Origin: a virus
Virus record (IMG/VR): IMGVR_UViG_3300047392_000117
Location: 1-40,366 of that record
DNA: 40,366 bases
Direction: 5' to 3' (one strand)
Shown here: piece after piece, positions 1-40,366 of the stretch
Layout of the letters: each line of letters begins with the position of its first letter
Numbering within the stretch: position 1 is the stretch's first letter
Translations under genes and position numbers: made by a program
Notes under the pieces: generated by a model
Database searches by the model: none
The model's input: only the letters and a program-made list of their open reading frames with translations
Told to the model about the DNA's origin: nothing

Positions 1-127
1 TTGCCAATTGCGATTGCTGCTAACGCCTAACGCCCGCAAAGCCCGCCTAGCAATCACGTTAGGCGGGCTTTTCCTGGCGCTAGGCAATCAAGCCTTGGCC
101 AGTAAGGAAAGCGACACAATGACACAA
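1..127. repeat. Terminal direct repeat, left copy (circular contig overlap)
   Basis: Bases 1-127 are identical to 40240-40366. An exact 127-base overlap is what a de Bruijn assembler run at k=127 leaves on a circular or circularly permuted molecule, so this is probably an assembly overlap and not a biological terminal repeat. The first 23 bases are the end of the gene that runs off the right edge of the window (stop codon TAA at 21-23). A terminator lies at 38-72 inside the repeat. Confidence 0.9.
38..72 (+). terminator. Rho-independent terminator
   Basis: A perfect 12-bp stem (AAAGCCCGCCTA at 38-49 pairing with 60-71) encloses a 10-base loop and ends in a T run. It lies 14 bases after the stop codon of the gene ending at 23 (equal to 40262). 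A close copy sits at 39857-39889. The second copy of this same terminator, in the right-hand terminal repeat, is at 40277-40311. Confidence 0.8.
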
Positions 128-325
128 TCCGAACAATGGGCGGCGCGAGAGCTGGCCAAGCATGGAACGCGAGAAAGCAAAGCGGCCCGCCTAGCGTCTG
201 AGCAATCGTTTCAAGCTCTAATGGCGGATATAAAGCGGCCCGCTAGCGTATCGGCCCGCGATTGGGCCGAAAGCGGCAAGAGCCATGCGCTCTTGATTGC
301 CCAATTGAAAGCGGCCCTAGCCTAA
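119..325 (+). CDS. Small hypothetical protein (68 aa)
   Basis: I do not recognise this protein. It begins MTQSEQWAARELAKHGTRES, is rich in Ala, Ser and Lys, looks helical and soluble, and has no membrane segment. An upstream in-frame start at 8 is rejected because it would read through the terminator at 38-72. The ATG at 119 has a well-placed AAGGAA. The gene shares the codon style of the 38-40 kb small-gene block (Gln as CAA, frequent CTAG) and belongs to that block across the circular junction. It is followed by the 15-bp repeat arrays. Confidence 0.65.
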   Translation: MTQSEQWAARELAKHGTRESKAARLASEQSFQALMADIKRPASVSARDWAESGKSHALLIAQLKAALA

Positions 326-345
326 GCCCATGCGCCCTAACCAAT

Positions 346-390
346 CGCCCAATCGCGGCCCGCCCAATCGCGGCCCGCCTAATCGCGCCT
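346..390. repeat. Tandem array of three 15-bp units
   Basis: The unit CGCCCAATCGCGGCC occurs at 346-360 and 361-375, and a diverged unit CGCCTAATCGCGCCT follows at 376-390. The array lies just downstream of the gene ending at 325. Open frames across it only encode a 5-residue repeat, so it is treated as non-coding. It may be a protein-binding array or a slippage-expanded intergenic repeat. Confidence 0.75.
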
Positions 391-400
391 ATGCAATGCC

Positions 401-489
401 GCGCCCTAGCGCCATGCGCCCTAGCGCCATGCGCCTTGACGCCCTGCGCCCTGCGCCATGCGCCCTATCGCCATGCGCCCTAGCGCCAT
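401..489. repeat. Tandem array of six 15-bp units
   Basis: The unit GCGCCCTAGCGCCAT occurs at 401-415, 416-430 and 475-489. Variants lie at 431-445, 446-459 (14 bases) and 460-474. It has the same period as the array at 346-390 but a different sequence. Tandem direct units beside a regulator gene resemble iterons or a repressor-binding array, but no AT-rich block adjoins them, so the function is open. Confidence 0.75.
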
Positions 490-493
490 GCGC

Positions 494-683
494 CCACGAC
501 CAGAAACCGCAGAAATGCGTCGGGAAAATTGCGATCCACTCGCCAAAATATGTGGAAATACAAAACTGGTTGCCGTGGGCAAATTTCAATTCGATCAGAA
601 TTTCCAAATGAATTGGAATCCTGGCGCCGCGGGGATACCCCCATAAAGGTTGCATTACCCACCCCCTCACGTTAAACAAGGGG
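494..683 (+). promoter_or_regulatory. Control region upstream of the XRE regulator
   Basis: No credible gene lies here. Two adjoining inverted repeats are visible: AATTC/GAATT at 588-592 and 598-602, and TTCCAA/TTGGAA at 602-607 and 613-618. They form a compact operator-like site. A promoter-like pair follows, TTGCAT at 650-655 and TTAAAC at 672-677 with a 16-base spacer. It would start transcription at about 684, the A of the ATG of the next gene, giving a leaderless message. The promoter and operator are inferred from pattern only. Confidence 0.4.
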
Positions 684-965
684 ATGCCTAATGTATTCGG
701 ATACCACACACGCCCCTTCTTGATCACGCACCAAGAGCTTCGCGCGATCCGCAAGCGTGGGGGATTGACACAGAAGACAGCCGCGAAGGCCGTTGGCGTC
801 AGCCACCCGACCTACAAGGCCTGGGAGCGTGGCGCCATCGCTGCACCCAAGGCCGCGATCACGGTGCTTCAGGTACTCGCCGCCAAGCGCGAGTCGATCA
901 TGGCCGGCAAGCGGAAAGATATGCTGGACTTCCTTGGCCAGCCGTTCGACACGTCGATATTCTGA
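684..965 (+). CDS. XRE/Cro-CI-type helix-turn-helix regulator
   Basis: This 93-residue protein carries a Cro/CI-type helix-turn-helix at about residues 16-50, with the pattern LTQKTAAKAVGVSHPTYKAWERG. That is a typical DNA-recognition helix followed by the W-E-R-G turn. It has no cleavable C-terminal peptidase domain, so it is more like Cro or a small repressor than a LexA-type CI. It stands alone on the plus strand, converging on the leftward early operon with 15 bases between stop codons. Inverted repeats at 588-618 could be its own operator. The start has no spaced Shine-Dalgarno, which fits a leaderless message. It may control lysogeny. Confidence 0.8.
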   Translation: MPNVFGYHTRPFLITHQELRAIRKRGGLTQKTAAKAVGVSHPTYKAWERGAIAAPKAAITVLQVLAAKRESIMAGKRKDMLDFLGQPFDTSIF

Positions 966-980
966 CGCGCTTGGGGCGAC

Positions 981-1058
981 CTAGAACCTGATGTCCTCGT
1001 CGCCCCATTCGTAGATGTCCCAGCCGAAGTTTTCCCAAAGGAACTGGCGCAGGGTCAT
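981..1058 (-). CDS. Tiny hypothetical peptide (25 aa) ending the leftward early operon
   Basis: This short frame encodes MTLRQFLWENFGWDIYEWGD followed by five more residues. It is rich in Trp and acidic residues. Its ATG overlaps the TGA of the gene before it (an ATGA junction at 1055-1058), the same coupling used along this operon, which is the main reason to accept so short a gene. No family is recognised and it is too short for a fold prediction. It could be a small phage peptide acting on a host enzyme. Confidence 0.45.
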   Translation of the reverse strand: MTLRQFLWENFGWDIYEWGDEDIRF

Positions 1059-1297
1059 GGCGTGTCAGCCAGTTTTCGGACGATCTCCACAGCCCTTGCG
1101 GATGTGATCGACTTCCATTCACACCAAGCGCCGCATCCGCATTCGCCTTCATTCCGCGCAAAGCAGTCGCACTTCTTGGCGTCATCTGCCAGCGCCTTAG
1201 CGGAAGCCTCAACGCCAGCTTCATATCCTGCTTGCCATTCGGCTGCTGTGTCTTTGGTCAGTTGCTCTATTGATTGTCGTAGGCGTTCATTAGTCAT
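1055..1297 (-). CDS. Small Cys-rich hypothetical protein (80 aa)
   Basis: Unrecognised family. The N-terminal half is helical and charged. The middle holds a cysteine cluster, C43-x-C45 followed by C53-x-C55-x3-C59, which could bind zinc. The C-terminal third is a short helix. The start ATG overlaps the stop of the upstream gene as ATGA (1294-1297), and the stop overlaps the next tiny gene the same way, so it is translationally coupled within the leftward early operon. Confidence 0.6.
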   Translation of the reverse strand: MTNERLRQSIEQLTKDTAAEWQAGYEAGVEASAKALADDAKKCDCFARNEGECGCGAWCEWKSITSARAVEIVRKLADTP

Positions 1298-1800
1298 TTG
1301 TTTTGTTCCTGTAGTGCTGCTTTCGCCACGCGCCGCATCTGGTGTTCATTAAGGGCTTCACCAAACTCCCCATACGGGCCGTCTGCTCCGCTAAAAGCAA
1401 TATGTGCTAGTGCCTCGCGCAGCCGCTCGTTTTCCGCCGCAAGCGCATCGCTCTGTGTGGGCTGGCGTAACTTAGCTACAGCGACCGCAAAAGCAGCTTC
1501 CCAACCCCTTGCCTCAATCTCAAAATCAAGGTCTTCGGTGTAATCAGTGTCGTTGTAGCCCTCGGAGCAAACGGTTTCGTATGTGAAGCGCATTTCCTCA
1601 AGCAAATCAGCATCGCTCTGTGTAGCAACGCCCACGACACCGCACGGCAAGCCGCCACCCCCACCAATGCGGTCAGGGCCAGCCGCTGCAACTTTGCCGC
1701 AGACCACAGTCTGCAAACCAGTGCCGCCACCGCCGCTGCTGTTCTCCGGTATCGTGCCGACCATTGGAACGGTTTTGTAAAAGCGTCCGTATTCAGTCAT
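1294..1800 (-). CDS. Hypothetical early protein (168 aa)
   Basis: No family is recognised. The first 60 residues are Gly-rich and low-complexity, with two GGGG tracts. An acidic middle (about 65-100) is followed by a helical, possibly coiled-coil, C-terminal half with AENERLREAL. The residues TQSDA occur twice and correspond to a 14-bp direct repeat in the DNA (1445-1458 and 1610-1623), so the gene may have grown by internal duplication or recombination. It overlaps both neighbours in the leftward early operon. Late helical parts of this kind are common in fast-changing phage early proteins. Confidence 0.6.
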   Translation of the reverse strand: MTEYGRFYKTVPMVGTIPENSSGGGGTGLQTVVCGKVAAAGPDRIGGGGGLPCGVVGVATQSDADLLEEMRFTYETVCSEGYNDTDYTEDLDFEIEARGWEAAFAVAVAKLRQPTQSDALAAENERLREALAHIAFSGADGPYGEFGEALNEHQMRRVAKAALQEQNK

Positions 1801-2224
1801 CGTTCTTTTCCCTTATCTCAAAGCCACGGGCTTCCAGTGTGGCGCGGAGGTCTTCAACCCAAGATTTAGCGACGGTGTTGTGTAAACCCCAAGCTTCTGC
1901 AATCTCACGCAGCGGGTCAGGCTTGGGCTTGGGGATGATGAAGCGGGAAAGAACGCCTTTGCGGCGCAGGCTCTCAACATCACCAAACGACAACGCTTGC
2001 TCCACTACATCGCTCACCTTCTGCTTGAAGTCGGCGAGTTCCTGCTTGCAGTCGGCAAGTTCCTTCTGGGTATTTTCGTGCAGTTGGATGGAGCGGATAA
2101 AGGCACTAGTTTCAGGGGTGTCGATTACCAGCCAATCGAGTAGCCTAATCCCACGTTGCTGCCGATATTCGTTAATCAGGTCTATGCCAATTTGCCTAAA
2201 CTTTTCTTTTTCAATGTCGCTCAT
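1793..2224 (-). CDS. Hypothetical early protein with coiled coil (143 aa)
   Basis: Begins MSDIEKEKFRQIGIDLINEY. A predicted coiled coil around residues 48-75 contains two similar heptad-like stretches (ELADCKQ, ELADFKQ). The C-terminal third is basic and mixed. The ATG at 2224 overlaps the upstream stop as ATGA and was preferred to an earlier in-frame start inside the upstream gene. Its own end overlaps the next gene by eight bases. No function is recognised. Confidence 0.6.
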   Translation of the reverse strand: MSDIEKEKFRQIGIDLINEYRQQRGIRLLDWLVIDTPETSAFIRSIQLHENTQKELADCKQELADFKQKVSDVVEQALSFGDVESLRRKGVLSRFIIPKPKPDPLREIAEAWGLHNTVAKSWVEDLRATLEARGFEIREKNDD

Positions 2225-2691
2225 ACCATCCACCCCACTGCATGAAGATTCTTCAGTCCGTCGCGGCACCAAAGAAGGGCGTCGATCTGCTGCCTCTCGG
2301 ACATCGGGCCGTGTGTCTTGCCCGTAGCGAAGATCGCATCGGCCAGTGCCTTCGACCCGCGCTTGCAAGCATGTTTGTAGCGTTGTGCCGTGTGTTCACG
2401 CGGCGGTGGATCGGCGACCTCACGCTTGGCGAAATATGCTGGCGACGGGTTGACCTTACGATCCAACAGATTCCGCACAGAGGTGCGGTCACGACCGACC
2501 ACCCTGGCGATGGTAGCGATTGGCAGATGCATACCATGAAGCAAGCGGCACAAGGCGGTACGCGCCGCGACCAGCTTCTCTTGTTTGCTTGGCCCCAGCA
2601 GTTGCATGATGGTGATGTTGTACTCGCCTGCGATGCGGACAATGGCCGGCATGTGGTTGAGCGTGTCTTCGGTTAGATTGACTTCGTTCAC
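2221..2691 (-). CDS. DnaA domain IV-like DNA-binding protein
   Basis: The 156-residue product has a GTG start preceded by AAAGGA. Residues 38-78 resemble the DNA-binding domain IV of DnaA: a helix with ARTALCRLL, then a loop, then GRDRTSVRNLL, close to the GRDHTTV signature that contacts DnaA boxes. No AAA+ domain is present. The C-terminal half is basic. It follows the primase-helicase in the same operon, so it may mark or open the phage origin, or may compete with host DnaA. The domain resemblance is seen in the sequence, while the role is inferred. Confidence 0.65.
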   Translation of the reverse strand: MNEVNLTEDTLNHMPAIVRIAGEYNITIMQLLGPSKQEKLVAARTALCRLLHGMHLPIATIARVVGRDRTSVRNLLDRKVNPSPAYFAKREVADPPPREHTAQRYKHACKRGSKALADAIFATGKTHGPMSERQQIDALLWCRDGLKNLHAVGWMV

Positions 2692-2717
2692 TTTTCACTT
2701 TTCCTTTCTTCTTATTG

Positions 2718-4952
2718 TCAGTCCTCAATAGCGAGAGGATCAGGCCAGTCAACCTGATATTGATGCTTCTTGGAAAAAAGACGACGCGCCTCGGTCAGCG
2801 ACGCCACGGTGCATATTTTGTACCGCGCACCCGCCGCGTATTTGCCCCTGCTGTTGGCGAACACGTCGTCATAGCGCGCAGCCATCGTCCAGAACGCATT
2901 GGCGCTCTTGATCTCCCAATGGCGTTGCAGCGAGTTGCGGTAGCTCTCGTAGATCGTGGCCTTGTTGGCCTCGACCTCGCCGAACTGGACCACCGCCCCG
3001 CTCTTGCTGTCCTTGATCTCGCCTTCCATCAGGCAGTCGAACAGCCAACGCTGGACGCAGTCACCGCCACGCATCTGCTGATCCTGCAACGCCTTCGTCT
3101 GCGGGGCAGTGCGGACGTTGACCGTCGCCAGATCGAACGTCTTGAGGTGGTGCAGCAAATGCTTCTTGCCGCCACGGTCGTACCAGTTCTGCAAACCCTG
3201 GTAGAAGTCATAGTCCTGCTTACGCCGTGCGCTGATGTCGAACACGGCCCAGCGGCGCTCGTCCGCCGTGGCTGGCACGACCCACTCCTCGTTCGACGTG
3301 AACAGGATGCGGGTGAAGTTCGGCGCCATGTAGCTGTCCACGCCCTTGCGCTCAATCATGATGCGAGGGTTGGTGACGAGGTCTTTCAGTGCGCCTTCAG
3401 CTGACTTGCTGCCCGCCCAGAACGCCTCTTCCGCTTGCAGGAGCAGGCAGTCTTCCAGATGGCGGTTGAAGTTGCCGACCAGCTGCTCTTGGCGCGCGAT
3501 GACCTTGTGGTGCTGCGGGAACAAACCGCCCAGCAGTTCACCCAGCTTCGACTTGCCGGTGCCTTTAAGGCCACGCAGCACACAGGCCACGCCGATCTTC
3601 GTCATCGGCTCCTGCACCATCTGTGCAGCCCAGCCCATGATCCATTTATAGTTCGTCTCGTCGCGGTCGGCGATGATGTCGAACATCCAGTCGGTGAACA
3701 TCGACACGTCGCCCTCTTCCGGCTCACAAGACCAGCCGCGCCACAGGTTGTACGCGCCGATCTTCTGGCCCTCTGGCAGGAACACTAGGCCGCGCGCCGT
3801 GCGCCGTTCGGGGTGCGTGAGCCAGAGCTTGATCGGGTTGACCATGTCAACGACCTCTTCGCCTTTCTTGTTCTCGGACTTGACGGGGATCGACTGGTTG
3901 GCGAATTCCTTGGTCAAATCCTCGACGCCGTAAAGCTCCAGCCCGTCCTGTATGTCGTCTTCGCGGATGACCCGCGCACTGCCCGACACCTGAACGAACA
4001 CCAAGTCCTTGACCAGCTGGTCAACCAAGCCGCGCTTCTTCTCTTCACGCACGACCTTCTTGGCCTTGCCTTCGATGTAAGCGGCGGTCACCGGCTGGGC
4101 GCTGGAGTTGCGACCGAACGAGCGCCACCGCTTGGCGCACTCACCGTGAACGTATTTGCCGCTCTGGCTCGACCAGTCATCCCACAGGCGCAGACCCTCC
4201 GGTTCGCCGTCCGTTTCGTGGTGCAGCGCCATGCCGACCTTCACCCACTCATCGTGGCCACAGTCAGGGTCGAGGCTCTCCATCCACGCCTCAAGGTCGG
4301 CCACACTTTTGCCCAACTTTGGCCGCAATGTCAGTAGATCATCGTCATCCCCGTGCGTGACCGACACGCCTTTGCGCGACAGTTCCCAATCTTCAGGGAT
4401 GATGCTTTCGAAATAGGCGACAAACTCTTGCGCCTGTTCCTTGGTCAGCGTCGGCAGATCGTCGTGCGGGACGTCGATCAGCGACTTCTTTGGCCAAGCG
4501 TAGGGCTGCTGCGTATCAGGGTGGACGGCGTAGGCGACGAACTGCTGCCCCTTGGCCAGCACCTCGACCGCGTTCTTGTTGCCCAGGATGTCCACATATT
4601 CGTTCGACCGAATCTTACCGAACGGCTCGTCGCAGCGGAACACCATCAGCGCCTTCGGCTTCTTGCCGATCCGCAGCGGTGCTTTGCCGATGTTGTTCTC
4701 GACCCACTTCACCAGCTTGTAGCTGACGTCCTTGTCGAGACAGTCGATGTCGATGGCCGGTGTGTTCTCGGTCAAGATGCCGACACCGCAGTTCGCCATG
4801 CGTGGATCGCTTAACCACTGATCCATCTTGTCAGCGTCAGCGTGGCAGTTCTGCCAGTCGCTGATGGCCGGCGCTTTGAACCCTGCCCTAATAGGCAGTG
4901 GGGAATACCCTGCTGCTATCAGTTGCGCGCCGTGTAATTTCAGGTAAGACAC
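2718..4952 (-). CDS. PrimPol primase-polymerase fused to a helicase-type NTPase
   Basis: This 744-residue early protein makes primers and probably unwinds DNA. The N-terminal archaeo-eukaryotic primase/PrimPol domain (about 1-190) has the catalytic D68-I-D70 pair. A PriCT-2-like domain follows at about 215-290. The C-terminal half is an NTPase of the DUF5906/D5 type, the group that includes the NrS-1 phage polymerase helicase part, with Walker A GLKGTGKS near residue 461. The GTG start at 4952 is chosen because GGAGGAAAGGA lies just upstream. A longer TTG start at 5012 would overlap the neighbouring gene. It is the central replication protein of the leftward operon. Confidence 0.88.
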   Translation of the reverse strand: MSYLKLHGAQLIAAGYSPLPIRAGFKAPAISDWQNCHADADKMDQWLSDPRMANCGVGILTENTPAIDIDCLDKDVSYKLVKWVENNIGKAPLRIGKKPKALMVFRCDEPFGKIRSNEYVDILGNKNAVEVLAKGQQFVAYAVHPDTQQPYAWPKKSLIDVPHDDLPTLTKEQAQEFVAYFESIIPEDWELSRKGVSVTHGDDDDLLTLRPKLGKSVADLEAWMESLDPDCGHDEWVKVGMALHHETDGEPEGLRLWDDWSSQSGKYVHGECAKRWRSFGRNSSAQPVTAAYIEGKAKKVVREEKKRGLVDQLVKDLVFVQVSGSARVIREDDIQDGLELYGVEDLTKEFANQSIPVKSENKKGEEVVDMVNPIKLWLTHPERRTARGLVFLPEGQKIGAYNLWRGWSCEPEEGDVSMFTDWMFDIIADRDETNYKWIMGWAAQMVQEPMTKIGVACVLRGLKGTGKSKLGELLGGLFPQHHKVIARQEQLVGNFNRHLEDCLLLQAEEAFWAGSKSAEGALKDLVTNPRIMIERKGVDSYMAPNFTRILFTSNEEWVVPATADERRWAVFDISARRKQDYDFYQGLQNWYDRGGKKHLLHHLKTFDLATVNVRTAPQTKALQDQQMRGGDCVQRWLFDCLMEGEIKDSKSGAVVQFGEVEANKATIYESYRNSLQRHWEIKSANAFWTMAARYDDVFANSRGKYAAGARYKICTVASLTEARRLFSKKHQYQVDWPDPLAIED

Positions 4953-4974
4953 TCTAATTCCTTTCCTCCGAACT

Positions 4975-5003
4975 GGGTCGTCTTTCGGGACGGCCCTTTT
5001 TTT
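4975..5003 (+). terminator. Rho-independent-like terminator facing the plus strand
   Basis: GGGTCGTC at 4975-4982 pairs with GACGGCCC at 4989-4996, with one G-T pair and a six-base loop, and is followed by seven T residues on the plus strand. Both flanking genes lie on the minus strand, so this hairpin would stop antisense transcription. On the minus strand it has no U tract and should let the operon through. Confidence 0.5.
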
Positions 5004-5253
5004 ATTCGCCAAGGGCGCGGTTCAAATACCAAATGGCCTTTTTCAGGCTCTCGTCTTGGCCTTTGTGCTTTTCACGCCAGATGTACTTGAGCGAATTGCC
5101 CTTGCAGTAGCCGCGAAACTCTTCCCGCGTCAATGCCGATTGGATGGCGTCGATACATTCGACGTCACCCTGGCGGTAGTGCGGCGGGTGATTGACGAAA
5201 TCTGCATCTGGGATCGCATCACGCAACGCGCGGTATTGATCAGCGATGCTCAC
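5002..5253 (-). CDS. DUF3310 (SaV-like) protein
   Basis: This 83-residue protein matches the DUF3310 pattern: NHPPHY near residue 21, then ECIDAI, FRGYCKGN, and a C-terminal KYIWR with LKKAIWYLNR. The family is small, widespread in phages and often called a nucleotide kinase-like protein, but its activity is not established. Its ATG overlaps the upstream stop (ATGA at 5250-5253). The primase-helicase follows 49 bases downstream, so the two are probably co-transcribed early genes. Confidence 0.85.
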   Translation of the reverse strand: MSIADQYRALRDAIPDADFVNHPPHYRQGDVECIDAIQSALTREEFRGYCKGNSLKYIWREKHKGQDESLKKAIWYLNRALGE

Positions 5254-5510
5254 TTCGACACCGCCGCCAGCAAGCTCAGGCGAAGCTCTTCAGCAACATG
5301 TGGGCAGAGTTCGTGCCACTGCACTCCCCCCTTGGTGAGCATGGACATCTGAAGTGCGCGCTTCACTGGCACACCGTCCACGACCCACTTGTATAGAGCC
5401 TGTGTGGACACGCCGAGAACGCCGCACAGCCGACGCATGTTGCCGCCGGTCGCGATCTGGGCCACTCGCTCGACCGCTGCACGAATTTTCTTTTCTTCAT
5501 CTTTAATCAT
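5250..5510 (-). CDS. YdaS/Cro-like HTH regulator
   Basis: The 86-residue product has the YdaS/Cro-superfamily pattern: a helix-turn-helix with LCGVLGVSTQALYKWVVDGV and a C-terminal tail where WHELCPHVAEELR matches the usual H-E-L-R/C-P end. Two adjacent ATG codons (5513 and 5510) follow AAGGAG. The second, with seven bases of spacing, is preferred, and a GTG at 5528 would overlap the Shine-Dalgarno. As first gene of the leftward early operon beside the divergent control region, it probably binds operators at 5511-5606. YdaS can pair with a YdaT toxin, but none is seen here. Confidence 0.75.
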   Translation of the reverse strand: MIKDEEKKIRAAVERVAQIATGGNMRRLCGVLGVSTQALYKWVVDGVPVKRALQMSMLTKGGVQWHELCPHVAEELRLSLLAAVSK

Positions 5511-5606
5511 CATTTTTCTCCTTGACACATATTTGTGAGTTGCTAACTAGGGGTTGTCGCCGCACATTTACAGCGTCGAAACGAAGTGTCAACTGGAGAA
5601 TTGAAA
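5511..5606. promoter_or_regulatory. Divergent early control region
   Basis: This 96-base gap separates the leftward and rightward early operons and must hold their promoters. A TTGACA box lies at 5522-5527 on the plus strand, but no good -10 box follows at 16-18 bases. CACATATTTGTG at 5526-5537 is an imperfect palindrome overlapping that box and is a candidate operator for the adjacent Cro-like protein. AACTAGGGGTTG at 5545-5556 recurs, inverted, at 13601-13612 upstream of the integrase. Confidence 0.45.
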
Positions 5607-5942
5607 ATGACTAACGAAGAACTATTGAAGGCACTGCACAGCGCAGTGGCCGAGTTTCACGATGACCTAGGTGTGATCCTTGGTTTTTTAGAGGCCGCTG
5701 AAAAGAAGACGCAGCCCGCGCCAGTTGTTGAACCAACTGCTATCGACAAGTTTATTGAACCGACCACCGCCAGCCTTGAAGACGTTCGCCACGCGCTGAC
5801 GACACTTGCGGGCGTCCACGGCGCAGCCGCACCTAAGAATCTACTGGCCGCATACAACGTCAAGAAGTTGTCCGAACTCAACCCTATCCACTTCACCGCG
5901 GTCTTCCACGCCGCTAACGCAGAGGCGTCGGTCAATGACTGA
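5607..5942 (+). CDS. Hypothetical early protein, first gene of the rightward operon
   Basis: The 111-residue product starts at ATG 5607 after GGAGA. The N-terminal 35 residues form a helix. A Pro-rich linker follows, and the C-terminal half (about 55-108) has a pattern SLEDVRHAL, G(V/A)HGAAAPKNLL, LSELNP and FTAVF. I have seen this compact helical pattern as a stand-alone tail in phage early proteins without a known function. The next gene starts within its last codons, so it leads a coupled operon of replication genes. Confidence 0.6.
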   Translation: MTNEELLKALHSAVAEFHDDLGVILGFLEAAEKKTQPAPVVEPTAIDKFIEPTTASLEDVRHALTTLAGVHGAAAPKNLLAAYNVKKLSELNPIHFTAVFHAANAEASVND

Positions 5943-6111
5943 CGCCTTGGTCAAAACGCTTATTAAGAAGCGCAACAAGATGCGCGCTAAGTTTCGGGTC
6001 ATCGACGCCGAGCTATCCCAAGCCACTGGCGAATGGAGCCGTGCGAATGGCTACCTCGTCAAGCTCACGCCTGAACAGGTGCTGCGCGAACTGGAGCGGA
6101 CCAATGCGTGA
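5935..6111 (+). CDS. Small hypothetical protein (58 aa)
   Basis: A short, basic, helical protein beginning MTDALVKTLIKKRNKMRAKF. It ends with LTPEQVLRELERTNA. It has no membrane segment or known motif. The ATG at 5935 overlaps the end of the preceding gene, and a longer upstream start inside that gene is less likely. The next tiny gene starts inside its final codons, which supports coupled expression. Confidence 0.55.
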   Translation: MTDALVKTLIKKRNKMRAKFRVIDAELSQATGEWSRANGYLVKLTPEQVLRELERTNA

Positions 6112-6211
6112 CGAAGACGACGCACTGCGCCCAGCGCGGGGCTGCATCACCGCCTTGGCGTGGTGCGGGGCGTTCTGGCTGGCGCTGTTCATGTCGTTCT
6201 TATTCACTTGA
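6104..6211 (+). CDS. Tiny membrane peptide (35 aa)
   Basis: The frame begins with an acidic cytoplasmic-like segment MRDEDDALRPARG and continues into a single hydrophobic segment with LAWCGAFWLALFMSFLF. It ends 11 bases before the methyltransferase start. It overlaps the end of the preceding gene, like others in this operon. No family is recognised. It may sit in the host inner membrane, for example as a superinfection-exclusion or host-takeover peptide, but that is speculation. Confidence 0.5.
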   Translation: MRDEDDALRPARGCITALAWCGAFWLALFMSFLFT

Positions 6212-6222
6212 AAGGGATTTCG

Positions 6223-6840
6223 ATGAGGGTTCTTGTTGCCTGTGAATACAGCGGCACTGTGCGCGATGCGTTCATAGCCGCCGGCCACGACGCACTGTCG
6301 TGCGATCTGCTGCCGACCGATGTCGAGGGACCGCACTACCAAGGCGACGTGCGCGACATCATCAACGACGGTTGGGATTTGATGGTGGCCCACCCGCCCT
6401 GCACATACCTGTGTTCTTCTGGCCTTCACTGGAACAAGCGCGTTCCTGGGAGGGCCGAACAAACCGAAGAAGCACTGGCCTTCGTGCAGTTTCTGCTTGA
6501 CGCCCCTATCCCGCGTATCGCACTGGAGAACCCCATCGGCTGCATCGGTACTCGCATCCGCAAGGCCGACCAGACGATCCAGCCGTGGCAGTTCGGGCAT
6601 GACGCCAGCAAGGCGACTTGTCTTTGGCTCAAGAATCTACCGCTTCTTGTGCCGACAACCATCGTGGAGCCGCGCATCGTGGACGGCAAAAAGCGGTGGG
6701 CGAACCAGACCGACAGCGGTCAGAACCGCCTGCCGCCCAGCGCCGACCGCTGGAAGATCAGGAGCGAAACCTACACCGGCATCGCTGAAGCAATGACTGC
6801 CCAGTGGGGCCAATTGGAAGGAATGAAGAATGCAGCTTGA
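6223..6840 (+). CDS. Orphan DNA (cytosine-5)-type methyltransferase
   Basis: The 205-residue protein carries the N-terminal S-adenosylmethionine fold ([11 protein letters not shown], with acidic CDLLPTD) and the catalytic P58-P59-C60 motif, then the E102-N-P motif VI. The later pattern PWQFGH...CLWLKNLP is typical of a phage and prophage branch of short C5 methyltransferase-like enzymes. It is far shorter than Dcm and lacks an obvious target-recognition domain. No restriction endonuclease is nearby, so it probably protects phage DNA from host restriction. ATG 6223 follows AAAGGG. Its end overlaps the next gene by 11 bases. Confidence 0.8.
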
Positions 6841-7996
6841 AATGTTCGAAGAGGCAGCACCGGCACACGCCAAGCTGTCCCCATCGTCAGCACACCGTTG
6901 GCTTCACTGCCACGGCAGCGTGACGCTGGAAGCCGGTATGCCCGACGAAGGCAGCGTCTTCGCTGCTGAAGGCACTGCCGCACACGCACTGGCCGAGTGG
7001 TGCCTGCGTGAAGAGATCGACCCGCAGGAGATGGTGGGCGACGAGCTTGAGGGCTGGAAGGTCACGACCGACATGGCCAACCACGTCGCTGACTATGTGG
7101 ACTATGTCCGCAACGTCCACGCGACGACCGCTGGCTCTGTCCTGCTGGTTGAACAGCGTGTCGAGTTCACGCACTGGGTGCCAGCTGGCTTCGGCACGTC
7201 CGACGCCATCGTGGTCGGCGATGGCCTGTGCCACGTCATCGACCTGAAGTTCGGCCAAGGCGTGAAGGTCAGCGCCCATCGTAACGAACAAGCCATGCTC
7301 TACGCGCTTGGCGTGTGGCAGACGTTCGGCGCCTTGTACGAGATCGACACGTTCGTGCTGCACATCCACATGCCTCGCCTCGACTATGTCAGCGAGTACA
7401 GCATCTCCGTCACCGACCTTCTGAACTGGGCCGCTGATGTTGTGCGCCCTGCTGCCGAAAAGGCCAACGACGGCGACCTGACATTTGCGCCTGGCGACAA
7501 GGCGTGTCGCTTCTGCAAAGCGCGGGCAACGTGCAAGGCACTCGCCAAGCACAACTACGAACTGGCGCTGGGCAAGTTCGACGATCTGGACGCCGACGTG
7601 CAGCCGATATCGCCAGAGCTTCTGTCGGTCGATGAGATCGCAAAGCTCCTGCCGAAGATGTCGATGCTCAAGACGTGGGCCAGCGACGTCGAGGAATACG
7701 CCACCAGCGTACTGTCCAGTGGCGGTGTCCTGCCTGGCTACAAGCTGGTCGAGGGCCGCAGCGTTCGCCAGTGGCGCAACGAAGACGCAGCCACAGAGGC
7801 GCTGGAGACACTGCTAGGTGAAGCCGCCTACATCGTAAAACTAATTTCACCGACACAGGCCGAGAAGGCACTGGGTCGGGCGAAAGCTGACGAGATCGCC
7901 GATTTCGTCATCAAGCCACGGGGCAAGCCATCGCTGGCCCCAGAACACGATCCTCGGCCTGCGTTTGGCGCAGCCGCCGTTGATCTATTTAACTAA
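6830..7996 (+). CDS. DUF2800 Cas4/RecB-like nuclease
   Basis: The 388-residue protein belongs to the DUF2800 family of PD-(D/E)XK nucleases. Nuclease residues are visible as D125 in GTSDA and D138-L-K140. Four cysteines suited to an iron-sulfur cluster are present, C27 near the N terminus and C226, C229 and C235 in the pattern [10 protein letters not shown], as in Cas4 and AddB. It probably resects or processes DNA ends for phage recombination. In phages this gene regularly precedes a DUF2815 gene, as here. It begins inside the methyltransferase gene. Confidence 0.88.
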
Positions 7997-8007
7997 GGAA
8001 AAAAGTC

Positions 8008-8538
8008 ATGACTGCAATTGTATTGAAAAACGTCCGCCTCTCGTTCCCACAAATCTGGACCCCGAAGGCATTCGCTGCGGGTCAGGAACCACGCTTCAAC
8101 GCGAACTTCCTACTTAGCAAGGAAGACCAAGCTGACCTGATCGCTAAGGTCAAGGAAGCGGCTAAGGCCGTGGCCACAGAGAAGTGGGGCAAGGACGTGC
8201 CGAAGTCGGTAAAGCTCTGCATCGGCGACGGTGAAGAGAAGGATTACGACGGCTACGACGGCTCCATGTTCGTCTCTGCATCGACCAAGGTTCGCCCTGT
8301 GATCGTCGACCAGAAGAAGAACCCTCTGGCCGAAGAAGACGGCAAGCCTTACGCCGGTTGCTACGTCAACGCAGCGATCTCGCTGTGGGCGCAGGACAAC
8401 CAGTGGGGCAAGCGTGTGAACGCCACCCTCGACGCCATCCAGTTCGTCAAGGACGGCGATGCGTTCGGCGGCAAGAAGGTCACTGCTGACGTGTTTGGCG
8501 AAATCGAAGAAGACGATAACGACTCTTTCCTCGACTAA
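8008..8538 (+). CDS. DUF2815 single-strand DNA-binding-like protein
   Basis: The 176-residue protein has the DUF2815 pattern: LKNVRLSFP at the N terminus, a central YDGYDGSMFVSAS, then NPLAEEDGKPYAGCYVNA and KRVNATLDAIQFVKDG. The family is thought to be a phage SSB-like, OB-fold protein. The very acidic C terminus, EIEEDDNDSFLD, resembles the protein-recruiting tail of bacterial SSB. It lies 11 bases after the DUF2800 nuclease and before the polymerase, which suits a role in coating replication and recombination intermediates. The start is preceded by AAGGAAAAAAG. Confidence 0.85.
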   Translation: MTAIVLKNVRLSFPQIWTPKAFAAGQEPRFNANFLLSKEDQADLIAKVKEAAKAVATEKWGKDVPKSVKLCIGDGEEKDYDGYDGSMFVSASTKVRPVIVDQKKNPLAEEDGKPYAGCYVNAAISLWAQDNQWGKRVNATLDAIQFVKDGDAFGGKKVTADVFGEIEEDDNDSFLD

Positions 8539-8546
8539 CCAATGAG

Positions 8547-8577
8547 GGGCCGCTGGTTTGGAAGTCACCAGCGGCCC
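8547..8577 (+). other. Strong intergenic hairpin without a U tract
   Basis: GGGCCGCTGGT at 8547-8557 pairs perfectly over 11 bp with 8567-8577 around a nine-base loop. No T run follows on the plus strand, so it is unlikely to be a standard terminator. It sits between the SSB-like gene and the next gene and may stabilise the upstream message or lower downstream expression. Confidence 0.55.
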
Positions 8578-8596
8578 TGACCTTTAGGAGCAAGAC

Positions 8597-8824
8597 ATGG
8601 ACCGTCGCGTTAGAAAAGAACTGGAAAAAGAACTGGGCCGCTGGTCTGGCATCACTGGCCACCACTTCGAAAAGAACGGCAAGCACCCGCGATTGGTGGT
8701 CAACACCGCCAACGCCAGCCGCTTCGTCACGATGTCATTGACGGCATCAGACCACAGAGCTACCAAAAACAAGATCGGCGATCTCCGCAAGGTGCTTCGC
8801 GAACTTGGCGCAGAGAAAGATTGA
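8597..8824 (+). CDS. Small basic protein, possible HicA-like fold (75 aa)
   Basis: Starts at ATG 8597 after AGGAG. The order GHHFEKNGKHPRLVV, then RFVTMSLTASDHRATKNKIGDLRKVL resembles small phage proteins with a HicA/dsRBD-like fold, where a conserved K/G-H-P-R strand pair is followed by helices. The catalytic-type histidines H22-H23 and H30 are present, but similarity to HicA toxins is only suggestive, and no HicB partner is adjacent. Its place between the SSB-like protein and the polymerase suggests a replication-associated nucleic-acid binder. Confidence 0.6.
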   Translation: MDRRVRKELEKELGRWSGITGHHFEKNGKHPRLVVNTANASRFVTMSLTASDHRATKNKIGDLRKVLRELGAEKD

Positions 8825-8827
8825 ACA

Positions 8828-10738
8828 GTGCAGATCAGCATCGACTTTGAAACATATTCCGAATGTGACATCAAGACAGCAGGCGGCTACAACTATGCCG
8901 CCCACCCCTCGACCGAAGTCATCTGCATGGCGTGGGCCATCGACGACGAGGCGCCGCAGCTGTGGACGCCGGATCAGCAGTTTCCTGATCGCTTGGCTCA
9001 CGCGCTTATGTGGGAGAACGCTGAAGTCTGGGCTTGGAACGCTGCGTTCGAACGTGCGGTCTGGCACCACAAAATCCTCTGGAAGCACGACATCGGCGTG
9101 GCCGACCACAGGTGGAACGACACCGCCGCGCTTGCAGCCACCCTCGCCCTGCCCCGCGCTCTGGGCAAGTGCGCGGAGGTGTTGGAACTCTCCGACCAGA
9201 AGGACACCCGTGGTCGTTTCCTAATCCAGCGCCTGTGCAAACCCTACCGTGGCGAACGCCGCACCGACCAGCATTTGCTCGACGAACTGTATGCCTATTG
9301 CAAACAGGACGTCGTCACAGAGCGGGCCATCAAGAATTACATCCTCAAGTACAAGCCGATGGGCGAACACGAACGTGCCGTGTGGCTGCTTGACCAAGAG
9401 ATCAACTGGCGCGGTGTCGGCATCGATGTGCCGAACGTCGAGAACGCCCTCGACCTGATCATCGCCACCGCAGAGCGCCTGAACGCAAGCGTGGTCGATC
9501 TGACTGACGGCGCGTTGTCCGGTGTCGGCTCTCGCGCACAGGTCATGTCGTGGTGCCGCGACCAAGGCTACAGGCTGGGCGGCTATGACAAGAACGCCAT
9601 CCTCACTGCGCTGGCCGACCCTGCGCTACCCGCCAACGTGCGGGACGTGTTGAAGGTTCGGCAGACGCTGGGCAAGGCGTCCACGTCAAAGTATCTGGCC
9701 ATGCAGAACCTCGCTGGCGCCGACCACCGCGCCCGTGGCGTCTTCTCGTATCACGGCGCACAGACAGGCCGGTGGGCCGGTCGCGGATTCCAGCCGCAGA
9801 ACCTACCCCGCCCTGCGTTCAACGACGCCGACACTTGTGTGCAGCTGTTCGACCAGCGCGATCCTGAACTGCTGGAGATGCTGTACGGCGACCCGATGGT
9901 GGCGCTGTCCTCGACCCTGCGGTCGATGATCGTCCCCGCCCAGGGCAACCGCCTGCTGGTCGTTGACTTCAACGCCATCGAAGCCCGCGTCTTGGCGTGG
10001 CTGGCCGGTGAGCAAGAGCCTCTGGACGTGTTCGCCACCGGCCAGTGCATCTACTGCCACGCAGCGACGAGCATCTACGGTCGCACGATCACCAAGAAGG
10101 ACAAGGAAGAGCGCCAGATCGGCAAGGTCGCCGTGTTGGCGCTGGGCTACCAGGGCGGCGTCGGCGCATTCCAGACGATGGCTGCGGCGTATCGCGTCGA
10201 GATCGAAGACGAACTGGCGGACCAGATCAAGGTGAAGTGGCGCAAGGCCAACAAGAAGATCGTGCGTTTCTGGTACGACCTTGAATCCGCAGCAACCAAT
10301 GCGGTTAAGCACCGTGGCCATGCGTTCGAAGCAGGCCCGATCACATTCAAATGTCACGGCGACTTCCTGTTCGCCAAGCTGCCGTCAGGCCGCAGGCTGG
10401 CCTACTACCAGCCGCGTCTCGGCAACAACGGCCTAGAGTTCTGGGGTACGGACAGCCGCCTCGGCGGACGCTGGGCCAAGCTCGACACCTACGGCGGCAA
10501 GTTGGCGGAAAACATCACACAGGCTGTCGCCCGCGATCTGCTGGCCGACGCCATGTTGCGCGTCGAAGCGGCTGGCTATCCGGTCGTGATGCACGTCCAC
10601 GATGAAATCGTCTCGGAAGTGCCGAAAGACTTCGGCTCTCTTGCCGAGTTCGAAGAATTGATTTGTCAGATGCCCGACTGGGCCACCGGCTTACCGATGG
10701 CTGTGGAAGGCTTCGAATGTGAAAGGTACAGGAAATGA
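8828..10738 (+). CDS. Family A DNA polymerase with 3'-5' exonuclease
   Basis: The 636-residue enzyme is the phage replicative polymerase. The N-terminal proofreading domain has exo I D6-x-E8 (IDFETYS), an exo II-like WNAAFE near residue 70 and exo III YCKQD near 158. Polymerase motif A is VVDFNAIEAR with D380, motif B is RQIGKVAVLALGYQGG, and motif C is H591-D592-E593. There is no 5'-3' exonuclease domain. It starts at GTG 8828, four bases after the preceding stop. With the PrimPol-helicase, nuclease and helicase it makes the phage replication largely host-independent. Confidence 0.93.
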   Translation: MQISIDFETYSECDIKTAGGYNYAAHPSTEVICMAWAIDDEAPQLWTPDQQFPDRLAHALMWENAEVWAWNAAFERAVWHHKILWKHDIGVADHRWNDTAALAATLALPRALGKCAEVLELSDQKDTRGRFLIQRLCKPYRGERRTDQHLLDELYAYCKQDVVTERAIKNYILKYKPMGEHERAVWLLDQEINWRGVGIDVPNVENALDLIIATAERLNASVVDLTDGALSGVGSRAQVMSWCRDQGYRLGGYDKNAILTALADPALPANVRDVLKVRQTLGKASTSKYLAMQNLAGADHRARGVFSYHGAQTGRWAGRGFQPQNLPRPAFNDADTCVQLFDQRDPELLEMLYGDPMVALSSTLRSMIVPAQGNRLLVVDFNAIEARVLAWLAGEQEPLDVFATGQCIYCHAATSIYGRTITKKDKEERQIGKVAVLALGYQGGVGAFQTMAAAYRVEIEDELADQIKVKWRKANKKIVRFWYDLESAATNAVKHRGHAFEAGPITFKCHGDFLFAKLPSGRRLAYYQPRLGNNGLEFWGTDSRLGGRWAKLDTYGGKLAENITQAVARDLLADAMLRVEAAGYPVVMHVHDEIVSEVPKDFGSLAEFEELICQMPDWATGLPMAVEGFECERYRK

Positions 10739-10851
10739 AAATGTTTGAACGATTAGTGGCGGTTTGCGCCGTCGCGCTGTTCGTCGTCTTACTGCTTTTC
10801 AATATCTTGGCCAGTGTTGGGTTCCGGTGGGGGCCAGCGGTGTGCCAGTGA
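10735..10851 (+). CDS. Tiny membrane peptide (38 aa)
   Basis: The frame starts at an ATG overlapping the polymerase stop (ATGA) and ends inside the start of the nuclease gene, so it bridges the two in the coupled operon. After MKMFERL it has one strongly hydrophobic span, VAVCAVALFVVLLLFNIL, and a short polar tail. It looks like a single-pass membrane peptide. No family is recognised. It is the second such peptide in this operon, after the one at 6104-6211. Confidence 0.5.
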   Translation: MKMFERLVAVCAVALFVVLLLFNILASVGFRWGPAVCQ

Positions 10852-11117
10852 TCCGCGAACGTGACATCGAAAAGAAGGTGACCGACTGGGCCAAGAAGAA
10901 CGGCTGGCTGACCTATAAATTTGTCTCGCCGTCGAACCGTGGTGTACCTGACCGCATCTTCATCAAGGGCGGTCACGTCGTGTTCATCGAATTCAAAGCG
11001 CCTGGTAAGAAGCCAACGCCGCTTCAGGCACAGACGATCCGCAAACTGAAAGACGCTGGCTGCGAAGTCTGGGTCTGCGACAACGTAGAAAGTGCGATAG
11101 ATGCTCTCTCGGAATGA
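10842..11117 (+). CDS. VRR-NUC domain nuclease
   Basis: The 91-residue protein is a stand-alone VRR-NUC (PD-(D/E)XK) nuclease. The active-site pattern is G-V-P-D37-R followed by E50-x-K52 in VFIEFKAPG, with a conserved Q62 after it. Phage VRR-NUC enzymes are Holliday-junction or replication-fork nucleases. The GTG at 10842 has a GGTGGGGG six bases upstream. A second GTG at 10848 is possible. Its 3' end overlaps the start of the SNF2-type helicase, a pairing common in phages. Confidence 0.85.
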   Translation: MPVIRERDIEKKVTDWAKKNGWLTYKFVSPSNRGVPDRIFIKGGHVVFIEFKAPGKKPTPLQAQTIRKLKDAGCEVWVCDNVESAIDALSE

Positions 11118-12459
11118 TCTCCACCCGTACCAGCTTCAGGCTATCCAGTTCATAAAGGACACGCCGTCGTGCGCCCTGTGGCTGGACATGGGCCTTGGCA
11201 AAACTGTTTCGACGCTGTCGGCGATCCGCGATATGCTGGACGCGGGCGTGGCCAAGCGCGTCCTGATCATCGCGCCGCTGCGTGTGGCGACGGCGACATG
11301 GCCCGACGAGATTAAGCGTTGGGACTATCTGTCCAACATGAAGCTCAACGTACTCGCTGGCTTGCCAGTTGCTGCGCGCAAACGCGCCGCCGACTTGCCC
11401 GCCCAGATTAGCGTCATCAATCGCGAACTGGTGCCGTGGCTGGTCGAGCATTTCGGCCAGAAGTGGCCATACGACATGGTCGTCATCGACGAGTCGTCGG
11501 CCTTCAAGTCCACCCAGGCCAAGCGGTGGCGCGCCCTGCGCTCTGTGCTGCCGAAGATCAAGCGGATGGTGCAGCTGACTGCCACCCCCGCCGCGAACAA
11601 CCTGATCGACCTCTGGCCGCAAATCTATTTGCTGGATCGCGGTGAACGATTAGGCAAGACCAAGGGCATCTTCTTGGAAAAGTTCTGCCGCTCTGTAGGC
11701 AATCCGCAGTGGAACCAGTGGGAAATCAAGCCAGAACGGAAAAGTGCGCTGTACACGCTTCTCGCGGACATCACTATCAGGATGAAGGCCGAAGATTACC
11801 TCGACGTACCGGATCGCATTGATTCTGTGATCCAAGTCAGCCCCGCGCCGAAGTGGCGCAAGCAATATGCCGCCCTCCAAAAAGACTTCGTGGTCGCGCT
11901 GGACCAAGGCGAGATCACGGCGGTCAACGTGGCGGTGCAGACCGGCAAGCTGCTGCAAATGTGCAACGGCGCCGCGTATTTGGAAGAAGGCGGTTGGGAA
12001 GTCGTCCACGACGACAAACTCGACGCACTGGCCGAAATACTAGAACAAACCGATGAGCCAGTGCTTGTGGCTTTTCAGTTCAAATCCGATCTCGCCAGGT
12101 TGCGGGAGCGGTTTCCGAAAGCCACTTTCCTAGGCAAAGACCCTGAAGTGATCGACCGTTGGAGCAACGGGAAAATCCCGCTCTTGCTGGCACACCCAGC
12201 GAGTGCGGGCCACGGGCTTAATTTACAAAAGGGTGGACGCACAATTGTCTGGTTCGGATTACCGTGGAGCCTTGAGCTTTACGCTCAATTCAATGGCCGG
12301 CTACACCGCCAAGGGCAGGACAAGCCCGTTTTGGTCTATCACATCTTGGTTGGCGACACTGCGGACGAAGCAGTCCATGCAACGCTGACGCAAAAGGACG
12401 CAACGCAGCAGGACTTGTTGGAAGCTATTAAACGATTGCAGATCACGCGGCTTTCGTAA
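11101..12459 (+). CDS. SNF2/DEAD-like superfamily 2 helicase
   Basis: The 452-residue protein has the full set of SNF2-like motifs: a Q-like HPYQLQAI, Walker A DMGLGKT (residues 29-35), motif II DESS near 130, motif III LTATPA, and the C-terminal domain with GLNLQKGG and the arginine-finger motif QFNGRLHRQGQ. It is an ATP-driven DNA translocase, probably involved in branch migration, replication restart or recombination with the adjoining VRR-NUC nuclease. It is the last gene of the rightward operon, and its end overlaps the convergent integrase gene by 17 bases. Confidence 0.9.
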   Translation: MLSRNDLHPYQLQAIQFIKDTPSCALWLDMGLGKTVSTLSAIRDMLDAGVAKRVLIIAPLRVATATWPDEIKRWDYLSNMKLNVLAGLPVAARKRAADLPAQISVINRELVPWLVEHFGQKWPYDMVVIDESSAFKSTQAKRWRALRSVLPKIKRMVQLTATPAANNLIDLWPQIYLLDRGERLGKTKGIFLEKFCRSVGNPQWNQWEIKPERKSALYTLLADITIRMKAEDYLDVPDRIDSVIQVSPAPKWRKQYAALQKDFVVALDQGEITAVNVAVQTGKLLQMCNGAAYLEEGGWEVVHDDKLDALAEILEQTDEPVLVAFQFKSDLARLRERFPKATFLGKDPEVIDRWSNGKIPLLLAHPASAGHGLNLQKGGRTIVWFGLPWSLELYAQFNGRLHRQGQDKPVLVYHILVGDTADEAVHATLTQKDATQQDLLEAIKRLQITRLS

Positions 12460-13498
12460 ACGGCACTACGTTACCCGCCGCTTCGATCTGTTCCTTGTAG
12501 CGGCGGATGGCCACGGGGCCGTCGTGCAGATCGGCGGGGCGAAGGTGCAGATACCGCTGGAGCATCTTCAGGTCTTTGTGGCCAGAGCAAAGCTGCACTT
12601 CGGTGATGCCATAACCCTGTTCGAACAGGCGGCTGATCGCCTCATGGCGGATGTCGTGAAGGTGGAGGTCTTCAAGGCCGGTGGCCGCGACCGCGACAGT
12701 GACGCCTGCGCTGACCGAATCTGCCTTGTACGGGAAGATGAACTCACCACCACGCGGCTGGCGCTGGACGATGTCCCACGCGGCGCCCAGCAGCGGGGCG
12801 ATCTCGTCACGCTTCTTGCGAGGGTGTTTCCGCTGGCGGATCAGGATCGTGCGGTCCTGCTCGTTGATGTCGTCCCAGCGTAGGCGGCACGTCTCGCCGA
12901 TACGGAAGGCACTGGCCAGCTGGAACGGCAGGATGTCCTCGTACGGGATGCGGGAGTGCGTGAAGTGATCGACGATGGTGCTGATCTCGTCGTCGCTGAC
13001 ACGCCGGTCGCGCACGTTGGACTCAGCGATAATGCCGTGGGTTCGCATGAAGCGCGCCGCACGTTCGTAGGACACCATGTCGGGCCGTGCTTCCCACAGC
13101 GTCTCTGCGGTCGTCAGGACGGTGCGGAAGTAGATGACGTACTGCTGGCGAGTGCTGGGCAGGATGTCCCGCTTGCCGCTGATCCAATCGACCAGAACTT
13201 CGGTCGTCAGCTGATCAAGGCGCTTGTCGCCAAGGTCAGTGGCCGCACGGCGGACGATGATCGCCTTGTTGTAAGGGACCGGCTTGCCGATCTGCGCCAT
13301 GCGCTTGAGGTATTCCACGACGGTGTCGGCCACGGTGGCTTTGTCCACCGCGAACTTGCCTTCGTCGATCTTGTATTCGGTGTCTCGCGCCCAGCGTTCC
13401 GCCAGGGCTTTCGTCTTGAACGTCTTAGAGACGGGGGCGTGGCCCTTCTTGCGGATCAGGACTCTGTAGCTGTCGCCACGCTTTTGAATAACGGCCAT
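12443..13498 (-). CDS. Tyrosine site-specific integrase
   Basis: The 351-residue recombinase has an arm-binding N terminus (VIQKRGDSYRVLIRKKG), a SAM-like core-binding domain, and a complete catalytic domain: R199 in FRIGE, K224, H281-x-x-R284 in HDIRHE, H307 in SGHKD and the nucleophile Y316 in QRYLH. It should integrate the phage genome into a host site, so the phage is temperate. It lies last in the leftward array after the structural genes and converges on the helicase gene. Regulatory repeats lie in its upstream gap. No directionality factor is clearly visible. Confidence 0.93.
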   Translation of the reverse strand: MAVIQKRGDSYRVLIRKKGHAPVSKTFKTKALAERWARDTEYKIDEGKFAVDKATVADTVVEYLKRMAQIGKPVPYNKAIIVRRAATDLGDKRLDQLTTEVLVDWISGKRDILPSTRQQYVIYFRTVLTTAETLWEARPDMVSYERAARFMRTHGIIAESNVRDRRVSDDEISTIVDHFTHSRIPYEDILPFQLASAFRIGETCRLRWDDINEQDRTILIRQRKHPRKKRDEIAPLLGAAWDIVQRQPRGGEFIFPYKADSVSAGVTVAVAATGLEDLHLHDIRHEAISRLFEQGYGITEVQLCSGHKDLKMLQRYLHLRPADLHDGPVAIRRYKEQIEAAGNVVPFTKAA

Positions 13499-13628
13499 CG
13501 GTACACTCCTTGGTACAGTGCCAACGTGTGTTGGCGTGTTGCACTACCGTGGATTAAACCCCCACGGTAGTCCGCGCTATACCATATAAAATGTCCGTTG
13601 CAACCCCTAGTTGGTTGTTTGTTTACAT
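13499..13628 (-). promoter_or_regulatory. Integrase upstream region, promoter and attP candidate
   Basis: This 130-base gap has no gene. A 10-bp perfect inverted repeat, ACTACCGTGG (13543-13552) and its complement (13562-13571), surrounds a nine-base spacer. A smaller CCAAC/GTTGG repeat lies at 13521-13534, and GGTACA occurs twice near 13499-13518. On the minus strand TTGCAA (13598-13603) and TATAGC (13576-13581) form a promoter with a 16-base spacer. The paired repeats could be integrase core or operator sites. No tRNA-like sequence is seen. Confidence 0.5.
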
Positions 13629-14339
13629 TTAAGCCCGCTTCGCGTTCCCCAAGCTCCAACTGCCACACGCTTGGCACTGATACCGTTGGCGGATGCTGGC
13701 CTTCGTCCGGTGCCAACCACGCGCCTGGGTGCGGCTGGAGCCGCAGGCGCCGCAGTCTAAGGGCTTAGTGGCCCCCATGTGCGGGTGGGTGTGGATGAAC
13801 GCCCTGACGTGCTTGTAGACCTTCTCGGTCAGCATGACATCGCCAGCGCAGTATTTCGTCATGCGGCGCTGGGCTGCTTCGTCGCCGTCCATGACCTTCA
13901 GCCACAGGTCTAAGCCTTCGTGCTTGACCTTGCTGCCGAGGCCCAATATCTGGGCAACGTAGTCGAGCTTGTTGCAGATGTACCCCAGCTTCCGCACCGA
14001 CCTGTAAATATCGATCTGGGTAAGTTGCGGGGCCGGCGGGAGGCCGTGCAGCAAGAACTCGCCTTGCAACTTCGGGAGATCGAATGACGCCCCGTTATAG
14101 GTGGCCACGGCTTCCGCCTCCTCCAGCGCCGCGTGAACGATCTGGAGCATCTCCTTGTGGCCATGCTCCCAGTCGCTGTAGACAGCGGCCTTCTTGTCGG
14201 CCAGCCACTTCATCCCGACGCAGATAACACCGCCGTCTACCAGGATTTGCTTATGGCCTATGTGTTGATCGCGGATACCGAACGTCGCCACAACAGCGGG
14301 CTTCGTTTCGATATCCAAAAACAGAATCTTTGACGCCAT
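13629..14339 (-). CDS. DEDD 3'-5' exonuclease with C-terminal zinc ribbon
   Basis: The 236-residue protein is a DnaQ-like ribonuclease H-fold exonuclease: exo I D9-I-E11, exo II D87 in SFDLPK, and exo III Y163-x3-D167 in YCAGD. After residue 190 a zinc ribbon is added, C196-x2-C199 and C222-x2-C225, which probably binds nucleic acid. It is separate from the polymerase, which has its own proofreading domain, and lies at the end of the structural operon next to the integrase. It may act in recombination or in degrading host DNA. Starts at ATG 14339. Confidence 0.85.
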   Translation of the reverse strand: MASKILFLDIETKPAVVATFGIRDQHIGHKQILVDGGVICVGMKWLADKKAAVYSDWEHGHKEMLQIVHAALEEAEAVATYNGASFDLPKLQGEFLLHGLPPAPQLTQIDIYRSVRKLGYICNKLDYVAQILGLGSKVKHEGLDLWLKVMDGDEAAQRRMTKYCAGDVMLTEKVYKHVRAFIHTHPHMGATKPLDCGACGSSRTQARGWHRTKASIRQRYQCQACGSWSLGNAKRA

Positions 14340-14357
14340 GCATAAGGGCTTTCTCTG

Positions 14358-17096
14358 TTACTGGGCTAGTGCGCCTTTGGGCTTTACCTTACCTGTGGCG
14401 TCCAAGACCGACTGTTGGTACGCCTCGATGTCAGGCGCCAACTCTGGTTGTGCTGCCGCAATCGCGGTCAGCTTGGTGGCGTAATTGCGGATAGCCAGCG
14501 GGTCGTTCGACTTCGGCGCCCGCGCCAGCCAACTGGCGAACTTCGGAGAAGCCAGCAGCTTACCGGCAGCGTATTGTGTGCCGCCGAGGGACAGGACGCC
14601 GATAAGCGCCTGCGTGGCCGTCGCCGCATCGCCTATAAAGAGCGCGGCGGGGCCGCTTGCCAAAATCCCCAAGTTCGAGCCTATAGCCACCGAACCGCCG
14701 CTGTTGCTGGTGTTGGCAAACCGGCCAGCAGCCCGCATCTCCTTGGCGACAGTCGCGATCTCGTCAAGGTTGCGACGAAGGCCGGAAGTGCCAAACATCG
14801 CATCCTTGGTGTCGTTGGTCATCTTTTCACCGTAATTGGTGAAGAAAGTGGAGGCGCTAAAGTCGCTGCCGTTCTGCTGGCGGCCAAGGCGATCCACAAG
14901 CGTGGCGCGCAGCTGGTTGGCATCTGCTGGCTTCATCTCACCAAACACAGTCCGCAGCATCTCCACGCCGCCCTTGCTGCCACGGCCAAGGCTCTCAATG
15001 TCTTTCAACAACACTTCGCCAGACTTGCCGGTGCCGAGGAGCGAGTCGAACTGGTCAAGTACGCCAGCGCGTTCTTTGTAGAAGCTGTTGAACTTGCGAT
15101 ACGCATCCAGCGCGTCCGGCGCCGCGGCGAGGGACGTTTCGATGTCTGCGTCGATTGCCTCCGCGATACGCCCGTTGCGCGCTTGGTCCGCGGTGCTGCG
15201 GAGTTTGCCGTCAAAGCTCTTGGCGCTAAGGCTCGTTTTTAGATCGCGGACGCCCTGCAACACCGATCCGCCTGTGATGTCGGCACGGTAGTTCTCCAAC
15301 TCTGCGATAGCTGCGGCGTTGGTCTTCGGGTTGCGGTTTAGCCGGTCAATCTCGTTATCAACGACCTTAAGCGCGTTCGTCGGCACTATGGCTATGCCTT
15401 GCGCTTTGTTGTTGACGTCATTGATCATCGTATCCGCTTTGACGATTTTATCTGCCAGCACGTTTTCGCCAGTTTTAGTGACGAGATTGCCTGCTTCAAC
15501 TTCGCTCAATACGCCGCCGAGATTGTTGACGTTGCGGTTGACCGCGTCCCTAGCCGAGTTGACCGAAGCTTCTGCGCCTTCGAGGATAGGACTTGCGCTG
15601 AACGGAAGCTGCGCCGCTCCTCCTGTTACGCGCCGCGTCATCGAGCCACCAGCGTCAGCTGGCATCATCAAAATACCTTGATTCTCTGCGGCCTGCCCAG
15701 CAGCCGTCTTCGTGGCAGGGTTTACGACGCTGTTCGTCGCGCGGCCACCCATGTATGCCGGAACGCCAGCGGCAAACGCCGCCGCAAATTGGGCCAGTGG
15801 GCCGCCGCCCTCTTGGCGAACAATTTCAGCCGCGGTGTTGCTCACGGCGCCTGTGAACATGTCGGTTAGCGGGGTAGCCGACAACTGCTTCAAAGCTTCT
15901 TCGGTCAACCCCGTGGCAAATTTGGTGCCGGTTTTGGCCAGGCCGGTAAAGCCTAGCGCACTAGCGCCGCCTTCGTTAATCGCCTTTGCGTATGGGTTGC
16001 TGATGTCGGGCAGGCCAGTTGCTTCTCGCGCTGCCGTACCTAGATCAGTGCCAATGTTGGTGCCGAACACAGAGTTGACGGCAGTGTTGAGCGGGTTGGT
16101 GACCATGCCTGGCACCTCGGCAAGTCCTTTAACGATGTCGCCGACGCCGCTTAGGAAATTGTCCGTCATCGACGGAGCGGGCTTGTCGTTCTTCACCGCG
16201 TCAGGCGCGCGGTAAATGATGCCGCCCCACAAGGCGCCATCTTTGCTCATCTCTTCACGAACGCGGGTGACGTCGCCAAGGGTGTTTGCGATGTCTGCTT
16301 CAGTAGGCTTTGCGCCTGGCGCAGTAAGTTCTAAGATTTTCTGAGCGGCTTGACGAGCATCAAGTTTAGGATCGAACAGAACGTCCGACATTTGCTGCTC
16401 TTTCTCGACCGAAAACATTTTGTCTGGGTCTTCGATTTGAAACGCCAGTGTCGTAGGATAGCGGAAACCGTAGTTCTGCCCCCGTGCAACGCCAGCGCGC
16501 AAATCCCGCTCTAAGCTCTGGAGTTTTGACTCCCTAGTTGCGTCCAAGTCACTGGCCGTTGGCAGCAACAGCCCGATGTTTGTTTTCTGTTCCGCGGCTG
16601 CGTTCACTTCGCCAGATGTTAGACCTTGCGAGGCTTTTACAGGGCCGTACAGACCTTGGGCAACAGAATCGAATGCTGTGTTCTGCGACAGAGGTAAATA
16701 CTCAAGCGGATTCATACCTTGGAAATCGCGCTTGTTGCGGATTTGAAGGTTTTCTAATATCGACTGCATCCGCGGCAATTGAAGCATACCGTCGCGGTAC
16801 GCGGCGTACTCTACCGGTGTCAGGCCCATTTGCCCTGCGCGGCGCTCAATCTCACCGGCTTCAAGTTTTGTCTTGTACGCATTGGCAAAAGCCGAGTCCA
16901 CAACCGCTGGAGCCGTGGCGGCATCCACCTTGTTGCTGATGTTCTGGCCAGTGGTATCCGCAAGCCGCCCTTTGTTTTGGATATCCGTTGTCATCGAACG
17001 CGGGAGGACCGCAGATGGAGCAGCCGCGGGAGCGGGCGCGGTGCGGCCACTCATGCGGAGGAGTTCTTCGTCGGACAGTTGTGTAAGGTCTTGCAT
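14358..17096 (-). CDS. Putative ejection (internal virion) protein, 912 aa
   Basis: The largest protein of the phage. The N-terminal 300 residues are charged and helical, starting MQDLTQLSDEELLRMSGRT. The middle (about 330-500) is rich in Gly and Ala with amphipathic or weakly hydrophobic stretches such as AQFAAAFAAGVPAYMGG. The C-terminal part is helical with another hydrophobic span, GILASGPAALFIGDA. A long, late, membrane-active protein placed after the tail genes fits a podovirus ejection protein that crosses the cell envelope. No enzymatic motif is recognised. Its ATG overlaps the previous stop as TAATG. Confidence 0.6.
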   Translation of the reverse strand: MQDLTQLSDEELLRMSGRTAPAPAAAPSAVLPRSMTTDIQNKGRLADTTGQNISNKVDAATAPAVVDSAFANAYKTKLEAGEIERRAGQMGLTPVEYAAYRDGMLQLPRMQSILENLQIRNKRDFQGMNPLEYLPLSQNTAFDSVAQGLYGPVKASQGLTSGEVNAAAEQKTNIGLLLPTASDLDATRESKLQSLERDLRAGVARGQNYGFRYPTTLAFQIEDPDKMFSVEKEQQMSDVLFDPKLDARQAAQKILELTAPGAKPTEADIANTLGDVTRVREEMSKDGALWGGIIYRAPDAVKNDKPAPSMTDNFLSGVGDIVKGLAEVPGMVTNPLNTAVNSVFGTNIGTDLGTAAREATGLPDISNPYAKAINEGGASALGFTGLAKTGTKFATGLTEEALKQLSATPLTDMFTGAVSNTAAEIVRQEGGGPLAQFAAAFAAGVPAYMGGRATNSVVNPATKTAAGQAAENQGILMMPADAGGSMTRRVTGGAAQLPFSASPILEGAEASVNSARDAVNRNVNNLGGVLSEVEAGNLVTKTGENVLADKIVKADTMINDVNNKAQGIAIVPTNALKVVDNEIDRLNRNPKTNAAAIAELENYRADITGGSVLQGVRDLKTSLSAKSFDGKLRSTADQARNGRIAEAIDADIETSLAAAPDALDAYRKFNSFYKERAGVLDQFDSLLGTGKSGEVLLKDIESLGRGSKGGVEMLRTVFGEMKPADANQLRATLVDRLGRQQNGSDFSASTFFTNYGEKMTNDTKDAMFGTSGLRRNLDEIATVAKEMRAAGRFANTSNSGGSVAIGSNLGILASGPAALFIGDAATATQALIGVLSLGGTQYAAGKLLASPKFASWLARAPKSNDPLAIRNYATKLTAIAAAQPELAPDIEAYQQSVLDATGKVKPKGALAQ

Positions 17097-18241
17097 TACT
17101 TTATTAATCCCCGCTTGCGAAGTTCAGCGTCTACTGCGTCTTTTGACGGCGCAGCAGCCTGGCCCTGTGGCTGGTCCATGACAATGTTGTACCGCTGCAT
17201 CCAAGCGTCGGTCTTCTCTTTACCTAAGTTATTGACGTAAACCTGATATTGAGCGGGCGTCACGCGCGAAGGCACACCGTTAGGGCCAAGTTCTGGCCGC
17301 GGCGTGTTTTCCATCGTCGCCACTGGAGGCGTAGCCGCCGCCGTTTGGCGCATGGCGCTTCCAGTGAGCAACGGTAGGCCCGTTATGGTGCGGTCTGCTG
17401 CGTTTGGCGAACTGCGGTCTATAACCTGTGCCGGTACGCCTGGACGGGTGGCAACAAGCGCCGAAGTACCATCTCCTGTGGGGACAACCTTATTGCCATA
17501 TAGAAACTCGTTAGAACGCTGACGAGCGCCTTCGTCGGTTGACATGGAGCCGTAGGCGGCCAAGACAGCGGGGTTGAAGCCGTTGTCGATGATGTCCTGA
17601 ACGTACTCCTTGGTGTTCGGATACCGCTTGGCGATGGACTGTAGGGTAGGTAGACGCTGTGCTTTCGCGTTGTCGTCCATGTACAGCATGGATGACGCCA
17701 ATTGGCCTATTTGGTTTACGCCGGCTTGGTCTTCGTCGCGGCCCAATCCCGCTGCGGTCCTAAGCGCAGTGGCGTTGCTTGAACGCACACTGGACAAGTC
17801 CTTTTCGAACTCCGCACGGCGCTCACCGATTGAAGCCAATGTGTTTTGGTAGCGCGTTTCGGCGTTCTGCTTTGGGCGGAACGGCGCGGTCAGGTCGTTG
17901 TTCCCACCGCCTATGGCGTTCTCCAGAAGGCTGAAGGGCAGGCCAACGACCCCGCCGAGAATGGAACCCGCTACATTCAGTGGGTTGCCAGCCGCTTTCT
18001 TCTGTTGAAGTGCCGCGTTTTCCATCTGCGCTAGCGCAGCACGGGCGCGGGCCTCGTAATCGGCAGGGTTGATCGGGGCAGGCGCTGCGTCTGCTTCGGC
18101 TACCGCCTCACGCATAACGGCAGGCCGAGCGGGCTGCTGCGCCGCGGCTCCGTAGTCCACATAGGCGCTCTGCCCGACATCCTGAAAATTAGGCGTGTCG
18201 GCGAGGACGCCGATGTTCCTGCGTTGGAAATTAACAGCCAT
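17096..18241 (-). CDS. Putative internal virion/ejection protein, 381 aa
   Basis: No family is clearly recognised. It begins MAVNFQRRNIGVLADTPNFQ. An Ala-rich helical stretch at about 65-85 leads into a hydrophobic Gly-rich segment, NVAGSILGGVVGLPFSLLEN. The remainder is soluble and Pro/Asn-rich, ending in RKRGLIK. Location directly before the 912-residue protein and after the tail hub suggests a second ejection protein. Its stop overlaps the start of the next gene as TAATG, so the two are co-translated. Confidence 0.55.
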   Translation of the reverse strand: MAVNFQRRNIGVLADTPNFQDVGQSAYVDYGAAAQQPARPAVMREAVAEADAAPAPINPADYEARARAALAQMENAALQQKKAAGNPLNVAGSILGGVVGLPFSLLENAIGGGNNDLTAPFRPKQNAETRYQNTLASIGERRAEFEKDLSSVRSSNATALRTAAGLGRDEDQAGVNQIGQLASSMLYMDDNAKAQRLPTLQSIAKRYPNTKEYVQDIIDNGFNPAVLAAYGSMSTDEGARQRSNEFLYGNKVVPTGDGTSALVATRPGVPAQVIDRSSPNAADRTITGLPLLTGSAMRQTAAATPPVATMENTPRPELGPNGVPSRVTPAQYQVYVNNLGKEKTDAWMQRYNIVMDQPQGQAAAPSKDAVDAELRKRGLIK

Positions 18242-18244
18242 CTG

Positions 18245-18676
18245 TCACCCCTGCCCGTAAGGCGCGAACGGTGTCGCGCTTGTGTTTTTCATCATCGCCA
18301 GCATCTGCTGCATCGCGGCTGGGCCAGCGAGAGACGGCGCGTTCATGCTGATCTGCGTTGGCGTGTAGTTCTTCGCTTTAGTCCCACTGGCCGGCGACAC
18401 GTTGAACACGTCTTGCGGCATGGCAGACGCGCCAGGGAGGCCGAACACAGACGCCACCGGAACGCCAGACATTGAAATGGCGGTCGGCTGGTAGTTCTTC
18501 GGCTTTGTCCCCTGCGCTGCTTGCACGTTGAACTGCGCCTGCTGCGGCGCCCGTATCATGTCGAAGATCGACGATACGTTCTGCGGCATCGCTTGCGGCG
18601 CGGCGGTCGTGCCATAGCTTTGGCGCGACGTTGGCGTCTTGATGCTTTGCATTATTTTGTCGAACAAACTAGCCAT
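18245..18676 (-). CDS. Virion-associated hypothetical protein with 22-residue repeat
   Basis: The 143-residue product contains two copies of a 22-residue unit, at 48-69 and 90-111, with the common core GTKxKNYxPTxISM. The ends are Met/Gln-rich. The ATG at 18676 is chosen because AGGAAC lies six bases upstream and it falls one base after the preceding stop, whereas a longer frame would overlap that gene. A repeat protein between two likely ejection proteins is probably a minor virion part. No known family. Confidence 0.6.
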   Translation of the reverse strand: MASLFDKIMQSIKTPTSRQSYGTTAAPQAMPQNVSSIFDMIRAPQQAQFNVQAAQGTKPKNYQPTAISMSGVPVASVFGLPGASAMPQDVFNVSPASGTKAKNYTPTQISMNAPSLAGPAAMQQMLAMMKNTSATPFAPYGQG

Positions 18677-18677
18677 A

Positions 18678-19835
18678 TCAAGTTCCTGACGGTCCAAAGC
18701 TTGCGTTCGCGCCAAACGACTTGGCGCTGCCTGTGGCTGAGTTGGACCCCATGTTCGCGCCCATGCCGTAGCTGTAGCTGTTGTTGAAGCTGTCGCCGAA
18801 GCTGTTGCTGGTCGAGTTGTCGAGGCCGATGCTGTTCGAACTTGACAGGACAGTCGGATCGCCGATGAGCGACTTGTACATCTGCAATGAGTTGTACGGG
18901 TTCATCTCGTTGCTGTACTGCGTGTCGAGCAGCTGCTGTTGGTACTGACGCAACTGGCCCCCGACGTCTTGCGCCAGCTGTGCGTTGTTGACGCCTGTGT
19001 TGTACGCTTGGTTCATGCCTGTCTGACCGGCTTGGCCGATGTTGTAAGCAAGGTTCGCGCCCTGGCCCATGAGGTTGGCGTTGACAGTGTTGGTACCAAG
19101 TTGGGCGCTCTGGTTTGACAGTCCCTGCTGGGCTGCGATGCCGAGGCCGGTGTTGTACGCTTGGCCGCGCAAGTTGGACGAAATGTCGGCCACGCGGTCG
19201 CCTGCACCGCGCATGGCGATGGCGTCCATCACCGCACGGCGGCTGGAGCCGCTGTTGCCAGTGCCTGCGGCCATCCCTGCGTTGCCGGTCAGCTGGTTCT
19301 CATATAGGTTACGAGTAACGTCGCGGCTTGCCGCGTCAATCTGCCCGTTGAGATAGGGGTTGTACGACGCCTGCGCCGCCGTCTGCATGTCTATGCCGCG
19401 GTTTATTGGGGCGCCGTAGACGTTGCCGCCAGCCATCGTCGCCGCTGCGTTGCCCGCAGTGCCGAAGCCCGCCGTGTTGGCTAGTGACTGTGCAAGCTGC
19501 TGCCGGAATATGTCTTCACCAGTGCCTTGGCTGAAGCCGTACTGCTGGCCTAGCCCCTGCGCCATGATAGGATTGATGTCGGCGACCTGACGATCCGGCA
19601 GGCCGTAGTTGTTGTACAGGTTGCCGGCGTTGGCGTATAGGTTCTGGAGGTAAGGCTCCTGCGCGCCGTAGATGTTCTGGCCCGACTGCGAGATGTTGAG
19701 GCCACTGCTGACAGCGTTCGACCCCTGCTGCGATCCGCTTTGGCTGATGTTTTCTTGCAGATCATAGCCAGCAGTCGCGCCTGACGAGACGTTGTTGCTC
19801 GACGATTTATTGAAACCAAGACTAGCTAACGCCAT
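18678..19835 (-). CDS. Asn/Gln/Gly/Ser-rich virion protein, 385 aa
   Basis: The sequence is very rich in Asn, Gln, Gly, Ser and Ala, starting MALASLGFNKSSSNN. Helical stretches repeat short blocks such as AYNTG (three times) and NLAYNIGQAG. The C-terminal 60 residues are low-complexity (SNSFGDSFNNSYSYG). Similar Asn/Gln-rich proteins are found beside the internal-protein genes of marine and freshwater podoviruses. It probably belongs to the ejection set. There are no catalytic motifs. The next gene begins one base after its stop. Confidence 0.55.
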   Translation of the reverse strand: MALASLGFNKSSSNNVSSGATAGYDLQENISQSGSQQGSNAVSSGLNISQSGQNIYGAQEPYLQNLYANAGNLYNNYGLPDRQVADINPIMAQGLGQQYGFSQGTGEDIFRQQLAQSLANTAGFGTAGNAAATMAGGNVYGAPINRGIDMQTAAQASYNPYLNGQIDAASRDVTRNLYENQLTGNAGMAAGTGNSGSSRRAVMDAIAMRGAGDRVADISSNLRGQAYNTGLGIAAQQGLSNQSAQLGTNTVNANLMGQGANLAYNIGQAGQTGMNQAYNTGVNNAQLAQDVGGQLRQYQQQLLDTQYSNEMNPYNSLQMYKSLIGDPTVLSSSNSIGLDNSTSNSFGDSFNNSYSYGMGANMGSNSATGSAKSFGANASFGPSGT

Positions 19836-19844
19836 ATTAGTATC

Positions 19845-20090
19845 CTACGCTATAAATATCCAAGAACCGTCGAAGATATACAGACCGCGACCAGAACCAG
19901 GGTTCCATGAAGTGCCATCCGCCCTGGCTAACTGGCCATCGACAGGTTTGGCGGGGGCTGCATACAAGAGAGGGATCGTTGGTGTTTGCGCGGCCCTGAA
20001 ACTGTCGGAGACACGTTGAAGTTCAAGTGTCGCCCAGCGGCGCAAGTCTTCGACCGTTTTGGCGAGAGTTGGTGCAGGGGTGTAACTCAC
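19845..20090 (-). CDS. Small tail-associated hypothetical protein (81 aa)
   Basis: A GTG start at 20090 overlaps the stop of the tail hub gene (GTGA). The N-terminal half is a helix (VEDLRRWATLELQRVSDSF). The C-terminal half has the phage structural pattern ARADGTSWNPGSGRGLYIF followed by a final W, which I know as a short beta element in tail or fibre proteins of many environmental phages. It is probably a small tail or connector subunit. The exact role is unknown. Confidence 0.6.
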   Translation of the reverse strand: MSYTPAPTLAKTVEDLRRWATLELQRVSDSFRAAQTPTIPLLYAAPAKPVDGQLARADGTSWNPGSGRGLYIFDGSWIFIA

Positions 20091-21658
20091 CGCTCTGCTA
20101 CCTCTTCCACATCCAAATCAAATCCACCCAACTGCCAATACCCTGCAACGGATGAAGATTCAATCCTTAATGCGAGATACCGGCCAGAAACACGGGTATC
20201 GACCTTGTAGTCGGTTTCGACGTTAAATTCTTTCGTTGTCTTCCACGTCACCGGCCCTTGGGGGCTGGACGACGAGCCGACTTGGAAAGTGACCGTGCCA
20301 GTGCCTTTGATCTGCGGCAGGATGCGCTTGATCTGAAGGACACGCTCTGTCGGGCGCTGAAGCACCTGATCAAGATCGATCTTGGTTGTCTCGACAAACG
20401 ATGTGTACGACACGCCGGATGCGCCAAACGTCTCGTTGTGCGCCTGTATCTTCGACGCGCCGGTATTAGCTGAAAACAGCCGTGTGTTGCGCGCTTGTGT
20501 GTCAGCGCCAAGGTCAGTCCACAGAGCCGACCAGCTGTCCCACTCTACGTTCAGGTCATCCCACGTCGCGCCTGTGCCGCTACCGCCACCGCCGATGGCA
20601 GGACCGACGCACATTGAACGCACGTTCGGCAGATCGCGGAAAGTCCACGCATCGTTGGCATAGTTCCACACTGCTGCCCTGTTGGCTGTTTCGACGTTCG
20701 CAGCGTTCTTGTCTGCATACGCGATCCATATCTCGTTTGTCGAAGGTTCGTGGGTTACGAACACGCTGCGGGCATCAGCCACGCTGCTGTAGAACGTGTC
20801 TTTTACCCGCTTCGTGGCCACTGGGTCTTTGGATGAACCGTCGTGGATGTAGATGTCGTCGCGCCCGACCACGAAGTGGCGGTTGTTGAACACGCAGACT
20901 GCGCCACGGTTGATGATGCCGCCGTCGTCGAACAGTTCGCGGAACGCAAACACCAGCGGAGCGCCAATGAATGCCATTGAGTACGCGCCACGTTCGGCGT
21001 AGATGATGTTGTTGCCCGCCAGCGGTAGGCTGTCGATCAGCCTGCCGAGACGGCCACCGAGGATGTTTTCACCCGCCAAGTTGGTCGTGCTGGTGATGTC
21101 GTAGCTGCCTGGCACCGATGTCGGGTCGAACTCGTCGCCCCAACGCACGGTGTACGGGTATTCGGTCGAACCGTCTGTGTAGCCAACCATCACCAAGAAG
21201 GAGACGAAAGGCTTGATGCAGTTCGTGCGTAGATTCGTTGGCCAGTTGGCGATGTCAGCAAACGCGGTGCCGCTTGGCGCCATGTATTGCGGTTTGTCGC
21301 TGCCGTTGTTCGCCAGGAAGCCGAAGCCGATCTGGCTGGTCTGCCAGCGGGGGCTGTTGGCATATCCGCTGGTGTAGGCCGCTGCGGTGACGTTGACGAC
21401 ACTGGAGCCTGCGTAGCGGTAAAGGTTATTGGCTGTGCCGATGACTAAAGTGTTGTTCCCGTCAACGAACCAGCCCGCGACGTGCGTCGGCGCGTTAGGC
21501 ACGGTGGTCACATCGACGTGGCCAAGAGACTTGCCCAGACGACCGTTGAACATCTGCACGTTATTGCCTGCGGCGAACTGGGTCAGTTCGACGTCATACG
21601 GCTGCTGGTCGGGGACAAGCCCGCCAGCGCCGATGTTCCGTAGAGGAACCATGACCAT
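20087..21658 (-). CDS. Tail hub/nozzle-like beta-propeller protein, 523 aa
   Basis: Begins MVMVPLRNIGAGGLVPDQQP, the usual opening of podovirus tail tubular B / P22 gp10-like proteins. The body is beta-rich with repeated aromatic-Gly strands and the pattern FNNRHFVVGRDDIYIHDG, followed by VTHEPSTNEIWIAY and AAVWNYANDAWTFRDLP, typical of propeller blades in the tail hub. It should form the distal short tail through which DNA passes. It follows the S74 fibre gene directly, and its ATG pair lies at the end of that gene. Confidence 0.7.
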   Translation of the reverse strand: MVMVPLRNIGAGGLVPDQQPYDVELTQFAAGNNVQMFNGRLGKSLGHVDVTTVPNAPTHVAGWFVDGNNTLVIGTANNLYRYAGSSVVNVTAAAYTSGYANSPRWQTSQIGFGFLANNGSDKPQYMAPSGTAFADIANWPTNLRTNCIKPFVSFLVMVGYTDGSTEYPYTVRWGDEFDPTSVPGSYDITSTTNLAGENILGGRLGRLIDSLPLAGNNIIYAERGAYSMAFIGAPLVFAFRELFDDGGIINRGAVCVFNNRHFVVGRDDIYIHDGSSKDPVATKRVKDTFYSSVADARSVFVTHEPSTNEIWIAYADKNAANVETANRAAVWNYANDAWTFRDLPNVRSMCVGPAIGGGGSGTGATWDDLNVEWDSWSALWTDLGADTQARNTRLFSANTGASKIQAHNETFGASGVSYTSFVETTKIDLDQVLQRPTERVLQIKRILPQIKGTGTVTFQVGSSSSPQGPVTWKTTKEFNVETDYKVDTRVSGRYLALRIESSSVAGYWQLGGFDLDVEEVAER

Positions 21659-22713
21659 TAGCGGTGTTCCAACTCCGAAATGCGGGCTTCAAGGTCTTTG
21701 ATTGCCTCAATCAGCAGGCCGACGAGGTTCTGATACGCAACGCTCTTCAGGCCGTTGCTGTGCGTGTGGACGACCTCTGGCACTACCCGCTCAATCTCTT
21801 GCGCGATGACACCGATGTGTTCGCCCATGTCGAACTTGCTGACGTAGCTGACGCCACGCATCGCCTTGACCTTGTAGATGGCCTCGGTGATCGTATCGAC
21901 GTTCATCTTGGTCCGCTCGTCAGAGAAGGCCGTGATGTCGCCAGTGGCGGTCACAGTGCCGGATACGGACACGTTGCCGGAGATGGTGCCGCCGCTGGCG
22001 GAGAACTTCCCGTCAAGCGCCGTCTGAAGGCCGGAGGTGTCCGCGATGGCCAGTGTGACTGCGCCGGTCTTGCCGGCCACGCTGGTGACAGGGGCTGCGT
22101 TCACGGTGATGACGCCGGTCGTGCTGTTGTACGAGCCAGCGCCTGATACGCTGATCGCAGTACGGGCGCGGGCGTTGGTGAAGTAGAGATTGGTGCTTTC
22201 GGTGACGTCCGCCGTGTTCAGTGTTACCGAGCCGGTTTTGCCGGCCACGCTGATGACAGGGGCGCCCGTGGCGCTGAAGCTGATGACGCCAGTGGTCGGG
22301 TTGTACGAGAGATCGCCTGCTGCGCTGATCGACGCCCTTGCGCGGGCGGTGGTGAAGTACTGGTTTGTCGCTCCCTCTGCCACGGCGTCCGAGTTGAACG
22401 AGATGTTGGCCGTGCCGTTGAACGACACGCCGTTGATGGTGCGGGCGGTCTGGAGCGCCGTGGCGGTCGAGGCGTTGCCCACCACTCCACCAGACGCAGT
22501 GATCGGGCCTGACACAGTGCCACCGGCCAGCGGTAGATACGCTGCGCTAAGTGCGCCATGCGTGGCCGTCACCGGCCCTGTGATGTTCGGGAAGGTCGCC
22601 TTAATCGCAGCCTTAATCAGGCGCAGATGGTTGTCGCCTTGGTTGGCGTTGTCCGACGACGTCGGATTCGTTTCGACCAATCCGTCGATGTATGTCGCGC
22701 TTTCAAGACCCAT
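21658..22713 (-). CDS. Tail fibre with S74 intramolecular chaperone domain
   Basis: The 351-residue fibre begins MGLESATYIDGLVETNPTSS, a common virion-attachment start. Its shaft carries a repeated block of about 60 residues that includes YFT(T/N)ARAR and VAGKTG(S/A)VTL twice. The C-terminal 89 residues are a peptidase S74 chaperone: the self-cleaving S264-D of FSDERTKMN, GVIAQEIERVVP, and a last coiled coil. S74 domains trimerise the fibre and then cut themselves off. This is a likely receptor-binding component. Confidence 0.88.
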   Translation of the reverse strand: MGLESATYIDGLVETNPTSSDNANQGDNHLRLIKAAIKATFPNITGPVTATHGALSAAYLPLAGGTVSGPITASGGVVGNASTATALQTARTINGVSFNGTANISFNSDAVAEGATNQYFTTARARASISAAGDLSYNPTTGVISFSATGAPVISVAGKTGSVTLNTADVTESTNLYFTNARARTAISVSGAGSYNSTTGVITVNAAPVTSVAGKTGAVTLAIADTSGLQTALDGKFSASGGTISGNVSVSGTVTATGDITAFSDERTKMNVDTITEAIYKVKAMRGVSYVSKFDMGEHIGVIAQEIERVVPEVVHTHSNGLKSVAYQNLVGLLIEAIKDLEARISELEHR

Positions 22714-22751
22714 AGGAACACCCTTTCACGCCTGCGATAACACAGAAGCGG

Positions 22752-22985
22752 TTAATTGACGACCGTTTTATTCGGACAGTCGCTTTCACAAACACACGCC
22801 CACTTGCTGTTGTGGGCCTCAATCTCTAAAACCGTCTCTGCTGTGTCGCTTTTAGCGTCATAGCTGATTGGCGTTGCGATCCTGCAATAGTCACTGACTA
22901 CGGCGGGAGCGGTCGAAGCGGTCACGCAGCCGCTCGTCGCGGACAGGATCAGGAGTGGCCAAAGCATCTTTAGCTTGTTCAACAC
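22752..22985 (-). CDS. Rz1-like outer-membrane spanin lipoprotein
   Basis: The 77-residue product has a hydrophobic signal (LWPLLILSA) and a lipobox ending TSGC20, the acylated cysteine of a lipoprotein. The rest is periplasmic with two further Cys pairs (CVC and C70). The GTG start at 22985 follows GGAGG by nine bases. The first 95 bases lie inside the Rz-like gene in another reading frame, the nested arrangement of lambda Rz/Rz1. It should span the envelope with Rz and fuse the membranes at lysis. Confidence 0.72.
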   Translation of the reverse strand: MLNKLKMLWPLLILSATSGCVTASTAPAVVSDYCRIATPISYDAKSDTAETVLEIEAHNSKWACVCESDCPNKTVVN

Positions 22986-23112
22986 GTTCTTCGACCTCCG
23001 TCTTGTCTGCATCGCGCTGCTGCGCTTTACCAGCCTCAAGCAGCTGCCTGTCTCCAAACAGGCGAAAGATCGCCTGCACCAGACCCAGCAGCTGCTTGAT
23101 GCCCTGTATCAC
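22891..23112 (-). CDS. Rz-like inner-membrane spanin
   Basis: The 73-residue protein begins MIQGIKQLLGLVQAIFRLFG, a membrane anchor, followed by a charged coiled coil (EAGKAQQRDADKTEVEERVEQ region) and an Arg-rich tail RLRDRFDRS. This is the layout of short alphaproteobacterial phage i-spanins. The GTG start overlaps the preceding stop as GTGA. The lipoprotein gene starts inside it in another frame. Together they form the spanin pair of the lysis cassette. Confidence 0.68.
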   Translation of the reverse strand: MIQGIKQLLGLVQAIFRLFGDRQLLEAGKAQQRDADKTEVEERVEQAKDALATPDPVRDERLRDRFDRSRRSQ

Positions 23113-23282
23113 TTGTAAGGGTTCGCCGTGTCTTCGACACCGTGGCGGATGAACGCAGCCATCAGCGCGGTGAACACCAAGTTGGCGGTCTGCATCGCGT
23201 CTGCATCGCCAGTGGCGTATGCAGCCACAGCGGTGATGACGGCAACGCCAGCAGTGATGTAAGTCTTGTATCCCTTGAACAT
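23109..23282 (-). CDS. Small holin-like membrane protein (57 aa)
   Basis: Encodes MFKGYKTYITAGVAVITAVA and continues with a second, weaker hydrophobic helix, TANLVFTALMAAFIRHG, then a short polar tail. Two closely spaced helices with a charged N terminus resemble a small phage holin or the MFKGYKTY family of phage membrane proteins. AAGGAG lies eight bases before the ATG. It is flanked by the endolysin and the Rz-like spanin, so it is a lysis protein by context. Whether it or the protein at 23783-23998 is the holin cannot be told. Confidence 0.68.
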   Translation of the reverse strand: MFKGYKTYITAGVAVITAVAAYATGDADAMQTANLVFTALMAAFIRHGVEDTANPYK

Positions 23283-23292
23283 GTCGTTCTCC

Positions 23293-23778
23293 TTATGCTT
23301 CGTTTGTAGAAACTTTGCCGCCGGTCATATAGACCATTGTGCCAATGACGGCTTCGCCCTTGGGCCAGCGGATAGCAACGCACCGATCCTTTGAGATCGG
23401 GGCGATACTGACTTTGTCGCCTTGGTTGCCGCCCAAGACGTAGTAGTGGCGAATGCTTTCACCAACGTAGAACCCGACATGGCCACCGCCTGCGCGGTCG
23501 AACACCAGAATGGCGCCAGGCGCGATACGTTCTGGGCGAATACGCGATCCGTACTCAGCCCATGCCTTTGCGCGATACCAGTGCTTGGGGTAAGGCAGTC
23601 CTGCCTCGTCCATGCAATGCGCCACGAAGAAACCGCACCAAGGCGTCTCGTCGTCCGACCACCAAGCCTTGAGCTTGGCCAAGCCGCGAACGACCCACGG
23701 GTTATGCCGTGGGCCTTTGATCTCGCGCTCTCCGATCTTGCGACGAGCCTCGGCTAGCCATTTGGGGTCAGTCAACAT
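23293..23778 (-). CDS. Endolysin, CHAP/NlpC-type (TIGR02594-like)
   Basis: The 161-residue enzyme has the cysteine-peptidase core of phage endolysins: catalytic C48 in TPWCGFFVAHCM and H100 in GGGHVGFYVGE, with NQGDKVSI following. The pattern matches the TIGR02594 family, which cleaves peptidoglycan peptide bonds. It has no signal peptide, so release needs a holin. It is placed between two small membrane proteins and upstream of the spanin pair, forming a full lysis cassette. Confidence 0.88.
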   Translation of the reverse strand: MLTDPKWLAEARRKIGEREIKGPRHNPWVVRGLAKLKAWWSDDETPWCGFFVAHCMDEAGLPYPKHWYRAKAWAEYGSRIRPERIAPGAILVFDRAGGGHVGFYVGESIRHYYVLGGNQGDKVSIAPISKDRCVAIRWPKGEAVIGTMVYMTGGKVSTNEA

Positions 23779-23782
23779 CCGG

Positions 23783-23998
23783 TTAGCCCCCTAACTTTGC
23801 CTTGATTACGGCCCAAAAGAAAGCCACTGCTGTGCCAATACCGGCCAGCCATTTAACGAACGCCAACACGTTGGTCGCTGTTTTCCAAGCATCCAACAGG
23901 TCTTTCACTTCTTGGCGCAGTTCTTTAAGGTCGTCCTTCATCTGATTGACGTCCGATTGCAGGAGAGCCTGCTGAACTTCGTGGCTGGGTTCTGACAT
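23783..23998 (-). CDS. Coiled-coil membrane protein, holin/XhlA-like (71 aa)
   Basis: The N-terminal 45 residues form a charged coiled coil (SDVNQMKDDLKELRQEVKDL). One hydrophobic helix follows, FVKWLAGIGTAVAFFWAVIKA, ending in KLGG. This layout is typical of the XhlA/hemolysin-type small phage proteins, which aid lysis. The ATG overlaps the upstream stop (TAATG) and the endolysin starts four bases downstream. It may be the holin or a holin regulator. The second membrane protein at 23109-23282 is the alternative. Confidence 0.7.
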   Translation of the reverse strand: MSEPSHEVQQALLQSDVNQMKDDLKELRQEVKDLLDAWKTATNVLAFVKWLAGIGTAVAFFWAVIKAKLGG

Positions 23999-24489
23999 TA
24001 CGAGAAGTCCTCTGCTGTAACTGTGACATCCCAGTAACGAGTGACCCCAGCCGCAGTGGCGCTTACTGTGTACGACGCTGACCGAGTTCCGCCAAATTCT
24101 GTGGTGCTAATGCTAAAGGTGATACTGGTTGCGGAGCCGCCGTTGGCGACAGATACAGAACCGCCGAAGCCCGCATAGTTTGACCAGTTCCACGTCGCTG
24201 ACTGGTTGCAAGTGATTGAAACACTGGCATAAAGATTTCCGATGTCGCTCAACGTCTGCGGCGCGCCAGCGGACGTGCCGCCGCTTGGGCTGAACGCCAC
24301 ATCAGACGTGCCGAAAAACTTAGACATGGAGATCGCTCCGGATGCCGGCACTGCGCCGTTTACGCCAGAGGTGCTGCCAGGGACGTTGGCGCCGCCTGCG
24401 TAATACTCAGACATGCCGATAGGGTTCGCGCCTCCAAACTCAGTCTGGATTTGGCTTAATGATATTGCGCCAGATGTTTGAAGAGTCAC
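23998..24489 (-). CDS. Tail fibre-type protein with Ig-like C terminus (163 aa)
   Basis: The N terminus has the pattern GAISLSQIQTEFGG, then NPIGMSEYYAGGANVPGSTS, and GAISMSKFFGTS, an element found repeatedly in fibre genes of cyanophages, pelagiphages and other aquatic phages. The C-terminal 100 residues are Ser/Thr/Gly-rich beta strands of an Ig-like kind. It starts at GTG 24489 with GGGGA upstream. It is in the same reading frame as the short remnant at 24508-24573, 18 bases upstream. It probably contributes to receptor binding. Confidence 0.65.
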   Translation of the reverse strand: MTLQTSGAISLSQIQTEFGGANPIGMSEYYAGGANVPGSTSGVNGAVPASGAISMSKFFGTSDVAFSPSGGTSAGAPQTLSDIGNLYASVSITCNQSATWNWSNYAGFGGSVSVANGGSATSITFSISTTEFGGTRSASYTVSATAAGVTRYWDVTVTAEDFS

Positions 24490-24507
24490 GCCGAAGTCCC
24501 CGCTAAG

Positions 24508-24573
24508 TTAGTTTGGCATAGCGGAAATTGTGGCTTCCGGCAATTCTATTTCTACTTTCGCAAAATGGCTCAT
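24508..24573 (-). pseudogene. Short MSHFAK-type remnant (21 aa)
   Basis: This frame encodes MSHFAKVEIELPEATISAMPN and stops. The first seven residues equal those of the 117-residue protein at 25489-25842, and the ATG overlaps the stop of the upstream glycine-rich gene exactly as it does there. The rest is unrelated, so it looks like a truncated second copy left by tandem duplication of the module. It could still be translated as a tiny peptide. Confidence 0.55.
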
Positions 24574-25499
24574 GCCGTATAACTCCCAGATGAGTTAAAT
24601 TGAAGAATGGTGTTCGAGCCGCTGGTAGTTACCGTTGGGCTTCCTGTTGTTATACCACTGTAGCTGGCTGTTGGCACGGAAATAATGACCACGCCGGAGC
24701 CGCCTGCTGCTGCCGCGTATACCGCAGGGTTATTGTTCCCACCGCCACCGCCGCCACCGCCTGTGTTTGCTGATCCAGCGGTAGCGTTCGCAGCGTTGCC
24801 GCCCCCAGTTCCGCCCCCACCAGTTCCGCCTGCGGCTCCCGGACCAAAAATAGTACCTCCGCCACCGCCACCAGCGCGGGTTACAGAAGTGCCAGTTATA
24901 GAGGACGCCGTCCCATTTCCGCCAGTGCTAGTAGAGCCATTTGCGCCCGCCGCTGACGCGCCACCTCCGCCTCCGCCGTAGTAGGAGGAACTGGTGCCCC
25001 CTGCATTGCCTTGCCCAGACGTCCCAGAGCCCCCTGCGGAACTAGCGTTTTGACCAGACCCGCCACCACCTGAGCCGCCGCCGCCGCCGATGTTGCTTTG
25101 GATTGGCGTACTGTAGCTGTTGTTGCCACCGTAACCGCCACCAACAGCGGCTGTGAAGCTGGTAATGGACGAGGTTGATCCCGGACCGGATGACGCTCCG
25201 AAGTACACCCCCGCAGCTCCACCTGCGCCCACAGTGACGGTGTATACGGAACCCACAGAAAGGGGCTGGCTGGAAAGCGCGAGGTATCCACCTGCACCGC
25301 CACCGCCGCCTGCGGTAACTGGGCCTCCACCGCCGCCGCCCGCAATAATAAGTAGGTCAGCAAGGACAGGTGGTGCGGGCCACTTACCCTGCTTTTTCCA
25401 ATACGCAGCCTCCGCTAACGTCCAAATGCCCGGAGCCGCAGATGTGGTCGGGGTTACTGGTGTTTTACGGATAAGCCCTCCGGGCCACCTATTCGCCAT
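24570..25499 (-). CDS. Glycine-rich fibre/adhesin protein, 309 aa
   Basis: Begins MANRWPGGLIRKTPVTPTTS and has a small linker with TLAEAAYWKKQGKWPAPP, both common in phage tail proteins. From about residue 45 it is a Gly-rich domain with runs of five to eight Gly between beta-like blocks (YTVTVGAGG, SSITGTSVTRAGG, SGVVIISVP), ending ILQFNSSGSYTA. Such Gly-rich repeats resemble the polyglycine-II sandwich of phage adhesins. ATG 25499 overlaps the end of the 117-residue gene. The domain is a close copy of those in the 573-residue protein upstream. Confidence 0.7.
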   Translation of the reverse strand: MANRWPGGLIRKTPVTPTTSAAPGIWTLAEAAYWKKQGKWPAPPVLADLLIIAGGGGGGPVTAGGGGGAGGYLALSSQPLSVGSVYTVTVGAGGAAGVYFGASSGPGSTSSITSFTAAVGGGYGGNNSYSTPIQSNIGGGGGSGGGGSGQNASSAGGSGTSGQGNAGGTSSSYYGGGGGGASAAGANGSTSTGGNGTASSITGTSVTRAGGGGGGTIFGPGAAGGTGGGGTGGGNAANATAGSANTGGGGGGGGNNNPAVYAAAAGGSGVVIISVPTASYSGITTGSPTVTTSGSNTILQFNSSGSYTA

Positions 25500-25842
25500 T
25501 TGGAACCTCTGCCCAAGACAGGGTGTCCTCGTCCCAAATGTACACGTTGCCGTCATCTGGGTATGCGGTTGGGCATTCCCACAGGCAAGTGTCTTCATTG
25601 AGTGTCCATGACGCGAATGGCTGTGGTGGGATGAACGCATCCCGCTCTGCGTCGTAAGTGTAGCCGACACCAGCGTAGTTTTTGCGCAGCGGACGCCCTT
25701 CAGGGTGCTGGCCGCCATAGGTGTTGTACGATGTCTGCACCCACAGCGCGGGGTCGCCGAACAAGCCTGTGTCGATAACATCCTGCTCGATGACCAGAAC
25801 TTCAGTGACGATGCCGTCGATGACTTTTGCAAAATGGCTCAT
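25489..25842 (-). CDS. MSHFAK-type tail-associated protein (117 aa)
   Basis: The protein starts MSHFAKVIDGIVTEVLVIEQ and includes FGDPALWVQTSYNT, GRPLRKNYAGVGYTYD and a C-terminal Trp-rich part (FIPPQPFASWTLNEDTC). This pattern is widespread as a small structural protein in cyanophages and other aquatic phages, and its role is not established. Its ATG overlaps the stop of the 573-residue glycine-rich gene, and a glycine-rich gene follows, so the module is [glycine-rich][MSHFAK]. A short remnant of a second copy is at 24508-24573. Confidence 0.8.
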   Translation of the reverse strand: MSHFAKVIDGIVTEVLVIEQDVIDTGLFGDPALWVQTSYNTYGGQHPEGRPLRKNYAGVGYTYDAERDAFIPPQPFASWTLNEDTCLWECPTAYPDDGNVYIWDEDTLSWAEVPNGE

Positions 25843-27560
25843 GCTGTGTAACTTCCCGATGAATTGAATTGCATAATAGTGTTCGAACCGCTGGTCGTGA
25901 CCGTTGGCGATCCTGTCGTGGCCCCAGTGTACTTGGCTGTCGGTACTGAAATAATGACAACACCGGAGCCACCGGCTGACCCTACATAACTTCCTGCGCT
26001 GCCGCCACCGCCGCCGCCGCCGCCTGTGTTGGCGGTACCGTTGGTAGGAAGCCCGGCACTAGTACCTCCGGCACCACCACCCCCAGTACCAGCAACACCG
26101 CTAACACTATTGTAAATTGTACCGCCGCCACCACCGCCAGCGCGGGTTACAGATGTTCCTGTGATTGATGACGCTGTCCCGTTACCGCCTGCGCCGGGGG
26201 TAGAAGCGCCAACGGATGACGTACCAACGGCACTCGCACCGCCACCGCCGCCGCCGATATATGTTGTGGTGGAGCCGCCGCCTGCGTTACCTTGCCCAGA
26301 GGTTCCTGCGCCGCCAGTGCCTACGCCGTTGCCAGCGCCGCCACCAGAACCGCCGGAGAACACAGTAGAACTAGCACCGTAAGAACCAGCGCCACCACCA
26401 ACCGCAGCGGTAAACCCTGTTACGGACGAATTGGTGCCGCTACCACCTTGGGCGAAGCCCGCTGGGGCCGTAGCGCCAGCGCCCACCGTGACTGTGTACA
26501 CACTGCCAGCAAACAGCGTTTGGGCGGAGAGTGAAACATGACCGCCCGCGCCGCCACCACCGCCGCCCGTGCTACCGCCACTGCCTCCACCAGCAACCAA
26601 AAGCAAGTCTGCGCTGTAGTACACAGCGCCGCCGTTGCCGACAGTGTACGACCCTGATGAATTGAACTGCAACACGGCATTCGTGCCGCTTACCGAAACT
26701 ACCGGAGAACCCGTTGTTATGCCGGTGTAGCTTTCCAAAGGCAGAGACAAGATGACTACGCCTGAGCCGCCTGCGCCGCCTGTGCGTAACGTGCCCCCGC
26801 CGGTACCGCAGCCACCGCCGCCACCGCCTGTGTTGGCCGTGCCAGCAGAGCCGTTGGCGTCCGCGCCACCGTTGCCGCCGCCGCCAGCGCCGCCAGCGCC
26901 AGCCGTGCCAGCGGTGCGTTTACCCCCACCGCCGCCACCGGCATAAGTTACCGAAGTGCCTGTGATTGACGATGCGGTACCTGCGCCGCCATTGCCGGTA
27001 AACCCAGTGGAACCTGCTGCACTAGCACCGCCGCCACCGCCGCCACGCTGAAGGTCTGCGTCTACTGTTGAGTTTTGGCCATCGCCGCCTGCGCTGCCTT
27101 GGCCGCCGGTACCTGCTGCTCCCGGTGAAGATCCGCTGTAGAACGTACCCGCGCCGCCACCGCCGGAGCCGCCTGTTGCTGGGTTGGTCGGAGCGCCGCC
27201 GCCGCCTGCGCTGGTGCCGCCACCGCCACCGCCCGTAGCAGTCTGGCTAAAGGCCGAAGAATTACTGCCGTTGTTCCCGATAGCTACGCTGGCGGGGGAT
27301 GCGCCCCCAGCGCCAACAGTTATCGTGTACGTTGTCCCCGGAAAACCTTGCGCGGTGCCGGTTAGCAACCCGCCAGCACCCCCGCCACCAGTACCCGTGT
27401 TGGTGTTGGCGGTACCGCCTGACGCACCTCCGGCAGCAATCAAATAGCTGATTGATTGGATAGAACCGGTGTACTGAAAGTTCTCGCTAAGGCTCCACAC
27501 ACCGGACAGACCTGCCGGTGTGTTAGCTGTAATGATGCCGCGAGGGTAACGCCTAAACAT
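25839..27560 (-). CDS. Two-module glycine-rich fibre/adhesin protein, 573 aa
   Basis: The protein starts MFRRYPRGIITANTPAGLSG, then SLSENFQYTGS, and consists of two glycine-rich modules of about 250 residues, each opening with an LI/LL-A-G-G strand, carrying YTVTVGAGA-like, SSITGTSVT(R/Y)AGG and SGVVI(L/I)S blocks, and ending LQFNSSGSYT. Almost half the residues are Gly. It resembles polyglycine-II adhesins of the tail tip. The 309-residue protein downstream carries a third module. Proline-rich frames on the plus strand here are only shadows of the Gly codons. Confidence 0.72.
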   Translation of the reverse strand: MFRRYPRGIITANTPAGLSGVWSLSENFQYTGSIQSISYLIAAGGASGGTANTNTGTGGGGAGGLLTGTAQGFPGTTYTITVGAGGASPASVAIGNNGSNSSAFSQTATGGGGGGTSAGGGGAPTNPATGGSGGGGAGTFYSGSSPGAAGTGGQGSAGGDGQNSTVDADLQRGGGGGGASAAGSTGFTGNGGAGTASSITGTSVTYAGGGGGGKRTAGTAGAGGAGGGGNGGADANGSAGTANTGGGGGGCGTGGGTLRTGGAGGSGVVILSLPLESYTGITTGSPVVSVSGTNAVLQFNSSGSYTVGNGGAVYYSADLLLVAGGGSGGSTGGGGGGAGGHVSLSAQTLFAGSVYTVTVGAGATAPAGFAQGGSGTNSSVTGFTAAVGGGAGSYGASSTVFSGGSGGGAGNGVGTGGAGTSGQGNAGGGSTTTYIGGGGGGASAVGTSSVGASTPGAGGNGTASSITGTSVTRAGGGGGGTIYNSVSGVAGTGGGGAGGTSAGLPTNGTANTGGGGGGGGSAGSYVGSAGGSGVVIISVPTAKYTGATTGSPTVTTSGSNTIMQFNSSGSYTA

Positions 27561-27569
27561 TCAACGTCC

Positions 27570-27947
27570 TTACGAGTTGAGTTCTTCCCACGAACAGGTG
27601 ACAACAAGATCGTTCGCCGTGCCAGCCGTAGCGCCGATGCTTTCGTTTTCCTTGAGGTAAAACGACGTTGTCTTGTCAACGACGACAAGAGTTGCGTCAG
27701 CAGGCACCGAGATCGTCGAAGCAATCGGGAAGGCCGTACCACCCAGAGCCGCCGCGCTATACTTGTTAATCGTGATGTCAGCAGCAGATGTGCCGTCTAC
27801 GTTGGCAACCATAATGGAGTTGATCTTAAACACCTTACCGCTGGACGCGGCGTTGCTCACGATAGAGGTCGCGCTGGTCGAGGACAGAGCGGTACTAGAG
27901 TTGTTGCCATAAATGGCAGCTATGTTTACTATATTAGGGTTTGCCAT
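27570..27947 (-). CDS. Small virion protein, beta-rich (125 aa)
   Basis: Begins MANPNIVNIAAIYGNNSSTA and is made of short beta strands (FKINSIMVANVDG, ADITINKYS, TLVVVDK, SFYLKENESI), ending VTCSWEEL. This compact pattern with the late K-E-N-E-S-I motif is common in small structural proteins of aquatic phages, often near the fibres. It is probably a decoration or fibre-attachment protein. It lies between the collagen-like fibre and the glycine-rich proteins in the tail operon. Confidence 0.7.
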   Translation of the reverse strand: MANPNIVNIAAIYGNNSSTALSSTSATSIVSNAASSGKVFKINSIMVANVDGTSAADITINKYSAAALGGTAFPIASTISVPADATLVVVDKTTSFYLKENESIGATAGTANDLVVTCSWEELNS

Positions 27948-27956
27948 ATTACTTCC

Positions 27957-29213
27957 TTACAATCCAAATATCATGCTTAATGCGATGCTTTTTCCAGTGC
28001 TAACGTAGCCAGTGGGGTTAGTCGCATTGTAAGGCGTGTATCCCAAAGCCGTGACAATCGACTTCTTTTCCCACAAACTTGTCGATGTGTTGTAAAACAG
28101 CCCGTCGTTGTTGGCAGGGGATTGAGCCGACACATCGTGAAGCTCATCCATCTCATAGCCATTTTGCACTTTGACGAACAGCTTGCCCTGAGATGGGTGA
28201 GCGTGTTCCACCACAGCCATATAGACAAGATGACTTGGTGCGTACGGCTTGGTTCCTGTCAGTGTCCCAGCCGTTGTAGGGCTAAGGTATAATTGCTGCC
28301 CATCCGTGTAAGCAGATGTGTCGATATTGGTGATGGTTCCGATCAGCGTGACGTTACCATTCGCGTTGTTGGCAATGTCGGCAGTGACCAAGCCAAGCGT
28401 TTGCGCTGACGTTGCATCGCTGGTTGCGATTGCCTTACTGACAGTCGAAACCTGGCCAGTGGCGCCGCTGATATATACCGCCGTGCCTTTTGTCAGCGTT
28501 GCGCCCGTGGTGTTGCGGACAGGCAGAATTACATTGGAAGTCGCGCCGGCAACAGCGACAGACAAGTCTATGTCCGACGTACCGGTGACTGTCACCGAGC
28601 CGTCCGTTGATGTGATGGTCTGAATGACACCATCCGCGCCTGCTGGGCCGGCTGGACCGGCTGGGCCGGTCGCCCCTGTCGCGCCTGTGGCCCCTGTAGC
28701 CCCCGTTGCGCCTGTAGCGCCTTGCGGCCCCTCTATGTCGGCTAGTGCGACCAGATCGATCCACGTTGTCGCGCCAACAACCCGCCACTGGATGTGCGTT
28801 GCGGTCTTCTGTAACTCTACGGAGGGGCCGGCAGCGCCAGTGGCCCCTGTGGCCCCTGTGGCCCCCGTTGCGCCTGTAGCGCCTGCTGGGCCTGGGTCGC
28901 CCGTATCGCCTTTCGCTCCGGTCGCGCCAGTTTCTCCAGCAGGGCCGGTAGCGCCTACTGGTCCGATCTCGCCGGTTGGCCCGATTGGCCCCTGCGGGCC
29001 GTCGATGTCAGCCAAGGCGACAAGGTCGACCCATGTCGTGCCGTCAACGTATTTGTATTGAATGTGGGTCGCCGTTACGCGCATCTCAATGCGCGACGAC
29101 GAGGCCGCTGCCGCAGCACTTGCCGCCGCTGCCGCAGCACTCGCTGCTGCGTCGTCTTCATAGATGTTGGTCTGCGGTGACTCACCACCAGCAAAGAAGC
29201 TCGACGTAGACAT
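27957..29213 (-). CDS. Collagen-like tail fibre, 418 aa
   Basis: An Ala-rich coiled stretch (about 22-40) is followed by two copies of the block THIQ(Y/W)...[10 protein letters not shown](D/E)GPQG and two Gly-x-y collagen segments, the first [19 protein letters not shown]-like, the second with repeated GAT triplets. The C-terminal half is globular and beta-rich ([29 protein letters not shown]) and may bind the receptor or chaperone folding. Collagen-like repeats in phage fibres are well known as trimeric shafts. It starts next to the adaptor gene. Confidence 0.8.
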
Positions 29214-29216
29214 CTA

Positions 29217-29825
29217 TCAGTATCCGCTCTGAACAGTGTTGGTGGCGCCGGAAACCTCACTCTGACGAGCGTTCTCCATCAACCTTTGCATCGTGTCGTT
29301 AAACGTCTCTGACCACACCTGAATCTTCTCGACAGGTGAGCCGTGGTAGACGCCGGCTGCGACCAGCGCGCCGTACAAATACAGTTCGGGGGCCATTGAA
29401 AACACGGCGTTCGTCGCGTTCGACGCAGACAGCGCGGTCGGCAGTGCGTAATAGATCAGGCTAAGGCCGGTCAGGTCTGGGCCTGGCGTCGGCCACAGGC
29501 GCAGATACACCGTCTCACGCATGAATGAAATCGGGGTGCCTTGCAAGGCGTCACGGGCGTAGAACTCGGTCGTGGAAATGCGATCCAGGGCCTTGCTGTT
29601 GAAGATGACGTCTTTCGCTTCAAGGAAGTCGCCAGGGATCGCCACCTTGCCTTCGCTGTCGGTGGTGATGTTGGCGTACCGCTCCATCGGCGGGATGCGT
29701 AGAACGTGGAAGATGCGGTTCTCCGCCATCTGCACGAAATCGCTCAAGCGGGCGTCTGAAATGTCGTCGCGGTTCAGCCAGTCGGCGATAGCGGCTTTCA
29801 GTTCGGTGTAGGTGGTTATGCTCAC
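29217..29825 (-). CDS. Head-tail adaptor protein (P22 gp4 / SU10 adaptor-like)
   Basis: The 202-residue protein starts at GTG 29825 (GTGA overlap with the upstream gene). Its pattern, TYTELKAAIADWLNR, then LSDFVQMAENRIFHVLR and PPMERYA, and a late LSLIYYALP, is that of the adaptor / tail accessory factor that joins the portal to the tail in podoviruses of the P22/SU10 group. Two helices at the N terminus and one near the end bracket a beta core. Its location between the capsid gene and the fibres agrees. Confidence 0.78.
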   Translation of the reverse strand: MSITTYTELKAAIADWLNRDDISDARLSDFVQMAENRIFHVLRIPPMERYANITTDSEGKVAIPGDFLEAKDVIFNSKALDRISTTEFYARDALQGTPISFMRETVYLRLWPTPGPDLTGLSLIYYALPTALSASNATNAVFSMAPELYLYGALVAAGVYHGSPVEKIQVWSETFNDTMQRLMENARQSEVSGATNTVQSGY

Positions 29826-30124
29826 AACTTACCTCCGCGTGTACGCAGAAAGGCATAGTCTGGATCGTTCAAAAGAGCAACCATGCGAATCTTGTCTTCA
29901 GGCGATGGGGCCATCGCGTTGATGCCGTACTTCTGCTTCCACTCAAGCACTACGGAGTACGGGATGCTGGCAACCTTCGCGAAGTCGCCGAATTTCGTGC
30001 CGATGGCATCGGCTTGGGCGCGCTTGTTTGCTTCGATGATCGAAGTCACGTCCTGCGTGTGCCGCAGCGTGTGAAGCCCCGTGTTGCGGTCAAACTCAAG
30101 AGTGGTTTTAAGTTCGTCGGACAT
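29822..30124 (-). CDS. Conserved virion-associated protein (100 aa)
   Basis: The product begins MSDELKTTLEFDRNTGLHTL and includes DFAKVASIPYSVVLEWKQ and a C-terminal LLNDPDYAFLRTRGGKL. I know this order from small proteins between the capsid and adaptor genes of SU10-like and other aquatic podoviruses, where the function is unknown. It is predicted helical and soluble. The adaptor gene begins at a GTG within its stop. A hairpin at 30152-30177 separates it from the major capsid gene. Confidence 0.65.
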   Translation of the reverse strand: MSDELKTTLEFDRNTGLHTLRHTQDVTSIIEANKRAQADAIGTKFGDFAKVASIPYSVVLEWKQKYGINAMAPSPEDKIRMVALLNDPDYAFLRTRGGKL

Positions 30125-30151
30125 CAGAGGCTTTCATTCAAGAGTAAAGAG

Positions 30152-30177
30152 GAGAGCGGCACCCAACTGCCGCCCTC
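30152..30177 (-). terminator. Hairpin after the major capsid gene, probable partial terminator
   Basis: GAGGGCGGCA pairs with TGCCGCTCTC (30168-30177 with 30152-30161, one G-T pair) around a six-base loop. The minus strand then has CTCTTTACTCTT, a poor U tract. A leaky terminator here would raise capsid expression over the tail genes, as in T7. Confidence 0.5.
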
Positions 30178-30188
30178 CCCTCATTTCA

Positions 30189-31088
30189 TTACGCGGTCAG
30201 TGCGCTTGCCAGACCCGATGCTTCGTCGTTTTCGCAAACGAGCGTCAGTTCGGTGAGCATCATGCGCTTCTCGCTGTCGCCGTCCTTCGCCAAGACCGTG
30301 GTGGCCATTGGGCGGAGAACTGCACGGCTCCAGTACTCGGTGTCGAGAACCAGGGCAGTGTTGGCGTTGAGGAAGCGGTTAGGAACCACTGCAACTTCAC
30401 CAAATGGCGAGACGTACAGATCGACTGCGTTTACGAGCTTCTTCTGCACACCGAAATCGCGAGTGCGTCCCGAAGCGGCTGCGAAGCCGGCAACGATCAG
30501 CGAGTGCGATGGTGTTACCTGAAGCTGGTTAGGCATACCGCCTGCGGTGAAGACCTTCTGCATAACGTCCAAGAGGATCGTTTCAGAAAACGCACGGTTC
30601 GTACCGTTCGTGTTGGTCGTGCCAGCAGCGATCTGGTTCTGAGCCGAAGTCAGTTCACGAGCAGTCGTGCCGTTGCCAGCAGTACCAGCCTGTGCGTTAC
30701 CCACCATCGCGAACTCGATGTCGCGCTTGATTTCCTTGCCCTTCTTGGCAACGAGGCGGGCCAGTTCGTCCGCACGACCGTAAAGGCCGATTGCGCGGGC
30801 AGTACCGGATACTTCGACAACGCCCTTGAAAATCTGCGTGTTGGCAGACTTCAGCGTCGTGTCGGAAGCGGTTGCAGCACCAGCAGCCGCACCTTCAACA
30901 GCCTTGTTGGCTGCGGGTGAGGCCAGCTTGTCCTGCTGCCACTGGTGGTTGGTTGCTTTCGCCTTGGACGTGCCGATGGACGAAAGGAATGGAGTGTCGG
31001 TAGGCGAGATGTCATAGATGATGTCTTCGACATCTTCTTGCTTGCCGACCAAGTCATAAGTTTTTGCAACGCCAGAAATTGTAGCCAT
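30189..31088 (-). CDS. Major capsid protein (SU10/DUF5309 family)
   Basis: The 299-residue protein starts MATISGVAKTYDLVGKQEDV and has TPFLSSIGTSKAK, then HQWQQDKLA, the known opening of the DUF5309/SU10 major head protein family. The middle (LARLVAKKGKEIKRDIEFAM) is the long spine helix of an HK97 fold, and the C-terminal part contains YVSPFGEVAVVPNRF and TVLAKDGD(S)EKRMMLTELTL typical of the family. It forms the icosahedral shell. It follows the scaffold gene by six bases. Confidence 0.9.
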   Translation of the reverse strand: MATISGVAKTYDLVGKQEDVEDIIYDISPTDTPFLSSIGTSKAKATNHQWQQDKLASPAANKAVEGAAAGAATASDTTLKSANTQIFKGVVEVSGTARAIGLYGRADELARLVAKKGKEIKRDIEFAMVGNAQAGTAGNGTTARELTSAQNQIAAGTTNTNGTNRAFSETILLDVMQKVFTAGGMPNQLQVTPSHSLIVAGFAAASGRTRDFGVQKKLVNAVDLYVSPFGEVAVVPNRFLNANTALVLDTEYWSRAVLRPMATTVLAKDGDSEKRMMLTELTLVCENDEASGLASALTA

Positions 31089-31094
31089 TTTGAT

Positions 31095-32078
31095 TTACCT
31101 TAAGCGATTAGCCAAGAGTGCAACAGCGTCGTCTACCTTCCCAGAGTTCCGCAGCACTTCGCGCTGCTTATTCATCTGTTTACGGCCATGAACGACCTTA
31201 GATTCCGTTGCCCTCTTGTCAGACAAAGTTTTGGTAGGTGCGACTTTGACTTTCTTCTCAGTCACGACCTTGCGACCCCTGTGATACTGCATAGCACTCC
31301 AGATGGACCGAATAGCGCGGTGGTCAGCGATGTTGTTGAACTCTTCTGGCGCGAAACCCAACTCTTTATGGGCAAACTCACCGATCTGAGCGTACAACTC
31401 GTTATTCCACCCAGGAATGGTCGTTTTTAGTACGGCCACCGCTTCTTTGGCTTGCGCCTTCAACGCGGCTTCCTGTGTCTGTTTGGTCCGCTGTACGAAG
31501 TCTTCCACCTGTCCACGGATTCCGTTGAACGTCTGGAGAGAGTGTTCGTATGCTGTCTTGGCTTGGCGGTACTGTTCAGGGTTTTCCACCGCTGCGCGCT
31601 CCCAATCAACGCTTTGAAAACGTTGAACGTCAGCACCCACGGCGGTCAAGAGACTGTTCAGTGTGGAAGCGTAGTACTGGCTGTCTTCTTCGACGGCCTT
31701 ACGTTGTTCCGCAACTGCTTGCGTCTTCTTGGTGTAGTCCGACTGGCGGAGGTATCCGAGTTTGACCTCTTCAAGCGTCAGTGTTTCACCTTCGATCTCG
31801 ACTAGCTGTTCAGCTTTGTCGTCATCGTCAGATTCATCTGACTCCTCTTCGGTATCGGCTTCGTCCTCTTCGTCCTCGGTTTGGCCGTCTTCGGCTTCCT
31901 CGGAATCGTCGGTGTCTGCTTCAACCTCGTCCTCGACTACTTCAACTTCGCCCTCATCTTCATCTTCGGGCTGTAAATCGGCTTTTGTACTCGCCGTGTC
32001 CTCATCGGGGGCGGTGTACAACGCAGCCAAACGCTCTTCAGCACTCGGTGCAGAGTCCGTTGCGGTTTGCTCTGTCAC
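31095..32078 (-). CDS. Scaffolding protein
   Basis: The 327-residue protein has a strongly acidic N-terminal third (residues 35-95, mostly Asp and Glu), a long coiled coil with LTLEEVKLGYLRQSDYTKKT and a basic C terminus (RKVVTEKKVKVAP, LLANRLR) that can bind the capsid protein. This charge layout, the length and the position directly before the major capsid gene are those of a podovirus scaffolding protein. The GTG start at 32078 lies one base after the preceding stop. Confidence 0.8.
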   Translation of the reverse strand: MTEQTATDSAPSAEERLAALYTAPDEDTASTKADLQPEDEDEGEVEVVEDEVEADTDDSEEAEDGQTEDEEDEADTEEESDESDDDDKAEQLVEIEGETLTLEEVKLGYLRQSDYTKKTQAVAEQRKAVEEDSQYYASTLNSLLTAVGADVQRFQSVDWERAAVENPEQYRQAKTAYEHSLQTFNGIRGQVEDFVQRTKQTQEAALKAQAKEAVAVLKTTIPGWNNELYAQIGEFAHKELGFAPEEFNNIADHRAIRSIWSAMQYHRGRKVVTEKKVKVAPTKTLSDKRATESKVVHGRKQMNKQREVLRNSGKVDDAVALLANRLR

Positions 32079-32079
32079 T

Positions 32080-32349
32080 TCAAGTCTCCTGTGTATCCGA
32101 ATCTTGCATTTGTTTCAACTGAAAATGGTTGATGCGAGATGCGATATTGTTGACGAACATCTGCGCGGCGCGGTGCAGATGGAATAAGGTTTCACGTTCG
32201 GCCTGCGCGCCCATGTCCGACATGAATAGCTTTTGTTCGATTTCCGCCAGTAGCGACGTGTATGCGTCGTTGAAAGCGTCGTTGTTTAGTAGGCGGGTTG
32301 CTTCTTCGGCAGCTTGCTCTGCGCCGTCGATCCCGTAGTCGATGTCCAT
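32080..32349 (-). CDS. Small hypothetical head-region protein (89 aa)
   Basis: A helical, acidic protein starting MDIDYGIDGAEQAAEEATRL, with FHLHRAAQMFVNNIASRINH in its second half. No motif is recognised. It is coupled to both neighbours: the ATG overlaps the preceding stop and the scaffold start follows its own stop. A similar small protein sits between portal and scaffold genes in many podoviruses, where it may aid assembly. Confidence 0.6.
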   Translation of the reverse strand: MDIDYGIDGAEQAAEEATRLLNNDAFNDAYTSLLAEIEQKLFMSDMGAQAERETLFHLHRAAQMFVNNIASRINHFQLKQMQDSDTQET

Positions 32350-32603
32350 TATTTTTCTTCCTTGAAGAAGTCAGCCAGGCCGACCGACGCGTCTTCGATG
32401 ACGCGGGTCTTGGCTGCTTCGGCGGTCGCTATGCGTTTTTCCGTGATTGGGCGCTCCACGCGCTCCCCCGCGCTGTTGTAGCCGTACTTGAGCTTGGTGT
32501 ATTCCTTCACCATCTTTTTGTACGCCTCGCGCTTGGCTTCAGCCTCGGTGCGGGGGTTCTTCTTCTTCTGGAACGCCGCTACGGCGTTTTCGAAATCAGT
32601 CAT
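32349..32603 (-). CDS. Small basic head-region protein (84 aa)
   Basis: Begins MTDFENAVAAFQKKKNPRTE and is rich in Lys, Glu and Ala, probably all helix, ending LADFFKEEK. ATG 32603 is preferred since GGAGACGAGA lies just upstream; a longer frame would extend into the portal gene. It overlaps the portal gene by eight bases and the next gene by one. Its function is unknown, but the position suggests capsid assembly. Confidence 0.6.
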   Translation of the reverse strand: MTDFENAVAAFQKKKNPRTEAEAKREAYKKMVKEYTKLKYGYNSAGERVERPITEKRIATAEAAKTRVIEDASVGLADFFKEEK

Positions 32604-34743
32604 TCTCGTCTCCGCGGTTGCCGTTCTGGTTCTGCATGGCCGCGTTTTTCGACTCAATGCCGATGTAGGCCAGGTCAGTCGTCTGCTCGTGGCGGAACTC
32701 TGCGGCCTTCATAATGAGGTCGGCTGAGTCCTTCTCCTGCTTGGAGATCATCTCTTGCGCTTTGGTCGATAGCTCAACGCCAATCTTCTCGGCTTCAAGC
32801 ACCAGCTTCTCTTCGGCCACTGCGGCACCGCGCTCGTCAACCATGACCTTGCGCTCGTCAAGCTCAAGCTTTTTGAATTCGATCTGCTGGGCCATCTGCT
32901 TCTGCTGCTCGGCCTGCTGGGCGTTCTGCTGCTGGCCCTGTTGGTATTCAGGCGACATCGGCGACAGGAGGTACTTATCCCCACCCTTGAGGCCCATGAG
33001 GTCTACAGCGCGCGCCAACAGCGCAAACCGCTGCTGCGCTTGGTACATGCCGTTCAGCGTTGGGTCTTGCGGGTTCGCGGTCCACATCTGGTCAAGCATG
33101 GTCAGCGTCCGCGCTTCAGCGGCGCGGGCGTCTGGCGTCAGGGCCACGGCGACGTCCATCTCGGTGCGTTCGCGCAGCTGCTTGGGGTCGATTGGCACAA
33201 ACTTGCCGCTCAACTGCACCATGCGGGTCTGGGTGTCGTTCTCAATCGCCAGGCGGTAGAGGTCGAACATCAGTGGCTTCAGGAAGCTCTCTGCGAAGTT
33301 GCGCGCCATGACCATCGTGCGACGGTTGCTGGCGTTCATGTACCGCGTGACCATGTCGTTGCTGTTCTGCTTCGACACGACGTCGCTGTCCAAGCCCTTG
33401 GACATGCGGCTAGAGCCTGAACGCGCTTCCTTCTCCTGCTCCAGCAACTCCATCGTCGTGAAGACGTTGGCGCTGATTTGCGGGGTGTTCAGCGGCTGGA
33501 CGACCGACGACGGGTCCATCGCGTTGACGTCGATGACGGCGCCAAGCTTGTTGTCGATCAGGTCACGCGGATTGCGGACCAGCGACAGGTTCGCCACCCA
33601 GCGTGAGGTGTTGGTCAAGAACGCATTGTCAATGACGCTGCGCTTCAGCGTTGACTGCGACTTCTGAAGGTCCATCGTGACGTCGGCAAGCGACAGGCCG
33701 ATGGCCTTGTGCGGTACAGGGAACGGACACCAACCGCGGAACGGGTGGCTTTCGACCTTCTCCATGTCCAGCAGGGCGCGACGTGAGTGAACCACCTTGT
33801 AGGTGCAGCGCGACTCGACCTCTGGGTCGTAGATGCGGATGTAGCTTTCGTAGATCGTCACATATGTGCGGTTCGGGTGGTCGTCCCGCATACTTGTCTC
33901 GGCGGAGAACTCGTCGTAACTGTCGCGGCCCAGGGTCGAGTCGCGGTAAGTATCCAACTCTTCGTCAAGCTCTTCGACCTTTTCGGGGTCGTAGCCGTCT
34001 TCCAACAGTTCGCCGATCTCTTTCTCGTACCGGTACGAGACGAAGTCCGCATCCTCAAGCGTCTTGGCGCGGGGACTGATGTAAAGTTTTTCTGGCTCCA
34101 AATTGTCAACACGAACTTGGCTCTTGTCTATCCGACGCTTGAGTTCACCCGTGTAGGTTGTAACCGCGGGCATGACGACCATGCCGGTCATCGGATCAAC
34201 CATCTCCGCTTGAACAATCGTCTGGTCAAGCGTCGTGATTTCGACTTCGGGGTCCGATGCCAGCATCACGAACTGCGCTTCGTCCAGATCGGCAAAGTCT
34301 TCTTGGATGTAGGAGTAGCGTTTGTCGTACCAACGCTTGACGACGCCCAGCTTGCTCACCAAACCGTCATGGAGGGTGTCTTGCAGGACTTTGAAGCCAT
34401 TATTCTGGCGATAAAACAGATAGTTAACGAACTCGGTGGCCTGCCGTGCGGCTTCAATGTCTTCGTTCGTCTCTGGTGTGAACTCGACCACACGCCGGTC
34501 GGCGGTGAAGGTGTCGAGCAGCAATGCCTTGGTGGACTCTACGGCGTCAAAGACGTCGCGGGAGACGTGCTGGCTGCGGCCAGGCTTCTCGTTGCCCAGT
34601 GGCTCACCGAAATAGTACCGATGGCTCTTATCGCGCTGTTCGCCAACCAGACTTTCGGTGTAAGTGTCCGCGGCGTCGAGGTTCCGCTCCAATAGCGACA
34701 GCAATTCGCTTTCTTCAAGCGGGGTATCTTTGATCTCAGGCAT
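32596..34743 (-). CDS. Portal protein
   Basis: This 715-residue protein is the portal of a podovirus-type head. The N-terminal third has the family pattern DTYTESLVGEQRDKSHRYY, KALLLDTFTADRRVVEFTP and ATEFVNYLFYRQNNGFKVLQ. The middle has YISPRAKTLEDADFVSYR, and GMSKGLDS-like SRMSKGLDSDVV. A C-terminal coiled coil (about 600-690) with long Gln-rich helices forms the barrel. ATG 34743 shares its A with the terminase stop (TAATG). The longer start at 34755 lies inside the terminase gene. It occupies one capsid vertex and binds the terminase. Confidence 0.88.
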   Translation of the reverse strand: MPEIKDTPLEESELLSLLERNLDAADTYTESLVGEQRDKSHRYYFGEPLGNEKPGRSQHVSRDVFDAVESTKALLLDTFTADRRVVEFTPETNEDIEAARQATEFVNYLFYRQNNGFKVLQDTLHDGLVSKLGVVKRWYDKRYSYIQEDFADLDEAQFVMLASDPEVEITTLDQTIVQAEMVDPMTGMVVMPAVTTYTGELKRRIDKSQVRVDNLEPEKLYISPRAKTLEDADFVSYRYEKEIGELLEDGYDPEKVEELDEELDTYRDSTLGRDSYDEFSAETSMRDDHPNRTYVTIYESYIRIYDPEVESRCTYKVVHSRRALLDMEKVESHPFRGWCPFPVPHKAIGLSLADVTMDLQKSQSTLKRSVIDNAFLTNTSRWVANLSLVRNPRDLIDNKLGAVIDVNAMDPSSVVQPLNTPQISANVFTTMELLEQEKEARSGSSRMSKGLDSDVVSKQNSNDMVTRYMNASNRRTMVMARNFAESFLKPLMFDLYRLAIENDTQTRMVQLSGKFVPIDPKQLRERTEMDVAVALTPDARAAEARTLTMLDQMWTANPQDPTLNGMYQAQQRFALLARAVDLMGLKGGDKYLLSPMSPEYQQGQQQNAQQAEQQKQMAQQIEFKKLELDERKVMVDERGAAVAEEKLVLEAEKIGVELSTKAQEMISKQEKDSADLIMKAAEFRHEQTTDLAYIGIESKNAAMQNQNGNRGDEND

Positions 34744-36263
34744 TAAATGTCCCAATCCTCGGTTAACGACACGCCGTGGCGTCCATACACCTCTGGCATC
34801 TTAAGTTCCGCCTTACTAACCCCAAAACGCTGCACTGACAAGGCTGCATAGCGCACCGCGTCGATCAAATCGTCGTGCTCTTTGACGATCTTGCCCTGCT
34901 TGCGGTGATAACGGCGGAATTCGTCGAAGAAATCCTTCTGATCGGCGAAGACCTTGAACCGGCCAGTCCGCATACGCTCAAGAATCTCCATGATCCCTGG
35001 CTCGACGAAGTTCGACCCGTCAGGATTGGTGAAACGCCCGACGACGTTCAATCCAGCTTCGCGATAGAGGTCGGCCATCGTGTTGCCACTGCCTTTTTCG
35101 CGGTTGTCGCCGTCGTGTGGGTACAGCAGCGGGATCGCCGGCCCTTTGGCCCTGATCATGGCGCTGTGGACGGCTGGTATCTCTCCAGCGCGCTTGTAGC
35201 TGTCGTACAGGTAGATGATGTCGCGGTCTGCGTCGTATGCCATCCACGCGACCGCGGTGGGGTGACTGATCCCGAAGTCGATAGCGGCACAAATGCGGAA
35301 GTGCTGCGGTATTTCGAACGGATCGACCTTGATCGCCTCTTCCGCGACCGGAAAGACCATGCCCTCGCCCAGCACGGGGATGCCCTTGGAGCGCATCTCG
35401 CGTTGGTATTCGGGGATGGCAGCTAAAAGTTGGCGTTTTGTGTCGTCGTCGAGGTGTTCTGCCTCTTCCCACGTCACGTTCTGGAGGTATTGGCCTTCCT
35501 TCAGGCTCTCCATGAACTGGCCAACGAGTTCGGTCATGCCGTTTTCCGGCGTGAACGTCAAAAGGACATAGCCGCCCTTACCATCGTTGCCGGTGGCGGT
35601 ACGGGTCAGCACCTGTGGGTAAATTTCGGGGTCAGTCGGCTCTTCGTCGATCCACGCGATGTCGATAGACGACCCCATCAGCGGCGCCTGCCCCTGCGAA
35701 TAGGATTTATGTGAGAGGCAGCTGTAGCCACCGCTCTGGTGCCAGATGTAGACGTCCTTCGCCAGGCGTGGCGTCCCTGCGGCTGGAACGATGCTGCGTA
35801 CTTCGTTGGGCAATATGAACCCGCCGTCGAAGATGCGCCCGTTCAGCGACCCGAACAGTTCCCGCTGGATCACGTCGCGCATCTGTTCGCCCGTGACGCC
35901 CATCGCCCATGCGTTGATCGGCCTGAAAAACTTTATGCCTGGCCACCAGTCGGGGTATTTGCCAGTGAGATGGCAGGCCATCTCATACGCGGCGCTGTAC
36001 GACTTGCCGACGCGGTTCGCGGCCATCAGCGCCCGCTGTTTGGAGCGGGTGCCGGCCTCGTAGAACTGCATCTGCCATTTGTACGCCGTGAAGAACTCCA
36101 GCTTGTTCTTCTTTTTGTGGTCGCGGATGACGCGGATGGCTTCAGCCAGCGCGACGGCCTTCTCCTCTTCCGCCACAGCCGCGATCTGCGCCTGCGCGAC
36201 AGCGTCCTCGTTGGCGATTGCCGACAAGTCCGGTTTGAAGTTCTCGTCGTGCGTGTCGGCCAT
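34743..36263 (-). CDS. terL: Terminase large subunit
   Basis: The 506-residue packaging motor has an ATPase domain with Walker A AANRVGKS (81-88), Walker B IDIAWIDEEP and the coupling motif TFTP, then an RNase H-like nuclease domain with acidic residues in AAIDFGISHP and HDDLIDAVRYA. It cuts concatemers and drives DNA into the head with the small terminase and portal. ATG 36263 overlaps the preceding stop as TAATG. An N-terminal acidic and helical stretch of 55 residues may bind the small subunit. Confidence 0.92.
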   Translation of the reverse strand: MADTHDENFKPDLSAIANEDAVAQAQIAAVAEEEKAVALAEAIRVIRDHKKKNKLEFFTAYKWQMQFYEAGTRSKQRALMAANRVGKSYSAAYEMACHLTGKYPDWWPGIKFFRPINAWAMGVTGEQMRDVIQRELFGSLNGRIFDGGFILPNEVRSIVPAAGTPRLAKDVYIWHQSGGYSCLSHKSYSQGQAPLMGSSIDIAWIDEEPTDPEIYPQVLTRTATGNDGKGGYVLLTFTPENGMTELVGQFMESLKEGQYLQNVTWEEAEHLDDDTKRQLLAAIPEYQREMRSKGIPVLGEGMVFPVAEEAIKVDPFEIPQHFRICAAIDFGISHPTAVAWMAYDADRDIIYLYDSYKRAGEIPAVHSAMIRAKGPAIPLLYPHDGDNREKGSGNTMADLYREAGLNVVGRFTNPDGSNFVEPGIMEILERMRTGRFKVFADQKDFFDEFRRYHRKQGKIVKEHDDLIDAVRYAALSVQRFGVSKAELKMPEVYGRHGVSLTEDWDI

Positions 36264-36541
36264 TAGTGAAACGTGCTGGCGTTGGCGTTGTCGAGTGCTT
36301 GAAGCGCGATGTTCGACGCCGCATGTTGCAGCAGTTCGTACAGCACGGCGCTGTCGTGTTCGGCTGAGATGACGTCGAGAACCTCCACCTCGTCGCTCCA
36401 CCCGACGATGGCGACGGTGTCGTATTTCGCCAGTAGCGCGATCAGCGCATCGCCGTTCATGTTCAGCGCCTTTATGTCGTCGCCTTTGGGGGCGACTGGG
36501 CGGGTGAAGGGAACTACTTTGTCGTCGTCGTTGTCGGCCAT
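36263..36541 (-). CDS. Small hypothetical protein between terminase genes (92 aa)
   Basis: Starts MADNDDDKVVPFTRPVAPKG and has a second half with ALIALLAKYDTVAIVGWSDE and ISAEHDSAVLYELLQHAASN. No family is recognised. A disordered acidic tail precedes a small alpha/beta domain. It is translationally coupled to the large terminase (TAATG). Position suggests a role in packaging, perhaps as a terminase cofactor. Confidence 0.6.
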   Translation of the reverse strand: MADNDDDKVVPFTRPVAPKGDDIKALNMNGDALIALLAKYDTVAIVGWSDEVEVLDVISAEHDSAVLYELLQHAASNIALQALDNANASTFH

Positions 36542-36551
36542 GTGCTTCTTT

Positions 36552-37136
36552 CTATATTTTCGACGGGTCTATGCCCGCTGCTTTAAGGGCTTCGACGGCG
36601 TCGTCAAACGACATTTTCGTTTCCACCTGTAAACGCTGATCCAATTCCTGCTTATCAGCCCAGCCGCCCTTGTTCTTCAGGAAGAAGATCGCCGCAGCGA
36701 CATTCCCTTTGAGCGCCATGCCGAAAAGGCTGTCGGTCACCATCTTGATGCCACGGGAAGTCCCTTGGTCGATGGCCTCCTGCACAGTCGGATCGTTCTT
36801 TATGAGCTTGCCGAACACGGACGGGGGTAACTTCAGCGCATCGGCGATCTGCTTGGTGGTCATCCCCACACTGGCCATCGCCTCGACCTCCGAGAGATCG
36901 ACCTTCGGCTGCTTATAGGTGCGACCGGCGTCGTCGATGATGTCGCGGGCTTCGTGGATGCGTTTCGGGAGCGGGGGCAGAATCTCCACTTCGGGAAGTT
37001 CTTCATCCTCCTGTACGGAAATCGGTACAGGTTTGGCTTTCGGCTTCGCGACGGGTTTCCGTTTGGCAGCGGGAGCCGGCGGTGGGGTGTCCATCGCCAG
37101 GTATGGTAGCACAATACTGTCAAACGGATCGCTCAC
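36552..37136 (-). CDS. terS: Terminase small subunit (putative)
   Basis: The 194-residue protein has a Pro/Lys-rich disordered N terminus (PPPAPAAKRKPVAKPKAKP), then a helix-turn-helix-like DNA-binding domain with MTTKQIADALKLPPSVFGKL at about 95-120, and a helical oligomerisation part (KGNVAAAIFFLKNKGGWAD) that also occurs in other phage small terminases. It should recognise the packaging site, possibly the palindromic repeats just upstream at 37208-37594. GTG 37136 with AGGA nine bases upstream is preferred to TTG 37154. Confidence 0.78.
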   Translation of the reverse strand: MSDPFDSIVLPYLAMDTPPPAPAAKRKPVAKPKAKPVPISVQEDEELPEVEILPPLPKRIHEARDIIDDAGRTYKQPKVDLSEVEAMASVGMTTKQIADALKLPPSVFGKLIKNDPTVQEAIDQGTSRGIKMVTDSLFGMALKGNVAAAIFFLKNKGGWADKQELDQRLQVETKMSFDDAVEALKAAGIDPSKI

Positions 37137-37207
37137 TGCGCGTTGTCCTGTCAAGTTTCGGTGGTGTTGTAGTCGGGCCAGTGGGTGAACGCAAGCTCCG
37201 ACGTGCG

Positions 37208-37594
37208 ATTACACACCCTTGGCGGAGGGGCGCAAGGGTGTGTAATAGGGTGTGACGAATAAAATCAATGACTTAGCAGGAAATTACACACCCTTGGAAA
37301 TCGGGGTCGCAAGGGTGTGTAATCGCGCAACGCCTAGAGAATCCTAGGGTTTTTGGGGTGTTTTGACCAAAATTACACGGGCTAGGCACTTTTTTGGGAA
37401 ATTCGCCAGAGGGTGGTGCAGTGGCACACCAACACCCCCTTTTTAGTATTTATATATATTTTTATTTTCCCTTAGAAAAAAAGAGAAAAGGGTGTGTGGG
37501 TGTGTAATCGGACCAAAAAGTCGAGGAGTTCTGCGGCTTTGAGGTCTACACACCCTATTACACACCCTTGGGACTTTTTCGAAGGGTGTGTAAT
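37208..37594. repeat. Palindromic octamer repeat region with AT-rich core
   Basis: A 14-bp sequence ATTACACACCCTTG and its exact complement form palindromes at 37208-37221 with 37233-37246 and at 37283-37296 with 37310-37323. A third, 13-bp version lies at 37557-37569 with 37582-37594. The core octamer ACACACCC or GGGTGTGT also occurs at 37490, 37498 and 37548, nine full copies in all. A very AT-rich stretch (37443-37490) lies between. No gene is seen. It may be an origin, a terminase recognition site or a late-gene control region. Confidence 0.8.
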
Positions 37595-37747
37595 TTCTAC
37601 TGGCCCTCTCCGCCTGGCGATCCCCGCCGTGCAAGCAAAGGTTGACTCAGCTTTTGAGATTTTCGCGGAACGGCCTATATGCCCATCACGGGACGCGGGG
37701 GTGCGGAGACCCCCTCCCCCCGCCCCCGTTCGCGCGAAACCCGCGGA

Positions 37748-37803
37748 AATCCGCCGTTTTTGGGCGTCTGCCCCATAGGGCATGGGGCGCAGATTGGCGG
37801 ATT
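37748..37803. other. Nested hairpin in the non-coding region
   Basis: An outer stem AATCCGCC (37748-37755) pairs with GGCGGATT (37796-37803), and an inner GCCCCAT (37770-37776) pairs with ATGGGGC (37782-37788). Additional TCTGC/GCAGA bases pair between the two with a small bulge. The result is a long imperfect cruciform. There is no T run on either side. It lies in the 0.9 kb gap between the small terminase and the small-gene block and may be a structured RNA or a replication or packaging structure. The rest of 37600-37970 shows only two GGTACAGC direct repeats (37826 and 37838). Confidence 0.55.
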
Positions 37804-37970
37804 CCCTAGGGTTAGCGGGCTTTTGGTACAGCGCATGGTACAGCTGGCCATGATTGCCAGCCGATACATGCCGATAGGCTCGCGCGTTTTATAGGGCGCA
37901 GCGTGAAGCGCGGGCGGATGGACGGGTGATTGCCCTATCCCCAAGCCTGCAATCCCGACTAATCGCCAAT

Positions 37971-38057
37971 TCGATTAATGCGGGCGGATTAATCGAAACA
38001 ATCACTAAGCAATATATACAACCATTGGTTGACACTATAACCTATGGGCGATAGTGC
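37971..38057 (+). promoter_or_regulatory. Promoter and operator candidate for the rightward small-gene block
   Basis: A perfect inverted repeat TCGATTAAT (37971-37979) and ATTAATCGA (37988-37996) has an eight-base spacer, a plausible operator. Downstream TTGACA at 38029-38034 is a consensus -35 box, with GATAGT at 38050-38055 as a weak -10 box. The first gene of the block starts at 38092. Confidence 0.45.
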
Positions 38058-38091
38058 GGCGTTAGTAACAAGCAATAAGGAACCCAAGCCA

Positions 38092-38319
38092 ATGATTAAC
38101 CTAATCACAAAAGCAATCGCCGCCCTATCGCGCAAGCCCGCGCCGCGCCCTGCCAATATGCCGCGATCACGCAAGCATGTCCGCGTTACTCATTGGACGT
38201 TTGATAGCGTCATAACTTACTACGGCCACAATGGGCGCAAGGTAACGTCGCGCCGCGTTAAGACTGGCGACGTCGCCCGCCTTAAAGCTAACGCCCGCAA
38301 GCTTGGCTATTTTGCTTAA
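38092..38319 (+). CDS. Small basic protein (75 aa)
   Basis: Encodes MINLITKAIAALSRKPAPRP, then an Arg/Lys-rich region and a compact motif with THWTFDSVITYYGHNGRKVT and RRVKTGDVARLKANARKLGY. High positive charge suggests nucleic-acid binding. No family is recognised. ATG 38092 follows AAGGA and is preceded by a consensus-like promoter. It leads a block of small genes with a codon style unlike the rest of the genome. Confidence 0.6.
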   Translation: MINLITKAIAALSRKPAPRPANMPRSRKHVRVTHWTFDSVITYYGHNGRKVTSRRVKTGDVARLKANARKLGYFA

Positions 38320-38330
38320 GCCCGCGCAAA

Positions 38331-38352
38331 CAAACGAAAGGAAACCTAACCA
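38331..38352 (+). repeat. Copied ribosome-binding leader (three copies)
   Basis: CAAACGAAAGGAAACCTAAC occurs immediately before the ATG codons at 38353 and 38812, with the same GAAAGGAAACCTAAC(C/T)AATG also before the ATG at 38468. The Shine-Dalgarno is AAAGGA. Three genes of different sequence sharing a leader of about 20 bases suggests copying of the leader with the gene cassette, or strong selection for one expression signal. Confidence 0.75.
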
Positions 38353-38448
38353 ATGAAACAAACGACAATCCATTGCGCCCTATTTGCGCTTTATCTGCTA
38401 GCCGCCTTGGCGCTTGACGCGGCCTTGTTCGGCCCCGCAATCAATTAA
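38353..38448 (+). CDS. Tiny membrane peptide (31 aa)
   Basis: The frame MKQTTIHCALFALYLLAALA continues with LDAALFGPAIN and a TAA stop. One hydrophobic span occupies most of it, so it is a single-pass membrane or secreted peptide. It has the copied AAAGGA leader, which is the main evidence that it is real. No family is recognised. Codon use matches the neighbouring block. Confidence 0.55.
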   Translation: MKQTTIHCALFALYLLAALALDAALFGPAIN

Positions 38449-38467
38449 TCGAAAGGAAACCTAACTA

Positions 38468-38782
38468 ATGTCAATCCAGCCTATCAGCGACAAAGAGCAA
38501 GAGCTTATCTGCAAAAACGTCGTCGCCGCTTGCCGCGATATCAGCAAGCTAAACAGACGCGGCTATGGCTTTCTATATCTGGCAAGCGGCTTTATCGCGC
38601 ATTTTAACCTTGACGGCTTTAAAGAAGCTTTCGGCAATGGCGATGCATTGCGCCGCGCGATCCTAGCTAACCAAGACAATAACCAATGGGGCAATTTTCG
38701 CATTGGTGAAAAAAATGCTGAATATTATTTCAGCAAACGCGACGTTTACAATCGCATTTGCGCGGCTCTTGCGCGCGTCTGA
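38468..38782 (+). CDS. Hypothetical protein (104 aa)
   Basis: A soluble alpha/beta protein starting MSIQPISDKEQELICKNVVA. It includes FLYLASGFIAHFNLDGFKEA and a C-terminal NAEYYFSKRDVYNRICAAL. Aromatic residues are frequent. I do not recognise the family. It uses the copied leader and lies directly before the GP88-like gene, 29 bases upstream of its start, so the two are probably expressed together. Confidence 0.65.
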   Translation: MSIQPISDKEQELICKNVVAACRDISKLNRRGYGFLYLASGFIAHFNLDGFKEAFGNGDALRRAILANQDNNQWGNFRIGEKNAEYYFSKRDVYNRICAALARV

Positions 38783-38811
38783 TCCCAAACAAACGAAAGG
38801 AAACCTAACCA

Positions 38812-39666
38812 ATGCTAATGCAAACTAATCCAGCCAATGCCCTTGCTTTTGATATCAGCGCGCTATCGCTTGACATTCAATTGCAAATTTTATCCAGCGA
38901 CAAAAACAGATCGCTATTCGCGCGCTTTCCAGAAAAGCTCTTAGGCCTTGATACAAACGCGAAAACGATCAAGGGCGAAAAATACGGGATCAAAACCGCC
39001 ATATTGTATCTTATGCCCGCAATGGGATCAGGCGTGCAATTGTGCCCAATGGCAAAGCTCGCCAAATGCGACGGCCCTTGCCTATTCACGGCGGGCCGCG
39101 GCGCTATGTCTAACGTTATGTTATCGCGCCTTAGAAAAACGCTATATTTCAACCAATATCGCGATCAATTTATGGCGCAATTGTACAGTGAAATAGCGCG
39201 TGAAAGCGCCAAGGCCAAGCGCAATGGCTACAAGCTTGTTGTCAGGCCTAACGGCACAAGCGACATTCGTTTTGAGAATATCGCCGTGCCGCACCCGCGC
39301 CTAAATTTTAATGCCTACGCCAATATTTTTGAGGCATTCCCGAACGTTCAATTCTACGATTATACAAAGATCGCTAATCGCAAGAATATTCCAGCAAACT
39401 ATGATTTGACGTTTAGCTATAGCGGCGTCCCCGCCTATGCGCCCTATGTCGCCAAGGCCGTCGCCAATGGTGAGCGGATCGCTGTTGTTTTTCGCAACCG
39501 CGCCATAGTTGAAGCAATGCTAGCCAATGGCGAAACGTTCCTAGGCCTTCCCCTAGTTGACGGCGACGACAGCGACATAAGGCACCTTGATCCGCGCGGC
39601 GCGATTGTGGCGCTATACGCGAAAGGCAAGGCCCGCAAAGATACAAGCGGCTTTGTAGTAGGATAA
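38812..39666 (+). CDS. GP88-like protein with CX7CX3C motif (284 aa)
   Basis: The central pattern LYLMPAMGSGVQLCPMAKLA, then KCDGPCL, gives cysteines at C78, C86 and C90 and matches the LPA...CP...C...C core of the phage GP88-like family. A second family element, VVRPNGTSDIRFENIA with PNVQFYDYTK, follows. The family is common in phages and its function is unknown; related DUF5131/Gp37-Gp68 proteins are predicted radical-SAM enzymes, so an Fe-S role is possible but not shown. It is the largest gene of the small-gene block and has no CTG leucine codons, unlike the replication genes. Confidence 0.7.
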   Translation: MLMQTNPANALAFDISALSLDIQLQILSSDKNRSLFARFPEKLLGLDTNAKTIKGEKYGIKTAILYLMPAMGSGVQLCPMAKLAKCDGPCLFTAGRGAMSNVMLSRLRKTLYFNQYRDQFMAQLYSEIARESAKAKRNGYKLVVRPNGTSDIRFENIAVPHPRLNFNAYANIFEAFPNVQFYDYTKIANRKNIPANYDLTFSYSGVPAYAPYVAKAVANGERIAVVFRNRAIVEAMLANGETFLGLPLVDGDDSDIRHLDPRGAIVALYAKGKARKDTSGFVVG

Positions 39667-39672
39667 ATGGCA

Positions 39673-39849
39673 ATGACAAACGAAAGCAATTGGACAGCAT
39701 GGGCGATATTAGCAGACGGCCAGCAGATCGCTTGGCCTAAGCTTAGGCGGGCGCAAGCCAAATGGCGCTTTGAATTCATTAGGCGCGGCATGTTGTGGCG
39801 CGGCGTTGAAGTTAGAAAATGCGGTTATAACATAGGGCTTGACGCCTAA
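39673..39849 (+). CDS. Small hypothetical protein (58 aa)
   Basis: Begins MTNESNWTAWAILADGQQIA and continues with a basic and aromatic segment (LRRAQAKWRFEFIRRGMLWR). Trp is frequent. ATG 39673 has AGGA nine bases upstream. ATG 39667 directly follows the GP88-like stop but has too short a spacing. No family is recognised. A rho-independent terminator follows at 39857. Confidence 0.55.
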   Translation: MTNESNWTAWAILADGQQIAWPKLRRAQAKWRFEFIRRGMLWRGVEVRKCGYNIGLDA

Positions 39850-39856
39850 CGCCCGC

Positions 39857-39889
39857 AAAGCCCGCTAGTTTCAACGCTAGCGGGCTTTT
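39857..39889 (+). terminator. Rho-independent terminator
   Basis: AAAGCCCGCTAG (39857-39868) pairs perfectly with 39877-39888 around an eight-base loop, followed by T at 39889. The flanking sequence on both sides is shared with the terminator at 38-72, including ACGCCTAACGCCCGC before and TGGCGCTAGGCAATCAAGCC after. It ends the operon of the GP88-like gene. Confidence 0.8.
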
Positions 39890-39935
39890 CATGGCGCTAG
39901 GCAATCAAGCCAAGCCCGAAACGGGAATAAATGAC

Positions 39936-40262
39936 ATGGACAACATTTTAGAAGCGCAAGGCTTTCAATTCGAAACCGGCGGCGGCGGGTGCCAGTTGCT
40001 TTCGCGATATATGGGAAGCGGCGCGTTTGTGTGGGCGACATGCTTAGACGGCGGCGGCTTGCCCGATCAAAGCAATTGGATGGTTTGCGCTTATGGCGAC
40101 GATATAGGCGACATTATATTCGAGCTTAGAAGCGACGAAAACGAAAGCGGCCTAACGCTCGAGCAAGCGGCGGATCAAGCCTTGCGGATAGCGCGCGAAT
40201 TCGAAAGCGAATTCGAATTGTGCCGAAACGGCAAGCCGATTGCCAATTGCGATTGCTGCTAA
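39936..40262 (+). CDS. Hypothetical Cys-containing protein (108 aa)
   Basis: The product begins MDNILEAQGFQFETGGGGCQ and has an acidic, beta-rich core (WMVCAYGDDIGDIIFEL) and a helix (AADQALRIAREFESEFE), ending with a cysteine cluster C-x8-C-D-C-C. No family is recognised. ATG 39936 is preferred to an upstream start that reads out of the terminator. The gene lies between two near-identical terminators, so it is a single-gene cassette. Its last 23 bases are in the terminal repeat. Confidence 0.65.
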   Translation: MDNILEAQGFQFETGGGGCQLLSRYMGSGAFVWATCLDGGGLPDQSNWMVCAYGDDIGDIIFELRSDENESGLTLEQAADQALRIAREFESEFELCRNGKPIANCDCC

Positions 40263-40366
40263 CGCCTAACGCCCGCAAAGCCCGCCTAGCAATCACGTTA
40301 GGCGGGCTTTTCCTGGCGCTAGGCAATCAAGCCTTGGCCAGTAAGGAAAGCGACACAATGACACAA
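40240..40366. repeat. Terminal direct repeat, right copy
   Basis: Identical to 1-127. It contains the end of the gene at 39936-40262, a second copy of the terminator (40277-40311) and the first nine bases of the gene that starts at 119. The unique genome length is therefore 40,239 bases if the molecule is circular. Confidence 0.9.

Follow-up and report, generated by a model that had tools for sequence, protein, structure and literature searches.

The locus considered here raises the question which function is served by a compact array of short repeats that surrounds an AT-rich block next to a terminase gene, and which protein reads it. The window, i.e. the whole stretch of DNA that was analysed (IMG/VR record IMGVR_UViG_3300047392_000117), is a complete-looking circular record of 40,366 bases with a terminal overlap of 127 bp. 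The initial annotation considered an iteron-like origin read by a PrimPol-helicase or a DnaA-like protein, a packaging site, or a control region for late promoters. The analysis below indicates that copying of the phage DNA most likely starts at the repeats in 37208-37594.

Repeat array and AT-rich core

The octamer GGGTGTGT occurs nine times, always within 37208-37594 (plus strand at 37236, 37313, 37490, 37498 and 37584; minus strand at 37211, 37286, 37548 and 37560), and is absent from the rest of the window. The word GGGTGTGTAAT has seven exact copies, every one inside the same region and none outside; when at most one mismatch is allowed, eight copies are observed against 0.32 expected from dinucleotide shuffles, where the largest number found was 2. 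Three inverted pairs with arms of 13-14 bp and spacers of 11-13 nt, together with extra tandem copies, flank the AT-rich block. The nine octamers, the three palindromes and the 48-base AT-rich stretch described in the initial annotation were thus all recovered, and the elements are arranged as follows.

37208-37246: inverted repeat pair 1 (ATTACACACCCTTG / CAAGGGTGTGTAAT), 14-bp arms, 11-nt spacer, closest to terS
37283-37323: inverted repeat pair 2, 14-bp arms, 13-nt spacer
37372-37384, plus strand: degenerate copy with 4/13 mismatches, on the terS side of the AT core
37440-37487: AT-rich core, 85% AT, presumed unwinding element
37488-37508, minus strand: two copies in tandem that point towards the core (ATTACACACCCACACACCCTT on the minus strand)
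37545-37557: extra tandem copy, adjoining pair 3
37557-37594: inverted repeat pair 3, 13-bp arms, 12-nt spacer, at the end distant from terS

The segment 37440-37487 is the 48-mer with the highest AT content in the genome, and the core is also the least stable 50-mer of the genome (-49.6 kcal/mol, compared with a mean of -74.5 and an sd of 4.8 kcal/mol). At the site of the degenerate copy, an intact copy facing the core is present in clade B and in locus L024 (see below). GC skew shows no turn at the repeat site, either in the window or in relatives; it was set aside as evidence because gene direction dominates the skew in a 40-kb phage. Outside the repeats, a G-rich block (GGGGGTGCGGAGACCCCCTCCCCCCGCCCCCG, 37690-37735) is kept in clades A and B, and several clade B contigs start near the equivalent block.

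Gene neighbourhood and the PrimPol-helicase

Leftward structural genes lie on one side of the array and rightward early genes on the other. The array is 54 bp from the start of terS in the window, and terS is followed leftward by terL and the genes for portal, scaffold and major head protein. The side away from terS harbors the replication genes, which encode a 764-aa PrimPol, a DNA polymerase, a gp2.5-like single-strand binding protein, an exonuclease and an SNF2-type helicase. On the circle, about 5.4 kb and several genes separate the PrimPol stop codon from the repeats. The genes that are relevant to recognition of the repeats are listed here.

36552-37154, minus strand: terS, neighbour of the repeats
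2718-5012, minus strand: PrimPol-helicase, 764 aa, with Prim-Pol, PriCT_2 and DUF5906 helicase domains and a C-terminal winged helix; proposed initiator
2769-2981, minus strand: winged-helix codons (PrimPol residues 678-748), which co-vary with the repeat word
2221-2691, minus strand: DnaA domain-IV-like HTH protein, 156 aa, beside PrimPol
5250-5528, minus strand: Cro/YdaS-like HTH protein, conserved neighbour upstream of PrimPol

The Prim-Pol (PF09250), PriCT_2 and DUF5906 domains of PrimPol are Pfam assignments, and the winged helix was recognised in an AlphaFold model of residues 641-764 (pLDDT 83), which consists of two helices, a recognition helix and a two-stranded wing. Searches with Foldseek and VIA-align returned mostly winged-helix domains (RFX, PadR, ORC/Cdc6, Cdt1), with weak scores (best E 0.04, Z 5.8); the origin-binding domain of phage P4 (1ka8) is among the structural matches with a Z of 4.2, tied with many others. 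The winged-helix sequence gave zero matches when it was searched against the PDB. For the helicase part, the closest solved relative is the primase-polymerase of phage NrS-1 (PDB 6k9c, E 5e-13, query residues 430-613).

Other elements of this region are mobile or variable. A GP88-like gene (PF17338) lies to the right of the proposed origin in the window (38812-39666), whereas a similar gene is inverted between origin and terS in L083 (14310-15065) and L199; the gene therefore seems to have been relocated around the origin. Separate short tandem arrays occur between PrimPol and the origin (window 270-500; L066 13304-13400; L069 10389-10490; L070 6842-6967; L076-L083 near the origin). Their unit varies by lineage, for example a 15-nt unit with GCCATGCGCC, the 8-nt unit AGGCGCAG and the 14-nt unit ACCGCGACAAATCG.

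Conserved layout and variable words in related phages

An array of the same layout between PrimPol and terS was located in about 20 related IMG/VR phage lineages, with words that are lineage-specific and include TTACACACCC, GCACCCACCC, GGTCAAGG, ACTCAGGG, CTCACAGG and CGCACGGG. Apart from the cultured phages, the loci compared here are metagenome contigs or viral predictions. The upstream regions of 13 TerS relatives have an identical layout wherever they are long enough to show it, and contain two words: ATTACACACCC in clade A (the window, L023, L024 and L025) and GCACCCACCC in clade B (L026-L035). The AT core (TTTCTAAGGGAAAA...ATATATAAAT...AAGGGGGTG) aligns between the two clades despite the different repeat words. 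In L024, L029 and L031, a small cysteine-rich HNH-like ORF is found between the repeats and terS, immediately upstream of the latter.

Phages with a PrimPol of 46-49% identity display the order PrimPol, small genes, repeat array, terS, terL. Their words are GGTCAAGG, ACTCAGGG, TGCACAGG(G), CGCACAGG, CTCACAGG, GTGTCAGG, CGCACGGG, GTACGGGG, GGCACGGG, GGCACAGG and CTTGAACG. Copies facing the core on both sides and outer inverted pairs recur across lineages with similar spacing; the arrays of L176 and L177 contain degenerate copies. The word is also restricted to the cluster in G002, G030, G032 and G033. A cluster was located in six genomes, counting the window, and its AT block takes the first rank within the genome in four of them and the second rank in the other two. 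The initial annotation proposed to search relatives for the same repeat upstream of terS; place and layout proved to be conserved, but not the letters of the repeat.

In an exact-motif scan of viral contigs, multi-copy matches were confined to clade A, and the single-pair matches in other phages may be due to chance; a scan of genome contigs gave distant relatives only. The cultured Rhizobium phage RHph_X2_30, with a PrimPol of 30% identity, has a similar array layout with the word CTTGGACC, and the stretch of PaMx74 that was viewed contains no comparable repeat cluster. In Vibrio phage VP2 (L219, PrimPol 27% identical), copies of ACGGTGGACA are clustered on both strands upstream of terS (39187-39400); this cluster overlaps the annotated ORF VP2p46, which may be spurious. 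One siphovirus contig (G012; loci L035 and L054-L056) ends with approximately 1 kb of clade B terS and repeats. Transfer of TerS and repeats into an unrelated siphovirus was considered and rejected, and G012/L035 was excluded because it is probably a chimeric assembly: the segment is located at a contig end and a probable second terminase is found elsewhere.

The repeat word and the PrimPol winged helix co-vary

Fixed differences between the PrimPols of clades A and B are concentrated in residues 678-748 (21 of 71 positions, compared with 46 of 672 elsewhere; Fisher p ~1e-7), a segment whose boundaries were first noticed in this same A/B comparison, one of the 153 pairs tested. In the AlphaFold model, most of these differences map to the recognition helix and the wing. 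Residues 678-748 are 94-97% identical in pairs of phages that share a word, whereas they form the least conserved segment in most pairs with different words.

In partial Mantel tests with 18 loci, the word correlated with the winged helix when the PrimPol body was controlled for (r=0.38, p=0.0016) and more specifically with residues 700-735, which comprise recognition helix and wing (r=0.44, p=0.0002, body controlled), while it did not correlate with the PrimPol body when the winged helix was controlled for (r=-0.07, p=0.69); the p values of these and the following Mantel tests are guides, because some of the loci are closely related and common ancestry is incompletely removed by permutation. 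Two loci from outside the test set follow the same pattern. The winged helix of L175 is 91% identical to that of L161, which has the same word, and L176 has its nearest winged helix in L184, with both words containing CACGGG or a close form. The co-variation is imperfect: L172 and L186 both carry CTCACAGG, yet their winged helices are just 59% identical, and the similar words of L073 and L165 go with winged helices of 41% identity. In view of these exceptions, the word may be set by a few contact residues, with the remainder of the domain drifting, or part of the similarity may be convergent.

Closely related phages with different words provide a natural double swap. When L199 (GGTCAAGG) is compared to L180 (GTACGGGG) and L184 (CGCACGGG), the PrimPol body and the aligned DNA from PrimPol to the origin are mostly 80-95% identical, whereas identity drops to about 48-70% in the winged-helix codons and to ~40-55% over the whole origin. 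In the pair L199/L083, which shares a word, the origins are 86-97% identical. The terS gene is a third variable patch in the L199/L180/L184 set and varies independently; for L184 and L180 the winged helices are 94% identical and the origins are related (54-82%), with terS at 60-64% over much of its length. Together, co-variation and double swap indirectly suggest that the C-terminal domain of PrimPol determines which word is recognised.

Other candidate readers and functions

The array might instead be a packaging site, with TerS binding the repeats beside its own gene and the AT block acting as a bend or cleavage region. This would resemble phage lambda, where gpNu1 binds the R sites of cosB. 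TerS possesses an HTH, and the repeats precede its gene in almost every relative as well as in the window, where 54 bp separate them from the start of terS; the word also shows a raw correlation with the TerS HTH (r=0.45). However, this correlation disappears once the PrimPol winged helix is taken into account (r=0.09, p=0.29, partial Mantel with the 16 loci that have TerS), whereas the correlation of word and winged helix persists with the TerS HTH controlled (r=0.41, p=0.001, same 16 loci). Clades A and B, which differ in word, share 84-88% identity in the TerS HTH, compared with 91% within clade B; conversely, L184 and L180 have related words and 94% identical winged helices, although their TerS HTHs are only 57% identical. 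Moreover, the repeats are 1.6-3.4 kb away from terS in L083, L199 and L188, showing that genes can intervene. The partial Mantel tests and the locus pairs led us to reject TerS as the reader, and we consider a packaging function improbable.

A role in transcription control, with the repeats as operators of a phage regulator or of an autoregulatory PrimPol in a divergent late/early promoter region, would fit the position of the array between leftward structural and rightward early genes and the Cro-like protein that adjoins PrimPol in all lineages checked. The recognition helix of this Cro/YdaS-like protein (5250-5528) is nevertheless essentially unchanged across phages with differing words, including those of clades A and B, and the protein was discarded as reader for this reason. 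Some ten copies around the least stable block also look like an origin rather than an operator. Control of late promoters, as initially proposed, is therefore an unlikely primary function; a regulatory side effect of PrimPol binding is compatible with the data. Finally, opening of the origin by the DnaA domain-IV-like protein (2221-2691) or by host DnaA instead of PrimPol is highly implausible: this phage protein is encoded beside PrimPol and matches PF08299 (E 6.5e-6, under the curated cut-off), but it is restricted to clades A and B and gave no match in the searched C-lineage loci, which have the identical origin layout, and its HTH differs within clade B (G009 vs G010) under a single word, so that it too was rejected as the reader.

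A probable replication origin with the PrimPol-helicase as proposed reader

The repeats, their two-sided layout, the AT core, the conserved place and the co-variation of word and winged helix can be read directly from the genomes. One short word clusters in a single non-coding region, an AT block lies amid the repeats, and the same phage encodes a protein with primase, helicase and C-terminal winged helix. On this basis, a podovirus-like phage of ~40 kb very probably has its replication origin at 37208-37594, with PrimPol (2718-5012) binding the word via its C-terminal winged helix. The iteron-origin proposal of the initial annotation is thereby strongly supported by the co-variation as far as the PrimPol-helicase is concerned, whereas its DnaA-like alternative fails since this protein is absent from most lineages.

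We infer physical binding and initiation by PrimPol from the co-variation described above and from the established P4 alpha and SaPI Rep systems (PMC4234260, PMC7581432). Several PrimPol-helicase molecules would bind the inward-pointing copies on either side of the AT block and assemble rings or load the helicase, which would then melt the AT core; the Prim-Pol domain could subsequently synthesise the initial primers from which the phage DNA polymerase extends, so that replication would start at the array.

According to PMC4234260 (citing Ziegelin and Lanka 1995 and Yeo 2002), phage P4 alpha combines primase, helicase and C-terminal winged helix in one protein that binds repeats of the phage origin, a combination that resembles the system predicted here. 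P4 alpha (ori/crr) differs in having a TOPRIM (DnaG-type) primase instead of an archaeo-eukaryotic Prim-Pol (PF09250), and P4 is a satellite, whereas the window represents a full phage that encodes a polymerase itself. SaPI Rep and SCCmec Cch2 are described in PMC7581432 (citing Ubeda 2007) as self-loading helicases with a C-terminal domain that recognises a short-repeat origin, similar to what we predict for PrimPol. The SaPI origin is located directly downstream of rep, whereas that of the window is ~5.4 kb past the PrimPol stop, beside terS, and has inward-pointing inverted copies flanking the AT core on both sides.

The domain order Prim-Pol, SF3 helicase, C-terminal winged helix is shared with pRN1 ORF904 and phage BIP-1, which also have a small DNA-binding regulator gene adjacent to the replication gene (PMC4234260). 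The origin proposed for these elements is a single ~100-bp stem-loop just after the gene, unlike the multi-copy 13-14-bp pairs around a distant AT core found here; the single-stem-loop model would not suit this phage family. The NrS-1 enzyme (6k9c) likewise has a Prim-Pol and a helicase ring, but it recognises an 8-nt template word that occurs twice in the NrS-1 genome (PMC7102993), in contrast to a repeat array with a proposed winged-helix reader. In PLE, the DNA-binding domain of the initiator RepA_N and the origin repeats co-vary and swap as modules, and the origin-directed nuclease Odn of ICP1 copies the specificity of the initiator and selects for switching (PMC8263062). The modular co-variation is similar to that seen here; RepA_N is, however, an unrelated initiator with no predicted primase or helicase, from a satellite element for which the nuclease is known, whereas the window encodes a Prim-Pol-helicase in a full phage.

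Origins whose repeats are read by the C-terminal domain of the initiator (P4 alpha, SaPI Rep) and co-varying initiator/origin modules (PLE) are thus already known. The present case differs in its Prim-Pol-type initiator, the distant location on the terS side, the two-sided layout and the number of words. No report of the origin of this phage family was found in searches of an open-access library. To our knowledge, the origin is known for few phage initiators of the Prim-Pol-helicase type.

Change of the repeat word

Origins usually rank among the most conserved sites, which raises the question why the origin changes so fast in this phage family. The family is a natural record of lock and key changing together, because repeat word and winged helix keep changing in concert. 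Tentatively, it may re-key its origin repeatedly, with every copy of the word switching together with the winged helix of PrimPol, by recombination or concerted change, in a nearly constant surrounding genome. The likely driver in that case would be an arms race in which satellites, rival phages or nucleases exploit the origin, a cause that is guessed by analogy to PLE.

About a dozen natural pairs of word and winged helix, some in nearly matched backgrounds, constitute a ready-made specificity code, and swapping the winged helix only should alter which origin fires. L063 (3844-6126) encodes a natural recombinant PrimPol, which joins a clade A body to a winged helix 100% identical to that of clade B (L085). 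The contig stops short of the origin, which is predicted from the winged helix to bear the clade B word.
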